NCBI RefSeq assembly: GCF_030552475.1
Contig: NZ_JAUPED010000004.1
Span: 1 to 64,000 of the forward strand
Reading direction: 5' to 3'
Length of the DNA: 64,000 bases
Source of the DNA: Mariniflexile sp. AS56
GTDB lineage: Bacteria > Bacteroidota > Bacteroidia > Flavobacteriales > Flavobacteriaceae
Part shown: positions 1 to 64,000 of the stretch, piece after piece
Position numbering within the stretch: the first letter of the stretch is position 1
Layout: every line of letters begins with the position of its first letter
The notes under the pieces: generated by a model
What the model was told of the DNA's origin: nothing
The model's input: the letters and a program-made list of their open reading frames with translations, nothing else
Database searches by the model: none
Position numbers and translations under genes: made by a program

Positions 1-630
1 AGATGGCTTCGTACCTCGCCATGACGTTGTACATGAAGCATTACGTCATTGCGAAGGAGGCACGACTGAAGCAATCTGCTTATTTTGAGTTATGATTTTA
101 CTTGGAGCTAGACTTCATGAGATGGCTTCGTGCCTCGCCATGACGTTACACATGAAACTTTTCGTCATTGCTAAGGAGGCACGACTGAAGCAATCTCTTC
201 ATTTTGAGTTACAATTTTACTTGGAACTAAACTTCATGGGATGGCTTCGTACCTCGCCATGACGATGTACATGAACCGTTACGTCATTGCGAAGGAGGCA
301 CTACTGAAGCAATCTCTTCATTTTAAATTACAATTACACTTGGAACTAGACTTCATGAGATGGCTTTGTACCTCGCCATGACGTTACACATGAAGCTTTA
401 CGTCATTGCGAAGGAGGCACGACTGAAGCAATCTCTTCATTTTAAGTTACAATTATACTTGGAGCTAAACTTCATGAGATGGCTTCGTGCCTCGCCATGA
501 CGTTAAACATGAAGCATTACGTCATTGCGAAGGAGGCACGACTGAAGCAACCTCATTATTTTGAGTTACAATTACACTTGGAGCTAGATTTCATGAGATG
601 GCTTCGCACCTCGCCATGACGGTGCACAGC
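1..630. repeat. Left array of 119-bp tandem repeat (5 full units + partial)
   Basis: Five head-to-tail units begin at 1, 120, 239, 358 and 477, each exactly 119 bp, followed by a partial unit from 596 to about 630. Each unit has an arm A (agatggcttcgtacctcgcc, then atgacg), a variable loop of about 17 bp, a roughly complementary arm B (cgtcattgcgaaggaggcac, then gactgaagcaatct), and a conserved linker of about 42 bp ending in ttcatg. Arms A and B can fold into a long imperfect hairpin. Loop bases vary most between units; arms and linker are well conserved. The window starts inside the array, so its true left end is unknown. No open frame runs through it. Confidence 0.95.
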
Positions 631-682
631 AGGCTTTAGCCATCACGTCCCCTTAAACCTTTCATTTTTAAGATAAATCACA

Positions 683-690
683 TATATTCG
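683..690 (+). promoter_or_regulatory. Weak candidate -7 box before the sulfatase gene
   Basis: TATATTCG differs at one position from the Bacteroidota -7 consensus TAnnTTTG and lies 53 bp before the sulfatase start codon. No convincing -33 TTTG was seen. Tentative. Confidence 0.25.
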
Positions 691-743
691 AATGCTATTT
701 TAAAAAGCAACGCACCACCTGTGTGTAAAAACGAATTTTAAAG

Positions 744-2306
744 ATGACGCTTCCTATGAAACAAAGCCAAACACCCTTGAAACTTAGTTCCTTATGTATA
801 TGCCTATTTACAGTATTGCTAAGTTCCTTTGGGATGTATGCCCAATCAAACAAGCTCCCGAATATTATTTACCTAATGACGGACGACCAACGTTGGGACA
901 ATATGGGCTGTTATGGAAAACCTGAATTTAAAACTCATAATATCGACCAGTTAGCTGAGGAAGGCGTCATATTTGATAATGCGTTCTACGCTGTTTCTAT
1001 TTGTATGCCAAGTCGGGTATCTATCATGACTGGGCGTTATATTTCTAGCCACCGTGTTGGGTTTGCACCCCCAAATAACCACACACTTTCAAAAGCCGAT
1101 TTCACCAACAGTTACCCCTCAAAACTTAAGGAAGCTGGTTACCGTACTGGTTTTGTAGGCAAAATTGGTTTCGCTGTAACGGAAGATGCACTGCCCCCAA
1201 GTTCTCCAGATAATTACGATATGCAGCAACATTATGCAGATGCTTTCGACTTTTTTGTTGGCGATGGCACCCATATAGGTGGCGGCTTAAAAATATGGCC
1301 CGCTGATGATGCTGCTTTAAAAAACATATACCACGCCGATAGACCTGCAAACGAGCGTACTTTAAAAACTGGCGATGCGATGCTGCGCTTTATAGACACC
1401 CAACCGAAAGACCAACCATTTTGTTTATCTGTGAGCTTTTTAGCGGTGAAACACGATAGAGATTCCGATGTGTACCCACCGCATTTAGAACTATTTAAGG
1501 ATTATAAATTTCCGGTGCCAGCCAATTGGGTAAATGGTGCGAACCATAAATTACCGAAAGTAGTTAAAGAAAATTGGCGTGGTGTACCGTTGCACTTAAA
1601 ACGATCGTCTACCCCTGCTATGTACCAAAGGCTTGTTCGTCGTTTTGCGGCGCAAGGCTATACTGTAGACCAACAGGTTGGACACCTTATGAAAAAACTG
1701 AAAGAAACCGGGTTACTGGATAACACGATTATTATATATACTAGTGATAACGGGCGTTTTCAAGGATCGCAAGGACTTTTTGACAAGGCACTACTTTATG
1801 AAGAATCTGTAAAACAACCGCTTATTGTTTTTGATGGTAGAGCCGCAGCTTCTGAACGTAAACGTCGGGAAAAGGCATTAATATCATCGGTTGATATCGC
1901 TCCTACCATATTATCACTAGCAGGTTTAGAGCCTGCACCGAGTATGCAAGGGCATGATTTTAGTGGTATTTTAAATAAAACACAAGCGCTTTCCTCTTGG
2001 CAAGATGCTGTTTATATGGAGAATCTCTTCCTTGTTTCGATGTACCAAGTGCGAAATGCTAAAAATGTAGAAGCATTAAATGAAAAGGAAGTAGCAGAAA
2101 ATAAATCGTACCGCTGCCGAGGCGTGCGCACAGACCGTTGGAAGTATTTTGTTTACTATGAACATAACCCGAAACTTGAGGAGTTATACGATTTGGACAC
2201 AGACCCAAACGAACAACATAATTTGGCTGCTAACCCAGAGTTTGCTGATGTGCTAACAGGGTTACGTGCACGCACTGAGGCATTTTACTTGAAAGCGATT
2301 GAGTGA
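744..2306 (+). CDS. S1-family (formylglycine) sulfatase, exported
   Basis: Predicted hydrolase of sulfate esters, probably on a sulfated glycan or small sulfated sugar; the substrate cannot be told from sequence. A hydrophobic signal segment (about residues 13-33, ending near YAQS) implies export. The mature part opens with NIIYLMTDDQR (metal-binding Asp47/Asp48). The sulfatase signature CMPSR follows at Cys87-Arg91, with Cys87 the residue matured to formylglycine. The chain ends with the usual YDLDTDPNEQHNL tail. At 520 aa the length is normal. A second Met at residue 5 could also be the start. The gene stands alone between two arrays of the same 119-bp repeat, and its stop codon lies 6 bp before the right array. 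Confidence 0.9.
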   Translation: MTLPMKQSQTPLKLSSLCICLFTVLLSSFGMYAQSNKLPNIIYLMTDDQRWDNMGCYGKPEFKTHNIDQLAEEGVIFDNAFYAVSICMPSRVSIMTGRYISSHRVGFAPPNNHTLSKADFTNSYPSKLKEAGYRTGFVGKIGFAVTEDALPPSSPDNYDMQQHYADAFDFFVGDGTHIGGGLKIWPADDAALKNIYHADRPANERTLKTGDAMLRFIDTQPKDQPFCLSVSFLAVKHDRDSDVYPPHLELFKDYKFPVPANWVNGANHKLPKVVKENWRGVPLHLKRSSTPAMYQRLVRRFAAQGYTVDQQVGHLMKKLKETGLLDNTIIIYTSDNGRFQGSQGLFDKALLYEESVKQPLIVFDGRAAASERKRREKALISSVDIAPTILSLAGLEPAPSMQGHDFSGILNKTQALSSWQDAVYMENLFLVSMYQVRNAKNVEALNEKEVAENKSYRCRGVRTDRWKYFVYYEHNPKLEELYDLDTDPNEQHNLAANPEFADVLTGLRARTEAFYLKAIE

Positions 2307-2312
2307 TTCATG

Positions 2313-2870
2313 AGATGGCTTCGTACCTCGCCATGACGGTACACATGAAGCATTACGTCATTGTGAAGGAGGCACGACTGAAGCAATCTCTTCATTTTAA
2401 ATTACAATTTTACTTGGAGCTAGATTTCATGAGATGGCTTCGTACCTCGCCATGACGGTAAACATGAAACCTTACGTCATTGCGAAGGAGGCACGACTGA
2501 AGCAATCTCTTCATTTTGAGTTACAATTATACTTGGAACTAAACTTCATGAGATGGCTTCGTACCTCGCCATGACGTTACACATGATGCATTACGTCATT
2601 GCGAAGGAGGCACGACTGAAGCAATCTCTTCATTTTGAGTTACAATTATACTTGGAGCTAAACTTCATGGGATGGCTTCGTACCTCGCCATGACGTGACA
2701 CATGAACCGTTACGTCATGGCGAAGGAGGCACGACTGAAGCAATCTCTTCATTTTGAGTTATGATTTTACTTGGAGCTAGACTTCATGAGATGGCTTCGT
2801 ACCTCGCCATGACGGTGCAACCTCCCCATGACGGTACACAGCATGAGATAACCTCGCTATTCTAGCTATG
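2313..2870. repeat. Right array of the 119-bp tandem repeat (4 full units + degenerate tail)
   Basis: Units begin at 2313, 2432, 2551 and 2670, again with a period of exactly 119 bp and the same polarity as the left array. A partial unit starts at 2789 and decays into scrambled pieces (repeated ccatgacggt, and gagataacctcgc near 2845) by about 2870. Arms and linker match the left array. Together with the left array this makes nine full copies. The array begins directly after the sulfatase stop codon. Confidence 0.94.
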
Positions 2871-2889
2871 ACGGGAACTTTTTGAGTAG

Positions 2890-2990
2890 ACCGCGTTAGG
2901 GATAGAAACGAAAAGCCCACAGTGCCCCCGAGGTATCGGGGGCACGAGGACTTGTAGTGGATAGCCCGACCCTTGGGTAACGCCCAAAGA
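2890..2990. repeat. Dispersed structured intergenic element, copy 1
   Basis: This stretch starts ccgcgttaggga and ends aacgcccaaaga. It matches 24936-25027 along its length: shared blocks are gcgttagggat, gaaaagcccacag, gaggactt, agcccgaccctt and aacgcccaaaga. Copy 1 carries an extra perfect hairpin at 2923-2944 (TGCCCCCGA, loop GGTA, TCGGGGGCA). It lies 40 bp beyond the stop codon of the GH63-like gene, which is read on the minus strand. I recall similar elements being common between genes in Flavobacteriaceae, but I have not checked this. Confidence 0.8.
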
Positions 2991-3030
2991 CCAACTATTA
3001 ATATGTGTACTATTCTTGCTTTCGCAGGAA

Positions 3031-5652
3031 TTAATCGGCGTCCATTTCCATGATTAAGTTGGCTATTAAAGCGGTCCACCCTGTTTGGTGAGATGCTCCT
3101 AAACCTTTTCCGTTGTCGCCATCGAAAAACTCGTAAAACAGATGTAAATCTTTAAAATGTTCGTCTTTTTCAAACTCCTTACCATCACTATCTGAATGGT
3201 ATTGGAACCTACCTTCGCTATTAGGTTCAAACAGTTTTACTAAACGTTTTGTAAGCGCGTTGGCTATTTCTTTCAGGTTTAATTTATTACCAGATCCTGT
3301 TGGGAATTCGTATTGATACGTTGGCCCGTAAAAGGTGTAATACTTACGTAACGACTGGATGATCATGTAATTTAATGGCATCCAAATAGGTCCGCGCCAG
3401 TTCGAGTTACCTCCAAACATGTTGGAACGACTCTCGCCTGGTTCGTACTGAATTTGGTGATGCCCGTGATGTTCGAACACAAATGGGTGTGCTTCATGAT
3501 ACTTAGAAAGTGAACGAATACCGAATTCTGATAGGAACTCGTTTTCATCTAACAAACGCTTTAGTAAATGCTCTAACCTAAACCCGCGCATGATGGCGAA
3601 TAGGTAATTCCCTTCGGAATTGGTTTCGTCTAGATTGGTGATTAAGGATGCTAAATCTGGACGGGTTCGCATAATTTCGTTGGCTCTAAACCTGAAATCT
3701 TTAAGCTCTTCGAACAAATCTTTATGCATAATCTCGACCGCAAACATAGGTATAACCCCTACTAGCGAACGTACTTTTAAACGACTGGTGCTACCATTCG
3801 CCATTTCTACCACATCGTAATAGAAATTATCTTCTTCATCCCACAGGGAAATATCTTTTTTACCAATGTGATGCATCGCCCAAGCGATATTCAAGAAATG
3901 CCTGAAAAACTTCGCTGCCGATTCTTCGTATATTTTATTAGTTTTTGAAAGTTCTAGAGACATGCGTAGCATATTAAGCGTAAACATGGCCATCCAACTG
4001 GTCGCATCGGCTTGCTGCATTCTGGTAATTCCAGGCGGCATGTGGTTACGATCGAACACCCCAATATTATCTAAACCTAAAAAGCCACCTTCAAATAAAT
4101 CGGTACCACTTTTATCTTTTTGGTTTACCCACCATGTGAAATTGATGAGTAGTTTTTGGAAGGCTTTTTCTAAAAATTCTGTATCTCCTCTACCTGTGTA
4201 ATTTTTATCTTTTTCATACACATTCCAAACCGCATAAGAATGTACTGGCGGATTTACATCACTAAAATTCCATTCGTACGCCGGAATTTGCCCGTTGGGA
4301 TGCATGTAATTTTCTTTAAGCACTAAAAGCAACTGTTCTTTAGCGAAAAAAGGATCTATTTCTACGAAAGACGCCATATGGAAAGCCAAATCCCAGGCTG
4401 CATACCAGGGGTATTCCCATTTATCGGGCATGGAAATAACATGCCTGTTGGTAAGGTGTTGCCAACTGTTGTTTCGCATGTTTGCTCTTTCGGGTTTTCC
4501 CTCGCCCGGGCCACCAAACAGCCATTTAAATACATCGTTATAATAGAATTGCTTAGTCCATAATAAACCAGAAAAAGCACTTCTTGCGATGGCTTGATGG
4601 GTTTCTGGAATATCTGACTTTATAGTTTCGGTGTAAAATTCTTCACATTCGGTAATACGATTGTGGAAAATAGCATCGAAATCGCCCCAAGGGTCTTTTA
4701 CTTTCTTTTTACTTAAACGTACTTTGATGGTTTTCTCTTCGCCTGCTTTTAAATTTAGCTGATGCCAAACGGCAAATTTAGAACCTACTTTTTCTGGGTT
4801 AACGGTCGCTTCTCCATTTACAACATGGTCGTTAATACCATCTTTTACATAGGGAACATCGTTTTCAAAATTATAAATACGTTTGTTATTGGTTTCATTA
4901 TCACAAAATAACTGTTCGCCATCTTCATGATAGAAATGATACTTCCCGTTTCTAATACTTTTAGATTGTACGCTGTTATCGGACATCGTTTTCACGCTAG
5001 GGCGTTCGTAACGGTTGTTGTGTTTCCAGAAATTACGGAACCACAGGTGTGGTAACACGTGAATATCAGCCGCTTTGCTGCCTCTATTCACCACGGTAAC
5101 CTTCATAAGAACATCATCGACACCTGCTTTGGCATATTCAATATAACAATCGAAATACGCACTGTCTTTAAAAGCACCAGTATCTAATATTTCGTATTCT
5201 GGTTCATGACGGCTTCTTTGATTGCCAGTTACTAAATCGCCATAAGGAAATTCGCAATGTGGGTATTTATAAAGATATTTTGAATATGAGTGTGTTGGTG
5301 AAGATACTTGATGAAAATAAAGTTCTTTCACATCTTCCCCGTGGTTTCCTTGGTTGTTGGTAAGCCCGAACAAACGTTCTTTTAAAATAGGATCGTTCCC
5401 GTTCCAAAATGCGGGTGCTAAACACAAGATTTCTCTGGAATCGCAAAAACCACCAATACCCTCTTCTCCCCAACGGTAGGCATTACTACGTGCTTTTTCA
5501 TGATCGATAAATTCCCAGGCTTCACCATGGTCGCTATAATCTTCTCGCACTGTTCCCCATTGTCTCTCTGCTAAATAAGGCCCCCATTTTTTCCAATTTT
5601 TATAATTGTTGGGTACTTTTAATCGTTCTGCTTCTGGACCTTTTTGAATCAT
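3031..5652 (-). CDS. GH63-like (MGH1-type) glucosidase, cytoplasmic
   Basis: Large (alpha/alpha)6-barrel glycosidase of the bacterial GH63-like 'glucosidase' group, which is about 880 aa long. Family hallmarks are the N-terminal KKWGPYLAERQWGTVREDYS block, the barrel motif WEYPWYAAWDLAFH (with an acidic residue at about 421 from the chosen start), SNWRGPIWMPLNYM and the late HQTGWTALIANLI. No signal peptide, so it is probably cytoplasmic. I chose the ATG at 5652 (MIQKGPEAER) because the family's conserved block begins shortly after it; an upstream ATG at 5697 would add 15 residues of poor character. The substrate is unknown. It stands outside the starch locus and has no obvious partner. Confidence 0.8.
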   Translation of the reverse strand: MIQKGPEAERLKVPNNYKNWKKWGPYLAERQWGTVREDYSDHGEAWEFIDHEKARSNAYRWGEEGIGGFCDSREILCLAPAFWNGNDPILKERLFGLTNNQGNHGEDVKELYFHQVSSPTHSYSKYLYKYPHCEFPYGDLVTGNQRSRHEPEYEILDTGAFKDSAYFDCYIEYAKAGVDDVLMKVTVVNRGSKAADIHVLPHLWFRNFWKHNNRYERPSVKTMSDNSVQSKSIRNGKYHFYHEDGEQLFCDNETNNKRIYNFENDVPYVKDGINDHVVNGEATVNPEKVGSKFAVWHQLNLKAGEEKTIKVRLSKKKVKDPWGDFDAIFHNRITECEEFYTETIKSDIPETHQAIARSAFSGLLWTKQFYYNDVFKWLFGGPGEGKPERANMRNNSWQHLTNRHVISMPDKWEYPWYAAWDLAFHMASFVEIDPFFAKEQLLLVLKENYMHPNGQIPAYEWNFSDVNPPVHSYAVWNVYEKDKNYTGRGDTEFLEKAFQKLLINFTWWVNQKDKSGTDLFEGGFLGLDNIGVFDRNHMPPGITRMQQADATSWMAMFTLNMLRMSLELSKTNKIYEESAAKFFRHFLNIAWAMHHIGKKDISLWDEEDNFYYDVVEMANGSTSRLKVRSLVGVIPMFAVEIMHKDLFEELKDFRFRANEIMRTRPDLASLITNLDETNSEGNYLFAIMRGFRLEHLLKRLLDENEFLSEFGIRSLSKYHEAHPFVFEHHGHHQIQYEPGESRSNMFGGNSNWRGPIWMPLNYMIIQSLRKYYTFYGPTYQYEFPTGSGNKLNLKEIANALTKRLVKLFEPNSEGRFQYHSDSDGKEFEKDEHFKDLHLFYEFFDGDNGKGLGASHQTGWTALIANLIMEMDAD

Positions 5653-5935
5653 ATATTTAAGGTATAAGTTTTGTGTAAAATAAGAATGAAAAGCCAAGAA
5701 TCGGTTTCAAAAATCAATAGAACTATTGACATCAAACCGTTGGTTTCTAACAGGCTTTAAAATAAAATTAAGGCTTTTTTCTTGAAATTGTTAACCCCAT
5801 AAAAAGTATTGCCTAATTGCTGTTTTTATTCGGATTCTTTTAACTTCTCGTAAAAAAATAGCCGATTCATTAGCGAACCCACACTCTAAGAAAGCGTATT
5901 AAGGTGCTAAACAAAAAAGCAGAAAGGCATTTGTA

Positions 5936-6733
5936 TTACCACTCACGCAGTTTATTCAAGGCTTCTTGCGCTTCCAAATCTTTTCGAGAAATCACTTTTA
6001 AAAAGGATGGATGTTGCTCGATAGCATATTCTATGCGTTTTACAATATCGTTTGTAGATTCATTCTCATAATCAATCACCAAGGGTTCTTTTATTTCCAT
6101 GGTTTGAAGAATGTTTTTCTTTTTAATACGTAAGCCTTTTTTATCAAACGAGCGTCTAAACCCATCTATAACAATAGGCACAACCACTGGTTGGTAACGT
6201 TTAATAATATAAGCTGTTCCTTTTCTGATAGGTTTAAAAGGGGTGGTGGTTCCTTGCGGAAAGGTAATCACCCAACCATCATCTAAAGCCTTACCAATGC
6301 TAGAAATATCACTCATTTTTACTTGGCGATTTACATCTTGCCCTTCGGCTCTCCAAGTACGTTCGATGCTTATAGACCCCATATAAGCCAATATTTTAGG
6401 TAACAAACCTGCTTTCATGGTTTCTTTGGCTGCTACATAGTAGATATTTAATTTCGGGTTCCATATATATCCTACATTTTTAATAGAATCTGTTCTACCA
6501 CTTAAACTGGCGTTAAACACATGGAACATCGCTACCACATCGGCAAAATAAGTTTGGTGGTTTGATATGAATAATACGTTGGTATCAGGAAGGTTTTTAA
6601 GAACTTCAGAGCCTTCTATTTGCAACTCATTAAAGCCGCGAAAGCGTCTGTGAGTTAATGCTCCAAAAATTCTGATGAGCCACTTTTTTAAAAATAGTAT
6701 ATGCCCAAATGGATTTCTTTTAAATAATCCCAT
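5936..6733 (-). CDS. 1-acyl-sn-glycerol-3-phosphate acyltransferase-like (PlsC family)
   Basis: Membrane-associated phospholipid or lipid acyltransferase. The acyltransferase block is visible as SNHQTYFADV (residues about 56-65) and FPQGTTTPF, equivalents of the family's NHX4D and FPEGTR motifs. Here the Asp sits one position later than the usual HX4D spacing, and Glu of FPEGTR is replaced by Gln. Both variants leave activity plausible but unproven. It lies 50 bp downstream of the NUDIX gene in the same direction, so the two are probably cotranscribed. Alternative: a related acyltransferase acting on ornithine or glycine lipids. Confidence 0.75.
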   Translation of the reverse strand: MGLFKRNPFGHILFLKKWLIRIFGALTHRRFRGFNELQIEGSEVLKNLPDTNVLFISNHQTYFADVVAMFHVFNASLSGRTDSIKNVGYIWNPKLNIYYVAAKETMKAGLLPKILAYMGSISIERTWRAEGQDVNRQVKMSDISSIGKALDDGWVITFPQGTTTPFKPIRKGTAYIIKRYQPVVVPIVIDGFRRSFDKKGLRIKKKNILQTMEIKEPLVIDYENESTNDIVKRIEYAIEQHPSFLKVISRKDLEAQEALNKLREW

Positions 6734-6783
6734 AAATCACACGTCAAATTGGTTAGTGACTACAAATGTAATAAATCTATAAA

Positions 6784-7425
6784 CTACATGAGTTGTTTTA
6801 GTAAGTCTTTAATCTCACTTAACATCATTGCTGTGGCTCCCCAAACCACATAATTATTAAGTCGAAATGCAGGAACCTCAACTTCAACACTATACGATGT
6901 TTTTACGGTTTCACTAATTATACTCGCATCGTCTAAAAAATGACTCAAAGCGACCTCAATAACAGCTTCAACTTCATCATCTTGCTTCAAAAACCGGGGT
7001 GTTTCATTCGAAATACCTACAAATGGATGCACATAAAAGTTACTTGGCGGAATATACACTTCCGTTAAAGCCTTGACTACTTGCATCTGTTTTATGGGCA
7101 CTCCCACTTCTTCAAAGGTTTCTCTTAGGGCTGCTGCTTCTAGTGAAGCATCATCCGGTTCTAATTTTCCGCCAGGAAACCCCACTTGTGCAGAGTGTAC
7201 GCCTTTATAGGTTTTCCTCAAAATTAAAACCAAGTAGGTTTCTTGTTCGGCGTTGGGGTAAAATAAAGCCAAAACCCCTGCCCTTTTCGCCTTTTTTATG
7301 GCATGTTCCTGCTGCTTTAACAGTTCTTGCCTAAAAGGTGGTACCATTTTAAACTGCGATGCTTGGGCTGGTAGCGGTATATTTTTTATTTTTGAGATTG
7401 CTAATGAAAAATCATCAAAATTCAT
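6784..7425 (-). CDS. NUDIX hydrolase, CoA pyrophosphatase-like (NudL/YeaB type)
   Basis: Predicted to cleave CoA or a related nucleoside diphosphate derivative. The CoA-pyrophosphatase signature precedes and overlaps the Nudix box: LRKTYKGVHSAQVGFPGGK, then LEPDDASLEAAALRETFEEV with the key REx2EE residues at about 122-127. Length (213 aa) is normal for the family. Its ATG lies only 3 bp from the ATG of the divergent cyclophilin gene, so its promoter must lie inside that neighbour's coding sequence. The acyltransferase follows 50 bp downstream. Confidence 0.88.
   Translation of the reverse strand: MNFDDFSLAISKIKNIPLPAQASQFKMVPPFRQELLKQQEHAIKKAKRAGVLALFYPNAEQETYLVLILRKTYKGVHSAQVGFPGGKLEPDDASLEAAALRETFEEVGVPIKQMQVVKALTEVYIPPSNFYVHPFVGISNETPRFLKQDDEVEAVIEVALSHFLDDASIISETVKTSYSVEVEVPAFRLNNYVVWGATAMMLSEIKDLLKQLM
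7387..7394 (+). promoter_or_regulatory. -7 box of the cyclophilin gene, inside the NUDIX coding sequence
   Basis: TATTTTTG fits the Bacteroidota TAnnTTTG box and lies 34 bp before the cyclophilin start codon, giving a plausible leader of about 30 nt. It lies within the first codons of the divergent NUDIX gene. AT-rich context makes a chance match possible. Confidence 0.4.
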
Positions 7426-7428
7426 TCT

Positions 7429-8142
7429 ATGAGACTTGTATTACTATTATTTGTTTTCGTTCTTTTTCTAAATTGTGAAGATAAGAAAAGTAAAAAGAAA
7501 ATAAATCTTGAAAAAGACCTACCAACCGTTGTGAAGGAAGAAGGACTCACGGGCGATGAAGACACCAGTGATGTTGCAGATAGGCCCTTCCCGAAGCTGA
7601 GCTCTAAAAATGCCATGGAGTTTTTTTTACAGTACGACAAAGTACACAAAGAGAACAAAGTACGTTTAACAACCGACTTTGGCATTATCGATATTCTGCT
7701 GTTTGAAGATACTAAGTTTCACCGTTCAAACTTCATCTTTTTAACCAAACAAAAATACTTTAACGGCACCCAATTTTACAGAGTGATTAATAATTTTATG
7801 GTACAAGCTGGAAATAGCGATGATAAAAAAACCGCCAACAAACGTAATTATATAGGCAAGTATTTGTTGCCTCCCGATACAAAACGTGGGTATAAACACG
7901 ACCGCGGTGTGGTTTCTATGCCTAGTAGTGAAATTGATAACCCCCACAAACTCGCATCACCTTATGAGTTTTTTATTGTACAACAACACGGTGGCTCTCA
8001 CTTTTTAGATGGTGATTATACTATTTTTGGAAAAGTAACCCGAGGTATGGATGTTGTTGATAAAATTGCAGCAGTTGAAAGTGATGATGGCGATTGGCCC
8101 CAACGTAATATTTACATTAGAAAGGTGGAAATTATTAATTAA
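7429..8142 (+). CDS. Cyclophilin-type peptidyl-prolyl isomerase lipoprotein
   Basis: Predicted periplasmic prolyl isomerase that helps fold exported proteins. The N-terminus MRLVLLLFVFVLFLNC is a lipoprotein signal with the lipidated Cys at residue 16, followed by a highly charged linker. The cyclophilin domain (about residues 80-235) shows FHRSNFIFLTKQKYFNGTQF, a GVVSMP motif and a late DYTIFGKVTRGMDVVDKI block. Length and layout match flavobacterial lipoprotein cyclophilins. The start codon is 3 bp from that of the divergent NUDIX gene. Confidence 0.87.
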   Translation: MRLVLLLFVFVLFLNCEDKKSKKKINLEKDLPTVVKEEGLTGDEDTSDVADRPFPKLSSKNAMEFFLQYDKVHKENKVRLTTDFGIIDILLFEDTKFHRSNFIFLTKQKYFNGTQFYRVINNFMVQAGNSDDKKTANKRNYIGKYLLPPDTKRGYKHDRGVVSMPSSEIDNPHKLASPYEFFIVQQHGGSHFLDGDYTIFGKVTRGMDVVDKIAAVESDDGDWPQRNIYIRKVEIIN

Positions 8143-8146
8143 TCTA

Positions 8147-8198
8147 GACTGAAGACTGAAGACTGAAGACTGAAGACTGAAGACTGAAGACTGAAGAC
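8147..8198. repeat. Heptanucleotide microsatellite (gactgaa)x7
   Basis: Seven perfect consecutive copies of gactgaa plus a trailing gac, starting 4 bp after the cyclophilin stop codon. A 7-bp unit is not a coding triplet multiple. The word gactgaa also occurs inside arm B of the 119-bp repeat, possibly by chance. It could act as a slippage site downstream of the gene; it is not within any frame. Confidence 0.95.
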
Positions 8199-8258
8199 AA
8201 AACTAAAAATTCACTCTATCATTTCTAAACAATCTCACCCATCTAACTTTCTACCTCA

Positions 8259-8882
8259 CTAGTCTAATTTTTCAACCTCATTCTTATACAAACTAGGTAA
8301 ACTTATTTTAAATTTTACAGCTATTAAACGAATGGTAATAACTACCGAACCCGAAATGATAAACACCAAATTACCATCCAGCGGGAATTTATCCAGTATA
8401 AAATAGGTAAGGCCTCCAAAAATACAAGCCGTAGCATACACCTCTTTTCTAAAAATAACGGGGATTTCATTACACAGAATATCTCTCATAACTCCCCCAA
8501 AACAGGCCGTCATAGTACCCAATGCAATACAAATAATAGGATGTAACCCAATAGCCAATCCTTTTTCTACCCCAACTACAGTATATAAACCAATGCCAAT
8601 GGTATCAAATAACAAGAGGGAAATTCTTAAAAAATCAAGACGTTTTCTAAATATTATAGCAAAAATGGTAGCTCCTAAAATAACATACACATAAGTCATG
8701 TTCAGCATCCAAGTTACAGGTGTTAAACCAATAAGCACATCGCGCAAAGTTCCGCCACCAACCGACGTCACAAAAGCAATAATAAGTACTCCAAAGGCAT
8801 CCATTCTTTTTTCTAATGCAACCAACACCCCAGAAATGGCAAAGGCAAAGGTTCCGAATATTTCTATAACTTGAAAAAACAT
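8259..8882 (-). CDS. TRIC-family (UPF0126) membrane channel protein
   Basis: Predicted trimeric intracellular cation channel homologue of the bacterial UPF0126 group, about 205 aa, with seven membrane segments built from two related halves. The Gly-rich repeated motifs of the two halves are visible: SVGGGTLRDVLIG (about residues 41-53) and CFGGVMRDILCNEIP (about 127-141). The transported ion in bacteria is thought to be potassium or another monovalent cation, by analogy with the family. It stands alone; no operon partner is evident. Confidence 0.88.
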   Translation of the reverse strand: MFFQVIEIFGTFAFAISGVLVALEKRMDAFGVLIIAFVTSVGGGTLRDVLIGLTPVTWMLNMTYVYVILGATIFAIIFRKRLDFLRISLLLFDTIGIGLYTVVGVEKGLAIGLHPIICIALGTMTACFGGVMRDILCNEIPVIFRKEVYATACIFGGLTYFILDKFPLDGNLVFIISGSVVITIRLIAVKFKISLPSLYKNEVEKLD

Positions 8883-8961
8883 AATTTTTATTATTTACTT
8901 AATATAAGTTTGATAGCTGCGTGTATCTATTATTTAATGCGAGCCTAAAACCTTAGTATTT

Positions 8962-9028
8962 GCCCGAACGTAGTCGGAACTTTTTATTCATTTACGATAA
9001 TTATGGACTTCTCGACTACGCTCGAGGA
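8962..9028. repeat. Intergenic inverted repeat (cgaacgtagtcgg / cgactacgctcg)
   Basis: In the 223-bp gap between the TRIC-like and RDD genes, cgaacgtagtcgg (8965-8977) is nearly the reverse complement of tcgactacgctcg (9012-9024); they are separated by about 34 bp. The right arm also contains a shorter tcga-type palindrome. This resembles short palindromic intergenic repeats and may be a decayed repeat unit. It also falls beyond neither gene's stop, so a terminator role is unlikely. Confidence 0.5.
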
Positions 9029-9105
9029 GACATTTGTTTAAGTTTATTATTTTGTGAATCAAACAAAATTCAAAAGACAGCCCAACCACACTTAGTGCTA
9101 GCAGT

Positions 9106-9831
9106 TTACATGTTTTGAGTATAGTAGTTATAATCTTTTAAAATGGTGTTTATAAAATCGACATCATATAAAGCAGACTCTATGTTAAGCACACCGGCCA
9201 CTTTGTTCCTTAATAAGGTAAGTGTTTTAAAATCGTTATTCTTTTTTGAAATGATAAAGGCTTCCTTAATAATACGAACATCTTTATCTGTTAACTGCGT
9301 TACATTATTAAAAACAGGTTGGTAATCTACTTCCAGATCTTCTAAAATGGTACTGGTAATTTTATGCTTTTTCTTCACACTTATAACCACGGTTCCAGCA
9401 GCAGAATCGCCAACGCGTTGTTTTTTATCTGATAACAAAATACTTAATACACCAATAGACGCAAAAAACAACCAAACATCAACAATGCGCAACATCCATC
9501 GAACCAATAAATTATACCATTGGGTTGGCGCACCATCTAAACGCACCACCTTAATTTTCATAATCATTTTCCCTATGGTTTGTCCGCTAAAAAGGATATG
9601 ACACAACACCGAGTAAAAAAGCGCTGGTAAGGTAATCAAGCCTAAAATACCACGTTTGGTCCAATCGTCTGTATTAAACATATCCGAAAGTGACACCAAA
9701 TTCTCCATGAGCGTCATGTAGGTTAGCAAAATAAGACCATCAATTAAGAATGCCACAAAACGCTCACCTAAACCAATTAATTTGTAATCTAAATTAACAT
9801 TTTGTGCTGTGTTAATTGCTAAATTGCTCAT
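9106..9831 (-). CDS. RDD-family membrane protein
   Basis: Integral membrane protein with an RDD domain over residues about 15-150: the opening LGERFVAFLIDGLIL carries the Arg and Asp that name the family. About 90 cytoplasmic residues follow. Biochemical function is not established for this group; some RDD proteins have been linked to ion exchange. It is divergent from, and only 35 bp away from, the SpoIIM-like operon. This pairing (RDD, SpoIIM, MoxR, DUF58) recurs across bacteria, so it is likely part of the same membrane-associated function. Confidence 0.85.
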   Translation of the reverse strand: MSNLAINTAQNVNLDYKLIGLGERFVAFLIDGLILLTYMTLMENLVSLSDMFNTDDWTKRGILGLITLPALFYSVLCHILFSGQTIGKMIMKIKVVRLDGAPTQWYNLLVRWMLRIVDVWLFFASIGVLSILLSDKKQRVGDSAAGTVVISVKKKHKITSTILEDLEVDYQPVFNNVTQLTDKDVRIIKEAFIISKKNNDFKTLTLLRNKVAGVLNIESALYDVDFINTILKDYNYYTQNM

Positions 9832-9866
9832 TGAAATGTATATTCGTTTCTAATTAAAATAGTTTT

Positions 9867-10844
9867 ATGCGCGAAGCATCTTTCGTGAAGCAAAATAAAG
9901 AAAAATGGCTGGTTTTTGAAAGTGCGTTACACAATAATGCAAAAATAAATCCAGACGACTTAGCTTCATACTACATTCACCTTACTAACGACCTTGCCTA
10001 TGCGCAAACGTATTACCCAGAAAGTAAGACTTTGCTGTACTTAAACTCGTTAACATCAGAGGCGCATCAAAAAATTTACATCACCAAAAGAGAATCAAAA
10101 AACAAGATTATCTCTTTTTGGAAATATGAATTCCCTTTATTTTTCAAAAGCTACCAAAAAACATTACTATATACCTTTTCCTTTTTTATGGTTGCGGTTT
10201 GTATTGGTGCTATTTCAACCTTAAATGACGACTCGTTTGTGCGTTTAATTTTAGGCGATGGTTATGTAAACATGACCATTGAAAACATTGAAAAAGGCGA
10301 ACCTATGGCCGTTTATAAAAGTGGCAGCAGCATTGGGTCGTTTTTAGGTATTACCATTAATAATATAAGGGTGGCTATTATTGCTTTTGCTTTTGGCGTG
10401 TTTTTTAGTGTGGGCACTATTTACATTCTGTTTAGCAACGGTATTATGCTAGGGGCTTTTATTAGCTTTTTTTACAACTATGGCATTTTAGAAAAAACAT
10501 CGACCATTTGGTTGCACGGTACTATTGAAATCTCAGTCATTGTAATTGCTGGTTGTGCTGGCTTAGTGATGGGAAATAGCTTTTTGTTTCCTAAAACCTA
10601 TTCCAGACGCGTAGCATTTACTAAAGGCGCTAAAGACGGATTAAAAATTGTGGTAAGCACCATTCCGTTTTTTATTATTGCAGGTTTTATTGAAGGTTTT
10701 ATAACCCGTTATGGCGAACAAATGCCGTGGATACTATCTTACGGAATTATAGCGAGTTCACTGTTCTTAATTATATTTTACTATATCATATACCCCATCA
10801 AGCTAAACAAGGCTTACCTATCTGAAATCAAAAACATTACATAG
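9867..10844 (+). CDS. SpoIIM-family (stage II sporulation protein M-like) membrane protein
   Basis: Integral membrane protein with an N-terminal cytoplasmic region of about 100 residues (MREASFVKQNKEKWLVFESA opening) and about five or six membrane helices. The conserved family stretch IWLHGTIEISVIVIAGCAGL lies at about residues 213-232. The organism need not sporulate; the family is widespread in non-spore-formers. It is first in a run of overlapping genes ending with MoxR and DUF58, and its TAG stop shares one base with the next start. Exact role unknown. Confidence 0.83.
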   Translation: MREASFVKQNKEKWLVFESALHNNAKINPDDLASYYIHLTNDLAYAQTYYPESKTLLYLNSLTSEAHQKIYITKRESKNKIISFWKYEFPLFFKSYQKTLLYTFSFFMVAVCIGAISTLNDDSFVRLILGDGYVNMTIENIEKGEPMAVYKSGSSIGSFLGITINNIRVAIIAFAFGVFFSVGTIYILFSNGIMLGAFISFFYNYGILEKTSTIWLHGTIEISVIVIAGCAGLVMGNSFLFPKTYSRRVAFTKGAKDGLKIVVSTIPFFIIAGFIEGFITRYGEQMPWILSYGIIASSLFLIIFYYIIYPIKLNKAYLSEIKNIT

Positions 10845-11764
10845 TGAACAAACCATATATAGAATTACGCAACAGACACGATTTTGGTGACACCATCAAT
10901 ACCTACTTTCTGTTTCTTAAATACAACTTTAAAAAGTACACCAGTTTATACCTGCGTTATAATGCCATAAGCATCATTCTTTTAATCATAGCCTCTTATT
11001 TATTAGTAACAGGCTTTATGGGTTTAGCAAGTAGAGATTTTCGATTCGGAATGACGAACGATGGCGATCACTCCATTTATTTAATTGCTGGCGCCGTTGT
11101 TTTAGTGCTCATCTTATTTATTACAGCCCTTATAAATTACAGCTTTTCGAGTTCGTTTATGGCGGAATACGTGAAAAATTCGGGTGAAGTAGAATCTAAA
11201 AATGTATGGCAAAACATTAAAACAAACTTAGGCACCATCATATTATTCATCTTTTTGGGGATTGGGCTTTATATTGGCTATATCATTGTCTCTGTAATTT
11301 TTGCTTTCATTCCATTAATTGGGATGTTAATTCAATACGGACTCAGTTTTCTATTGACGGCCTTTTTCGGCTTGTCATTCATGTCTATTTTTTCTGAGAA
11401 TAAGGGATTGAGTAATGCCTTATCTGAAGGTTGGTCGTTTACATTTTCTAGCTTCGGAAAAGTCATTCTCTTCGGGTTGGTTATTGGTATTTTAAATTTA
11501 ATGATTACCATGCTTATCATTTCCATACCTGGTTTCATTATTGGTATTTACGTCTATTTCTCATTAGAAAGTAATGTAGATTTAGCAACTAACGTTTTTG
11601 CAAGTATGGTATTCACCTTGGGGTTTGCCATGTTTTTATTGGCATTTATTTATACGCAAGCCTTATCGCAAATAGCCTATAGCGTGTTGTATTACAACAT
11701 ATTTGAAGAAAAAAACAATATATTCTTGAAAAATAAAATTGAGCAAATTGGTATTAATGAATAA
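10844..11764 (+). CDS. Polytopic membrane protein of the MoxR/DUF58 cluster
   Basis: Not assignable to a named enzyme. About six membrane helices are seen (around residues 41-62, 79-101, 128-190, 205-230 and 245-280). It starts with GTG overlapping the last base of the preceding gene, which suggests translational coupling. Its tail overlaps the next gene by 8 bp (ATGAATAA). Location within the cluster suggests a membrane component of the same complex; this is inferred from context only. Confidence 0.7.
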   Translation: MNKPYIELRNRHDFGDTINTYFLFLKYNFKKYTSLYLRYNAISIILLIIASYLLVTGFMGLASRDFRFGMTNDGDHSIYLIAGAVVLVLILFITALINYSFSSSFMAEYVKNSGEVESKNVWQNIKTNLGTIILFIFLGIGLYIGYIIVSVIFAFIPLIGMLIQYGLSFLLTAFFGLSFMSIFSENKGLSNALSEGWSFTFSSFGKVILFGLVIGILNLMITMLIISIPGFIIGIYVYFSLESNVDLATNVFASMVFTLGFAMFLLAFIYTQALSQIAYSVLYYNIFEEKNNIFLKNKIEQIGINE

Positions 11765-12479
11765 ACTAAAATACCATCATGCCTTAGTTTCTCTAAGCTT
11801 CTTTCTTAGCTATGGCTTTAGTTATTCACAAGATAGCATCCATAAAGATTCTTCTCACATCAAGGTCACGTACTTTAAGGATGCGATTAAGGAACGTTAT
11901 AAAGGTGATCATTTCAACTATTCTATAAACGATACGGGCGGCATCAATTTAATACAGCGTATTTTACAGAAATTTTTTGGTTGGCTAAGTGATGTTTTTG
12001 GTTTCGATGTCGATTTTATTAATTACCAAACCTTAGAATACATTGTGTATGGTTTCTTAGGAATTGCCGCGTTGTATTTAATCATCAAATTTTTAATGCA
12101 GTCGCCTATAAACTCGGTTTTTAAGACCGAAGTTCAAGACATTAACGAATTCAAATATGTAGAAGAAAACATTAAAGATGTTAATTTCGATTATTTAATT
12201 GAAGCGGCTTTAAAGGAGAATAATTACCGTTTGGCAACCCGTTATTTATATTTAAAATCGTTAAAATTGCTCACCAATAAGGCGATTATTGAATGGCATT
12301 ATGATAAAACAAACAGCGATTATATAAACGAAATTAAAGACGAACAAACCAAATCGGTTTTTAAACGTATTTCTTATCTATACGATTATGTTTGGTATGG
12401 TGAATTCCCTATAGATGATGCTATTTATGCCAAAAACCAATCGGATTTCGATAAACTAAACAGTCTTCAAAATGGATAA
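11757..12479 (+). CDS. DUF4129-type membrane protein
   Basis: The protein has a signal peptide (cleavage after about SYGFSYS), a short extracytoplasmic part, one membrane helix (YIVYGFLGIAALYLIIKFLM) and a C-terminal cytoplasmic domain resembling DUF4129 (ALKENNYRLATRYLYLKSLK). I chose the ATG at 11757 over a TTG at 11739 because it gives a clean signal peptide and overlaps the upstream stop as ATGAATAA. It overlaps the next gene by 8 bp. Function unknown; DUF4129 recurs beside MoxR and DUF58. Confidence 0.75.
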   Translation: MNKLKYHHALVSLSFFLSYGFSYSQDSIHKDSSHIKVTYFKDAIKERYKGDHFNYSINDTGGINLIQRILQKFFGWLSDVFGFDVDFINYQTLEYIVYGFLGIAALYLIIKFLMQSPINSVFKTEVQDINEFKYVEENIKDVNFDYLIEAALKENNYRLATRYLYLKSLKLLTNKAIIEWHYDKTNSDYINEIKDEQTKSVFKRISYLYDYVWYGEFPIDDAIYAKNQSDFDKLNSLQNG

Positions 12480-13692
12480 ACGATCTAAAATAGCATTGTA
12501 TGCCATTGGAGCGGTGATTGTTTTGATGATGATTGCAGAAATAACGAAGCCCAAAGCTTTGAATTGGCGTGACTCTTATACCGCTGCCGATAAAATTCCG
12601 TTGGGTTGTTATGTGCTTTTTAACGAATTAAAAGCCCTTTCGGACACCCCGATTAAAATAGCTACCAAATCGGTTTTTGAAACTTTAAAAGATGCTGAAT
12701 CCAGCAAAAAAACACTTAGCATTTTTATAAACAATGGTATTGGCTTTGATAAACAAGACTCAGAATCCCTGATTAAATATGTTGAAAAGGGGAACTCTGT
12801 ATTTATAAGTACCAACCACATATATGGCGTTTTAAGCGACACTTTAAATATTAGATTAGGTACACAAGGTAATGGCCTTTTCAAGCAACCCGCATTAAAC
12901 AGTTTTACAAGCCCAAGTTTAAAACCTAACGAACGCCTTTTTAAAGACGTTATTGAAACTAGTTTTTTCACCAGCGTAGACACTTTAAATGCTGTTGCAT
13001 TAGGTACTAGCAAGGTTGAAAAAACGGAAAAGATAATAAACGATACCATTCCCGAAACCAACACCAATTTTATAAAAGTCCCTTTTGGAAACAACAACGG
13101 GGCCTTTTATGTACACACCAACCCTTTTGCGTTTAGTAATTACCATATGCTAAATGGTAACGATGTATATGCGGCCACCGTGTTTTCATTTTTACCGAAG
13201 CATCAAATTATTTGGGACAACTATTATAAAAGTGGCCGCAAGGTTATTAGGAGTCCGTTGCGTTTTGTACTCCAAAACCAAGCTTTAAAATGGGCGTTTT
13301 ATATAGCGATGCTTTCCTTAATTTTATTTGTGATTTTTAAGGGAAAACGAACGCAACGCATTATTCCTGTGATAGAGCCTTTAAAGAATGCTACCTTAGA
13401 TTTTACCAGAACCATTGGCTATTTATATTACCAACATGGCGATTTCAGTAACATCATCAACAATAAAACACAGTATTTCTTAGAGCAAATACGCTCTAAA
13501 TATTACTTAAACACCAATGAATTGAATGAAAAATTCATTGCAAAATTAGCGATAAAATCATCTAACAAAAAAGAAGACACCAAGGCCTTAATAGACTATT
13601 TGGTGTATTTAAAATCGAAATCGAATCATACCGAAGCCGATTTAGTTCAACTGAACAAACTCATAGAATCATTCACAAAAAGTAAGATATAA
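12472..13692 (+). CDS. DUF4350 domain membrane protein
   Basis: The protein has a membrane helix at residues 5-24, an extracytoplasmic domain with the DUF4350 look (ADKIPLGCYVLFNELKAL; later NNGIGFDKQDSESLIKYVEKG, an ABC-sugar-type fold), a second helix near 272-290 and a C-terminal cytoplasmic region. It overlaps both neighbours (8 bp upstream, 1 base downstream), indicating tight coupling in the operon. Its biochemical role is not known; I infer it works with the MoxR/DUF58 pair. Confidence 0.75.
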   Translation: MDKRSKIALYAIGAVIVLMMIAEITKPKALNWRDSYTAADKIPLGCYVLFNELKALSDTPIKIATKSVFETLKDAESSKKTLSIFINNGIGFDKQDSESLIKYVEKGNSVFISTNHIYGVLSDTLNIRLGTQGNGLFKQPALNSFTSPSLKPNERLFKDVIETSFFTSVDTLNAVALGTSKVEKTEKIINDTIPETNTNFIKVPFGNNNGAFYVHTNPFAFSNYHMLNGNDVYAATVFSFLPKHQIIWDNYYKSGRKVIRSPLRFVLQNQALKWAFYIAMLSLILFVIFKGKRTQRIIPVIEPLKNATLDFTRTIGYLYYQHGDFSNIINNKTQYFLEQIRSKYYLNTNELNEKFIAKLAIKSSNKKEDTKALIDYLVYLKSKSNHTEADLVQLNKLIESFTKSKI

Positions 13693-14690
13693 TGGAAGAA
13701 CAAACTCCTGAAAATCAAGATGTAAATTTTGAAAGCAGACTCGATTTAAAACCGCTACAAGACCATGTAGAAGCTATAAAAAAAGAAATAGGCAAAATAA
13801 TAGTTGGGCAAAATGAAATGATTGAATTGCTTATTATTTCCTTGCTTTCAAATGGCCACACCCTTATTGAAGGTGTCCCTGGAGTTGCAAAAACCATAAC
13901 CGCTAAACTATTGGCTAAAACATTAGATGTTAATTTTAGCAGAATACAATTCACACCCGATTTAATGCCGAGTGACATTTTAGGAACTTCCATTTTTAAT
14001 GTAAAAACCAACGAGTTTGAATATAAGAAAGGTCCTATTTTTTCGAACGTTATTTTAATTGATGAGATAAACCGTGCGCCAGCAAAAACACAAGCAGCCC
14101 TTTTTGAAGTGATGGCCGAACGCCAAATCACAATGGATGGTACCAAATATGTTATGGAGCCACCTTTTCTAGTATTTGCTACTCAAAACCCGATTGAACA
14201 AGAAGGCACCTACCGCTTACCAGAAGCGCAGCTAGACCGTTTTCTGTTTAAAATAGATGTGGATTACCCTTCTCTTGAAAATGAGATTCAAATATTAATG
14301 GAAAACCATCAAAGGCACGATGTCTTGGATTTTGATGCTGTAGCACCCGTGTTAAATGCTGAACAAATTGCACATTATCAAGGTTTGATAAAACAAATCG
14401 TAGTTGAGAACCACCTGATTACCTACATCGCTTCCATAATTAACAACACCCGCACCAATGCCAATTTGTATTTAGGTGCTTCACCAAGGGCTTCTATTGC
14501 GATATTAAATGCTGCGAAATCTAACGCAGCTATTTACGGAAGGGATTTTGTAACGCCAGATGATATTAAACGTTGCACCAAAGCCGTTTTAAAACACCGT
14601 TTGGTATTAACACCCGAACGTGAAATGGAAGGTTTTACAGTTGAAAAAGTAATTGAACAAATTTTAGAAACTATTGAAATACCAAGGTAG
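13692..14690 (+). CDS. MoxR-type AAA+ ATPase
   Basis: AAA+ ATPase of the MoxR class, thought to act as a chaperone that remodels or activates partner proteins, often VWA- or DUF58-containing. Walker A is GVPGVAKT (residues 61-68), Walker B is ILIDEI (Asp124, Glu125), sensor 1 is ATQNP and the arginine-finger region is YRLPEAQLDRF. The 332-aa length is normal. It begins on the last base of the DUF4350 stop and is followed at once by the DUF58 gene. Confidence 0.93.
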   Translation: MEEQTPENQDVNFESRLDLKPLQDHVEAIKKEIGKIIVGQNEMIELLIISLLSNGHTLIEGVPGVAKTITAKLLAKTLDVNFSRIQFTPDLMPSDILGTSIFNVKTNEFEYKKGPIFSNVILIDEINRAPAKTQAALFEVMAERQITMDGTKYVMEPPFLVFATQNPIEQEGTYRLPEAQLDRFLFKIDVDYPSLENEIQILMENHQRHDVLDFDAVAPVLNAEQIAHYQGLIKQIVVENHLITYIASIINNTRTNANLYLGASPRASIAILNAAKSNAAIYGRDFVTPDDIKRCTKAVLKHRLVLTPEREMEGFTVEKVIEQILETIEIPR

Positions 14691-16022
14691 TTGAAGCAAT
14701 TTTTTAAAAATATCTATTTGAATGCGCGCTTTTTTATAACCCTAAGTGTTCTTGTTGTACTCTTTATTCTGGCCTATGTTTTCCCAGGATTATTGATGAT
14801 GGCGCAGATGCTATTCTTTGTATTTATTGGTTTATTGATGGTCGATTTCATAGTGCTTTTCAAACAAAAAGGCATGACGGCAACACGACTTCTACCCGAA
14901 AAACTAAGTAATGGCGATGATAACCCTATTGAAATTACACTGCAAAATAACTACAATTTCACAAGTACTTTAAAACTGATTGATGAATTACCGTTTCAAT
15001 ACCAAAAACGTGATTTTGAAATTGACACGGTATTAACCAAACAAGAACAAAAAAAAATAAATTACACGTTACGTCCATTAGAACGTGGCGAATATTATTT
15101 CGGGAACCTAAACCTGTATGCTTCCAGTCCTATAAATTTAGTTTCTAGACGCTTTCAATTTGGTAAAGATGCTATGGTGCCTAATTATCCATCGTTTTTA
15201 CAATTAAAGAAGTATATGCTTTTGGCTTTTTCAAACAAAATTTTTGAATATGGTTTGAAAAAAATTCGTCGCATTGGTCATACTATGGAATTTGAGCAAA
15301 TTAAAGATTACGTACAAGGTGACGACTTGCGAAACATTAACTGGAAAGCTACCGCCAAAAGTAACAAGCTAATGGTGAACCAGTTTCAAGATGAGCGTTC
15401 GCAGCCCGTTTACAGTGTTATTGATAAAGGCCGAGTTATGAAAATGCCTTTTGAAGGTTTGAGTTTACTAGATTATGCCATTAATGCTGCACTAGTAATA
15501 AGTAATGTGGCTTTAAAAAAACAGGATAAAGCTGGTATCTTCTCCTTTTCAAGAAAGGTTGAAAACCGCGTGGTCGCAGAACGCAGACCTTCACAAATGA
15601 ATACCATTCTTGAAACGCTGTATAATTTAAATACGGATTTCGTAGAATCTGATTTTTCGAGATTATATATAGATGTAAAGCGGAATTTAAACCAGCGTAG
15701 TTTACTGTTATTGTACACCAATTTTGAAACTTTAGATGCTTTGTACAGGCAACTGCCCTATTTAAAAGCCATTGCTAAAAACCACTTATTAGTTGTTATC
15801 TTTTTTGAAAATACCGAACTGCAGAAACTTACCCTAAAAAATGCAGACACCACCTTTGATATATTTGAAAAAACCATTGCCGAAAAGTTTATTTACGAGA
15901 AAAAGTTAATTGTTAACGAACTTCAGAAACATGGGATTCAAACTATTTTAACGGCACCCGAACATTTAACGATTAACACCATCAATAAATATCTAGAAAT
16001 AAAAGCTAGAGGTTTGTTATAA
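14691..16022 (+). CDS. DUF58 domain protein
   Basis: Two N-terminal membrane helices (within residues 10-52) are followed by an extracytoplasmic beta domain and the DUF58 block. The block's signature is EFEQIKDYVQGDDLRNINWK (about residues 200-219), related to von Willebrand A folds. Partner of the adjacent MoxR ATPase in many genomes. The start is TTG, placed directly after the MoxR stop codon; no ATG lies near the N-terminus. It ends the operon, just before a terminator hairpin. Confidence 0.85.
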   Translation: MKQFFKNIYLNARFFITLSVLVVLFILAYVFPGLLMMAQMLFFVFIGLLMVDFIVLFKQKGMTATRLLPEKLSNGDDNPIEITLQNNYNFTSTLKLIDELPFQYQKRDFEIDTVLTKQEQKKINYTLRPLERGEYYFGNLNLYASSPINLVSRRFQFGKDAMVPNYPSFLQLKKYMLLAFSNKIFEYGLKKIRRIGHTMEFEQIKDYVQGDDLRNINWKATAKSNKLMVNQFQDERSQPVYSVIDKGRVMKMPFEGLSLLDYAINAALVISNVALKKQDKAGIFSFSRKVENRVVAERRPSQMNTILETLYNLNTDFVESDFSRLYIDVKRNLNQRSLLLLYTNFETLDALYRQLPYLKAIAKNHLLVVIFFENTELQKLTLKNADTTFDIFEKTIAEKFIYEKKLIVNELQKHGIQTILTAPEHLTINTINKYLEIKARGLL

Positions 16023-16025
16023 TAA

Positions 16026-16055
16026 GAAAGACCCTCAATAAATTGAAGGTCTTTC
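16026..16055. terminator. Bidirectional terminator between the DUF58 gene and dps
   Basis: Stem GAAAGACC / GGTCTTTC with an inner TCAA / TTGA pairing and one mismatch, flanked by an A-rich left and T-rich right side. It sits between two convergent genes. Confidence 0.8.
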
Positions 16056-16077
16056 CAGCTATTAATAAATTCTTAAG

Positions 16078-16557
16078 TTAAACGGTTTCGCTTAACCAAG
16101 CCTTCATCATCCAAACAGTTTTTTCTTGTTCTGTAATAAAATCACTCATCATGGAATTAGTACCTTCATCATTAGCATCACCAGATTTATTTAAAATAGC
16201 ACGCTCAATTTTCAATAATTCTGATAAGGAATCAACAATTAAGGTCACTGCTTTTTCATCTTGGGAAATATTCTTACCCACAGGTACTTGAGCATGTTTT
16301 ATATAATCTGTAAAAGTATGCAGTGGTGTTTCGCCTAGTGTTAAAACACGTTCAGCAATTAAGTCTACCTTCATATTGGCATCGGTGTACAATTCTTCAA
16401 ATTTCACATGTAAATCGAAAAATCGCTTTCCTTTTATATTCCAATGTAAACCACGTAGGTTTTGATAATAGATTTGAAAATTGGCTAATAAATTATTTAA
16501 ATCGCTCGCTAATTCTTTTGTTTTTTGAATGTCTAATCCTATACTATTCAATGTCAT
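16078..16557 (-). CDS. dps: Dps-family DNA-binding ferritin-like protein
   Basis: Mini-ferritin that stores iron, consumes peroxide and protects DNA in starvation and oxidative stress. The ferroxidase ligands have Dps spacing: His38 (in LHWNIKG), His50, Glu54, Asp65 and Glu69, matching E. coli His51/His63/Asp67/Asp78/Glu82. Length 159 aa is typical. It is divergent from oxyR, whose product is the likely regulator. Confidence 0.92.
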   Translation of the reverse strand: MTLNSIGLDIQKTKELASDLNNLLANFQIYYQNLRGLHWNIKGKRFFDLHVKFEELYTDANMKVDLIAERVLTLGETPLHTFTDYIKHAQVPVGKNISQDEKAVTLIVDSLSELLKIERAILNKSGDANDEGTNSMMSDFITEQEKTVWMMKAWLSETV

Positions 16558-16583
16558 TATTCAATTATATTTTTTTGTTACAG

Positions 16584-16591
16584 CAAATTTA
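16584..16591 (-). promoter_or_regulatory. -7 box of dps
   Basis: On the minus strand this reads TAAATTTG (TAnnTTTG type), 27 bp upstream of the dps start codon, giving a leader of about 20-25 nt. I did not find a clear -33 element, which might fit activation by OxyR. Confidence 0.45.
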
Positions 16592-16663
16592 AATTATTAT
16601 TAACAGCCTACTCTATAAGTTTTATTGATAGTTTTTATATTTTTATAAGCTAAATTGATATAC

Positions 16664-17605
16664 ATGACAATTACACAGTTATATTACGTTTTGGCTGTTG
16701 CCGAAAATCAAAATTTCACGAAGGCAGCAGAGAAATGTTTTGTTACCCAGCCTACACTAAGTATGCAAATACAAAAATTGGAAGAAGAACTTGATATTCA
16801 AATTTTCGACCGAAGCAAAAAACCCATTGAATTAACCGAAGTTGGTAAAAAAATAGTAAACCAAGCCAGAAACATTGTAAACGAATCGTACCGCATCAAA
16901 GATATTGTAGACCAACAAAAAGGTTTTATAGGTGGTGAGTTTAAACTCGGTATTATACCAACCATCATGCCGACGTTACTTCCCATGTTTTTGAAGAATT
17001 TCATTAAAAAACACCCGAAAATAAAACTTAAAATAGAAGAATTAACAACTGAAGAAATTATAGAACGTCTAAAAGATGGTCATTTAGATGCCGCTATTGC
17101 CGCAACACCACTTGAAGATGCTAGTATTAAAGAGCGTGTTCTTTACTTTGAACCTTTTGTAAGTTATATTCCTAAGAGCCATAGACTGCATTCAAACAAA
17201 AAAATAGATGTTAGCGATTTAGATATTAGTGATATGCTATTGCTAGAAGATGGACATTGTTTTAGAGATGGCGTACTTAATTTATGTAAAGCCTTTAAAA
17301 ACAATTCAGACGACGTATTTCAATTAGAAAGCGGCAGTATTGAAACTTTAATAAAACTATCCAACGAAGGCTTAGGGATGACGCTTCTTCCCTATTTACA
17401 TACTTTAGATGTTAATGACAAAGAAAAAGAAAACCTACATTACTTTAACGAGCCTTCACCAGCTAGAGAAGTAAGTCTTATTTATCATAAAAGCGAGCTT
17501 AAAATGCAAATTATCGAAGCCTTACAGGATGTAATATCTGGTGTAGTGCGTGGTGCCATTGCATTTCAAAATGTAAAAATTATAAGTCCGTTAGCTTCCA
17601 AATAA
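16664..17605 (+). CDS. oxyR: OxyR, peroxide-sensing LysR-family regulator
   Basis: Redox-sensing transcription factor with an N-terminal winged helix (TITQLYYVLAVAENQNFTKA, then TQPTLSMQIQKLE) and a C-terminal effector domain. The stretch LEDGHCFRDGVLNLCK carries the two peroxide-sensing cysteines. Starting from the ATG at 16664 rather than the TTG at 16655 places them at 199 and 208, the same numbers as E. coli OxyR, which supports this start. It is divergent from dps, a classic OxyR target. Confidence 0.94.
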   Translation: MTITQLYYVLAVAENQNFTKAAEKCFVTQPTLSMQIQKLEEELDIQIFDRSKKPIELTEVGKKIVNQARNIVNESYRIKDIVDQQKGFIGGEFKLGIIPTIMPTLLPMFLKNFIKKHPKIKLKIEELTTEEIIERLKDGHLDAAIAATPLEDASIKERVLYFEPFVSYIPKSHRLHSNKKIDVSDLDISDMLLLEDGHCFRDGVLNLCKAFKNNSDDVFQLESGSIETLIKLSNEGLGMTLLPYLHTLDVNDKEKENLHYFNEPSPAREVSLIYHKSELKMQIIEALQDVISGVVRGAIAFQNVKIISPLASK

Positions 17606-17633
17606 AAAAGCGACCCTAGGGTCGCTTTTTTTT
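17604..17633. terminator. Bidirectional terminator after oxyR
   Basis: Perfect palindrome GCGACCCTAGGGTCGC (17610-17625) preceded by six A and followed by eight T. It overlaps the stop codons of both oxyR and the convergent 65-aa gene, so it serves both strands. Confidence 0.93.
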
Positions 17634-17829
17634 ATGTTTTTAAATAAATTAAACATTGGTTTAATTCTGGGTTTTGCTGTACAATAGAAAGAATGAATTG
17701 ATGTAATTCTTCTAACTCATGTGGTAGCAACCGTTGGGCTGCTTTTTGTACTTCTTTGCAAAACAATGATGCATCAAAACTGACTTTATTGAGCACAGTT
17801 TTAGTATAATCAAGCATTGCTCTTGCCAT
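17632..17829 (-). CDS. Small conserved hypothetical protein (65 aa)
   Basis: Short, mostly helical, soluble protein with motifs MARAMLDYTKTVLNKVSFD, LLPHELEEL and a C-terminal NPELNQCLIYLK. I recall near-identical small proteins in many Flavobacteriia, so I take it as real. It has two cysteines (about 24 and 59) and no signal. Its stop is inside the terminator it shares with oxyR. Function unknown; position beside oxyR is its only clue. Confidence 0.75.
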   Translation of the reverse strand: MARAMLDYTKTVLNKVSFDASLFCKEVQKAAQRLLPHELEELHQFILSIVQQNPELNQCLIYLKT

Positions 17830-18085
17830 AGTGTTATTGGATTTTAGGTTTAATTTAAAAGTAGATTTTTTGTATAAGCTATGTTGTTTATTGAGAATAT
17901 AAATTTACTGAATTTTATCAAGAAACTCTCAATTTTAGTCAAAATTAACAATTTATTATCCTAAAATTCATATTAAATTATAACGCAAAAACAACATCAA
18001 TAACAAGTTAAAACTTACAAATACTTGCTATAGCCCACTGATATCAATCAACTTAAGTCTTCAAAATACAAACAAAAACTGACTT
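17830..18085. other. AT-rich intergenic stretch
   Basis: I see no gene, repeat or clear RNA structure here. It should contain the promoter of the 65-aa gene; no TAnnTTTG box is obvious. Confidence 0.6.
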
Positions 18086-18187
18086 TTAAAAACGATTATC
18101 GCCATCTAAAATATTACCTAAACCACCTAAAACACTACCTTCCCTTCTATCTTTGCTAACACCTTGCGGTGCAGAGGCCAAAAACAC
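18086..18187 (-). pseudogene. C-terminal remnant of an AIM24-family gene
   Basis: Read on the minus strand this encodes 31 residues and a stop that match the last residues of the intact AIM24-family protein at 22814-23614: both end [14 protein letters not shown] then TAA. By hand count about 84 of 96 bases and 27 of 31 residues agree, and most base changes are silent. Beyond about 18187 an in-frame stop appears and similarity ends. It is therefore the tail of a second, diverged paralogue, now truncated. No start codon or promoter remains. Confidence 0.85.
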
Positions 18188-18256
18188 TACCAATCAATCG
18201 TATGCATCAATTTAATGCGCTTAATATTAAGTATAATACTAGGAAACGTAATGAAT

Positions 18257-18286
18257 TAAAGAGAGCCCCGTATGAGACTCTCTTTA
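18257..18286. terminator. Terminator hairpin after the Asp-box protein gene
   Basis: Perfect 9-bp stem TAAAGAGAG / CTCTCTTTA with a 12-nt loop, 6 bp beyond the stop codon of the minus-strand gene. There is no long U run, so efficiency is uncertain. Confidence 0.6.
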
Positions 18287-18292
18287 ACTAAT

Positions 18293-20971
18293 TTACTTTA
18301 TAATCACTTTCTGAGTATACATTCTATCTTTACTAATCAATCTTAATATATATGTTCCAGCAGATTTATCCTTTAATGGAATTTCTGAATTTGAAACATT
18401 TAAGTCTCCTTTTAGTACTTGTTCTCCTAAAATATTGTACAAATAGTATTGATAAGTATTATCATCATTATTAAATAATTTCACATTTACAACTCCATTA
18501 GTTACTGGATTAGGAAATAATACAGGTGCTTTAGAATCAGCCACAGAAATCTCATGAGTTGCAAGTGTTTGCGTACTTAAATCTGTCTCCCAACTTCCTC
18601 TACCATAAGTTGCTGCTCTAAGTTTTCCTGTTGTTGGAGATGAGTAAAATATCTCTAAATCTTGCACGGCACATTTTGGCAAATCAGTCAAAAAAGGAAC
18701 TGCTGAAGCAACTAAATTATCTATAGCATACACCCCCAAATCTGCACCTACATATACTTCATCATTCACACTATTCTTTCTATATACAATGGTGTTCATT
18801 GGTATATTAGGAAGTCCATTAGATACATTTATCCAATTAGCACCACCATCAACAGTTTTGTATACTTTTTCATCATCTGCATATCCAGAAAAAACAACCC
18901 AAACCTTTGATGCATCTGTATTTGAAACCGTTAAGTTTTTTAACCTAACAACACCAACCGGTAAACCAGCCGTAATATCACTCCAAGTCGACCCCGCATT
19001 TATAGATTTTGAAATAACATTCTCCTTAATTACATAGATAACAGAATTATTGCTAGGTGCAACTTCAAATCTCAAAATATTGCTTGCAGCAGGATTTGGA
19101 GGCGTCACCCCTGTTTTAGTATATGTAATATCCTCATTTCCAGAAAACAAATCTGTTGAAACATACAAATCTGGGCGTCCACCTATATAAACGATATCCA
19201 CATTAATTGGATCTTGTTGAATAGGACTAAACCATTCGCCACTTGGCATATCTGGATACCAAGGAATATCTGAATAACTAGCTCCACCATTAGTTGTATA
19301 AAAGAAAGCTCCGTTAGTTGTAGAAGACACCATGAAATCATCATTAGTTCTATCAATAAAACCATCTTCACCATCACCTCCACTTAATACAGACCAAGAT
19401 CCATTATTATATTTTAAAGAGCCTATATCTTGTAATCCTGCAAAGAATAAATTTTCAGTAATTTCAGATAACTCAATATTAGTTTGTTGACCAACAGCAA
19501 TATTCCCTGTGACATCCGTCCATGTAACACCATCATCAGTAGTTTTGGAAATACCCCCATCTGTAGTAGTAAAAAAGGTAGTATTATTACCTGGCATATA
19601 CGCAATGTACTGAATATCCGCATGAATATAAGGTTCTGGTTGCTTATTCCTTCCTGGATGAAGCGGATTAACTCCTAACCAATAAGTAATACGTGTCCAA
19701 TTCACACCACCATCCGTAGATTGCCATTGGTTAATACCGCCAATAGTAATTTTATTGACATTAATTGGTGAAACTGCTATGGCAAGATCGTGGAATGCTT
19801 GACCACCTACAGAAGAGGACGTTGGAGCCGCATCTGAATGCAAAATATTTGGTGTAGAAGCTGTTGATTGTTTAGAAAAGTTATCCCCACTATCTGTTGA
19901 ACGATAAAATCCTTCAAATCCTTGATCACTACTTCTTCCTATAATAGCATATACATAATTTGAATTAGCTTCTGTTACAGCTAGTTCAATGCGCTCAACA
20001 GCCGAATAGTTTGGTAATACTCCTGATAAATCTGAATTTGGAGTCCAATTAATTCCACCATCTATTGATTTGTAAATTTCTTTACCTGCAGCATACACAA
20101 TTGATGAGCTTTGTGGTTTATATTCGATATCAGATAAAAAAGTAATAGGTTGGCTAGCTGAACCATTTGGAGATTGAGCCGTAGCCCACCCGTCGGTTGT
20201 TCTAAATATACCACCATCAGTAGTCACCATCATAACCAATGGGTTATTTGGATCCATAATAATTTTTGTGATTTTATAATTATCTAATGCCGTCCACACT
20301 AAGCCTGTTGTATTCCAATTTAAACCACCATCAGTAGATTTCAAAACACCTATACTTCTTCTATCACTTTCCTTATCTCCCGTAGCTAAATACATTAAAT
20401 TAGGATTTGTAGGATGAATAACTAAACCTGAACAACCTATAATAGGTAAATAATCTGAATGAGTAGACCAAGAGCTACCACCATTAGTCGTTTTCCAAAG
20501 TCCACCATCTGGAGCACCTACATACATTGTGGTTGCTGGATTAATTGGATCAAAAGTCACAAAATTCAATCTTCCAGAGCCAGAATCATATCCAGATGCT
20601 ATTGAATTCTGATTTAAAGACACCCAATTGGAAGTCGCCAAAGATGCTTTCATTTTACTATTTGCATTTTTAGCCAATTCGTTATTGTAATTTTTTTGCC
20701 ACTCAATAAAATTCGGGTAAGTGAATGACGGTAATGACATATTACCTGATGGATAAATCTTATCAGCTATTTGATTTTCCCAACGTTTAAAAATTTTATA
20801 TCCCTGACCTTTTCCGGGAGTTTTAGCCTTCCAAAATTTATTAAATTTTGCCTGAACATCATAAAACGTTTCATTTTTACTAGTACCCATTTTAGCCCAA
20901 CTTTTATCATTCTGTCCAAACGATAATATGGAAAAAAATACAGTTAATACAAGTGTGTAGAGTTTTCTCAT
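18293..20971 (-). CDS. Secreted Asp-box (sortilin/VPS10-like) beta-propeller protein with T9SS sorting domain
   Basis: Exported protein with a signal peptide (MRKLYTLVLTVFFSILSFGQ). A large propeller is built from about ten BNR/Asp-box motifs, such as KTTNGGSSW, KSTDGGLNW, KSIDGGINW, QSTDGGVNW, KTTDDGVTW and KTVDGGANW. A C-terminal type IX secretion sorting domain (LFPNPVTNGVVNVKLF ... GTYILRL ... QKVIIK) spans about residues 815-892. It is probably displayed on or released from the cell surface. The propeller need not be an enzyme; binding or adhesion is as likely. Its neighbour upstream is a TPR/LuxR-type regulator on the same strand. Confidence 0.88.
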   Translation of the reverse strand: MRKLYTLVLTVFFSILSFGQNDKSWAKMGTSKNETFYDVQAKFNKFWKAKTPGKGQGYKIFKRWENQIADKIYPSGNMSLPSFTYPNFIEWQKNYNNELAKNANSKMKASLATSNWVSLNQNSIASGYDSGSGRLNFVTFDPINPATTMYVGAPDGGLWKTTNGGSSWSTHSDYLPIIGCSGLVIHPTNPNLMYLATGDKESDRRSIGVLKSTDGGLNWNTTGLVWTALDNYKITKIIMDPNNPLVMMVTTDGGIFRTTDGWATAQSPNGSASQPITFLSDIEYKPQSSSIVYAAGKEIYKSIDGGINWTPNSDLSGVLPNYSAVERIELAVTEANSNYVYAIIGRSSDQGFEGFYRSTDSGDNFSKQSTASTPNILHSDAAPTSSSVGGQAFHDLAIAVSPINVNKITIGGINQWQSTDGGVNWTRITYWLGVNPLHPGRNKQPEPYIHADIQYIAYMPGNNTTFFTTTDGGISKTTDDGVTWTDVTGNIAVGQQTNIELSEITENLFFAGLQDIGSLKYNNGSWSVLSGGDGEDGFIDRTNDDFMVSSTTNGAFFYTTNGGASYSDIPWYPDMPSGEWFSPIQQDPINVDIVYIGGRPDLYVSTDLFSGNEDITYTKTGVTPPNPAASNILRFEVAPSNNSVIYVIKENVISKSINAGSTWSDITAGLPVGVVRLKNLTVSNTDASKVWVVFSGYADDEKVYKTVDGGANWINVSNGLPNIPMNTIVYRKNSVNDEVYVGADLGVYAIDNLVASAVPFLTDLPKCAVQDLEIFYSSPTTGKLRAATYGRGSWETDLSTQTLATHEISVADSKAPVLFPNPVTNGVVNVKLFNNDDNTYQYYLYNILGEQVLKGDLNVSNSEIPLKDKSAGTYILRLISKDRMYTQKVIIK

Positions 20972-21085
20972 TTTGATTATAAATTAATTAATTTTCATAC
21001 AAATATCGTCAACCTTTTAGCACAACACGGCAAAAACAACTACACAACAACTACACACAAACAAATAATAGATATAATTATAGCT

Positions 21086-22708
21086 TTAAACCCTACTTTT
21101 CTGAGGAAACTCGGTCTTGGTGTCTTTAAATTTCTGGTTCAGAAAATCTGCTAAAGTAAGATCACTTTCTTGAAGATTCATTTTTTTTGAAATACGATAT
21201 CGCTTACCTTCTATCGCCCTTGTGGAAGAATTTACAAATAGGGCAATTTCTTTGCTTTTAAATCCTACGAAGAGGTAGTAACAAATAATTAACTCGGAGT
21301 CATTTAATTGAGGGTAACCATTTCGTAACTGTGTGAAAAATTCAATATTAAGTTCATTAACCAACTCCAGTTGATTTTCCATTTTATCTAACAACATTGA
21401 CGAATCTAATTGAAGATTTTTAAATAAATCCTTTATTTTTATACGTTGATTAACACCTGCATCCAAAGATGATATGTGTTTTATTTCTTTCTTAACATCA
21501 CTTATATAATCTTCTAATCCTCGGACCTTAACTTTTAATTTTTCGTGGTTTGATTTTAAATAAGTGTATTCATTATTACTTTTCTCAAAATGTTTTATTG
21601 TTTTTTTTGATTTCTTGCTTTTAAAAATAAAAAGTACAATTAACGCTATCAACACAAAAATCAAGACTACTACCCATTTAAAATTGTTCTTAAGTTTAGC
21701 TTTTTCAATTTTTAATTCAGATTCAGAAATCAATAAGGAATCTCCCAGATTCAAACTAGCATCCATTGTTTTACTCAACACCTCATTTTCAAAATACTTT
21801 AATGAATCTATGTAATTATTTTTATATTCAAAATCTTTAATATAATCATAGTAGTCAACATGAAGGCTATAGAAATTTCGCCTATCAACCTCATTCATCG
21901 CATTTCGTAATTCCTTAGATTGAGATATATAATATTGCGTGGAGTCGATATTCTTTTTTTTAAAATGCAAATTTGACATACTTCCATAAATGGTTGCTAA
22001 ATGCGATTTATATAATGCCAAAGAAAGCGTGGAGTTTTCTTCTAAAGATTTAAAAATTTTAAAATATTTATGAGAATTACTTATATCTCCCAGATCGAGA
22101 TAATTTGAGGTTAACATAAATAACGCATACATATAGTAATAAGCATCTTCTTTAATGCTTTTATAAACTTCTAATTGTTCTAAAATCAATTTATTACTAG
22201 ACTGATAATTCCCATTATAAAATTCTACATAGGCAGGCATTTGCATGACTTCTAGTAAACCATTTTTATTACCACTAAGAGTGTAATATCTTTTGGCCGC
22301 CTCCAAATACTTAAAAGCACTTGTGTCTTTTTTTATCAAATATGTATTATAAAAAAGCTCTAAAGAAGCTTTACCTGCAACATCATAGTTTTCTTCAAGT
22401 TCTGCATATTTTAATGCAAGGACGTAATTTTGATAAAGCTTCAATCTTTCATGATTTCTATCACTAATCAAGGCCCTTAAATCATAATAACAGGCAAGAT
22501 GCCCTATTATATTTTTTTTTAATGGTTCGGGAATTGAATCCAAATATACAGCGGCAACTTTTGGAGATTCGTTTAATATATTATAAGCAGAATCAATATA
22601 CTTTAAATAGCGCCCTTCATGACTGTTTTGCGAAAGAACAGTAAAACATAATAAAAAAACCAGTAATAATAGATATGGATGTGAGAGTCTCAATTTCAAA
22701 AAATACAA
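21086..22708 (-). CDS. TPR-membrane-LuxR-type transcriptional regulator
   Basis: Single-pass regulator typical of Bacteroidota. It has a signal or anchor at residues 11-27, an extracytoplasmic tetratricopeptide-like helical region (about 30-310), a membrane helix at 343-364 (WVVVLIFVLIALIVLF) and a coiled coil to about 420. A LuxR/GerE-like helix-turn-helix follows at about 463-525 (LNDSELIICYYLFVGFKSKE, then a STRAIEGKRYRISKKM recognition region). The start is TTG at 22708; no ATG is available nearby, so the exact start is uncertain. It probably senses an envelope signal and controls nearby genes, perhaps the Asp-box protein downstream. Confidence 0.78.
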   Translation of the reverse strand: MYFLKLRLSHPYLLLLVFLLCFTVLSQNSHEGRYLKYIDSAYNILNESPKVAAVYLDSIPEPLKKNIIGHLACYYDLRALISDRNHERLKLYQNYVLALKYAELEENYDVAGKASLELFYNTYLIKKDTSAFKYLEAAKRYYTLSGNKNGLLEVMQMPAYVEFYNGNYQSSNKLILEQLEVYKSIKEDAYYYMYALFMLTSNYLDLGDISNSHKYFKIFKSLEENSTLSLALYKSHLATIYGSMSNLHFKKKNIDSTQYYISQSKELRNAMNEVDRRNFYSLHVDYYDYIKDFEYKNNYIDSLKYFENEVLSKTMDASLNLGDSLLISESELKIEKAKLKNNFKWVVVLIFVLIALIVLFIFKSKKSKKTIKHFEKSNNEYTYLKSNHEKLKVKVRGLEDYISDVKKEIKHISSLDAGVNQRIKIKDLFKNLQLDSSMLLDKMENQLELVNELNIEFFTQLRNGYPQLNDSELIICYYLFVGFKSKEIALFVNSSTRAIEGKRYRISKKMNLQESDLTLADFLNQKFKDTKTEFPQKSRV

Positions 22709-22751
22709 GATTTCAATGGATAAATAATAACATCTACAAAAGTAGAAAAAT

Positions 22752-22759
22752 CAAATTTA
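22752..22759 (-). promoter_or_regulatory. -7 box of the TPR/LuxR regulator
   Basis: Reads TAAATTTG on the minus strand, 44 bp before the assigned TTG start, compatible with a leader of about 40 nt. Confidence 0.4.
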
Positions 22760-22813
22760 AAAACGATGTATTTTCAGACATTACTATGAAATAAATCTTA
22801 ATGTTCCTGATTT

Positions 22814-23614
22814 TTAAAAACGATTATCGCCATCTAAAATATTACCTAAACCACCTAGAATACTACCCTCACCTCTATCTTTTCCGCCACCTTGTGGTGC
22901 AGATGCTAATACACGCCCCGCCAACCTACTAAATGGTAATGATTGGATATAAACAACACCCGGACCTTGAAGTTTGGCAAAAAATAAGCCTTCACCACCA
23001 AAAACAGTATTCTTAATACCGCCCACAAACTCGATATCATAATCAATATCTTGAGTAAAACCGACAATACAACCGGTATCTACACGTAAAGTTTCACCGC
23101 GCTGCAATACTTTTTTGGCCATGGTACCACCTGCATGAACAAATGCCATACCATCACCCTCTAATTTTTGCATAATAAAGCCTTCACCCCCAAATAGACC
23201 GCGACCTAATTTTTTGGAAAACTCGATACCCACGCTCACGCCTTTGGCTGCACATAAAAACGCGTCTTTTTGACAAATAAACTTGCCACGGAATTCTGTG
23301 AGATCAATCGGGATAATTTTACCAGGATACGGCGATGCGAAGGATACATTTTTCTTTCCTACTACAGTATTGTAAAAGGCCGTCATAAACAAACTTTCGC
23401 CTGTTAGAATACGTTTCCCGGCACCCAATATAGAACCAAGAAAGCCTTGGTTTTTAGTAGAACCATCACCAAAAATGGTTTCCATTTTAATGCCATCATC
23501 CATCATCATAAAACTACCTGCCTCGGCAATAACACCTTCTTGCGGGTCGAGTTCTATTTCTACATATTGCATTTCTTCTCCGTAGATTCTATAGTCAATT
23601 TCGTGTGCTGTCAT
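22814..23614 (-). CDS. AIM24-family (TIGR00266) protein
   Basis: Soluble beta-rich protein of the AIM24/TIGR00266 family. Typical features are [20 protein letters not shown] near the N-terminus, [13 protein letters not shown], a Gly-rich core ([31 protein letters not shown]) and the tail [13 protein letters not shown]. Length 266 aa is normal. Biochemical function in bacteria is unclear. A truncated copy of its last 31 codons lies 4.7 kb away at 18086-18187. Confidence 0.85.
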
Positions 23615-23781
23615 TTTATTTGTTTTTTGTTGATTCGGTTATTAGTTGACTTGTTCCCCGTTTTGTTACAAATACTTTGAAAATTGGTGCATTTTGTTAA
23701 TTGTAAAGTCACTAAGACTTAAAGTATCAAAGGTTCTAAGAAAAAAAAAGCCAAAAAAACCTAAACACTTCATTCAATCCA

Positions 23782-23846
23782 TGACTGTGACTGTGACTGT
23801 GACTGTGACTGTGACTGTGACTGTGACTGTGACTGTGACTGTGACT
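23782..23846. repeat. Hexanucleotide microsatellite (tgactg)n, about 10.8 copies
   Basis: Perfect run of tgactg units in the gap between the AIM24-family gene and the DUF4442 gene, 6 bp from the stop of the latter. It creates a false Val-Thr repeat frame. Such runs often change length by slippage. Confidence 0.95.
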
Positions 23847-23851
23847 AAAAC

Positions 23852-24307
23852 CTAACTCTTCACTTTTATACTCCATTCAAATAGAAAAGTAGAAACATCT
23901 ACACCTTCTTCATTCACACCAACAGATTTCATACTTACGGTTTGCCCTTCTCCCGTATCAATTGCTTTTTGAAGTGCTGCATCTATTAAGGTGCCGTCAT
24001 TACAGGTAAAGGTTATTTTTCCTGTGGCTTTTTTTGTAAATGTGGCCGAATTGGAAGTAACTAACATGGACACTCGCTTCCCCGATTCCTTAATTTTTGT
24101 CATCATTAAAGCTCCTGTCGAAAACTCTGCCGCCATACCTTGTACCGCCCAAAACATAGACTTAAATGGATTTTGATTAATCCACCTATGAGTTACGGTT
24201 ACTACACATTTACTGGCATCTATATGTCTTGTGCGAACACCACAAAGAAAGGCCGATGGTAGTTTAAGCATGGTAAAAGAGTTTAGTTTACTGGGAGTTA
24301 CGTTCAT
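23852..24307 (-). CDS. DUF4442 hotdog-fold protein
   Basis: About 150-residue protein of the DUF4442 group, which has a thioesterase-like hotdog fold. Visible family features are the LPSAFLCGVRTRHID opening, the NPFKSMFWAVQGMAAEFSTG helix and the NSATFTKKATGKITFTC strand pair. A CoA- or ACP-thioester substrate is possible but not shown. The gene stands alone with its 3' end 6 bp from a microsatellite. Confidence 0.8.
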   Translation of the reverse strand: MNVTPSKLNSFTMLKLPSAFLCGVRTRHIDASKCVVTVTHRWINQNPFKSMFWAVQGMAAEFSTGALMMTKIKESGKRVSMLVTSNSATFTKKATGKITFTCNDGTLIDAALQKAIDTGEGQTVSMKSVGVNEEGVDVSTFLFEWSIKVKS

Positions 24308-24417
24308 GATAATATATTTATTTTTTCACTAAGTTATGAAAATTAATGCCAGATTAGAAATGTTAATTTTATGTTAAAATTAGGTACTATGCGTAACATA
24401 ATACCTTTTTAAAGACA

Positions 24418-24425
24418 TATATTTG
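24418..24425 (+). promoter_or_regulatory. -7 box of the DUF4870 gene
   Basis: TATATTTG is a perfect TAnnTTTG box 29 bp before the start codon. No obvious -33 TTTG at the expected distance. Confidence 0.5.
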
Positions 24426-24454
24426 TATAAGCAACTATTATACGTTTTAAAATC

Positions 24455-24901
24455 ATGATAGATAATCACCAAAAAAACATCGCCACATTTATTCATTTAT
24501 CAACCTTTAGTAGGTTTATTATTCCGTTTGGGAATTTTATTGGACCAATTATATTATGGGCTGCCAATAAAGATAAATCGGAGTTTATAGACGCCCATGG
24601 CAAGCAAGCTATTAATTTTCAAGTTAGCATTTTACTTTACGCCATTATTATAGGCGCTATAACGGTACCGTTTTTTCTTTTTAAAATTTTTAGTGGTTTT
24701 GACTTTATAGACTTTAATGGCTTCCAAGATTTTCATATTAATATAGGCAAACCGTCTCCCCTTTTATATATAGGTGGTGGTTTGGGTATTTTAGCTGTTG
24801 CTGGTTTTATTATTAAACTCGTTTTAATTGTAACGGCTAGCTTAAAAGCAAAGGATGGTGTTTATTATAAATACCCGTTTACAATCAATTTCTTAAAGTA
24901 A
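24455..24901 (+). CDS. DUF4870 small membrane protein
   Basis: A 148-aa protein with three or four membrane helices typical of DUF4870 (Tic20-like): FSRFIIPFGNFIGPIILWAA, then KQAINFQVSILLYAIIIGAI, and a final helix near residues 105-128. The family motif of a conserved Asp/His followed by GKQAINFQ is visible (DAHGKQAINFQ). Function unknown. It lies upstream of the PadR-PspC genes but is separated from them by about 210 bp that contain a dispersed repeat element. Confidence 0.83.
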   Translation: MIDNHQKNIATFIHLSTFSRFIIPFGNFIGPIILWAANKDKSEFIDAHGKQAINFQVSILLYAIIIGAITVPFFLFKIFSGFDFIDFNGFQDFHINIGKPSPLLYIGGGLGILAVAGFIIKLVLIVTASLKAKDGVYYKYPFTINFLK

Positions 24902-24935
24902 TTGACCTATGAAATAAAAAAGTAAAAAGCACATG

Positions 24936-25027
24936 GCACCGCGTTAGGGATTGCAGTGAAAAGCCCACAGCGAGGCACGAGCGAGGACTTGAAACGTAAA
25001 GCCCGACCCTTGTGGGAACGCCCAAAG
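24936..25027. repeat. Dispersed structured intergenic element, copy 2
   Basis: Matches the element at 2890-2990: it opens gcaccgcgttagggattg and ends aacgcccaaag. The middle differs: copy 1 has a 22-bp perfect hairpin where copy 2 has gcgaggcacgagcgag. Both copies lie between genes. It could be a mobile palindromic repeat or a structured RNA; the sequence alone does not decide. Confidence 0.8.
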
Positions 25028-25110
25028 AGAAAAAATAAAATTTCATCAAATAACAATCATCAAATCAATCAAAAAATGAACAGTTTCACATTATTAAAAC
25101 GCTTTAGAAC

Positions 25111-25449
25111 ATGAAGATAGAAAACACAAAAGCACAAATGCGTAAAGGGGTTCTAGAATTCTGCATACTATCGGTCTTAAAAGACGACGATGCGTATGTT
25201 GCAGAAATTTTACAGACTTTAAAAGACGCAAAACTGCTAGTGGTTGAAGGCACTATTTACCCACTACTTACCAGATTAAAAAATGCTGGACTCCTTAATT
25301 ACCGATGGGAAGAATCAACCTCGGGACCGCCCAGAAAATATTATGGTTTAACCGAAACCGGCAAGTTATTTTTAACCGAATTAAACACAACGTGGAGTGA
25401 ATTACAAAACGCTGTAAACTTAGTAACCAACACCAAAAAACAACATTAA
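25111..25449 (+). CDS. PadR-family transcriptional regulator
   Basis: Small winged-helix regulator (112 aa). PadR signature: MRKGVLEFCILSVLKDDDAY at the N-terminus, VVEGTIYPLLTRLKNAGLL as recognition helix and wing, and KYYGLTETGK. One base separates its stop from the PspC-domain gene, so they form one operon that PadR likely regulates, as is common for PadR-PspC pairs. Confidence 0.92.
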   Translation: MKIENTKAQMRKGVLEFCILSVLKDDDAYVAEILQTLKDAKLLVVEGTIYPLLTRLKNAGLLNYRWEESTSGPPRKYYGLTETGKLFLTELNTTWSELQNAVNLVTNTKKQH

Positions 25450-25450
25450 A

Positions 25451-27247
25451 ATGAATAAAACAGTCAACATAAATTTAGCAGGGACCTTCTTCCATATTGA
25501 TGAGGACGCCTATTTAAAACTGCAACGTTACCTTGAGGCTATAAAACGTTCATTTACCGACTCTCAAGGTCGTACTGAGATTATCGCAGATATTGAGGCT
25601 CGTATTGCCGAACTTTTTAGTGAGCGTGTGCAAAACGACAAACAAGTTATTCGTATTAAGGAAGTAGATGAAGTTATTTCCGTTATGGGGCAGCCAGAAG
25701 ATTATTTGGTAGACGACGAGATATTTGAAGATGAACCACAGCCAACTTATCACAGAAAATCTTCGGCTTCTAAAAAATTATTTAGAGATACCGACAACTC
25801 TTATATTGGCGGTGTAGCATCTGGATTGGGCCATTACTTAGGTATTGATGCCGTTTGGGTACGTTTACTTTGGGTATTACTTACTGTTGGATCTGGTGGT
25901 ACTTTTATATTTATCTATATTCTATTCTGGATTTTAGTACCAGAAGCTAAAACCACTGCCGAAAAGATAATGATGACGGGCGAACCGGTGAACATTAGCA
26001 ACATTGAAAAAAAAATAAAAGACGGGTTTGATACGGTGAGTGAAACGGTATCGGGCGTTGCAAAAAATGTGAGTGATTCTGTTTCTGGAGCCGCCAAAAA
26101 TGTACAAGATGCAGCGAAGAAAGCAGATTTCCAGAAGCAAGGCAATAAAATAAAATCGAACTCTAAATCGTTTTTTGATACCCTAGCAGATATTATAATG
26201 TTCTTCTTTAAAGTGTTTGCTAAATTTATTGGTATCATATTAATTTTTGTTGGGGCTTCTGCTTTAATTGGGTTGTTAATCAGCTGGTTTTCTGTAGGCA
26301 TTGCAGATATTGTACACATACCAGGTATGGATTTTGTGCACGTTGCCATTTCAGATAATGCACCTATTTGGTTAGCGTCTCTACTCGTGTTTTTTGCTGT
26401 TGGAATTCCGTTCTTTTTCCTTTTCTACTTAGGGTTAAAGATTCTTATAAACAACTTAAAATCGATTGGTAACATCGCAAAATTCACCCTTTTAGGCTTA
26501 TGGTTATTTTCTATTATAGCCTTAATTGTTATTGGCTTAAGAGAAGCGAGCGAACACGCCTTTAACGAACGTGTGGTAGAAAAACAAGAACTTTTTATTA
26601 CTACTAACGATACCTTAGAAGTTAGAATGGCAGACAATAATTTGCTAAGAAACCATTACAACAATGGGTTTAAATTATTGAATAATGAACATGGCGAGAA
26701 AACTATTTACAGTTCAGACATTAGTATTCTGGTTAAATCGACCACCGATTCTTTAGCGTCTATAAGTGTTGAAAAAAGTGCGGACGGTAGAAATTATGAT
26801 AAAGCCATTGAACGCGCTAAAAACATAGACTATAATTACACATTAAAAGGACACGAATTACAGCTGGACTCTTATTTAGTAACGCTTTCTAAAAACAAAT
26901 TTAGTGACCAAGAAGTAGTCGTTATTCTTTATTTACCAGAAGGTTCTGCTGTTAAGTTTAATAACAACACCCAACATTATTTAAATTATAGAATCCCGTC
27001 AAATTATGTGAATCATTATTTAACCGTAGAGGAAGAGGACCTGACATGTGAGGATTGCGACGATCAGGACCATGAAGACTTTGAAATAAGCATACACACC
27101 CCCAATATAAAAATAGACGAACATGGTATCGAAATTACAAGCGATAAAAGCAGTTTAAAAATTAACGATAAAGGCATAAACGCCGAATCGGAGGATGTGA
27201 AAGTAAAAATTGACAGCGACGGTGTAAATATAAAATCCGATAAATAA
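25451..27247 (+). CDS. PspC-domain membrane protein
   Basis: Multi-domain envelope-stress-type protein. An N-terminal region (1-95) with NINLAGTFFHIDEDAY precedes a PspC domain at about 108-168 (DNSYIGGVASGLGHYLGID with two hydrophobic helices). Then come a charged, repeat-like stretch (VSETVSGVAKNVSDSVSGAA), further membrane helices (about 250-380) and a beta-rich C-terminal part of about 220 residues. The C-terminus ends in short acidic beta repeats (IKIDEHGIEITSDKSSLKIN). It is coupled to the PadR gene; a head-GIN lipoprotein gene follows 107 bp downstream. Confidence 0.88.
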   Translation: MNKTVNINLAGTFFHIDEDAYLKLQRYLEAIKRSFTDSQGRTEIIADIEARIAELFSERVQNDKQVIRIKEVDEVISVMGQPEDYLVDDEIFEDEPQPTYHRKSSASKKLFRDTDNSYIGGVASGLGHYLGIDAVWVRLLWVLLTVGSGGTFIFIYILFWILVPEAKTTAEKIMMTGEPVNISNIEKKIKDGFDTVSETVSGVAKNVSDSVSGAAKNVQDAAKKADFQKQGNKIKSNSKSFFDTLADIIMFFFKVFAKFIGIILIFVGASALIGLLISWFSVGIADIVHIPGMDFVHVAISDNAPIWLASLLVFFAVGIPFFFLFYLGLKILINNLKSIGNIAKFTLLGLWLFSIIALIVIGLREASEHAFNERVVEKQELFITTNDTLEVRMADNNLLRNHYNNGFKLLNNEHGEKTIYSSDISILVKSTTDSLASISVEKSADGRNYDKAIERAKNIDYNYTLKGHELQLDSYLVTLSKNKFSDQEVVVILYLPEGSAVKFNNNTQHYLNYRIPSNYVNHYLTVEEEDLTCEDCDDQDHEDFEISIHTPNIKIDEHGIEITSDKSSLKINDKGINAESEDVKVKIDSDGVNIKSDK

Positions 27248-27354
27248 ACAATTCAGCATTAAAAATCAACAGTTCAGATATTTAAGTTACTAATCAATAA
27301 CAACAAATAGGATATTTGAATAACAAAAAACCATCAATCAAAAAACGAACAGTT

Positions 27355-28083
27355 ATGACAACTTTAGCCAAAATCATAGTAGCAACACTTATTAGTTTAA
27401 GTTTATTCTCTTGTAATTTTGATATAAACATAAACTCTGGCGTTAAAGGTAACGGCCATGTTACCACAGAAAATCGCTCGCTAAACAAACCTTTTACAGC
27501 TATAAGAGCATCCGAAGGTTTAAATGTATTTTTAACACAAAGTGACAATGAAAGTGTTAGCGTTGAAGCCGACGAAAATTTGCAAGACCTTATTATCACC
27601 GAAGTTGTAAATAATGTTTTAAGAATTCACACTAAAAAAAATATTGGCACATGCAGCTCTAAAAAGGTAATTGTAAACTTTAGAGATGTTTCTAGCATTA
27701 AAGCCACTAGCGGTAGTGATGTAAAATCTACAAACACCTTTGTTGGCAAACAGCTTATTTTAGAAACATCTAGTGGCAGCTCTATGATTTTAAATGTGAA
27801 CACGGTGTCATTAGAATGCGATTCTTCCAGCGGTAGTACTTTAAGAGTCTCTGGCAAAACTATAAATCTGGATGCAGAAGCTTCTAGTGGTAGCTCTATT
27901 AAAGCGGCCAATTTAGTCGCAGAATCTAGCCAAGTAAAAGCCAGTAGCGGTGCAGGCATTACGGTAAACACCTCAAAAGAATTAACCGCTAAAGCTAGTA
28001 GCGGTGGTGGCATTACCTATTTAGGAGATCCAGAAATTGTGAATAAAAATGAAAGCGCTTCTGGAAGTATTGAAAAACAATAA
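27355..28083 (+). CDS. Head-GIN (DUF2807) lipoprotein
   Basis: Putative surface or periplasmic lipoprotein. A signal with lipobox LFSC (Cys20 from the chosen start) leads into a DUF2807/head-GIN domain rich in Ser-Gly-Ser repeats (SSGSSM, SSGSTL, SSGSSI, SSGAGI, SSGGGI), which form a right-handed beta helix. I chose ATG at 27355 over an upstream TTG at 27316 because it gives a normal signal. These domains are often found downstream of PspC genes in Bacteroidota. Function unknown; adhesion has been suggested from the fold. Confidence 0.82.
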   Translation: MTTLAKIIVATLISLSLFSCNFDININSGVKGNGHVTTENRSLNKPFTAIRASEGLNVFLTQSDNESVSVEADENLQDLIITEVVNNVLRIHTKKNIGTCSSKKVIVNFRDVSSIKATSGSDVKSTNTFVGKQLILETSSGSSMILNVNTVSLECDSSSGSTLRVSGKTINLDAEASSGSSIKAANLVAESSQVKASSGAGITVNTSKELTAKASSGGGITYLGDPEIVNKNESASGSIEKQ

Positions 28084-28105
28084 CTTTTATAACCAGCCTA
28101 TTTTG

Positions 28106-28145
28106 AAACCATCTGAAGCTTATTTAAAAGTTTTAGATGGTTTTT
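28106..28145. terminator. Terminator after the first head-GIN gene
   Basis: Perfect 9-bp stem AAACCATCT / AGATGGTTT with a 20-nt loop followed by a short T run, 23 bp after the stop codon. It separates the PspC operon from the next gene. Confidence 0.75.
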
Positions 28146-28148
28146 ACT

Positions 28149-28156
28149 TATATTTG
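28149..28156 (+). promoter_or_regulatory. -7 box of the second head-GIN gene
   Basis: TATATTTG, perfect TAnnTTTG, 24 bp before the start codon and immediately after the terminator. This makes the second head-GIN gene a separate transcription unit. Confidence 0.55.
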
Positions 28157-28180
28157 TTATGAACAAGCACCTAAAAATCA

Positions 28181-29017
28181 ATGAACAAATTTTTAACCTC
28201 CAACCTTATTATTCTATTGTTTTGCTTTGTTAGTGTTGCACAAACTCCTGAAAAAGTAAAAGGAAATAAAAACGTGACTATTGTACAAACGGAATTAAAA
28301 CCCTTTCACTCTTTAGAAATTGATGAAGATTTTAATGTTGAAATAATTTACAACACCACTCCTTCTGTAACCATTGAAACCGATGAAAATTTACATGAGT
28401 TTATAAATTTCGCGGTTGTTAATGGCGTTTTAAGTTTTGATACCGCAACCAGAATAACCTCAAAAAAACGTTTGAATATCACTGTTAATTATAATGATAG
28501 CTTGAACCATATTAAAGTTACTGATTCTGGTGAAATACTATCCTTAACCACCATGAATTTGGCAAGTGCCGTACTAATCGCCGAAGGTTCTGCTAAAGTA
28601 GGTTTAACCATAAAAACATCCAATTTTGAGTTACAAGGTATAGGGAAAGCCAAATTAAAACTCAATTTAACCTGCGACAAAGCAAAAATTTCGCTTACCG
28701 ATACCAATAGATTAGAAGCTCTAATAAATGCACCTATTACACAAATCGATTTATACCAACGTGCGAGTGCGATTGTAGAAGGTTCTGCGGAGACATTCCG
28801 TATAAGAACCGATAATTATTCCGATTTTAATGGTAGAAATTTCGCGACAAAAACTTGTACCACTCTAAACGAAGTGGCTAGTGAAGTCTATTTAGATGTT
28901 ACAGATAGCCTTACTGTAGACGCCTCGGGTAGTAGCAGTATTTATCTCTATGGCGAACCAGAAATTGTGGTAACGAAACTTAGTGGTACTTCAAAAATTC
29001 AGAAGAAAGAAAAATAA
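28181..29017 (+). CDS. Head-GIN (DUF2807) exported protein, second copy
   Basis: A 278-aa exported protein; signal peptide MNKFLTSNLIILLFCFVSVAQ. The mature part has the DUF2807 layout: a FHSLEIDEDFNVEIIYNTTP opening, then short beta repeats ending with SGSSSIYLYGEPEIVVTKLSG, nearly the same ending motif (YLGDPEIVNK) as the preceding gene. It lacks the lipobox of the first copy. It is a diverged paralogue with its own promoter. Function unknown. Confidence 0.8.
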   Translation: MNKFLTSNLIILLFCFVSVAQTPEKVKGNKNVTIVQTELKPFHSLEIDEDFNVEIIYNTTPSVTIETDENLHEFINFAVVNGVLSFDTATRITSKKRLNITVNYNDSLNHIKVTDSGEILSLTTMNLASAVLIAEGSAKVGLTIKTSNFELQGIGKAKLKLNLTCDKAKISLTDTNRLEALINAPITQIDLYQRASAIVEGSAETFRIRTDNYSDFNGRNFATKTCTTLNEVASEVYLDVTDSLTVDASGSSSIYLYGEPEIVVTKLSGTSKIQKKEK

Positions 29018-29029
29018 TTAGTCATCTCT

Positions 29030-29617
29030 TTATTTTTCTCTAACCATTAACTGAAAATTTATTTCAATAGTATCGTCTATAGCAATCAGTCCAAATAGTT
29101 TTTTAGGCGTTTCCAAATTATAATCTGATAAGCGGATATCCAAATCGCCTGAAATAAGCAAACCATCCACATTTTTAATCTTTATAGGTATTTTATATCC
29201 TTTAGTCACACCGCCAATTTCTATAGTAATAGACGCTTGTACATTCATTTTATTTTCAGCCGGAATGATTTCTTTTAAAAGTAAAATAATTTGTGGGTGC
29301 TTATTCGATTTTAATATTTTTTGAAAATCTTTATTAATGGCATTTCCTCCACAGTCAAAACAATTATTTTCTAAAATTAAGGCTGTTTTACTAAAAACCA
29401 TGTTTCCTCCATCCAGCTCGTAAAATACCTGCATGGGGTTTTTAAATTTATTAGTATTAAACGCACAAGAAAAAGTGCTCACATTGGTTTTACCTTGAAC
29501 CACCAAAGAACTTTCGGGAGTAATAACAACCGATGCTTTTTTAAGACTGGAATCTCTAGTTGTAAAACCCAGCACCGTTAATACGGAAATAAAAAACAGA
29601 ATCCTATTGACAATCAC
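29030..29617 (-). CDS. YceI-like domain protein, exported
   Basis: Exported protein of 195 aa with an N-terminal hydrophobic signal and a YceI-like beta-barrel: an ESSLVVQGKTNVSTFSCAF opening, IEIGGVTKGYKIPIKIK in the middle and a final DIRLSDYNLETPKKLFGLI then DDTIEINFQL block. YceI proteins bind isoprenoid-like lipids; the ligand here is unknown. The two Cys near 86-89 (NNCFDCGG) are unusual and may form a disulfide or bind metal. It converges with the second head-GIN gene. Confidence 0.78.
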   Translation of the reverse strand: MIVNRILFFISVLTVLGFTTRDSSLKKASVVITPESSLVVQGKTNVSTFSCAFNTNKFKNPMQVFYELDGGNMVFSKTALILENNCFDCGGNAINKDFQKILKSNKHPQIILLLKEIIPAENKMNVQASITIEIGGVTKGYKIPIKIKNVDGLLISGDLDIRLSDYNLETPKKLFGLIAIDDTIEINFQLMVREK

Positions 29618-29737
29618 ACAGTTAAAACTAACCTGTTTTAAAATTATTATATATAAAACAAGTCTAAATATACAAATAATGATGACTTACTACTAAATCA
29701 TACTTTTATTTCTAGCTTTCAAAAGGATTGATTCTAC

Positions 29738-29770
29738 AAAAAAAGGCCTTCATTGGGATGAAGACCTCTT
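29738..29770. terminator. Terminator of the left alpha-glucan operon
   Basis: Stem AGG-CTTCAT / ATGAAG-CCT with a 4-nt loop and one internal mismatch. On the minus strand it is followed by a run of eight U. It lies about 60 bp beyond the last gene of the minus-strand operon. Confidence 0.85.
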
Positions 29771-29826
29771 TAACAAAACGGGACAAAGCCCATTAACACA
29801 TAAAAACTATCTTGAATATTTTCAAC

Positions 29827-31485
29827 CTATTCCTTTTCTAACAACACAATGGTTTCGTTGGAATTGATAACTACTTGTCCTTTTTTAACTAATACTGTTT
29901 GATTTGAATACGCATCATGCACCTTATCGTGGTCTTTAAACACCTTTGAAACGTCCAATATTTTTTCACCTTTAGGTAAATCCAACCCAACCACAACGGC
30001 GTCTGTATAGTTTTTGTTGGAATAAATTCTAGAAAATGAATATGGTTTTTTAGTAAGTTGTTGATGCGCACCAGCTCCCACTGCTGGGTGGTTTGCACGA
30101 AACCTACCTAGTTTTTGCCAATGTTTTAATATTGCTTTTGCTTTTGCATCAGTCTGTAAAGCATCCCAATTCATCACTGACCGTAAGGCAGCATCTCCTT
30201 CGGTACCACCAACTGTTAAGGAACGTGCCAATTCATCACCATAATACACTTGAGATGTCCCTGGTGCTAGCAATAACTTAGTACCAGCTTCCATTGTTTT
30301 TTCGCGTTTGGCATCAAATGGGTTTCCATCATCATGTGAGCTTACATAATTTAAAATACTATAACCTTTTAAGTCTGAATTTAAAATAGAACTATAGCGC
30401 TTAAACACCGTTTCATAATCTTGTTGAGCTGCATTCCATTTAAAGTCGAAATTTATCAAACTGTTAAAAGCATTATCAAAATAATTGACTTGATTATCAC
30501 CAAAATCAAAGGTTGTTTTTGCTGAAATGCCATAATTATACACTTCCCCAACCAAATAAAAATTATTAGTATCTAAGACTTTATCTGGATGGCTTTTTTT
30601 GTATTCCGCGAAAGCGTTATCACATTCCTTTTTAAATTCTTGCCACACATAAGGCTCGGTATGTTTTACGGTATCCACACGGTACCCATCTATTCCAAAC
30701 TCGGTAATATAATCTGTTAACCATTTCATGATATAAAATCGAGGTGCTTTAGGGTAACCTGTGCGTTGAAAAAAAGCATTTAACTCTGCCTGTTCTTGCT
30801 CGAAACGTCCTTCTTGCTTCCATTTATTCACTAAATGTGGTGGCAATTCTACCGCTTCATTACGCTCCGTTTTTATATCTGGTAAATTCTCAACCAATGT
30901 ACAGGCGGTGGTGCCTTTATACGATTGATAGTCGCATGGCGGTCCTGTACGCACCCAAGCTTCTGGCCAAACGGTATCTGATTCTGTAACCGGACCGGTG
31001 TGGTTTATTACTGCATCCAATAAAATCCTGATGCCTTTTTTGTGAGCTGCTTCAACCAGTTGTTTTAAATCTTCTTTCGTTCCGAAATTGGGGTCTATAG
31101 ACGTCCAATCGCTTGCCCAATACCCATGATAGCCGTATGTAAGCCCCGTACCTTCATTCGTAGCACCATGTATTTGCTCCACAACAGGCGTCATCCAAAT
31201 AGCATTTATTCCCAAATCTGTAAAATAGCCCGCTTCAATTTTTTGGGTCACTCCTTTTAAATCACCACCTTCAAAACCACGCAGTTTTCCTGCTTCTAAG
31301 GTTCTATCAAAATTAATATCATTGGCTGTATCTCCATTATTAAACCTATCAGTTAGTAAAAAATACAGATTGGCTGCTTCCCAAACAAAAGGAGCGTTTT
31401 CTTTTTCGGTTGAAATCACCACTTCCTTTTCTTTACAATTTAAGAAGAGAACCAATGGGATAAAATATAACAGAATATGCTTCAT
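29827..31485 (-). CDS. GH13 alpha-amylase-family lipoprotein
   Basis: Predicted alpha-glucan-cleaving enzyme on the outer membrane or in the periplasm. Lipobox at LNCKEK (Cys17). GH13 conserved regions are complete: region I DAVINH, region II GYRVDTVKH with nucleophile Asp271, region III GEVYNYG with acid/base Glu314, region IV VSSHDD with Asp385. Size (552 aa) fits. Last gene of the left operon, 2 bp after the previous GH13 gene. Exact bond specificity cannot be set by eye. Confidence 0.9.
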   Translation of the reverse strand: MKHILLYFIPLVLFLNCKEKEVVISTEKENAPFVWEAANLYFLLTDRFNNGDTANDINFDRTLEAGKLRGFEGGDLKGVTQKIEAGYFTDLGINAIWMTPVVEQIHGATNEGTGLTYGYHGYWASDWTSIDPNFGTKEDLKQLVEAAHKKGIRILLDAVINHTGPVTESDTVWPEAWVRTGPPCDYQSYKGTTACTLVENLPDIKTERNEAVELPPHLVNKWKQEGRFEQEQAELNAFFQRTGYPKAPRFYIMKWLTDYITEFGIDGYRVDTVKHTEPYVWQEFKKECDNAFAEYKKSHPDKVLDTNNFYLVGEVYNYGISAKTTFDFGDNQVNYFDNAFNSLINFDFKWNAAQQDYETVFKRYSSILNSDLKGYSILNYVSSHDDGNPFDAKREKTMEAGTKLLLAPGTSQVYYGDELARSLTVGGTEGDAALRSVMNWDALQTDAKAKAILKHWQKLGRFRANHPAVGAGAHQQLTKKPYSFSRIYSNKNYTDAVVVGLDLPKGEKILDVSKVFKDHDKVHDAYSNQTVLVKKGQVVINSNETIVLLEKE

Positions 31486-31487
31486 TT

Positions 31488-33368
31488 TTACTGAATTTTT
31501 AAGATGACAGATTCTAAAGGTTTTAATTTAATAGCGAGTGTACCTTCACCATTTTCAACAATTAATTGTGACAAAAACATGCCATATAACAGATCCTTTA
31601 CTATATAACTCCCTGAGTTTAATTGCCAAGTTTCAATAATATCTTGAGGGATTTTCAGTTGAAATTCTTGATTCGCATGGGCATCAAAATTAGACACCAC
31701 CACTAACTTTTCATCAGCACTCCAACGCACGAAAGATAAAACTTTATCATTATATTTCTCACTATTCGTTCTATTGAACAGATGAATATCTTGATAGTTT
31801 CCTGCTAATGCAGAACTATTAATAGTCACATTCAACAAACGCTTATAAAAATCACGCAGTGCCTTTTCTTTTTCTGAAGATTGCCCTCCATCAAACTGTT
31901 TATTATTAACCCAACGCTGAAAATAAGGCACTCCAATATAATCGTAAATAGAGGTTCTGGACGGTTTTCCAAAACCGGCATCTTCGGCTCCTGGCTCACC
32001 AAGTTCTTGACCAAAATAGATCATGGTTGGTGACGTGCTTATGGTTGCCGAAACGACCATAGCTGGCTTACCTTTTTCTGCACTTCCAGCAAACTCTGGA
32101 CTTGCAATACGTTGCTCGTCGTGGTTTTCTAAAAAGTGTAACATGTTGTGCTCAATATCTTTTAAATCTTCTTGTATAGGCGGAATGTTATCGGTTTTTC
32201 CATGTCCTTGTATAATGTGTTTTATGGTATCATATAATTGTACTTTATCATACAAATAATCCATTTTCCCTTTTTTAATATAGTCTCTATACAAACTTGG
32301 GTTGTACACTTCTGCCATTAAAAAAGCATTTGGATTTTTCATTTTAACACTAGAATTCATATAGCTCCAAAATTCAACCGGAACCATTTCTGCCATGTCA
32401 TAACGAAAGCCATCAACACCAAAGTCGATCCAATACAGGGCGATGTCTCTAAACTTTATCCATGAATTTGGAACTGTTTTATCTGCCCAAAATTCAGCAT
32501 GTTTTTTATAATCTTCATTTTCAAAACCAACAGGTAATGTATCAAAATCTTTTCTACCATCGGGAGAAACACCATAATTAATTTTCACTGTTTCATACCA
32601 ATCGTTAGCGTGTGGCTGTGATAATCGAGAGCCATTACCTGTCCATTTAGCGGGTTTTTCATCAAACTTATAATCTTCTAAAGGATGAATTTCATTACCT
32701 AAAGGCGAATAATCTGGTTCCCAAACGGGGACTTTAAACGCTTCTTTAGGATTGTAATAGAAGTTGTTATTAACGTCATACACTTTCGATGCATCATCGG
32801 AAGCTCCAAAATCTTCCACCCCAATAGGGTTGGTTAAACTCTGGTAATTTCTTGCTACGTGATTTGGAACAATATCAATAATAACCTGTAAATCTGCAGC
32901 ATGTGTTCGATCTACTAAAGCTTTAAACTCTTGCAACCTGTTTTCAACATGAACCGCCAAATCTGGATTTACATTGTAATAGTCTTTAACAGCATACGGA
33001 GAACCTGCACGTCCTTTTACAACATCCGGATCGTCGTTAGAAATGCCAAACTTAGTATAATCTGCAATGACATCGTGATGCGGTACACCTGTGTACCATA
33101 CATGTGTGACACCCAAATCTTTGATTTCTTTTAAAGCTTTATTGGTAAAGTCGTTAAACTTACCAACACCATTTTCTTCCATAGTACCCCAAGGTTTATT
33201 GGTTACATGAGTGTTTCCAAATAAGCGGGTAAACACCTGATATACTACTAATTTCCGTTGCATATTTGAAACTACTGCTTTTTGTTTTTTATCTGGTTTA
33301 TTGTCATTTTTACAACCATATTGAATAAGCAGCGCTATAACTAATGCATAAGTAAACTGTCTTTTCAT
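31488..33368 (-). CDS. GH13 alpha-amylase-family lipoprotein
   Basis: Second GH13 lipoprotein. The ATG at 33368 gives a lipoprotein signal with Cys19 (QYGCKND) and leaves an 11-bp gap to the esterase gene; the longer frame would overlap it. Regions: I DIVPNH, II GFRYDMAEM with Asp324, III AEVY with Glu353, IV ENHDEQR with Asp417. A long insertion of about 120 residues between regions I and II suggests a specialised active-site cleft. Probable substrates are malto-oligosaccharides or starch fragments. Confidence 0.88.
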   Translation of the reverse strand: MKRQFTYALVIALLIQYGCKNDNKPDKKQKAVVSNMQRKLVVYQVFTRLFGNTHVTNKPWGTMEENGVGKFNDFTNKALKEIKDLGVTHVWYTGVPHHDVIADYTKFGISNDDPDVVKGRAGSPYAVKDYYNVNPDLAVHVENRLQEFKALVDRTHAADLQVIIDIVPNHVARNYQSLTNPIGVEDFGASDDASKVYDVNNNFYYNPKEAFKVPVWEPDYSPLGNEIHPLEDYKFDEKPAKWTGNGSRLSQPHANDWYETVKINYGVSPDGRKDFDTLPVGFENEDYKKHAEFWADKTVPNSWIKFRDIALYWIDFGVDGFRYDMAEMVPVEFWSYMNSSVKMKNPNAFLMAEVYNPSLYRDYIKKGKMDYLYDKVQLYDTIKHIIQGHGKTDNIPPIQEDLKDIEHNMLHFLENHDEQRIASPEFAGSAEKGKPAMVVSATISTSPTMIYFGQELGEPGAEDAGFGKPSRTSIYDYIGVPYFQRWVNNKQFDGGQSSEKEKALRDFYKRLLNVTINSSALAGNYQDIHLFNRTNSEKYNDKVLSFVRWSADEKLVVVSNFDAHANQEFQLKIPQDIIETWQLNSGSYIVKDLLYGMFLSQLIVENGEGTLAIKLKPLESVILKIQ

Positions 33369-33379
33369 ATTTTTATTTT

Positions 33380-34513
33380 TTAATGAAGCGCAAACAACCA
33401 ATTGATGGCGGCTTCAAATTCTGTTTTCCAAAAAGACTCGCTATGCGTCCCGTTTGGAACTATTTTCGAGTATAAATTGGCTTCTGGAAACTTTTTCGCT
33501 TTCATGATGCCTATCATCTTTTCCATATCATGAACCATATTTTCACCTTCTTGACCACCTACCACATAATACATTTTAACTTTTTTTGAAGTTGCATGCG
33601 TTTCCGTAAATGAAAAACTCTCTTTAGCATACCAAAACGACGGTGAAAACACAGCCGCTTTTCCAAATACATGAGGATATTTTATGGCGGCATAATGCGA
33701 AATTAACCCACCCATAGAACTCCCCATAATGGCAGTGTTTTTAGCAGCTATTTTAGTTCTATATACTTTATCAATTTCTGGTTTTAAAGTATTCACTATA
33801 AATTCTATATAAGCAGCGCCTTCGCTCTCTGCATATTTAGGGTTTGACCACGGTGAATATTCACTCAGTCGTTTATCATTTCCATGATCGATAGCTACTA
33901 CGATAATATTAAACCCGTGTTCCTTACTTAGCTTATCTAAGGTTTCATCAACTTCCCATTCACCAGAATACGAACGCGCTAAATCAAAAACATTTTGTCC
34001 ATCATGCATATATAACACAGGATATTTTTTACCAGATGTTTTATAATTAGCGGGTAAATAAACACTGATTTTACGGTTTCGACCTAACTGAGGTATTTCA
34101 AACTGTTCAGCAAAAACATGCACGTTCTTTGATGCTGTTGATGGTCTTTCTTTTAAATTTCCATCTTGCCAGCTCGCTATTTTAACACGCAAGGTATCTT
34201 GGGTATTCTTAAAATGAAAGACTCTATTTTCTATAGGACTCCCGTTTACCTGACATTCCACAAAATCCCATGAACCCAAAGTAAATTTAAAACTTAAGGC
34301 TTCACTTTGCTTTGGTATGCTTATTTGATACTGGTTATTTGTTTTGGATAATTTAAAACGGGAATCACCTCCTGACCAATTTTCAAAATCCCCTGATATG
34401 TAGATAGCTTTATCATAATCGTGATGCTCTGGCAAACTATCAATAACAATAGTTACTTGACACAGCACACACTGACTTAATAAAAACACACATACACGTA
34501 ACAGGGCTTTCAT
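33380..34513 (-). CDS. Alpha/beta-hydrolase esterase with N-terminal CBM48-like domain
   Basis: Exported protein with a signal peptide (LLRVCVFLLSQCVLCQ), a beta-sandwich domain of about 90 residues resembling CBM48/glycogen-binding (YISGDFENWSGGDSRF ... FKFTLGSW), and an esterase-D/CE1-like catalytic domain. The nucleophile motif is GSSMGG with Ser266, after YMHDGQNVFD and before a late GTHSESFW carrying the probable catalytic His. It lies in a starch operon, 1 bp after the GH13 gene upstream. An acyl group on alpha-glucan or on a host lipid may be the target; this is inference only. Confidence 0.82.
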   Translation of the reverse strand: MKALLRVCVFLLSQCVLCQVTIVIDSLPEHHDYDKAIYISGDFENWSGGDSRFKLSKTNNQYQISIPKQSEALSFKFTLGSWDFVECQVNGSPIENRVFHFKNTQDTLRVKIASWQDGNLKERPSTASKNVHVFAEQFEIPQLGRNRKISVYLPANYKTSGKKYPVLYMHDGQNVFDLARSYSGEWEVDETLDKLSKEHGFNIIVVAIDHGNDKRLSEYSPWSNPKYAESEGAAYIEFIVNTLKPEIDKVYRTKIAAKNTAIMGSSMGGLISHYAAIKYPHVFGKAAVFSPSFWYAKESFSFTETHATSKKVKMYYVVGGQEGENMVHDMEKMIGIMKAKKFPEANLYSKIVPNGTHSESFWKTEFEAAINWLFALH

Positions 34514-34514
34514 T

Positions 34515-36464
34515 CTAGTTTTCTTTTGTAGAGTATATGGTAATTCCTTTAGAATTTAAGGTCATTTTTTCATCCCAAACAAAACCTTCACCCGTTACAA
34601 TATTTTTCAGAGTTTTTCCTTTTAAACCAATCTCATCATAATGTTTTAAATTGATGGTAATAGGTTCTTGGTTTTTATTAATTACAACCACAACCGTTTC
34701 TCCTTCAATAATTCTGAACAGGAAATACGTACCCATAAATGGGGCAAAATGAATGGTTTTACCTTCGTGAATGGCTTTACTGGTTTTACGATAGGTTAAT
34801 AGTTGCTTCACAAAACCTTGCATTTCGAGTTGCGTATCGGTTAAACCTTCACCTGTAAATACATTTACGGTATCTCCTTTCCAACCTCCTGGAAAATCGG
34901 TACGAATTAATCCGTGATCACCTGGGTTTGCCGAATCGTTCATTAAAATTTCGGTTCCGTAATATAGTTGTGGAATTCGAGGTAAAGCTAATAGATAACC
35001 CAAGGCCATTTTAGTATTCACCACATCTTCCCTTAATTGCGTAAAAATGCGACTCATATCGTGGTTATCTGGAAAAATCATAATGTCTTTAGGTGATGCA
35101 TAATGAAAATCGTTCGCCAAGCCTTCATACATTTTAACCAAACCGGTGTCCCAACTTTCATGTTCATTCAATCCATTTACAATTTGACGTTGCATGGCGA
35201 AATCCATAGGCGATTTTAAATTAGATTTATAGCCATCCCTATTATTAGCACCTTGTTGCCAATAGCCAATAATTAATGGGTTATAACTCCATTCTTCGCC
35301 TACTATACTGAAATTTGGATACTGCTCCATGATTGCACCTGCCCACTGACTCATAAATTCCTTATCGGAATACGGATAGGTATCTTGACGAATACCACCT
35401 AAACCGCCAGTTTCAATCCACCAAATACTATTTTGAATAAGGTATTTTGCCATAAACGGATTACGTTGATTTAAATCTGGCATCCCAGATACAAACCAAC
35501 CATCGCTCATTTCTTCACGGTCTTTTTTAGAAGAATAAATATCTTGATTACTGGTACGTCTGTGATTGGATGTAATGGTCGCTTTCTTGTCCCAAGAATC
35601 TTTATTTTCTTCGTAATTTTCTTGATAATTCACCCAGTTATTAAAAGGTAAATCCTTCATCCACCAATGTTCTAAACCGCAATGGTTTGCTACTTGGTCC
35701 ATAATAAGTTTCAAACCTTTTTCTTTGGCTTTGTGTGCTAATTCCAGATATTCTTCCAAAGTTCCAAAACGCGGATCAATTTCATAAAAATCGGTCATAG
35801 CATAGCCATGATACGAACCACTTGGCATGTTATTAGTAAGTAATGGACATGACCAAATAGCGGTAAAACCCATACTTTCTATATAATCTAAATGATTGAT
35901 CATCCCTTGAATATCCCCGCCATGGCGCGCATAATCGTTGGTTCTATCAATCGTTTTTTCTAGTAATTCTTCATGAATATCATTTGATGGATTTCCGTTA
36001 GAAAATCGATCAGGAGTTATCAAATAAATAACATCTGAACTATCAAAACCTACATAATCTTCCGCGGCTATCTTTCTCGGTTTCAGCTCATAAGTCTGTA
36101 TCTTTTCAGTCCCATTTTCAAACTTAAAAACAATATTAAATTTTCCGGCTTTTGTGCTTTTATCAATATCTAAATCGATAAACAAATAGTTATCGCTATC
36201 TGCTTTATGTACTTCTTTAATAGACACGCCAGCATAATCTATTTCAGGCACAGCTGTAGTGATATTAGGGTGTTTCACTAACAACTGCAATTCCGAGTTT
36301 TTAAATCCTACCCACCAATTGGAGGGTTCTATTCTTTCAATATCACTATATTCCACTACGCTGCTATTTTTTAGATTTGAGACGGTGTTTACTGTTTTCA
36401 TATAGCCCATTGGCATATTTAAAACCGTTACACACATAATAAATATACCAATTACCTTTATCAT
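34515..36464 (-). CDS. GH13 cyclomaltodextrinase/neopullulanase-like enzyme (SusA type)
   Basis: Exported GH13 enzyme that cuts cyclodextrins, pullulan or linear maltodextrins. An N-terminal beta domain (about 40-130, IEPSNWWVGFKNSELQLLV) typical of cyclomaltodextrinases comes before the catalytic barrel. Region I is DQVANH, region II GIRQDTYPY with Asp361, region III VGEEW with Glu390, region IV FPDNHD with Asp469. Size 649 aa fits SusA-type proteins. The signal is modest but present at the N-terminus (IKVIGIFIMCVTVLNMPMG). It lies 83 bp after GH97 and is cotranscribed with the esterase. Confidence 0.9.
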   Translation of the reverse strand: MIKVIGIFIMCVTVLNMPMGYMKTVNTVSNLKNSSVVEYSDIERIEPSNWWVGFKNSELQLLVKHPNITTAVPEIDYAGVSIKEVHKADSDNYLFIDLDIDKSTKAGKFNIVFKFENGTEKIQTYELKPRKIAAEDYVGFDSSDVIYLITPDRFSNGNPSNDIHEELLEKTIDRTNDYARHGGDIQGMINHLDYIESMGFTAIWSCPLLTNNMPSGSYHGYAMTDFYEIDPRFGTLEEYLELAHKAKEKGLKLIMDQVANHCGLEHWWMKDLPFNNWVNYQENYEENKDSWDKKATITSNHRRTSNQDIYSSKKDREEMSDGWFVSGMPDLNQRNPFMAKYLIQNSIWWIETGGLGGIRQDTYPYSDKEFMSQWAGAIMEQYPNFSIVGEEWSYNPLIIGYWQQGANNRDGYKSNLKSPMDFAMQRQIVNGLNEHESWDTGLVKMYEGLANDFHYASPKDIMIFPDNHDMSRIFTQLREDVVNTKMALGYLLALPRIPQLYYGTEILMNDSANPGDHGLIRTDFPGGWKGDTVNVFTGEGLTDTQLEMQGFVKQLLTYRKTSKAIHEGKTIHFAPFMGTYFLFRIIEGETVVVVINKNQEPITINLKHYDEIGLKGKTLKNIVTGEGFVWDEKMTLNSKGITIYSTKEN

Positions 36465-36547
36465 TTTTTATTCCTTTTAAATGAAACTTTACAAATCTCT
36501 GTAACTTTTAATAAAACCTTTAAATGGCCTACTAAAAAAAACACATC

Positions 36548-38662
<2,115 letters not shown>

Positions 38663-38700
38663 CTATTTATATTTAAAATGATACGTTTAAAAACGCATTA

Positions 38701-41010
38701 TTAATTTAAAGTTTGTAATTCCTTATTTTGAAGAACTACCGTTTTATTGTTCACTAAAATATCTAAAGTATCACCGCTTATCAATTCAAAATTGGTTTGA
38801 TTTTGAGCAACACTTATCTTTAAAATTTGGTTTCTAAAGTTTATTTTAAATGAATAGGCTTCCCATTGCTTTGGTATTTTCGGGGTGAATGCTAAGGTAT
38901 TATCCTTTACACGCATACCACCAAAACCTTCTACAATACTCATCCAGGTTCCTGCCATCGATGTGGTATGTAAACCTTCATGAACCTCTTTATTATAATC
39001 GTCTAAATCTAATCGTGAAGTTCTTAAATAGAAAGTATAGGCTTGATCCATTCTATCTAATTTCGCAGCTTGAATACTGTGTACACAAGGCGATAATGAA
39101 CTTTCATGGACTGTAAATGGTTCATAAAAATCGAAATGACGTTCTAGTTCTTCGGTCGAAAAATGATCTTCAAAAAAGTAGAAACCCTGTAATGTATCGG
39201 CTTGCTTTATGTACGGAGAACGTAAAATACGATCCCAACTCCATTTTTGATTGATAGGACGTTGTGATTTATCTAAATCGGCCACCGTAATTAATTCTTT
39301 ATCTAAAAAACCATCTTGTTGTAAATAAACTTGGTGTTTCTCTGAATATGGGAAATACATATGCTCTGAAACCGCTTTCCATTCTTTTAATTCGCTTTCA
39401 GAAAGACGCACTTTATTCATTATACGGGTATAATCAGAGCCATATTCTGCTTCAATTTTACTAATATTTTCTAAAGCATAATTAATACACCATTGTGCTA
39501 AATAATTGGTGTAGAAATTATTATTAACGTTGTTTTCGTATTCATTGGGTCCTGTAACACCTAGAATGACATACTTATTTTTGTCTGTTGAAAACGTAGC
39601 GCGTTGTTGCCAAAAACGAGCAATTCCTATTAAAACTTCCAAACCTTTTTCTGGGATATAGCTGTAATCTCCTGTATAACGGTGGTAGTTATAGATTGCA
39701 AAAGCAATAGCGCCATTTCTATGAATTTCCTCAAAAGTAATTTCCCATTCGTTATGGCATTCTTCACCATTCATGGTCACCATAGGATATAGCGCTGCAC
39801 CGTTTTTAAAACCTAGTTTTTCAGCATTTTCAATGGCTTTTTCTAAATGGTTGTAACGGTATTCCAATAAAGTTTTAGCGACTTCTTGGTTTTTGGTAGC
39901 CATGTAAAACGGAATGCAATAGGCTTCGGTATCCCAATACGTACTTCCGCCGTATTTTTCACCTGTAAAACCTTTAGGCCCTATATTTAAGCGTGAATCT
40001 TTCCCTAAATACGTTTGATTTAATTGAAAAATATTAAAACGAATACCTTGTTGTGCTTTCACATCACCATCAATGGTAATATCTGCCATTTCCCAAATAG
40101 TGGCCCATGCCTGTTTTTGGTTTTCTAACAAGGTGTTAAACCCCGAATTAACAGCTGTATCTAACACCTTTTTGGCTGCTGAAATCAACTCGGTTTTATC
40201 GTAATTTCTATCAACAGTATAACCACCAAACTTATGAATTGCACAGGTTTCATTCACCTTTACTTGCTGCGTATAAGTAAAAGAAATAGATGCTTCAGTC
40301 GTTTTAACTGCTGGTTGTTGAGCAACTTCCATTTCATTCAAAAACAATTGCGACTCCATAAAAGTACAGGTATGGAAATCTGTTTTCATGGTTTTAGCCT
40401 GAATAAATGCTTGCTTACCTTCTTGGTTTACCTGCAAGGTATCCCAAAACTTATCATCCCAGTTCGTATCTTTATTGGTAATACCACTGTTTAAATAAGG
40501 CTGAAATGTAATTTCGGCATCGGTATTTATAGGTTTCACTTGGTATTGAATAGCGCCAAGTTCATCTAAATCTAAACTCAAAAAACGTTTTACGTCCACT
40601 TGAACCGTGGTATTATTTTGAAGTGTTGCTTGAAAACTTCTTGACAGCCAACCTTCTTTCATGTTTAGTTCACGTTTGAAACTTTCTACGTTTTTACAGG
40701 TAAACAAATCCAGTTCTTCTCCATTAATGCTAACATCTATCCCAATCCAACTTGGCGCATTAAGCACTTTTGCAAAATATTCTGGGTAGCCGTTTTTCCA
40801 CCAGCCTACTCGTGTTTTGTCTGGATAATAAACACCTGCGATGTAACTTCCTTGAAAAGTATGACCTGAATACTGCTCTTCAAAATTAGCACGTTGCCCC
40901 ATGGCACCATTACCGATACTGAAAAGACTCTCTGAAGATTCAACACGTGACGCATCGAAACCTTCTTCTATGATTGACCAATTATTTGGTATGATATAAT
41001 CTTGATTCAT
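38701..41010 (-). CDS. GH65 maltose phosphorylase
   Basis: Cytoplasmic phosphorylase that splits maltose with phosphate into glucose and beta-glucose-1-phosphate. No signal peptide. The catalytic acid is Glu490 in VTGPNEYENN, matching Glu487 of Lactobacillus maltose phosphorylase. Other GH65 hallmarks: ESLFSIGNGAMGQRANFEE, GGSTYWDTEAYCIPFY, TMNGEECHNEWEITFEEIHR. The downstream partner gene for beta-phosphoglucomutase lies 15 bp upstream in the same operon, which favours maltose; kojibiose or trehalose phosphorylase cannot be excluded by sequence alone. Confidence 0.92.
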   Translation of the reverse strand: MNQDYIIPNNWSIIEEGFDASRVESSESLFSIGNGAMGQRANFEEQYSGHTFQGSYIAGVYYPDKTRVGWWKNGYPEYFAKVLNAPSWIGIDVSINGEELDLFTCKNVESFKRELNMKEGWLSRSFQATLQNNTTVQVDVKRFLSLDLDELGAIQYQVKPINTDAEITFQPYLNSGITNKDTNWDDKFWDTLQVNQEGKQAFIQAKTMKTDFHTCTFMESQLFLNEMEVAQQPAVKTTEASISFTYTQQVKVNETCAIHKFGGYTVDRNYDKTELISAAKKVLDTAVNSGFNTLLENQKQAWATIWEMADITIDGDVKAQQGIRFNIFQLNQTYLGKDSRLNIGPKGFTGEKYGGSTYWDTEAYCIPFYMATKNQEVAKTLLEYRYNHLEKAIENAEKLGFKNGAALYPMVTMNGEECHNEWEITFEEIHRNGAIAFAIYNYHRYTGDYSYIPEKGLEVLIGIARFWQQRATFSTDKNKYVILGVTGPNEYENNVNNNFYTNYLAQWCINYALENISKIEAEYGSDYTRIMNKVRLSESELKEWKAVSEHMYFPYSEKHQVYLQQDGFLDKELITVADLDKSQRPINQKWSWDRILRSPYIKQADTLQGFYFFEDHFSTEELERHFDFYEPFTVHESSLSPCVHSIQAAKLDRMDQAYTFYLRTSRLDLDDYNKEVHEGLHTTSMAGTWMSIVEGFGGMRVKDNTLAFTPKIPKQWEAYSFKINFRNQILKISVAQNQTNFELISGDTLDILVNNKTVVLQNKELQTLN

Positions 41011-41025
41011 TTTTAAAATCTTTTT

Positions 41026-41679
41026 TTAGATGATAAATTTGCTGAAGAAACCTTCAGGTATTTCTGTTAAGCTATTGAAGTTGAAGTCCGCCTCTTGCAA
41101 GGTGTTTTTATCACCAATTCCAACCGAAGTCATATGTGCCACATTCGCCGCTTCTACGCCAGCGATAGCATCTTCAAAAACAATACAATTTTTTGGAGGT
41201 AGATTTAGTTTTACGGCACCAATTAAGAACACTTCTGGATCTGGTTTTGCTTTTGAAACCGAATTACCATCTACAATGCCATGAAATCGGTGGTATAAGC
41301 CCACTTGATTTAAAATTAATTCAGCATTTTTACTAGCAGAACCTAATACGTATTTTATACCTAAAGCATCTAGAGTGTCTAAAAGTTGTTCTGCACCAGG
41401 AAGAATTTCATCGGCATTCATTTTCTTTATATAGCTTAGATATTCTTCATTTTTACTTATTAATATCTCTTGCTTTTTTTCTTCTGTTAATTGCACCTTT
41501 CCAATATCTAACAAAATCTCTAACGAGGTTACACGACTCACGCCTTTCAACAACTCATTATGTGCTTCGGTAAACTCAAAACCCAAATTATCTGCAAGGT
41601 TTTTCCAAGCCAAATAATGGTATTTTGCGGTATCTACAATCACTCCGTCTAAATCGAATATTACTCCTATTGTACTCAT
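41026..41679 (-). CDS. pgmB: Beta-phosphoglucomutase
   Basis: HAD-family enzyme converting beta-glucose-1-phosphate to glucose-6-phosphate. The HAD motif FDLDGVIVDT carries nucleophile Asp9 and acid/base Asp11, which match Asp8/Asp10 of the Lactococcus enzyme. The hallmark cap and motifs GVSRVTSLE, GSASKNA and KAKPDPEVF follow. Size 217 aa typical. It lies directly between the permease gene (3 bp) and GH65 (15 bp), feeding GH65's product into glycolysis. Confidence 0.94.
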   Translation of the reverse strand: MSTIGVIFDLDGVIVDTAKYHYLAWKNLADNLGFEFTEAHNELLKGVSRVTSLEILLDIGKVQLTEEKKQEILISKNEEYLSYIKKMNADEILPGAEQLLDTLDALGIKYVLGSASKNAELILNQVGLYHRFHGIVDGNSVSKAKPDPEVFLIGAVKLNLPPKNCIVFEDAIAGVEAANVAHMTSVGIGDKNTLQEADFNFNSLTEIPEGFFSKFII

Positions 41680-41682
41680 TAA

Positions 41683-43041
41683 TTATGATTTTACTACGTC
41701 GTCAATATCTTTTACTTTAGATACCAACATGGCAGCGATTAGAAAACTAACACCACTAGTTAGCAGTGCGAAAATGGCTTGATTGCCATAGGCGTATTTT
41801 ACAAGCGGACCGCCTATAAACGCATTTATTATTTGTGGGACCACAATAAAGAAGTTAAAAATCCCCATGTAAACCCCCATTTTTTTAGCAGAGATAGAAC
41901 CCGCTAAAATGGCATACGGCATAGCTAGAATACTTGCCCATGCAATACCAACACCCACCATAGACACTATAAGCCAATTTTTATCTGGCATGATGTAAAT
42001 AGAAAGCAAGCCTATACCACCAATCACTAGAGATGTGGCATGCGTGCGTTTTCTTCCTATTTTCTTAGCGATGTAGGGTAATGCGAATGCATATAATGCA
42101 GATACTAAATTGTAAACACCAAATAAGATACCTATCCAGTCGCCAGCATCTTGGTACATGACGCTGCTACTATCTGTATATGGCAAACCGTAAATATGTT
42201 GCGCAATGGCAGGCGTAGCAAATACCCACATACCAAAAAGTCCAAACCAAGAAAAGAATTGCACCCAACTTAATTGGCGCATGGTGGTTGGCATTTTTTT
42301 AAAGTCTTCGAAAATATCTAATAAACTCGATTTTTCGACTTCATCGGTGGTAGGTGTTTCAGCAAGTATATGTTCTTCTTCAAAACTTGCTAATTCGGCT
42401 GGTGAATACTCTTTGGTACCAAACATGGTAACTATAATTGAAACGATTAAAATAACCGCGCCAATAATAAATGAGAGAATTAAATTAGTAGGGACCATAC
42501 CCGCCGAAGTTTCATTTGATACGCCAAACCAATTATGCAAAACATAAGGGAGCCACGAACCAATAACGGCTCCAAAACCTATTAAGGCGGTTTGAACACT
42601 AAATCCTAAAGTACGTTGGTCTGTTCTAAGATTATCGCCTACTAAAGCACGGAAAGGTTCCATGGCAATATTGAAGGAGGCATCCATAATCATGAGCATA
42701 CCTGCGCCTACCCATAGTGCGGGTAAAAAGGCAATAAACATATCGGCTTGTGGCATTAAAACCAAGCCAATAGATGCTAAAATAGCACCAACTAAAAAGT
42801 AGGGTTTTCTTCGGCCAAATCGACCCCAGGTTTTATCACTGTAATAACCAATAATAGGTTGAACAATAAGTCCCATAAGAGGTGCTATGACCCAAAACCA
42901 TGATAGTTCGTGAACATCGGCTCCAAAAATTTGAAGAATTCTACTTGCGTTGGCATTTTGTAGGGCGAAACCCATTTGAATCCCTAAGAAACCGAAACTC
43001 ATGTTCCAAATTTCCCAGAAACTTAACTTACGCTTTTCCAT
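41683..43041 (-). CDS. MFS sugar transporter (maltose-type, SLC45-like)
   Basis: Twelve-helix MFS permease of the SLC45-like group, likely importing maltose or maltodextrin across the inner membrane. Motifs: FLGIQMGFALQNANASRILQ at the first helix, PIIGYYSDKTWGRFGRRKPY between helices 2 and 3, and ALVGDNLRTDQRTLGFSVQT later. First gene of the left operon, 133 bp before the LacI stop codon. It supplies the substrate for GH65 in the cytoplasm. Confidence 0.9.
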   Translation of the reverse strand: MEKRKLSFWEIWNMSFGFLGIQMGFALQNANASRILQIFGADVHELSWFWVIAPLMGLIVQPIIGYYSDKTWGRFGRRKPYFLVGAILASIGLVLMPQADMFIAFLPALWVGAGMLMIMDASFNIAMEPFRALVGDNLRTDQRTLGFSVQTALIGFGAVIGSWLPYVLHNWFGVSNETSAGMVPTNLILSFIIGAVILIVSIIVTMFGTKEYSPAELASFEEEHILAETPTTDEVEKSSLLDIFEDFKKMPTTMRQLSWVQFFSWFGLFGMWVFATPAIAQHIYGLPYTDSSSVMYQDAGDWIGILFGVYNLVSALYAFALPYIAKKIGRKRTHATSLVIGGIGLLSIYIMPDKNWLIVSMVGVGIAWASILAMPYAILAGSISAKKMGVYMGIFNFFIVVPQIINAFIGGPLVKYAYGNQAIFALLTSGVSFLIAAMLVSKVKDIDDVVKS

Positions 43042-43066
43042 GAAATAGTATATTAAATTGATACTA

Positions 43067-43094
43067 TTTGATAAGCGACTAATTACTTATCAAA
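43067..43094. promoter_or_regulatory. Inverted repeat in the leader of the left alpha-glucan operon
   Basis: TTTGATAAG (43067-43075) and CTTATCAAA (43086-43094) form a perfect 9-bp inverted repeat with a 10-bp spacer, between the probable promoter and the permease start codon. It lacks the CGTTTTCG core of the LacI-type palindromes, so it may be a different operator or an RNA hairpin. Confidence 0.5.
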
Positions 43095-43134
43095 ACTTAG
43101 GTGAGGAGTGAAAATATAAGTTTTGATTTCGGGT

Positions 43135-43142
43135 CAAAGATA
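43135..43142 (-). promoter_or_regulatory. -7 box of the left alpha-glucan operon
   Basis: Reads TATCTTTG (TAnnTTTG) on the minus strand, 94 bp before the permease start. A small imperfect repeat TTTGA...TCAAA (43122-43139) overlaps it and could be an operator. Confidence 0.45.
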
Positions 43143-43173
43143 TAAAAGAATTTAGATATTCCTAATAAAAATT

Positions 43174-44247
43174 TTATTTAGTAGAGTCTCTTTCTATAAG
43201 TTCTGTTTCAATAACTACTGTTTTAAAGTACTCATTACGTGCGGTTTCCTCAATATAATCAAGGCTTTCCTCCTCTTCAAGTTCTAACCTATCAATTAAT
43301 AAATCGGCTGCTTGTTCACCCATTTTTTGACCATGTTGGCTCACAGTTGTTAAGCTTGGAGTGGCGTGTTTTGATAAAACACCGTCTGTAAAACCGATAA
43401 CTTGAATGTCTTCAGGAATTTTAAATCCGAGTTTACGAGCCACCTTCATAGCGGTAACTGCGTACAGCTCATTTACAGCAAAAATACCGTCTATTTTTTT
43501 ATTGTTTTTAAAGAATTTTTCAATTTCATTTTCTAGAACATCTAAATCACCTTCAGCGTCTAAACTATCCTCTATTTTTAAAATTAAGTTCGCGTCTGCA
43601 TTAATTTTAGCATCTTCCAAAGCCTCTATATATCCCTGGGTTCTCAGCCTTCCAACACTCACATAATCCATGGTTGTAATAAGCGCAATATTTTTACAAC
43701 CTGTTGATAATAATTTCTTTACAGCTTTTAAGGCTCCTCTAAAATCATCTACAATAACCTTATCACAATCTACTTCATTCACAACTCTATCAAACAAAAC
43801 AATGGGCATTCCTTGGTTGATGGTCGCATTGAAATGATGATAATCCTGTTTCAGCAATGTTTCCTTTGAAATGGATAAAATAAACCCATCAATACTACCA
43901 CCCGCCAGCATTTCCATATTGATAATTTCTTTGGTAAACGATTCATTGGAAAGCCCAACAATTACATTATATCCGCGCTTATTGGCTACTAATTCTATTC
44001 CACGAATAACAGTGGAAAAAAAATGGTGCACAATCTCTGGAATAATAATACCTATGGTTTTTGTTTTTCTGTTTTTTAAGCTTAATGCAATATTATTAGG
44101 CCGGTAATTATACAGTTTTGCAAATGCCTGAATTTTTTGCGTGGTATCTTCACTAATTTCTTTGCTACCGCTTAAGGCTTTAGAAACTGTTGATATAGAG
44201 ACATCTAACTCTTTAGCTATTTGTTTTAATGTTATTTTTCTTTTCAT
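43174..44247 (-). CDS. LacI-family transcriptional regulator of the alpha-glucan locus
   Basis: Sugar-responsive repressor with an N-terminal LacI helix-turn-helix (ITLKQIAKELDVSISTVSKA, with YRPNNIALSL hinge helix) and a periplasmic-binding-protein-type effector domain (TKTIGIIIPEIVHHFFSTVI). Size 357 aa is normal. It lies between the two arms of the locus and next to palindromes that fit LacI operators, so it likely controls both arms. The ligand is probably maltose or a maltodextrin, by context. Confidence 0.92.
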   Translation of the reverse strand: MKRKITLKQIAKELDVSISTVSKALSGSKEISEDTTQKIQAFAKLYNYRPNNIALSLKNRKTKTIGIIIPEIVHHFFSTVIRGIELVANKRGYNVIVGLSNESFTKEIINMEMLAGGSIDGFILSISKETLLKQDYHHFNATINQGMPIVLFDRVVNEVDCDKVIVDDFRGALKAVKKLLSTGCKNIALITTMDYVSVGRLRTQGYIEALEDAKINADANLILKIEDSLDAEGDLDVLENEIEKFFKNNKKIDGIFAVNELYAVTAMKVARKLGFKIPEDIQVIGFTDGVLSKHATPSLTTVSQHGQKMGEQAADLLIDRLELEEEESLDYIEETARNEYFKTVVIETELIERDSTK

Positions 44248-44375
44248 TTTTAAAATTAATCCTAGGTGGGACTGGTATAAATATAAAAATCTTTATTTAC
44301 AAAAAGGTTAAAATTCAAATCTTCCTAAAATAACACGAAAATTCAAAGCCTAAATTTCGTACCATCGAAAATCTC

Positions 44376-44386
44376 AAACGTTTTCG
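44376..44386. promoter_or_regulatory. LacI-type operator candidate 1 (AAACGTTTTCG)
   Basis: Contains the AAACGTTT core and the right half-site CGTTTTCG of the perfect site 70 bp downstream. Lies 130 bp upstream of the lacI-type start codon and 187 bp upstream of susC. Confidence 0.55.
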
Positions 44387-44447
44387 TAAATCTGTTATTT
44401 TTAAGCATTTAGAGAAAAAACGGCGTTTTTATGTAAAGTTGTCAACA

Positions 44448-44461
44448 CGAAAACGTTTTCG
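44448..44461. promoter_or_regulatory. LacI-type operator candidate 2 (CGAAAACGTTTTCG)
   Basis: Perfect 14-bp palindrome with the central CG typical of LacI-family operators. It lies in the gap between the divergent lacI-type gene and susC, 112 bp before the susC start codon. Together with the partial site at 44376-44386 it could bind two dimers. Confidence 0.75.
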
Positions 44462-44572
44462 CTGAGAATTTCGCAACATCAAATTATTTCTTTACATAAA
44501 ATTTATATAGTTTTAACATCGAGAAGTGAAAATATAACTAAACTAATTAACACATTAATTTAACAAAATTAT

Positions 44573-47482
44573 ATGAAAACAACTATTAATAGTTTGCTGT
44601 TTCTCCTGTTTTTTGCCCCTGCATTTATGTTTGGACAAAACACCATAACAGGAACAGTAACAGAACAATCGACTTCAATTCCGCTCCCTGGAGTTAATGT
44701 TGTTATTAAAAACACAACAAACGGAACGGCTTCAGATTTTGATGGAAACTATCAAATTCAAGGAAAAAAAGGCGATGTTATTTTATTCTCATATGTAGGC
44801 TACCTACCTGTTGAAGTAACATACACTGGCCAAAAAGCAATAAATGTTCAATTAAAAGAAGATGCTGCACAGTTAGATGAAATTGTAGTAATTGGATATG
44901 GTTCTACTACTAAGAAAGACGCCACGGGCTCTGTAGAGTCTATTACCTCTGAAGATTTTACAAGAGGAAATATAGTAACTCCAGAAAACCTATTAAGTGG
45001 TCGTGTTGCCGGTGTTAGTATTAACACGAGTGGATCTCCTGGTTCTGGATCTGAAATTAGAATTAGAGGTGGTTCTTCTATTAATGCTTCCAACAACCCA
45101 CTTATTATTATTGATGGTTTACCTATTGATAATAATGGTGTAAATGGTTCTAACGGTATTTTAGCAACTATAAACCCAAATGACATCGATTCGTTCTCTG
45201 TATTAAAAGATGCTTCGGCAACTGCCATTTATGGTTCTAGAGCTTCCAATGGTGTTATTATTATTGTAACTAAAAAAGGTAAAGAAAACTTTAGCGCTAC
45301 TTATGATACACAATACAGCTTTGGAGAATTAACCGATAGAATTGGCGTATTTTCTGGAGATGAATTTAGACAACTAGTAGCTTCACAACCTATAAACGGT
45401 TCTACCCTAAACGAAAGCTTATTAGGAACTGCAAGTACCGATTGGCAAAATGAAATTTTTAGAAACACCGTGTCTTCACAACACAACATTTCTATGCAGG
45501 GATCTTTATTTAAAGCCATTCCTACTCGTTTTTCTTTTGGAACAACGAATCAAGAAGGTGCTTTATTAACCTCAGAATTTGAACGTAGAACTTTAGGCTT
45601 AGCCTTAAACCCTTCATTTTTAGATAATCATTTAAAAATAAACTTGAATGCGAATTTAGCGTTTGAGGATAACCGTTTTGGGGATACCGGACAAATTGGT
45701 GCTGCTTTAGGTTACGACCCAACACACCCTGTTTACGATGTAACGTCTCCTTATGGTGGGTTTTATCAACACAGAAATGGGTCTGGAATTTTAAACGGAA
45801 CCACCAACCCTGTTGCTTCTTTATTACAAAGAAACAATTATGGTGATGCTAACAGAAGCTACGGTAACTTAAACTTCGATTATAAATTTCATTTTTTACC
45901 AGAATTAAAAGCGGTAGTGAATTTAGGTTATGATGAAACGGAATCTAAAACAATTGATTACACATCTACTTTAATAGCTACAAACGATCCTGTAAAAGGA
46001 AGCTCATCGTTAGGTTTTCAAAAAAGAACAAACAAATCGTTTGATGGTTACTTAAACTATAGTAATGAATTTGGAAATATTCGTACAGATGTTATGTCTG
46101 GATATTCATACCAAAAATTCACTAATAATGGTGGTAATACAGGAAACCAAAGAGATGCAGCTAGTTTCCCTAGCACGTTTGCAGACCCAGATGTGGTTTT
46201 AATTGGTTTCTTTGGTAGAGCTAATGTGACATTATTAGACAAATACTTACTTACTTTCACTTATAGAAGAGATGGTACTTCACGTTTTAGTGAAAAGAAC
46301 AGATGGGGTAATTTCCCTGCTGCTGCCATAGCTTGGAATATTAGTGATGAAGATTTTCTTATAAATTCGAACACCGTTTCTAACTTAAAATTAAGAGTAG
46401 GTTACGGTATTACAGGACAGCAAGAAATTGGTAGTAATGATATATTCTTAAACCGTTATAGAGGTGGTGACCAGAATTCGCAATACCAATTTGATAATGC
46501 GGTAATTCAATCATTAATTGCTTCAGAAGTAAACCCAGATATCAAATGGGAAGAAACAACAACTTTAGAGTTTGGTGTAGATTACGGTCTATTCAGCAAT
46601 AAAGTTTCAGGATCTTTAAATTTTTTCCAAAAGAATTCAACCGATTTATTATTTACAGCATCTGTTGCAGATGGTACAAATTTCTCTAACAGTGTGATTC
46701 AAAACATTGGAGAATTACAAATTCAAGGTATCGAGTTTTCTGTAAATACAGATGTAGTGAAGTCTGAAGATTTAAATATTAATTTCAACTTCAATGCAAC
46801 GTTTTTAAATAGAGAAATTAAAGAATTAGCATTAGGACAAGATGTAAGAACTGGTGGAATTGCTGGTGGTACAGGAAATAACATTCAAATATTAAGAGAA
46901 GGCGAAGCGCCTAACTCGTTTAGTGTTTTCAAACAATTATATGATACCGCAGGAAACCCAATTGAAGGTGCTTACGTAGATTTAAACGGAGACAACATTA
47001 TTAATGATAACGACCGTTATTTAAAAGAAAACCCAAATGCTGATGTTATTTTAGGATTTCAATCAAATATAAACTACAAGAATTTCGATTTAGCTTTTAA
47101 CGTAAGAGCGAATATTGGAAACTATGCATACAACAACGTGAACTCTTCGAGATCACAATATGAGCGTATACTTGATAACTCGGTACTTGGTAACCTTCCA
47201 ACTTCGGTTTTAAACACCAATTTCCAAAGAACGTCTGATGTTATTATTTCAGACATTTATTTAGAAGATGCTTCATTCTTAAAAATGGACAATATTACTT
47301 TAGGATACACTTTTAATAACATTTCGAATAAACTGAAAAGTATTCGTTTATGGGGTGGTGTTCAAAACGTATTCACGATCACAAATTACAGTGGTTTAGA
47401 TCCTGAAGTATTTGGAGGTATAGACAACCTAATTTACCCAAGACCAAGAACGGTATTGGCTGGAGCTAATTTTAAATTTTAA
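44573..47482 (+). CDS. susC: SusC-like TonB-dependent receptor for alpha-glucan
   Basis: Outer-membrane channel that imports malto-oligosaccharides, energised by TonB. Signal peptide (PAFMFGQN cleavage near 22), CarboxypepD_reg-like domain (about 24-98), TonB plug beginning DEIVVIGYGSTTKKDATGSV (about 102-121), and a beta-barrel to the C-terminus (RTVLAGANFKF). Typical SusC-type length of 969 aa. It is first in the right operon; susD follows 11 bp later. Assignment to alpha-glucan comes from the surrounding enzymes. Confidence 0.94.
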   Translation: MKTTINSLLFLLFFAPAFMFGQNTITGTVTEQSTSIPLPGVNVVIKNTTNGTASDFDGNYQIQGKKGDVILFSYVGYLPVEVTYTGQKAINVQLKEDAAQLDEIVVIGYGSTTKKDATGSVESITSEDFTRGNIVTPENLLSGRVAGVSINTSGSPGSGSEIRIRGGSSINASNNPLIIIDGLPIDNNGVNGSNGILATINPNDIDSFSVLKDASATAIYGSRASNGVIIIVTKKGKENFSATYDTQYSFGELTDRIGVFSGDEFRQLVASQPINGSTLNESLLGTASTDWQNEIFRNTVSSQHNISMQGSLFKAIPTRFSFGTTNQEGALLTSEFERRTLGLALNPSFLDNHLKINLNANLAFEDNRFGDTGQIGAALGYDPTHPVYDVTSPYGGFYQHRNGSGILNGTTNPVASLLQRNNYGDANRSYGNLNFDYKFHFLPELKAVVNLGYDETESKTIDYTSTLIATNDPVKGSSSLGFQKRTNKSFDGYLNYSNEFGNIRTDVMSGYSYQKFTNNGGNTGNQRDAASFPSTFADPDVVLIGFFGRANVTLLDKYLLTFTYRRDGTSRFSEKNRWGNFPAAAIAWNISDEDFLINSNTVSNLKLRVGYGITGQQEIGSNDIFLNRYRGGDQNSQYQFDNAVIQSLIASEVNPDIKWEETTTLEFGVDYGLFSNKVSGSLNFFQKNSTDLLFTASVADGTNFSNSVIQNIGELQIQGIEFSVNTDVVKSEDLNINFNFNATFLNREIKELALGQDVRTGGIAGGTGNNIQILREGEAPNSFSVFKQLYDTAGNPIEGAYVDLNGDNIINDNDRYLKENPNADVILGFQSNINYKNFDLAFNVRANIGNYAYNNVNSSRSQYERILDNSVLGNLPTSVLNTNFQRTSDVIISDIYLEDASFLKMDNITLGYTFNNISNKLKSIRLWGGVQNVFTITNYSGLDPEVFGGIDNLIYPRPRTVLAGANFKF

Positions 47483-47493
47483 TAAAAACAACT

Positions 47494-49095
47494 ATGAAAA
47501 CAAGATTTAAAATACACAAAACAATAGGTCTTATTTGTCTGTTACTAGTTACTGTAACATCATGTACTGCCGATTTAGATATTACACCAAACGACGACCA
47601 AACGACGTTGAGTGGAGAACTTTTCACCAATGAAAGTGCTTACAAACAAGTGTTGGCAGGTATTTATGGCAATTTAGCATTAACAGGTACCGATGGTCCT
47701 GGAAGCTCAAACCTTAAAAACATTGATGCAGGAACAAGCCAATTTGGACGTGTCCTTTTATATGTACAAACGCTTTCTGCCGATGAGATGATTTGGTCTT
47801 ATGAAAACGATCCGGGAACTAGAGAAATCCAAAGAAACTTATGGACCGCTCAAAACCCGTTATTATTAGGTATGTTTAGTAGAGCGCATTTATCTGTTGC
47901 ACTAGCAAATAACTTTTTAAGAGAAACTACTGATGCTAAATTAGACTCTAGAAATGTATCTACAACTGTTAGAGCTGAGATGCCTGCATATAGAGCTGAA
48001 GCACGTTTAATGCGTGCCATGGCTTACTATTATATGATGGATGTTTTCGGAAAAGCAAATTTTGTAACCGAAGATGATGCCTTAAACTCGCAGCCACCAG
48101 CATACGATAGAGCACAACTATTTGCTTTTGTTGAAAGTGAATTATTAGCAATTGATGCTGATTTAATAGACTCTAGACAAAACCAATACGGAAGAGCAGA
48201 CAAATCTGTAGCCTACATGATTTTAGCTAAAATGTATTTAAATGCTGAAGTTTATATTAACACAAACCGTTATTCAGATTGTATTACTTACACTGAAAAA
48301 ATAATAAGCGGTGGTTACTCTTTAGCAACCAACTACCTACATAATTTCATGGCAGACAACAATACAAACTCTGCTACAAACGAAATTATTTTCCCTATAG
48401 TTTCAGATGGTTTAACAACTCAAAACTATGGCCCAACAACTGTTATGATTAATGGTTCTGTAGGAAGTCTTGAAGAAAACGGTACCGAAGTTGGCGTTAG
48501 TGCTGGCGGCTGGGGCGGCGCTCTTAGAGTTAGAAAACAATTAGCAAACCTGTTTAATAGTTCATTTGCAAACGATACTAGAAATACTATTATTTCTGCA
48601 GACAGATCTATTGAAATTACAGATATTTCTAATAAAGATTCTGGTTACATATTACAAAAATACTCTAACGCAACTTCTACTGGTAGCTACGGAATCGACC
48701 AAACATTTGTTGATACTGATTTCCCTTTATTTAGATTAGGCGATGTGTATTTAATGTATGCTGAAGCTCATTTAAGAGGCGGTGGCGGAAACTTAGCGAC
48801 AGCCTTAGGTTATGTAAACGCCTTAAGAACGCGTGCTAATAACACAAATACAATTTCAGCTGGAGAATTAACTTTAGATTTCATTTTAGATGAAAGAGGA
48901 AGAGAACTTCATTGGGAAGCACACAGAAGACAAGATTTAATTCGTTACCAAAAATTTACTGGAGGTAATTACAATTGGGTTTGGAAAGGTAATGGTAGTA
49001 ATGGAATTTCACTTCCATCCTACTTCAATGTATATCCAATACCAACAGCAAGTATGGCTGCAAATCCTAATCTTACTCAAAACACAGGGTATTAA
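47494..49095 (+). CDS. susD: SusD-like glycan-binding lipoprotein
   Basis: Surface lipoprotein that caps SusC and binds the glycan. Lipobox TSCTAD with Cys24. The SusD/RagB fold is recognised from TPR-like helices (EMPAYRAEARLMRAMAYYYM) and the C-terminal FRLGDVYLMYAEAHLRGGG followed by DFILDERGRELHWEAHRRQD. 533 aa is normal. It is 11 bp after susC and 17 bp before the next SusE-like gene. Confidence 0.94.
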   Translation: MKTRFKIHKTIGLICLLLVTVTSCTADLDITPNDDQTTLSGELFTNESAYKQVLAGIYGNLALTGTDGPGSSNLKNIDAGTSQFGRVLLYVQTLSADEMIWSYENDPGTREIQRNLWTAQNPLLLGMFSRAHLSVALANNFLRETTDAKLDSRNVSTTVRAEMPAYRAEARLMRAMAYYYMMDVFGKANFVTEDDALNSQPPAYDRAQLFAFVESELLAIDADLIDSRQNQYGRADKSVAYMILAKMYLNAEVYINTNRYSDCITYTEKIISGGYSLATNYLHNFMADNNTNSATNEIIFPIVSDGLTTQNYGPTTVMINGSVGSLEENGTEVGVSAGGWGGALRVRKQLANLFNSSFANDTRNTIISADRSIEITDISNKDSGYILQKYSNATSTGSYGIDQTFVDTDFPLFRLGDVYLMYAEAHLRGGGGNLATALGYVNALRTRANNTNTISAGELTLDFILDERGRELHWEAHRRQDLIRYQKFTGGNYNWVWKGNGSNGISLPSYFNVYPIPTASMAANPNLTQNTGY

Positions 49096-49112
49096 TACTA
49101 AATGAATCAAAA

Positions 49113-50207
49113 ATGAAGAATTTGAAAAAAATATCAATTTTTATACTAACAGCTTTTACAACAGTGCTGTTAAGTTCATGCACCGACACGACTGATACAT
49201 TTGCTGTTTCAGATACGGCACCAGTTGTATTGTCCGATTTAACAATAACGGACATAGAACTAGATCCTGTAAACATCAACAACCCTGCGATTACCTTAAA
49301 CTGGACTTTAGCAGATTACGGACAACAAGCATCGATTAATTACAACATCCAAATAGCATCAGACGAGGCTTTTAGTAACGCAACAACCGTAGCCACTATA
49401 AATGGTAACAATGTGGCGACACTTTCAATAAGCGAGTTAAACTCGGCTGCAGGTCTTGTTGGCTTACCTCCTTTCGCTTGGAATACGCTTTATGCACGAG
49501 TAACCTCATCATTAGGAACACAAAATGGGTTACCTGTAGCATCTAACAGTATCAACTTCAATGTATACCCTTACTTTAATTATAAGTTTAGCGACTATTA
49601 TTTAGTAGGTGATGCAACAGCACCAGACTGGAACAACAACAATAACAACAACCCTTTATTTAGAGATGGTTCAAACGCTAAAAAATATTACTACACAGGG
49701 TATTTTAAAGCGGCACAGTTTAAAGTTTTAGAAACTAAAGGGCTTTGGCAACCACAATGGGGAACAAATGATAAAGCAACGATTGAAGTAAATCCTGGTG
49801 GAGGCACAGATCCTGGAACCTTCCCGAATAACAATTCATCGATTGCAACAGCAGGTTTTTATGCTTTCACTATAGATTTTAGTTCTAAAACATACACGTT
49901 TGAAAGTTTTGATGCTTCTGGAGCTGCAAGCTATACAGGCATGTCTATTCAAGGCTCTGCAAGTACAACTACAGCTATGACACAATCTACTTTTGATAGT
50001 CATATCTGGTACTTATCAAGCACGCATTTAGTTCCTGGAAATTTACAATTCAAAACCAATACAGATGCTGTTTGGGCAGGTTCAACAGAATTCTCTGGAC
50101 AGGCTACTCTAAACGGTGGAAACATTCCTGTGGTTGTTGAAGACGATTACGAGGTTTGGTTTAACGACTTAGATGGTCGCTACATACTAATTCCGTTGAA
50201 TTTATAA
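49113..50207 (+). CDS. SusE/SusF-like starch-binding lipoprotein (SusE position)
   Basis: Surface lipoprotein likely binding starch. Lipobox SSCTDT with Cys23. An N-terminal Ig-like SusE domain (PAITLNWTLADYGQQASINY, to about 150) is followed by two carbohydrate-binding regions (FSDYYLVGDATAPDWN at about 157-172; TGMSIQGSAST at about 270-280). Residues with Trp near the binding sites are visible (APDWN, GLWQPQWG). It is 17 bp after susD and 18 bp before the next SusF-like gene. Confidence 0.87.
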   Translation: MKNLKKISIFILTAFTTVLLSSCTDTTDTFAVSDTAPVVLSDLTITDIELDPVNINNPAITLNWTLADYGQQASINYNIQIASDEAFSNATTVATINGNNVATLSISELNSAAGLVGLPPFAWNTLYARVTSSLGTQNGLPVASNSINFNVYPYFNYKFSDYYLVGDATAPDWNNNNNNNPLFRDGSNAKKYYYTGYFKAAQFKVLETKGLWQPQWGTNDKATIEVNPGGGTDPGTFPNNNSSIATAGFYAFTIDFSSKTYTFESFDASGAASYTGMSIQGSASTTTAMTQSTFDSHIWYLSSTHLVPGNLQFKTNTDAVWAGSTEFSGQATLNGGNIPVVVEDDYEVWFNDLDGRYILIPLNL

Positions 50208-50225
50208 TCCTTAAAAAAATTAAAC

Positions 50226-51902
50226 ATGAATTTATATATAAAAAACATAAGTTTCCTTTTACTTTCACTAGTGTTTGTTTTTACAGCTTGTGAAACCGAG
50301 GAAAGTATTCAAATAACATCTCCAGATCCTGCATTTGTTTTACAACAACCAGGCATTAGTAATGTGTTTTTAAACTTCGCATTACCAGAAAACCCTGCTT
50401 TTACCATTTCTTGGAATGATATGGTTACAGGAAGTGCTTCTTATAATGTAGAAATGTCTATGGATGCCGATTTTACAGGGCCAATTTTATTGGGTACTAC
50501 AGAGAATAATAGTTTTTCAATGTCGGTAAACCAATTTAATGAAGCCTTAAGCAGTACTAGCATAAAATCATATGCAAGCACCGGGGTGTATATGAGAATT
50601 AACACTGGCAGTGTAACTTCAAATGTTATTCTATTTCAAGTTTCTAAATTTCCAGTAACTGCACCAAGCATTACGAGTCCAGATAATACATTTAGTGCTA
50701 TTTTATCGGATGCCGATCCAACTGCAACAGCGTTAACCGTTACTTGGGATGATGCAGAAATTGGAGAGAATAGTAATATTACTTTAGATTATGAAGTGCA
50801 AATGGCTTTAGCCGAAACAGACTTTGCTGCCTCTACAACTATTGGAACAACGAACAGTACAACCTTTGAAATAGGCCATGAAGCTTTAAACGACCTAGTT
50901 CTTTCTAGTGGCGGAAAAGCAGATGTTGCTACCAATTTCGATTTCAGAATAAAAGCCATTGTAAAAACAACTTCTGGCGATTTAAGCAGAACGTCTAGCA
51001 TGATTACCATTGCACTTACAGCATATAAAGGAGCGATACCCGATAATTTATTTATGGTAGGTGCACACAATAGCTGGAATAATGCTGATGCTTCTCAACA
51101 ATTTTATAACGATGGAAATGGTGTATTTGTAAAAGTGCAAACATTTTCTGCTAATGATGAATTTAAACTATTACCAACTTCAGGTTCTTGGACTGGTGAT
51201 TATGGTGAAGATCCTGTAAATGCTGGAAAAATTGTTCAAGAAGATGAAAGCAACATAAAAGTAGCTACGGCTGGTAGATATGTGGTGATTGTTAACTTCA
51301 ACACCTTGAGCTTTAAACTAGCAAAAATTGACAACCTATACATGGTTGGTGCGCATAACAGCTGGAACAATGCTGATGCTACCCAAAAGTTTAATACTTC
51401 TGGAAATGGTGTATTCACAAGATTACAGACTTTTAGTGCTGGCGATGAATTTAAAATGATACCAACTACAGGATTTTGGGACGGCGACTGGGGCGAAAGC
51501 AAAACCACTCCTAATATTGTTGAACAAGACGATGAACAAAATATTAAAGTAGCAACCGCAGGAACTTATATGGTAACTGTCGATTTTAACACCTTAGCAT
51601 ACACGGTAGTAGAAGCGCCTCAAAACTTATTTTTAGTAGGCTCTCCTAATAGCTGGAACAATGCGACGGCCATTGCATTTACTAAGGTATCTGAAGGTGT
51701 ATTTGAACTAAACCAAGCTTTAGCAACTGGTGATGAATTTAAATTTCTACCTGTTCAAGGTTCTTGGGATAATGACTGGGGTGCAAGCAAAAAGTACAGC
51801 GGCATGATTGTAAGAGATGATGAAAACAATGTAAAAGCTCCTGGAACTGGAACATACAAAATAACTGTAGATTACAACAAAGGAACTTATACTGTAAATT
51901 AA
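50226..51902 (+). CDS. SusE/SusF-like starch-binding lipoprotein with three tandem binding modules
   Basis: Lipoprotein (FTACETE, Cys22) with two Ig-like SusE domains (about 28-140 and 145-268). Three similar carbohydrate-binding modules follow at about 275-367, 369-462 and 466-558. Each opens with LFMVGAHNSWNNAD-type sequence (LFLVGSPNSWNNAT in the last) and contains DEFK(L/M/F) and W-D-W-G motifs. Repeats 1 and 2 are more alike than either is to 3, consistent with recent duplication. Larger than usual for SusF. It ends the first part of the right operon; a strong hairpin follows. Confidence 0.9.
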   Translation: MNLYIKNISFLLLSLVFVFTACETEESIQITSPDPAFVLQQPGISNVFLNFALPENPAFTISWNDMVTGSASYNVEMSMDADFTGPILLGTTENNSFSMSVNQFNEALSSTSIKSYASTGVYMRINTGSVTSNVILFQVSKFPVTAPSITSPDNTFSAILSDADPTATALTVTWDDAEIGENSNITLDYEVQMALAETDFAASTTIGTTNSTTFEIGHEALNDLVLSSGGKADVATNFDFRIKAIVKTTSGDLSRTSSMITIALTAYKGAIPDNLFMVGAHNSWNNADASQQFYNDGNGVFVKVQTFSANDEFKLLPTSGSWTGDYGEDPVNAGKIVQEDESNIKVATAGRYVVIVNFNTLSFKLAKIDNLYMVGAHNSWNNADATQKFNTSGNGVFTRLQTFSAGDEFKMIPTTGFWDGDWGESKTTPNIVEQDDEQNIKVATAGTYMVTVDFNTLAYTVVEAPQNLFLVGSPNSWNNATAIAFTKVSEGVFELNQALATGDEFKFLPVQGSWDNDWGASKKYSGMIVRDDENNVKAPGTGTYKITVDYNKGTYTVN

Positions 51903-51918
51903 GTTTAATAATTACTGT

Positions 51919-51950
51919 AAAAAGGCTGATGTGTATCAGCCTTTTTTTTT
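51919..51950 (+). terminator. Rho-independent terminator inside the right arm
   Basis: Perfect 12-bp stem AAAAAGGCTGAT / ATCAGCCTTTTT with a GTGT loop and a run of ten T. It lies 16 bp after the SusF-like stop and 14 bp before the next gene's start, so downstream GH13 expression depends on read-through or a cryptic promoter. Confidence 0.9.
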
Positions 51951-51964
51951 CAAAAATTTAGATT

Positions 51965-54736
51965 ATGAAAAAACTTTTTTACATACTTTTTTTAACCTGC
52001 GCTTCATTAGCGTATGCCCAGGTAACAACAACCGTACCCGCCATACCTACAAGCACAGGTCCCGTAACTATTAATTTTAATGCCGACGGCACAGAATTAG
52101 CAGGATATACAGGCGATGTTTATGCACACACAGGTGTTCTTACAACAGCTTCAACAAGTAATTCTGATTGGAAACACGTTATAGGAAGTTGGGGAAATAA
52201 CACCTCACAACCTAAACTAAATAGAACAGGCACAAACACCTATCAACTTATTATATCGCCAAATATACCTACGTTCTATAGCGCAACAGCCAGCGAAGTG
52301 ATTACAGATATTGCTATTGTATTTAGAAACAGTGCAGGAAATGCCCAATCAAGACCAGATATTTTCATTCCTATTTATGCGGAAGGTTTAAACGTAGCGA
52401 TTACAAACCCTGTAAACCAATCGGTTTATAACCTAAACGACAACATTACTATTAGTGCAGAATCTAGCATCAGTGCTAATTTAGAATTGAAGGTTAATAA
52501 CACCTCTGTACAAACAGCCACAAACGCAACGACTATTTCAAAAGCCTATACATTTACTTCAACAGGGAATTACACTTTTGAAGCCATTGCTGTTCAAAAT
52601 GGTGAAACCAAACAAGAGACTGTTTCTGCTTATGTAAAAACAACTACTCAAAACCAAACCATGCCTACTGGCTTAAAAAAAGGCTATAACAATAATGGAG
52701 ATGGCACAGTTACTTTTGTGTTAGAAGCCCCTTTTAAAACGGATGTTTTCCTAGTGGGAGGTTTTAATAACTGGGCACTTAGCCCAACTTCCCAAATGAA
52801 AAAAGATGGTGACAATTTTTGGTTAACAGTAACAGGGCTAGACCCAAATACAGAATATGCCTATCAATACGCTATTGATTACAATTTAAAAGTAGCCGAT
52901 CCTTATTCTAAAAAAGTATTGGATCCTAATAACGATCAATACATTGCGACTACCACCTACCCTAATTTAATGGCGTACCCAACAGGTAAAACAACGGGGA
53001 TCGTCTCTACCTTTAAAATTAATGAAGCGACGTACACTTGGCAAAACACCACGTTTACGAGACCGAATAAGGAAAACATCGTAATCTATGAAATGTTATT
53101 AAGAGATTTCACTGAAAGTGATACGTACCAAGAAGCCATAACCCATCTGGATTATTTACAAAATTTAGGCGTTACAGCCATCGAACTGATGCCTATTAAT
53201 GAATTTGAAGGCAACGAAAGTTGGGGTTACAACCCATCATTTTATATGGCACTCGATAAAGCTTACGGAACAAATAATGATTTAAAACAATTTGTAGATG
53301 CATGCCATAACCGAGGTATGGCCGTTATCACTGATGTTGTTTTTAACCATTCATACAGCCAATCACCTCTATTACAAATGTATTGGGATGCTGCGAATAA
53401 CCGTCCGGCTGCAAATAATCCATATTACAACCAAAGTCATAATTTAGTTGATAATACTAATGCACATTGGGGTTATGATTTTAACCATGAATCCACTTAT
53501 ACCGTTAACTTTTTTAATGATGTTTTAAGTTTTTGGATGGAAGAATACAACATTGATGGCTTTCGTTTTGATTTCACCAAAGGTTTTTCAAACACCCTGT
53601 ATTATGGATCAGACAATTGGGCAAGTACGTATGACGCTGATAGAATTTCAAATTTAAAAGCCTATGCAGACCATGTTTGGAGTGAAGCTCCCGGAAATGA
53701 AGCTTATGTTATTTTTGAGCATTTATCTGATAATTCTGAAGAAACAGAATTAGCTAATTACGGTATTATGCTTTGGGGAAACCTGAATCACAGTTTCAAT
53801 CAAAATACCATGGGCTATGCATCGGATGCCGATGTTTCTTGGTTATCCTATAAAAACAGAGGTTGGAACAACCCACACATTGTTGGCTATATGGAAAGTC
53901 ATGATGAAGAGCGCCTTATGGTTAAAAATTTAGCCTACGGAAATTCAAATGGTGGTTATAGTACAAAAACTTTAAGCACTGCTTTAGACAGACAAGAAGC
54001 GGCTACAGTTATATTTTATGGTATTCCTGGTCCTAAAATGATTTGGCAGTTTGGAGAATTAGGTTACGATAAAAGTATTAATTGTGCAAGCGATATTAGC
54101 AATGGTAGTTGTAGACTAGACCGAAAACCTGTAGCGTGGACCTTGGGTTACGACACCCAAACAGACCGTCAAGCTTTATACAATGTCACCGCAAAAATGG
54201 CTACATTAAAAAAGCAATTTCCTTCTACGTTTAATACCACAGATTATAGCTTTAGTTTAAACGGCCTAGTAAAACGCATTAACTTGAATGATAATGTAGG
54301 CGCTCTTGACGTTGTTATTGTAGCTAATTTTGATGTAACCGCCCAATCGGTTAACCCAAATTTCCCAGCAACAGGGAATTGGCACGACACCTTTTCAGGG
54401 AACACTTTAAACGTAACCAACCCAACAGCCTTAATAAGTTTACAACCTGGGGAATATCGATTATACTCTCAAACTCAAAACTTGAGCACAAAAAAGGCAG
54501 CAACATCAGAAACTCTTAAAATGTATCCAAACCCAACAAATACTCGTTTTTCACTTAATAAAGACAGTAATCAAGTAGTGGTTTATAACCTTGCCGGAAA
54601 ACAGGTAAAACAATTTGAAGGCTCATTTTTAAAAGGAAGCACTTTTGATATCTCGAACTTATCTCAGGGCATGTATTTAATGAAAGTACAAAATGACACT
54701 GGTGAAGTAAATGTCATGAAACTGATGAAGTTATAG
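51965..54736 (+). CDS. Secreted GH13 alpha-amylase with CBM48 and T9SS sorting domain
   Basis: Large exported amylase (923 aa): signal peptide (FLTCASLAYAQ), N-terminal beta domains with starch-binding character, CBM48-like domain (about 235-330, VFLVGGFNNWALSPT) and GH13 barrel. Region I is DVVFNHS, region II GFRFDFTKG with Asp536, region III VIFEHL with Glu585, region IV SHDEER with Asp647. A C-terminal T9SS type A sorting domain follows (MYPNPTNTRFSL ... GMYLMKVQND). It cuts polymer outside the cell or at its surface; products feed SusCD. It directly follows a terminator. Confidence 0.93.
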   Translation: MKKLFYILFLTCASLAYAQVTTTVPAIPTSTGPVTINFNADGTELAGYTGDVYAHTGVLTTASTSNSDWKHVIGSWGNNTSQPKLNRTGTNTYQLIISPNIPTFYSATASEVITDIAIVFRNSAGNAQSRPDIFIPIYAEGLNVAITNPVNQSVYNLNDNITISAESSISANLELKVNNTSVQTATNATTISKAYTFTSTGNYTFEAIAVQNGETKQETVSAYVKTTTQNQTMPTGLKKGYNNNGDGTVTFVLEAPFKTDVFLVGGFNNWALSPTSQMKKDGDNFWLTVTGLDPNTEYAYQYAIDYNLKVADPYSKKVLDPNNDQYIATTTYPNLMAYPTGKTTGIVSTFKINEATYTWQNTTFTRPNKENIVIYEMLLRDFTESDTYQEAITHLDYLQNLGVTAIELMPINEFEGNESWGYNPSFYMALDKAYGTNNDLKQFVDACHNRGMAVITDVVFNHSYSQSPLLQMYWDAANNRPAANNPYYNQSHNLVDNTNAHWGYDFNHESTYTVNFFNDVLSFWMEEYNIDGFRFDFTKGFSNTLYYGSDNWASTYDADRISNLKAYADHVWSEAPGNEAYVIFEHLSDNSEETELANYGIMLWGNLNHSFNQNTMGYASDADVSWLSYKNRGWNNPHIVGYMESHDEERLMVKNLAYGNSNGGYSTKTLSTALDRQEAATVIFYGIPGPKMIWQFGELGYDKSINCASDISNGSCRLDRKPVAWTLGYDTQTDRQALYNVTAKMATLKKQFPSTFNTTDYSFSLNGLVKRINLNDNVGALDVVIVANFDVTAQSVNPNFPATGNWHDTFSGNTLNVTNPTALISLQPGEYRLYSQTQNLSTKKAATSETLKMYPNPTNTRFSLNKDSNQVVVYNLAGKQVKQFEGSFLKGSTFDISNLSQGMYLMKVQNDTGEVNVMKLMKL

Positions 54737-54773
54737 ACTAATACCATTCTTTTTTAAGATAAACCCTGAGAAT

Positions 54774-54812
54774 AAAAAAATAGTTTGAGTTGTAACTCAA
54801 GCTATTTTTTTT
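54774..54812. terminator. Bidirectional terminator after the right alpha-glucan arm
   Basis: Stem AAAAAAATAG-TTGAGTT / AACTCAA-CTATTTTTTT, two mismatched bases, 2-nt loop, flanked by A and T runs. It serves the amylase gene and the convergent AraC gene. Confidence 0.85.
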
Positions 54813-54837
54813 ATTTGATTGAAATGGTCTATTAAAT

Positions 54838-55704
54838 TCAAAAACTCTTGTGCTTTTCTAAGTATTGTGAAGGCGTTAAAGCCATAATGTTTTTAAACTG
54901 TCGGTTAAAATTTGAAATATTATTAAAACCAGACTCATAACAAACACGGGACACATTGTACTTATTTGTGATTAACAATTTACAGGCATAGCCAATTCTT
55001 AATTCATTTAAATACTTTGAAAATGTTTTGTTATGCATTTTTTTAAAAAACCGACTAAACGCAGACGCATTCATATTGGCTATATCTGCCACGGCATCTA
55101 AGGAAATAGGATGCGCAAAATTCTTAAATAAATATTCGTAAATTTTATCTAGTTTTTTATTATCAGTTTGTTGAAAAGAGTCTAAAAAACCGGGACTAGA
55201 AAGTAGTTTATAGTGCTTATGTTTTGCTAGTAAATGTAAAATTTTAAGCAAGGCCATGGTTTTTTCAAAGCCATCTAAAAGCAGCATTTTTTTAATTTTC
55301 TTTGTCAATTTCGGAGTCACATTCTCAAATTTGATACCATGACAGGACCTTTTAAAAAGCTGAAGTAGATGAAACATTTCTGGGGTTTCCAAAAACGGAG
55401 TTCCTAAAAAATCTTTTTTAAAATGAACGGTAATTGCCTTGGCTTTAAGCGACGCATTTTTTTCGAAATAAACTTCATCATTTAACCACATATGCGGTAA
55501 ATCTTTACCAATTAAGACCAAGTCACCTTCTTCAAATTTTTCAATGCCATCCCCTATAAATAAGGTTCCTGAACTTTTCACAATAAAAATCAATTCTAAC
55601 TCTGGGTGATAATGCCAAGTTTTTAAAAAATAAGATTCTTGATGCATTTTCGCAGAAAAAGAACTGCTGTTTATAGTGCTTCTATCTAATAAATGGAGTT
55701 TCAT
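54838..55704 (-). CDS. AraC-family transcriptional regulator
   Basis: AraC-type regulator with an N-terminal cupin-like sensor (WHYHPELELIFIVKSSGTLF, then GDLVLIGKDLPHMW) and a C-terminal double helix-turn-helix (HPISLDAVADIANMNASAFS; NVSRVCYESGFNNISNFNRQ, then FKNIMALTPSQYL). I start it at the ATG at 55704, since the earlier start at 55734 would be TTG. Single-gene unit between the alpha-glucan amylase and a TonB receptor gene on the same strand. The effector is unknown; control of that receptor or of the galactose genes is possible. Confidence 0.87.
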   Translation of the reverse strand: MKLHLLDRSTINSSSFSAKMHQESYFLKTWHYHPELELIFIVKSSGTLFIGDGIEKFEEGDLVLIGKDLPHMWLNDEVYFEKNASLKAKAITVHFKKDFLGTPFLETPEMFHLLQLFKRSCHGIKFENVTPKLTKKIKKMLLLDGFEKTMALLKILHLLAKHKHYKLLSSPGFLDSFQQTDNKKLDKIYEYLFKNFAHPISLDAVADIANMNASAFSRFFKKMHNKTFSKYLNELRIGYACKLLITNKYNVSRVCYESGFNNISNFNRQFKNIMALTPSQYLEKHKSF

Positions 55705-55810
55705 TACACTACTAATTTTTACTTTATACTGCAATATAATTATATAAACAGGAGGTTTAAATAAAAAACGACACTTTCCTGTTAATTTTCAAAAAACAAC
55801 AAGCGTGTTA

Positions 55811-55858
55811 AAATAAAATAACCTGATAAAACGGTAGTTCCAACAGGTTATTTTATTC
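55811..55858. terminator. Hairpin after the TonB-dependent receptor gene
   Basis: Perfect 14-bp stem AATAAAATAACCTG / CAGGTTATTTTATT with an 18-nt loop, 26 bp beyond the receptor stop codon. On the minus strand it ends with an A/U-rich tail. Confidence 0.7.
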
Positions 55859-55883
55859 ATTATAAAAAGAAATTTAACGCGTT

Positions 55884-58391
55884 TTAAAACTCGCGTTTAC
55901 CAAATTCACTCTCAATAAATTTAGATTTATTTTTAACCTTATTAAAGGTGTATGTTAAGTTTAAGCTTACCACATCTACTTCATACACATAATTGGTATA
56001 GGTGTAAAATTCTCCTGGTCTTGAAGTCACAATACTTTGCTCGTTACTGTTCAATAAACCTATATCGATGTTTTGCCATTGTAGCGTTGCTGTTAAACGG
56101 CTATCCAAAAACGACTTCTTCAATGTTAAGTTAGGTGAATAAAACCTTGAATCTTGACCTTGAGCGGTATTTTTTTCAGATAAATAATTGAATGTAAATT
56201 GTGCCGTCGCATTTTTCCAAAAAGAATAGGTTGAATTCACATTAAACGAATAAACAGTGTTTTTACTTTCTATATCATAGATTCTAGTTTCGTCATCTCG
56301 GTGTCTAAAAACAAATTCCCCGTTAATAGCGTAATTATAAATATTGGCACCTATAAAATTACTCCAATTATTAGTCACCTTAAATTGCGTGCCTACCTCT
56401 AAACCGATGGCTTTACTTTTCCCTACATTGGAATACACACGGTTTAAAATACTATCAATAACAGCACCATCACTTTCATAAGCTAAGGTATTAACGCGGT
56501 TAATCGCATTATCTACATGTCTGTAATAAGCAGTCGCATAAGCTGAATTTTTAGCGTTGAATTCTTTTGTAATACCCAGTTCTACCAAATCGATAAATTC
56601 TGGTAACAAACGATTATCACCTTGTTCAAAAACTTCGGAGTGCTCACGCTCTGCGAAACTATTCATTTTAAAGGTTGTAGTACGCTCTATTCTTTTACTA
56701 TAAGCCGCTTTAATTTTAGTAGCATCATTTACTGAGTATTGTAACGATGCCGAAGGGAATAGTTTTAAAAAATCGTAATTATACTCATTTGCAGTTGGTT
56801 CACTCACTAAAGATTCTGTATAGGTTCTATCCATAGATTCTAAACGCACACCAGCAGCATAATCCCATTTGTTTTTTGCTCCAGTTAATTGGGTATACCC
56901 CGAGTGAATGGTTCTTTTCAATTCAATATTACTTGAAAATTCAGGAACTACTACCCCATCACGTTCATATACAAACACACCTTCGTGGTCTAAATCTCTA
57001 AATTGATACCCAGTTTCAATAGTTCCAAAAGAGAACGGTTTCCATTTATAATCTAAATTATAACGCAACCCATATAACGGATTGTCGTTAGTATTATATT
57101 CTTGTTGATAAATAGTATTGTATGCTGGAGTATCTACGTTATCATTAAAAGTGGGTCCTCCTAAAAAAGTATACTCATATAAAAATGACGTTGATAATTT
57201 AGACTTATCATTAAATGTATGTCCGTAATCAAAACTACCTAACACAAAATCACCTTTACGGGTTCTTAAATTGTGGTTGTAGTATGAAAACGTATACAAC
57301 CTGTTATTGCTTCCCATAGGTGAAATAGCATGGTTATCATAATAGGTAATATCTGCTAACCTATCCACTGTATGTTTTCCTGCGAAAAAACCTAATGAAA
57401 ATTCATCGTTTTTGTTAGGCGTAAAATCTACTGTAAAACGACCGTTGTAATTCACATCATCAAAACTACGTTCACCGTCAGAAGGCAAAAAGGTTTGTTT
57501 GTTTTCAGCTTCATTTATAATAAATAGCTCACCCTCTCTTCGACCCGTTTTATCATTTCGTTGGTAACTGGTTCCAAAGGATAAATTCCATTTATCTGTT
57601 TTAGAGTTAATAGTCGCATCGGCTCCATAACGTTGTGCTGCTACTTGCGTATCATAAGGCTCTATAGATGGAAACCCACCACGTACATTTACTTGCACAA
57701 ACGTACCGTTGGTTGCACCCTTTTTAGTGATAATATTAAGAATACCACCTTTACCTTCCGGATCGTATTTTGCAGACGGTGCTGTAATAATTTCGACCTT
57801 TTCTAAAGCATTCGCAGGCAATTGTGCTAAAATAGCACTGGCATCTCCTTGTGTTGGTTTCCCATTAATTAAAATGGTAAAACCTTTACTACCTCTAACA
57901 CTAATATCTCCCAAACCATCAACAGTTACTGCTGGTAGGTTTTTAATAACATCGGTAGCACTACCACCTTGGCTACTTTGGAAATTTTTAGAATCAAATA
58001 CTTGTCTATCAATTTTATTAATAACAGTAGAACGTTCTGCTCTAATTTCTACTTCATTCAATTGATTACCCAAAACTAAATTAATAGTTCCTACATTTAC
58101 TTGTCTACTTCCCCTAGAAACCTCTATGTTTTGAACCGTTTTAGTAGTATACCCTACAAAAGAAGCTTCTAAATAATAAAGTCCGTTTTTAACATTTTCA
58201 ATAGTAAAAACACCATCAATATTAGTAATAACACCTGTTACTAGGGTTTTATCTAATTGGTTGTAAAGTGCTGCCGTAGCATACTCTAAAGGGTAATTAT
58301 CTGCAGTATCTTGAATTTTACCGCTAATTTGACCAGTTGCTATTTGTACTATAAACAAAAAAGCAATTGCTAGTAATTTATTAAACTTCAT
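55884..58391 (-). CDS. TonB-dependent outer-membrane receptor without SusD partner
   Basis: Outer-membrane receptor of the beta-barrel family with signal peptide (AFLFIVQIATGQ), N-terminal CarboxypepD_reg domain (ISGKIQDTADNYPLEYATAA, about 22-105), a plug (FQSSQGGSATDVIKNLPAVT with GDISVRGSKGFTILINGKPT) and a barrel to the C-terminus. At 835 aa it is shorter than SusC types and no susD follows. A strong -7 box lies upstream, and galE precedes it on the same strand by about 100 bp. Substrate unknown: sugar, siderophore or peptide. Confidence 0.88.
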   Translation of the reverse strand: MKFNKLLAIAFLFIVQIATGQISGKIQDTADNYPLEYATAALYNQLDKTLVTGVITNIDGVFTIENVKNGLYYLEASFVGYTTKTVQNIEVSRGSRQVNVGTINLVLGNQLNEVEIRAERSTVINKIDRQVFDSKNFQSSQGGSATDVIKNLPAVTVDGLGDISVRGSKGFTILINGKPTQGDASAILAQLPANALEKVEIITAPSAKYDPEGKGGILNIITKKGATNGTFVQVNVRGGFPSIEPYDTQVAAQRYGADATINSKTDKWNLSFGTSYQRNDKTGRREGELFIINEAENKQTFLPSDGERSFDDVNYNGRFTVDFTPNKNDEFSLGFFAGKHTVDRLADITYYDNHAISPMGSNNRLYTFSYYNHNLRTRKGDFVLGSFDYGHTFNDKSKLSTSFLYEYTFLGGPTFNDNVDTPAYNTIYQQEYNTNDNPLYGLRYNLDYKWKPFSFGTIETGYQFRDLDHEGVFVYERDGVVVPEFSSNIELKRTIHSGYTQLTGAKNKWDYAAGVRLESMDRTYTESLVSEPTANEYNYDFLKLFPSASLQYSVNDATKIKAAYSKRIERTTTFKMNSFAEREHSEVFEQGDNRLLPEFIDLVELGITKEFNAKNSAYATAYYRHVDNAINRVNTLAYESDGAVIDSILNRVYSNVGKSKAIGLEVGTQFKVTNNWSNFIGANIYNYAINGEFVFRHRDDETRIYDIESKNTVYSFNVNSTYSFWKNATAQFTFNYLSEKNTAQGQDSRFYSPNLTLKKSFLDSRLTATLQWQNIDIGLLNSNEQSIVTSRPGEFYTYTNYVYEVDVVSLNLTYTFNKVKNKSKFIESEFGKREF

Positions 58392-58422
58392 ATATGATAA
58401 AACTTTTAATATAATTTGGGTG

Positions 58423-58430
58423 CAAATATA
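58423..58430 (-). promoter_or_regulatory. -7 box of the TonB receptor gene
   Basis: TATATTTG on the minus strand, 32 bp before the start codon, consistent with separate transcription from galE. Confidence 0.55.
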
Positions 58431-58449
58431 TTTTAAAAAGATGGTTATA

Positions 58450-58480
58450 CAGTCCCTAATTCCCGAAAAAACAGGGACTG
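58450..58480. terminator. Hairpin between galE and the TonB receptor gene
   Basis: CAGTCCCT / AGGGACTG, a perfect 8-bp stem with a 15-nt loop, 10 bp after the galE stop codon on the minus strand. The downstream tail is not a clear U run, so it may be a weak terminator. Confidence 0.55.
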
Positions 58481-58490
58481 ATTTTCCCTA

Positions 58491-59510
58491 TTATTTAAGA
58501 CTTTGTTCCCATTTCCATGCAGAAGCCAAAGCATCTTTTAAATTCAGTTTAGCTTTCCACCCTAATACGTTATTCGCCTTAGTAGTATCGGCATAAGCTG
58601 CAACAACATCACCAGCACGTCTATCGACTAGTTTGTAATTTAGTTTTTGATTCGATACTTCTTCAAAAGCAGTGATAACTTCTAATACCGATGATCCTTT
58701 TCCTGTACCAATATTAAACACCTCATAATTATCAGCATTAGCACCGCCAATAAGGCGTTTTAAAGCCGCAACATGGGCTTTTGCTAAATCGACAACGTGA
58801 ATATAATCTCGAACACAGGTACCATCTTCTGTTGGATAATCATTCCCAAAAACAGATAATTCAGCTCTTAACCCTTTACCTGTTTGCGTAATAAATGGCA
58901 CTAAGTTTTGCGGTGTACCAATAGGTAATTCGCCAATTTTAGCCGACTCATGTGCCCCTATAGGGTTAAAGTATCGAAGCGCAATCGCCTTTAAATTATC
59001 AGACACTTTACAGGTATCGCTAATAATTTCTTCACCTATTTGTTTGGTATTGCCATATGGAGATTCAGCGGCCTTTATGGGTGCCGATTCTGTTATAGGC
59101 AATACATCGGCTTGACCATAAACAGTACAAGACGAGCTAAAAATTAAGTGAGCAGCTTCCTTTTTATGAAGCTCTTGTAATATATATATAAGCGTATTTA
59201 AGTTGTTCTCATAATACAATAATGGAAGGTTCACACTTTCTCCCACCGCTTTTGATGCTGCGAAATGAATAACCCCCATCACATCATGGTGACGCTTAAA
59301 AAAATCGATTACTAAGTTTTTATCCCGTAAATCTAGTTTTTCAAATACCGGTTGAATGCCTGTTATTGCTGTAATTCCTTTTAATACGGCTTCAGATGAA
59401 TTTGAAAGATCATCAATAATTACCACTTCAAAACCTTCATTTTGAAGTTCTACCACGACATGCGAGCCTATAAAGCCCAATCCGCCGGTAACTACAATTT
59501 TATGTTTCAT
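58491..59510 (-). CDS. galE: UDP-glucose 4-epimerase
   Basis: Leloir-pathway enzyme interconverting UDP-galactose and UDP-glucose with bound NAD. Rossmann motif GGLGFIGSH at the N-terminus, catalytic SSSCTVYG (Ser125-127) and Tyr152-x3-Lys156 in YGNTK. GalE type (339 aa) fits. The sodium/sugar symporter gene lies 39 bp upstream on the same strand; galK and galT are on the opposite strand. Confidence 0.95.
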   Translation of the reverse strand: MKHKIVVTGGLGFIGSHVVVELQNEGFEVVIIDDLSNSSEAVLKGITAITGIQPVFEKLDLRDKNLVIDFFKRHHDVMGVIHFAASKAVGESVNLPLLYYENNLNTLIYILQELHKKEAAHLIFSSSCTVYGQADVLPITESAPIKAAESPYGNTKQIGEEIISDTCKVSDNLKAIALRYFNPIGAHESAKIGELPIGTPQNLVPFITQTGKGLRAELSVFGNDYPTEDGTCVRDYIHVVDLAKAHVAALKRLIGGANADNYEVFNIGTGKGSSVLEVITAFEEVSNQKLNYKLVDRRAGDVVAAYADTTKANNVLGWKAKLNLKDALASAWKWEQSLK

Positions 59511-59549
59511 ATTATTTTTTATAATTTAATATCTTTTATTATAGGCTGA

Positions 59550-61196
59550 TTACCAAAACAAGCAATATAAAGCTGCCGTAATAATACACACTACAAAAGA
59601 CCCGATATTGAATAAAGGCGATGTTTTAAATAACTCATTAGATAAGGTGATTCCTTTTTCATCATCTTTTCCTTTATTTTGAATAAGACTCAACACAACA
59701 ATTACCAACATAGTAAGTACTGCTGCTAAGCCCATTTGATGCATCCAAGGCTCTAAAGCATCAATAGGAATATATTTTAATAATAAGGCAATTGGTATCG
59801 ATAAAAGTGCTCCCCAAATTGCAGCATTGTTGGTTGTTTTCTTCCAGAATAAACCTAAAATAAATACGGCTAAAATACCAGGACTCACCACACCTGTCCA
59901 TTCTTGAATGAATTGAAACGCTTGGTCAATCCCTCCTAAAAGCGGTGCCATAATAACAGCGATAAGTAAAGCCACGGCTGCAGAAATACGACCTACATTT
60001 ACGGTCTTTTTATCATTTGCGTTTTTATCAATGTATTGTTTGTAAATATCCATGGTAAAAATGGTAGATGTTGAATTCAACATAGAAGCTAAAGACGATA
60101 CAATAGCTGCTGCCAATGCTGCAAAAGCCACACCTTTAAGTCCGGTTGGTAAAAACTGTAATAACCACGGGTATGCTTTATCTGCCTGTCCTGTAGAAGG
60201 GATGCTTAATTGCCCCGCTTCACCTAAACCTGCCATAATAGAAGGGTCGTTTACCATTACGTACGCTGCAATACCAGGTATTACTACAATAAGTGGAATA
60301 ACTATTTTTAAACAAGCAGCTAATAAGATTCCTTTTTGAGACTCTTTTAAAGATTTTGCAGCCAATGTTCTTTGAATAATATATTGATTGAAACCCCAAT
60401 AGTAAATATTGGCAACCCACAAACCTCCTACAAGTACCCAAATACCAGGTAAGTTTAAATAGTTCGCATTGGTAGTTCCATCGCTATTAAATTCGTCTAA
60501 TATCATATGAAATTTATCTGGAGCCGCATCTAACACTTTAGAAAAACCGGCGATCACACCTTCACCACCAGACACCGTATTTAATGCCAAATAAGTTGTT
60601 GCTAAACCTCCTAAAACTAAAAACACCACTTGAATAACATCTGTCCAAGCCACAGCAGATAGTCCACCATAAAGCGAATAGGCTGCAGCAAAGAGTGCCA
60701 AACCAATTATAGCATAAATCATATCTATACCCATAATGGTTTCAATAGCCAAACCTCCTAAATACAATACAGATGCTAAGTTTACAAACACATAAAGTGC
60801 AATCCAGAATACTGCAAGAATGGTTTTAAGGTTGGTAGAGAATCGTTTTTCTACAAATTCAGGAATGGTATAAAGTCCCTTTTCAATAAAAATGGGTAGA
60901 AAATATTTTCCGACTATTATTAAGGTTATGGCTGCCATCCATTCGTAAGATGCAATAGCTAAACCTAATGCAAACCCAGAACCCGACATACCTATAAATT
61001 GTTCTGCCGAAATATTTGCTGCTATTAAAGACGTTCCAATCGCCCACCATGGTAACGACTTACTTGCTAAAAAATAATCTTCCGCATTTTTTTCATGCCC
61101 TGCTTTATCACGAGACATCCATAATCCCACGCCTAAAATTAATATAGCATAGGCTATAAAAACAGCATAATCCCAAAATTCAAATCCATTTGTCAT
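59550..61196 (-). CDS. Sodium/sugar symporter (SSS family, SGLT-like)
   Basis: Membrane transporter of about 13-14 helices that couples Na+ to sugar uptake; by neighbours, likely galactose or glucose. Typical motifs: AEDYFLASKSLPWWAIGTSL, AANISAEQFIGMSGSGF, PEFVEKRF, and AAIVSSLASMLNSTSTIFTM in helix 8, which holds the Na+-site Ser/Thr. 548 aa fits. It is the first gene of a divergent transcript opposite the GntR-type regulator; its promoter -7 box lies at 61253-61260. Confidence 0.92.
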   Translation of the reverse strand: MTNGFEFWDYAVFIAYAILILGVGLWMSRDKAGHEKNAEDYFLASKSLPWWAIGTSLIAANISAEQFIGMSGSGFALGLAIASYEWMAAITLIIVGKYFLPIFIEKGLYTIPEFVEKRFSTNLKTILAVFWIALYVFVNLASVLYLGGLAIETIMGIDMIYAIIGLALFAAAYSLYGGLSAVAWTDVIQVVFLVLGGLATTYLALNTVSGGEGVIAGFSKVLDAAPDKFHMILDEFNSDGTTNANYLNLPGIWVLVGGLWVANIYYWGFNQYIIQRTLAAKSLKESQKGILLAACLKIVIPLIVVIPGIAAYVMVNDPSIMAGLGEAGQLSIPSTGQADKAYPWLLQFLPTGLKGVAFAALAAAIVSSLASMLNSTSTIFTMDIYKQYIDKNANDKKTVNVGRISAAVALLIAVIMAPLLGGIDQAFQFIQEWTGVVSPGILAVFILGLFWKKTTNNAAIWGALLSIPIALLLKYIPIDALEPWMHQMGLAAVLTMLVIVVLSLIQNKGKDDEKGITLSNELFKTSPLFNIGSFVVCIITAALYCLFW

Positions 61197-61252
61197 AGTT
61201 TAATTATTTAGTTGGTTTGTTTTTTATCCAAATATTGTAAACAATAATTTGT

Positions 61253-61260
61253 CAAATATA
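61253..61260 (-). promoter_or_regulatory. -7 box of the symporter-galE transcript
   Basis: TATATTTG on the minus strand, 57 bp before the symporter start codon. The 16-bp inverted repeat at 61283-61298 lies 22-38 bp upstream, across the expected -33 position. Confidence 0.6.
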
Positions 61261-61282
61261 TAAAATATTTTAAAAAATACAT

Positions 61283-61298
61283 ACTAGTACCTACTAGT
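61283..61298. promoter_or_regulatory. GntR-type operator candidate (ACTAGTACCTACTAGT)
   Basis: Perfect inverted repeat of two 7-bp arms (ACTAGTA / TACTAGT) with a 2-bp spacer. It sits between the symporter and gntR genes, at about the -33 region of both divergent promoters. Its core GTACCTAC recalls the GTACGTAC core of the AraR operator, and AraR has the same GntR-plus-LacI architecture as the adjacent regulator. Confidence 0.8.
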
Positions 61299-61317
61299 TT
61301 GTTTAAAATATTTTATA

Positions 61318-61325
61318 TACCTTTG
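61318..61325 (+). promoter_or_regulatory. -7 box of the gntR-galK-galT transcript
   Basis: TACCTTTG fits TAnnTTTG and ends 4 bp before the gntR ATG (61330), implying a leaderless or nearly leaderless mRNA. A TTTG at 61298-61301 is a possible -33 element and touches the operator's right end. Confidence 0.6.
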
Positions 61326-61329
61326 CGAC

Positions 61330-62328
61330 ATGAGTGTTATTAATGTCACAAAAAAAGCAGGAACCCCTAAGTATAAGCAGATTATAGCATCTATTGAAGA
61401 AGCTATTGTTTCTGGAACACTTAAAAAAGGAGACCAAATACCATCTATAAATAGTGTTCGAGATACGCATAAACTATCTCGAGATACTGTTTTAACGGCT
61501 TTTAATGAACTAAAAACACGAGGCATCATTCAATCGATAGTTGGCAAAGGCTACTATGTATTAAATGACACGATTGATGTGACACAGAAAGTCTTTTTAT
61601 TGTTTGACGAGCTAAATTCTTTTAAAGAAGATTTATACAGTGCTTTTATAAATAATCTAGGAGAACACATACGCGTAGACACCTATTTTCATCACTTTAA
61701 TGATGACATGTTTGCCAAACTAATTTATGAAAACGTAGGCGCTTATAACTACTACGTTATCATGCCGGCGAATTTAAAAAACACCAATTTGGCTATAGAA
61801 AAACTACCAAAAGACAAGGTGTATATTCTAGACCAAACACACCCCGAATTATCGGAATACGCAGGTATTTATCAAAATTTTGAAAAAGACATTTATAGCA
61901 ACCTCAACAAAGCAGCCTCATTAATTAAAAATTACGACAAATTAATTTTACTTTTTTCTGAAGATCACCAACCCAAAGGGATGCTTACAGGGTTTAACAA
62001 ATTTTGCAAAACCCATAATATTGATTGTGCTGTTATTGATTCCTTACAAAACAGAAGCTTCAAAAAAGGCGAAGTTTATGTAATACCAGATGATAAAAAC
62101 TTATTACGCATCATCAAGAATATTAAGTTAGAAGGTTTAACCCTTTCAAAAGATATCGGTATAATATCCTACAACGACACACTGCTTAAAGAAATAGTAG
62201 AAGGCGGCATCACTACCATTTCTACAGATTTCAACATTATGGGAGAACGCTTAGCCCAAATGATCCTTAACAAAGAACAATTGCAAATAGAAAATGCAAA
62301 CAACCTCATTTTAAGAAATTCATTATAA
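61330..62328 (+). CDS. GntR-family regulator with LacI-type sugar-binding domain
   Basis: Regulator with an N-terminal GntR winged helix (KYKQIIASIEEAIVSGTLKK, then GDQIPSINSVRDTHKLSRDT, residues about 10-75) fused to a periplasmic-binding-protein-like domain (QKVFLLFDELNSFKEDLYSA) that should bind a sugar. This GntR-plus-LacI arrangement is the AraR type. It heads an operon with galK (19 bp on) and galT, and faces the symporter-galE transcript, so it probably represses both in the absence of galactose. Ligand inferred from context. Confidence 0.87.
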   Translation: MSVINVTKKAGTPKYKQIIASIEEAIVSGTLKKGDQIPSINSVRDTHKLSRDTVLTAFNELKTRGIIQSIVGKGYYVLNDTIDVTQKVFLLFDELNSFKEDLYSAFINNLGEHIRVDTYFHHFNDDMFAKLIYENVGAYNYYVIMPANLKNTNLAIEKLPKDKVYILDQTHPELSEYAGIYQNFEKDIYSNLNKAASLIKNYDKLILLFSEDHQPKGMLTGFNKFCKTHNIDCAVIDSLQNRSFKKGEVYVIPDDKNLLRIIKNIKLEGLTLSKDIGIISYNDTLLKEIVEGGITTISTDFNIMGERLAQMILNKEQLQIENANNLILRNSL

Positions 62329-62346
62329 ACGACTTAAACAACTAAA

Positions 62347-63495
62347 ATGAATACAACATTAACTAAAAAAGTACAAGAAAGCTTTATAACCACATTTAGC
62401 ACCAAACCCTTAATGATTTTCTCCCCTGGAAGAATTAATATTATTGGTGAACACACCGATTATAATGATGGTTTTGTATTTCCCGCCGCCGTAGATAAAG
62501 GTATTATTGCTGCGATTCAAAAAAGTGACACCAACATTTCTACAGCTTTTGCTATCGATATGAATGAAAGTGTATCGTTTGAATTAGACAAACTAAAACC
62601 ATCCTCTGAAGGCAGCTGGGAAAATTATGTTTTAGGCGTTGTTGCCGAGATTCAAAACAGAAATAGAGTAGTAGGGAATTTCAATATTGCTTTTAGTGGT
62701 GATATTCCTTCTGGTTCTGGCATGTCATCATCTGCAGCTTTAGAAAACAGCGTGGTATATGGTTTAAATGAACTTTTTAATTTAGGTTTATCTAAAACAG
62801 AAATGATTCTAATATCTCAAAAAGCCGAACATAATTATGTGGGTGTTAATTGCGGTATTATGGACCAATACGCAAGTATGTTTGGAATTGAAAATAATGC
62901 CTTATTACTAGATTGTAGAACTGTAGAAGCGAAACCTTTCGAAATAAACTTTAAGGAGCATGAATTAATGCTTATTAATACAAATGTAAAACACAGTTTA
63001 TCTGATAGCGCTTATAATGACAGACGTTCTGCTTGCGAAAACATCGCTTCTTTATTAGGCATTAAAGCCTTAAGAGACGCAACAGAAGCCGATTTACTTA
63101 CCATTAAAGACCAAGTAACTCCAGAAAACTACCAGAAAGCACTATATGTTATTCAAGAAAATAATCGTGCTTTAAAAGCATCTAAAGCCATGACAGATGG
63201 GGATTTAGAGACTTTAGGCGCCTTAATTTATGGGTCGCATGAAGGTTTATCTAAACAATATAAAGTTAGTTGTGATGAATTGGATTTTCTTGTAGAACAA
63301 GCCAAATTAAACAAGCACATTTTAGGTGCTAGAATGATGGGCGGTGGCTTTGGAGGCTGTACCATTAATTTAATTTCAAAAGATGCTGTGGACGCTTTTA
63401 AACTAACTGTTTCTAAAGCGTATAAAGAGAAATTCAATAAAGACTGTTCTATCTATTCTGTTAAACTTTCTAACGGAACCCACGTAATTAAATAA
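62347..63495 (+). CDS. galK: Galactokinase
   Basis: GHMP kinase that phosphorylates galactose at C1, using ATP. N-terminal galactokinase signature PGRINIIGEHTDYNDG (residues 27-42), GHMP ATP-binding motif DIPSGSGMSSSAALE (119-133), catalytic base Asp173 in CGIMDQYASM and the C-terminal GARMMGGGFGGC motif. Size 382 aa typical. galT follows 16 bp downstream. Confidence 0.96.
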   Translation: MNTTLTKKVQESFITTFSTKPLMIFSPGRINIIGEHTDYNDGFVFPAAVDKGIIAAIQKSDTNISTAFAIDMNESVSFELDKLKPSSEGSWENYVLGVVAEIQNRNRVVGNFNIAFSGDIPSGSGMSSSAALENSVVYGLNELFNLGLSKTEMILISQKAEHNYVGVNCGIMDQYASMFGIENNALLLDCRTVEAKPFEINFKEHELMLINTNVKHSLSDSAYNDRRSACENIASLLGIKALRDATEADLLTIKDQVTPENYQKALYVIQENNRALKASKAMTDGDLETLGALIYGSHEGLSKQYKVSCDELDFLVEQAKLNKHILGARMMGGGFGGCTINLISKDAVDAFKLTVSKAYKEKFNKDCSIYSVKLSNGTHVIK

Positions 63496-63511
63496 ACAAA
63501 TACTTATTAAA

Positions 63512-64000
63512 ATGACTACCGATTTACAAGATTACTCACATAAACGTTATAATATATTAACAGGCGAATGGGTTTTAGTTTCACCACATCGTGCAAAGCG
63601 CCCATGGCAAGGTCAAAATGAAGCCGTTTCTAACGAAGCAAGACCAGCTCACGACCCGAGTTGTTATTTATGCGCAGGAAACACCCGAATTAACGGTGAA
63701 GACAACCCAAAATACGAAGATGTATTCATTTTTACTAATGATTTTGCTGCATTACAAACAGGTTCTAAAAGCTTTAAGGTTGATGATGGCTTACTAATTG
63801 CACAAAGTGAACAAGGTATTTGTAAAGTGATTTGCTTTAGCCCAGACCACTCAAAAAGTTTGGCAGACATGAGTGCTAAAGACATTGAAAAAGTGGTATT
63901 CGCATGGCAAAAAGAATATAAAGAACTTGCTGAAAACGAACTTATAAACTACGTTCAAATATTTGAAAACAAAGGCGCTGTAATGGGTTGTAGTAATCCG
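63512..64000 (+). CDS. galT: UDP-glucose-hexose-1-phosphate uridylyltransferase (partial, cut by window end)
   Basis: N-terminal 163 residues of galactose-1-phosphate uridylyltransferase, which exchanges UMP between UDP-glucose and galactose-1-phosphate. Start ATG at 63512, 16 bp after galK. Family features: LTGEWVLVSPHRAKRPWQGQ, Zn-binding CYLC (Cys51 and Cys54, matching E. coli Cys52 and Cys55), YVQIFENKGAVMGCSNPH region just before the cut. The rest lies beyond 64000, so the catalytic His is not seen. Confidence 0.95.
   Translation, partial: MTTDLQDYSHKRYNILTGEWVLVSPHRAKRPWQGQNEAVSNEARPAHDPSCYLCAGNTRINGEDNPKYEDVFIFTNDFAALQTGSKSFKVDDGLLIAQSEQGICKVICFSPDHSKSLADMSAKDIEKVVFAWQKEYKELAENELINYVQIFENKGAVMGCSNP

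Follow-up and report, generated by a model that had tools for sequence, protein, structure and literature searches.

The sulfatase gene at the start of contig C34 lies between two tandem arrays of a 119-bp unit. This unit consists of CGTC-tagged REPs joined as a heterodimer, and such REPs are a repeat class already known (Di Nocera et al. 2013, PMC3733652). We hold with moderate confidence that both arrays are the product of a GIY-YIG nuclease/target system, with the sulfatase carried as a passenger. The fall-off of REP density with distance from stand-alone GIY-YIG genes, the contrast with RAYT genes, and the repeats that track nuclease clade point to a specific, bench-testable partner for CGTC REPs. 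The initial annotation of this locus overlooked both the CGTC REP identity of the unit and its tie to GIY-YIG genes that are boxed in the same way.

The sulfatase locus and its repeat unit

The window, i.e. the whole stretch of 64,000 nucleotides analysed, comprises bases 1–64000 of contig C34, one of 49 contigs of a 4.65-Mb genome that, judging by its nearest named relatives, probably belongs to the Flavobacteriaceae. Its left array (1..628, + strand) contains five full units, at 1–119, 120–238, 239–357, 358–476, and 477–595, and a partial sixth at about 596–628, with each unit consisting of a CGTC-REP heterodimer and a linker. The right array (about 2307..2816, + strand) contains four full units, at 2313–2431, 2432–2550, 2551–2669, and 2670–2788, and a partial fifth at about 2789–2814, all in the orientation of the left array, with TRF giving 5.3 copies and 89% matches on the left, 4.3 copies and 92% matches on the right, and 0% indels in both. 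The nine full copies described in the initial annotation, each of exactly 119 bp, in one orientation, and flanking a single gene (five at 1–595 and four at 2313–2788), are confirmed, and are a lower bound because the window opens at the very start of contig C34, where the left array is truncated.

ORF and Pfam evidence places a sulfatase gene of 520 aa between the arrays at 744..2306 (+ strand; Sulfatase 144.8 bits, SGSH_C 92.5 bits), with the first full unit of the right array starting at 2313, 6 bp after the stop codon, as had been noted. The neighbour outside this array is a conserved MGH1-like glycoside hydrolase gene (3031..5697, − strand; ORF, Pfam, and synteny), which serves as our synteny anchor, and the right array sits between these two convergent genes, a gap of the kind given in PMC3733652, in the portions available, as a usual REP position. 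Long, regular arrays around one gene are noteworthy, as had been remarked at the outset, and together with the GIY-YIG association they set this locus apart from the CGTC REPs presented in the same portions of that paper.

Each unit is built from arm A (25 nt, minus strand), a 17-bp spacer, arm B (33 nt, plus strand), and a linker of 44 bp leading into the following unit, as exemplified by arm A at 2..26 (− strand), with the CGTC tag at its right end, and arm B at 44..76 (+ strand), with the tag at its left end. The tag is present in arms A and B of most copies, and a CGTC-headed regular expression allowing two substitutions finds 19 REP matches in the window, all within the two arrays. The suggestion that the unit is made of palindromes from a dispersed class of bacterial repeat was therefore correct, with CGTC REPs being that class. 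As far as the parts of PMC3733652 used here describe them, these REPs have a CGTC tag, a short AT-first stem of 8–9 bp, HH and TT dimers, and heterodimers, with variable TT spacers and conserved HH spacers (section 14), and Bacteroidetes are among their hosts. The 119-bp unit has in common with them the tag, the AT-first stem, the HH/TT dimers, the heterodimers, and the spacer pattern, with the mean minor frequency over 16 units (nine from the window and seven from contig C26) being lowest in the arms (0.019 and 0.018), intermediate in the 44-bp HH spacer, i.e. the linker (0.070), and highest in the 17-bp TT spacer (0.125, over an 18-column segment).

Five stem pairs were examined over 251 distinct REP strings, with pair 4 Watson–Crick in 200 of the 251 (shuffle mean 115, maximum 134), pairs 2 and 3 also above every shuffle, and pairs 1 and 5 not beyond shuffles; since the strings are interrelated, this covariation supports the structure and cannot serve as a probability. 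The long hairpin that arms A and B had been proposed to form is evident in one of the two copies folded, at 120–202 (z −4.55, 0 of 200 shuffles as strong), and is weak in the other, at 2313–2395 (z −1.58, 14 of 200 shuffles), with arms A and B folded separately being no stronger than shuffles (z −1.06 and −0.81).

A CRISPR array is ruled out, as the repetition extends over all 119 bp, including spacer and linker, and leaves no unique spacers. Integron attC cassette arrays, considered by eye, resemble the present arrays in having palindromic sites near genes that may act single-stranded; they differ in that many sites here lie head to tail with no intervening gene, and in that the arms are those of CGTC REPs. 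A scan of positions 1–3000 against Rfam returned no family at its gathering score, and promoter-like sites in 1–3100 were fewer than in shuffles (3 versus 6.3). Two perfect tandem repeats were also observed elsewhere in the window, AGACTGA ×7.6 at 8146–8198, starting just past an ORF that ends at 8142, and TGACTG ×10.8 at 23782–23846.

Stand-alone GIY-YIG genes beside CGTC REPs

The portions of PMC3733652 at hand describe CGTC repeats as having neither an association with transposase genes nor a dedicated transposase, and leave their mobiliser to future work. The term GIY-YIG is absent from the text of that paper as available to us, the passages of PMC1564403 examined yielded nothing on repeats, and among the records returned by our literature searches, broader ones included, none was found joining GIY-YIG with the phrase repetitive extragenic palindromic. 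The present genome has one match to the nuclease profile (C1:624662–624961), inside a REP array of 187-bp period, and two other genomes of the genus, G001 and G003, each have a stand-alone GIY-YIG gene amid REPs. The encoded domain (PF01541, 57 bits, 100 aa) has as its nearest solved structure by sequence the UPF0213 protein 1zg2 (E 0.0022), with named models giving NCBIfam matches below cut-off and weak, partial PADLOC matches only.

The aligned GIY-YIG proteins of these three genomes, chosen for lying in REP arrays, served as profile seeds, and a collection of species genomes was scanned by protein patterns only, with the best 80 of 277 confirmed relatives analysed. Among these best 80 of 277 loci, 65 have a CGTC REP no more than 500 bp from the ~100-aa GIY-YIG gene, 53 have one on both sides, and the remaining 15 have no REP within this distance; REP orientation beside the gene is not fixed (15/14/12/12). 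REP density in the same loci falls from 6.88 per kb at 0–250 bp to 2.16 at 250–500 bp, 0.61 at 500–1000 bp, 0.23 at 1000–2000 bp, 0.061 at 2000–4000 bp, and 0.034 at 4000–8000 bp, the density near the gene being about 200-fold that at 4–8 kb.

In a family sample of 60 genomes, each of another genus, all 57 non-own places found with the profile at 1e-12 were examined, and a REP lies within 500 bp of 7 of the 16 loci scoring 100 bits or more, 1 of the 19 at 80–100 bits, and none of the 22 below, with two more loci of at least 100 bits having 6 and 7 CGTCATT words missed by the regular expression. Within the genus, where 30 of 46 matches to GIY-YIG genes of all types were examined, 26 of the 30 are without a REP match, and one of the other four has its matches only about 1.25 kb away. 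The link by presence across the 60 family genomes is weak: the nuclease occurs in 8 of the 11 genomes that show the strict REP pattern and in 20 of the 49 that do not, and in one genome, G021, 13 REP matches are accompanied by no match to the nuclease. The GIY-YIG gene of the present genome and the sulfatase are on different contigs, and the REPs around that gene are unlike those of the 119-bp unit. Among the loci retrieved, arm A in its GCCAT form was encountered in no genome outside this genus, and it lies beside neither that gene nor any of the best 80 of 277.

Arrays resembling those of the sulfatase locus are found at the nuclease genes themselves. Counting as an array any REP-bearing tandem array by TRF with a period of at least 60 and at most 500 bp from the GIY-YIG gene, 21 of the best 80 of 277 loci have an array and 7 have one on both sides. 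The two arrays have the same orientation in all seven, the upstream unit matches its best downstream copy at 88–98%, periods agree within 1 bp in five, and both arrays reach at least three copies in three (L074, L078, and L117); in L078, from Aquimarina pacifica, a 93-bp unit is present in 8.9 and 11.3 copies at 16–17 bp from the GIY-YIG gene. As the sulfatase is boxed in the way these genes are, we read it as a passenger in the nuclease's place, with uptake into an array and array growth on both sides each being possible.

Repeats beside stand-alone GIY-YIG genes extend beyond CGTC REPs, with 9-mers repeated at least three times near the gene in 97 of 140 loci, compared with 18 at 1–1.5 kb, and other GIY-YIG genes often being accompanied by distinct repeats, for example TCTCGATAC, TCAGAATGACA, or GATGCTGAA words. 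The clade specificity of these repeats was assessed in the family sample, at 57 loci including our own, one overlapping duplicate having been dropped. Pairs from different genera share repeats in 51 of 1226 cases below 50% protein identity, 33 of 230 at 50–60%, 30 of 49 at 60–70%, and 23 of 35 at 70% or more, with sharing in 1 of 1540 cases in the far control and a Mantel r of 0.371 matched by none of 5000 permutations. No same-genome pair of this sample shares repeats (0 of 56), just two of these pairs being at 70% identity or more. Since sharing rises with protein identity and is absent in the same-genome pairs of this sample, the repeats, as judged from sequence, follow nuclease clade and not genome, which is the behaviour expected of a nuclease and its target.

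The trend is steeper over all 140 loci, with repeats shared by 3% of pairs below 50% identity and 96% above 80%, in a set that contains near relatives and one locus twice (L079 and L172, identical DNA). This set also counts L065/L082 (proteins 79% identical) and L088/L090 (72%) as different genomes, each being in fact a same-genome pair; both pairs share repeats, each within one clade, and are omitted from the same-genome sharing of 1 in 60 in this set, with the family sample being free of such pairs. Separately, TCTCGATAC-type repeats accompany the GIY-YIG gene at L218, L219, L221, L222, and L226, which represent five genera, and make up a second nuclease/repeat class unlike the CGTC REPs.

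Growth of the arrays and alternative origins

Under the nuclease/target reading, the REPs would be the target sites of their GIY-YIG nuclease, which would act near the CGTC tag on a hairpin-forming, probably single-stranded, form of the REP, with cutting and repair spreading REP dimers and unequal exchange favouring tandem growth. A growing array would have incorporated the sulfatase or enclosed it, leaving it where other loci have the nuclease gene. The array would then owe its existence chiefly to a selfish nuclease/target system, with sulfatase loss, amplification, or exchange via recombination between the arrays, and effects on the mRNA 3′ end of the hairpins directly past the sulfatase stop, as plausible by-products.

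A similar arrangement is reported from Neisseria, where the GIY-YIG nuclease Ssn reportedly cuts single-stranded DNA at a repeated sequence, and where the NTS/dRS3 repeats of Ssn lie around genes. If so, Ssn and the system proposed here have in common a stand-alone GIY-YIG nuclease and a cognate, clade-specific CGTC-class repeat beside its gene, and the principle is known, with the tandem arrays and the passenger gene being new. The system proposed here differs in belonging to another phylum, in its tandem dimer arrays, and in having either the nuclease gene or a sulfatase within the array. The dRS3 repeat is the CGTC-1 of PMC3733652, going by the portions of that paper available.

A wider proposal, which we put forward tentatively and with some doubt, is that stand-alone GIY-YIG nucleases in Bacteroidota and beyond form a large nuclease/palindrome family with clade-specific repeats, that they provide the mobiliser so far missing for CGTC REPs, and that their arrays take up host genes such as the sulfatase as non-autonomous cassettes that may be lost, amplified, or exchanged. 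If host genes can occupy the nuclease's place in arrays, sulfatase-like genes would have a route by which to change copy number or move.

The arrays could instead have grown passively, through nuclease-free replication slippage and unequal crossing-over of a REP pair, and have been kept for a role at the RNA or DNA level (mRNA 3′-end hairpins or supercoiling) or for none. This would fit the single pairs in G001 and G003 as against the arrays in the present genome, the copies that are exactly in phase with no indels, and the position of the right array just past the stop, between convergent genes, a usual place for REPs according to the same portions of PMC3733652. We nevertheless consider it unlikely, as it leaves unexplained both the arrays that box GIY-YIG genes and the tracking of nuclease clade by repeat type across genera, and no terminator-like site was found in 1–3100.

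Mobilisation of the 119-type REP pairs by the genome's own RAYT, an HUH Y1 transposase, with the GIY-YIG link arising as a side effect of shared repeat-rich intergenic DNA, appears quite improbable. RAYT/REP systems are of an established kind, and the only Y1_Tnp match of this genome (C12:160644–160859) lies between two 119-type copies and passes the NCBIfam cut-off for REP-associated tyrosine transposases (NF047646; 97.7 versus 80 bits), with a RAYT homologue in G001 lying about 3 kb from a 119-type pair. However, among the RAYT matches listed, a CGTC REP lies within 1.5 kb in 2 of 30 loci, our own included (13 of the 30 being above the curated cut-off), no RAYT homologue lies in the 10 kb around the G003 pair, and another palindrome, GAAGTCGGGAGACTTC, is nearer to our RAYT on both sides. 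Furthermore, according to section 16 of PMC3733652, the tyrosine transposase genes that were checked in CGTC-positive species all lacked flanking CGTC sequences. RAYT/REP systems (REPtrons) and BIME-like clusters share with the present arrays their REP dimers, tandem clusters, and a partner nuclease gene with its own repeats on either side; the 119-bp unit, however, lacks the GTAG tag of RAYT REPtrons and carries CGTC, and the partner here is GIY-YIG rather than HUH. Next to 119-type pairs, the region C12:160066–161643 (in L005) holds the RAYT, the flanking GAAGTCGGGAGACTTC, and sequences that by eye resemble the decayed 3′ ends of additional RAYT copies.

Genomic context of the arrays

With one unit as query, 50 matches are found in the present genome, partial ones counted, and arrays of the 119-type unit occur also on contigs C26, C30, and C14, among others. 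Several of these arrays lie at contig ends, and thus probably break short-read assemblies of such genomes. Exact overlaps of at least 15 bp, among eight ends compared, join C14 to C30 (34 bp), C30 to C26 (33 bp), and C26 to C34 (69 bp), and because the units repeat, these overlaps fit assembly breaks and are no proof of adjacency. An assembly artefact, with the array or its position by the sulfatase being wrong, is highly improbable: whilst repeats are difficult to assemble, C34 begins within an array, and the three end pairs overlap inside arrays, the nine window units differ pairwise by 4–15 bases, unlike artefactual copying, the sulfatase and right array are both internal to one contig, and comparable arrays lie inside long contigs of other genomes (e.g. 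L078 and L117).

When units from the left, right, and C26 arrays are compared, they do not group according to array (p 0.475). The two arrays flanking the sulfatase resemble one another no more than they resemble the C26 array, so nothing marks the sulfatase and its arrays as a single moving unit. Block copying between the C26 and left units is suggestive at most, with the best register reached by 116 of 2000 shuffles, compared with 1828 of 2000 for C26 and right, and 1214 of 2000 for left and right.

The MGH1-like gene is present in five of six genomes of the genus, our own included. Its flank on the sulfatase side carries, in both G001 and G002, a GH1 gene together with genes for a glycosyltransferase and a metallophosphatase. 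The copies of these three genes in the present genome are on C26, and synteny therefore favours the order C26–array–C34. Beside the GH1 gene, the present genome has REPs at the start of contig C26, G001 has one A–B pair, and G002 has one REP of another type. In the roughly 8 to 12 kb read beside the MGH1-like gene in G001, G002, G003, and G005, comparison of the ORFs with the sulfatase at 1e-10 gives no match, and the intervening genes differ. G003 and G005 differ in gene content with no REP match in the stretch, and gene turnover at this site therefore does not require arrays.

The proposal in the initial annotation that the sulfatase is a cassette, open to deletion or amplification by recombination between its arrays, stands in part. 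The two arrays, in the same orientation, provide the homology that such events would need, and the four genus relatives have no sulfatase relative by the MGH1-like gene in the stretches read; against this, no fused-array or amplified form was seen, and G003 and G005 differ in gene content with no REP match. Relatives carrying the same gene with no repeats had been named as evidence that would count against the proposal, and these were found in part, with sulfatase homologues at 60–65% identity in G001, G002, G007, and on contig C46 of the present genome having no REP match in the surrounding 4.4 to 9 kb. As these relatives lie elsewhere without such repeats, the arrays belong to the site and not to the gene.

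Two further observations concern REP arrays of the genus. A higher-order REP array with 154- and 115-bp units lies on contig C1 of G001 (L261:2518–3572). Contig C26, both ends of which are REP arrays, carries a SIR2-HerA pair, a known type of anti-phage defence pair, at L002:5932–8717 (PADLOC SIR2 434.8 bits, HerA 809.9 bits).
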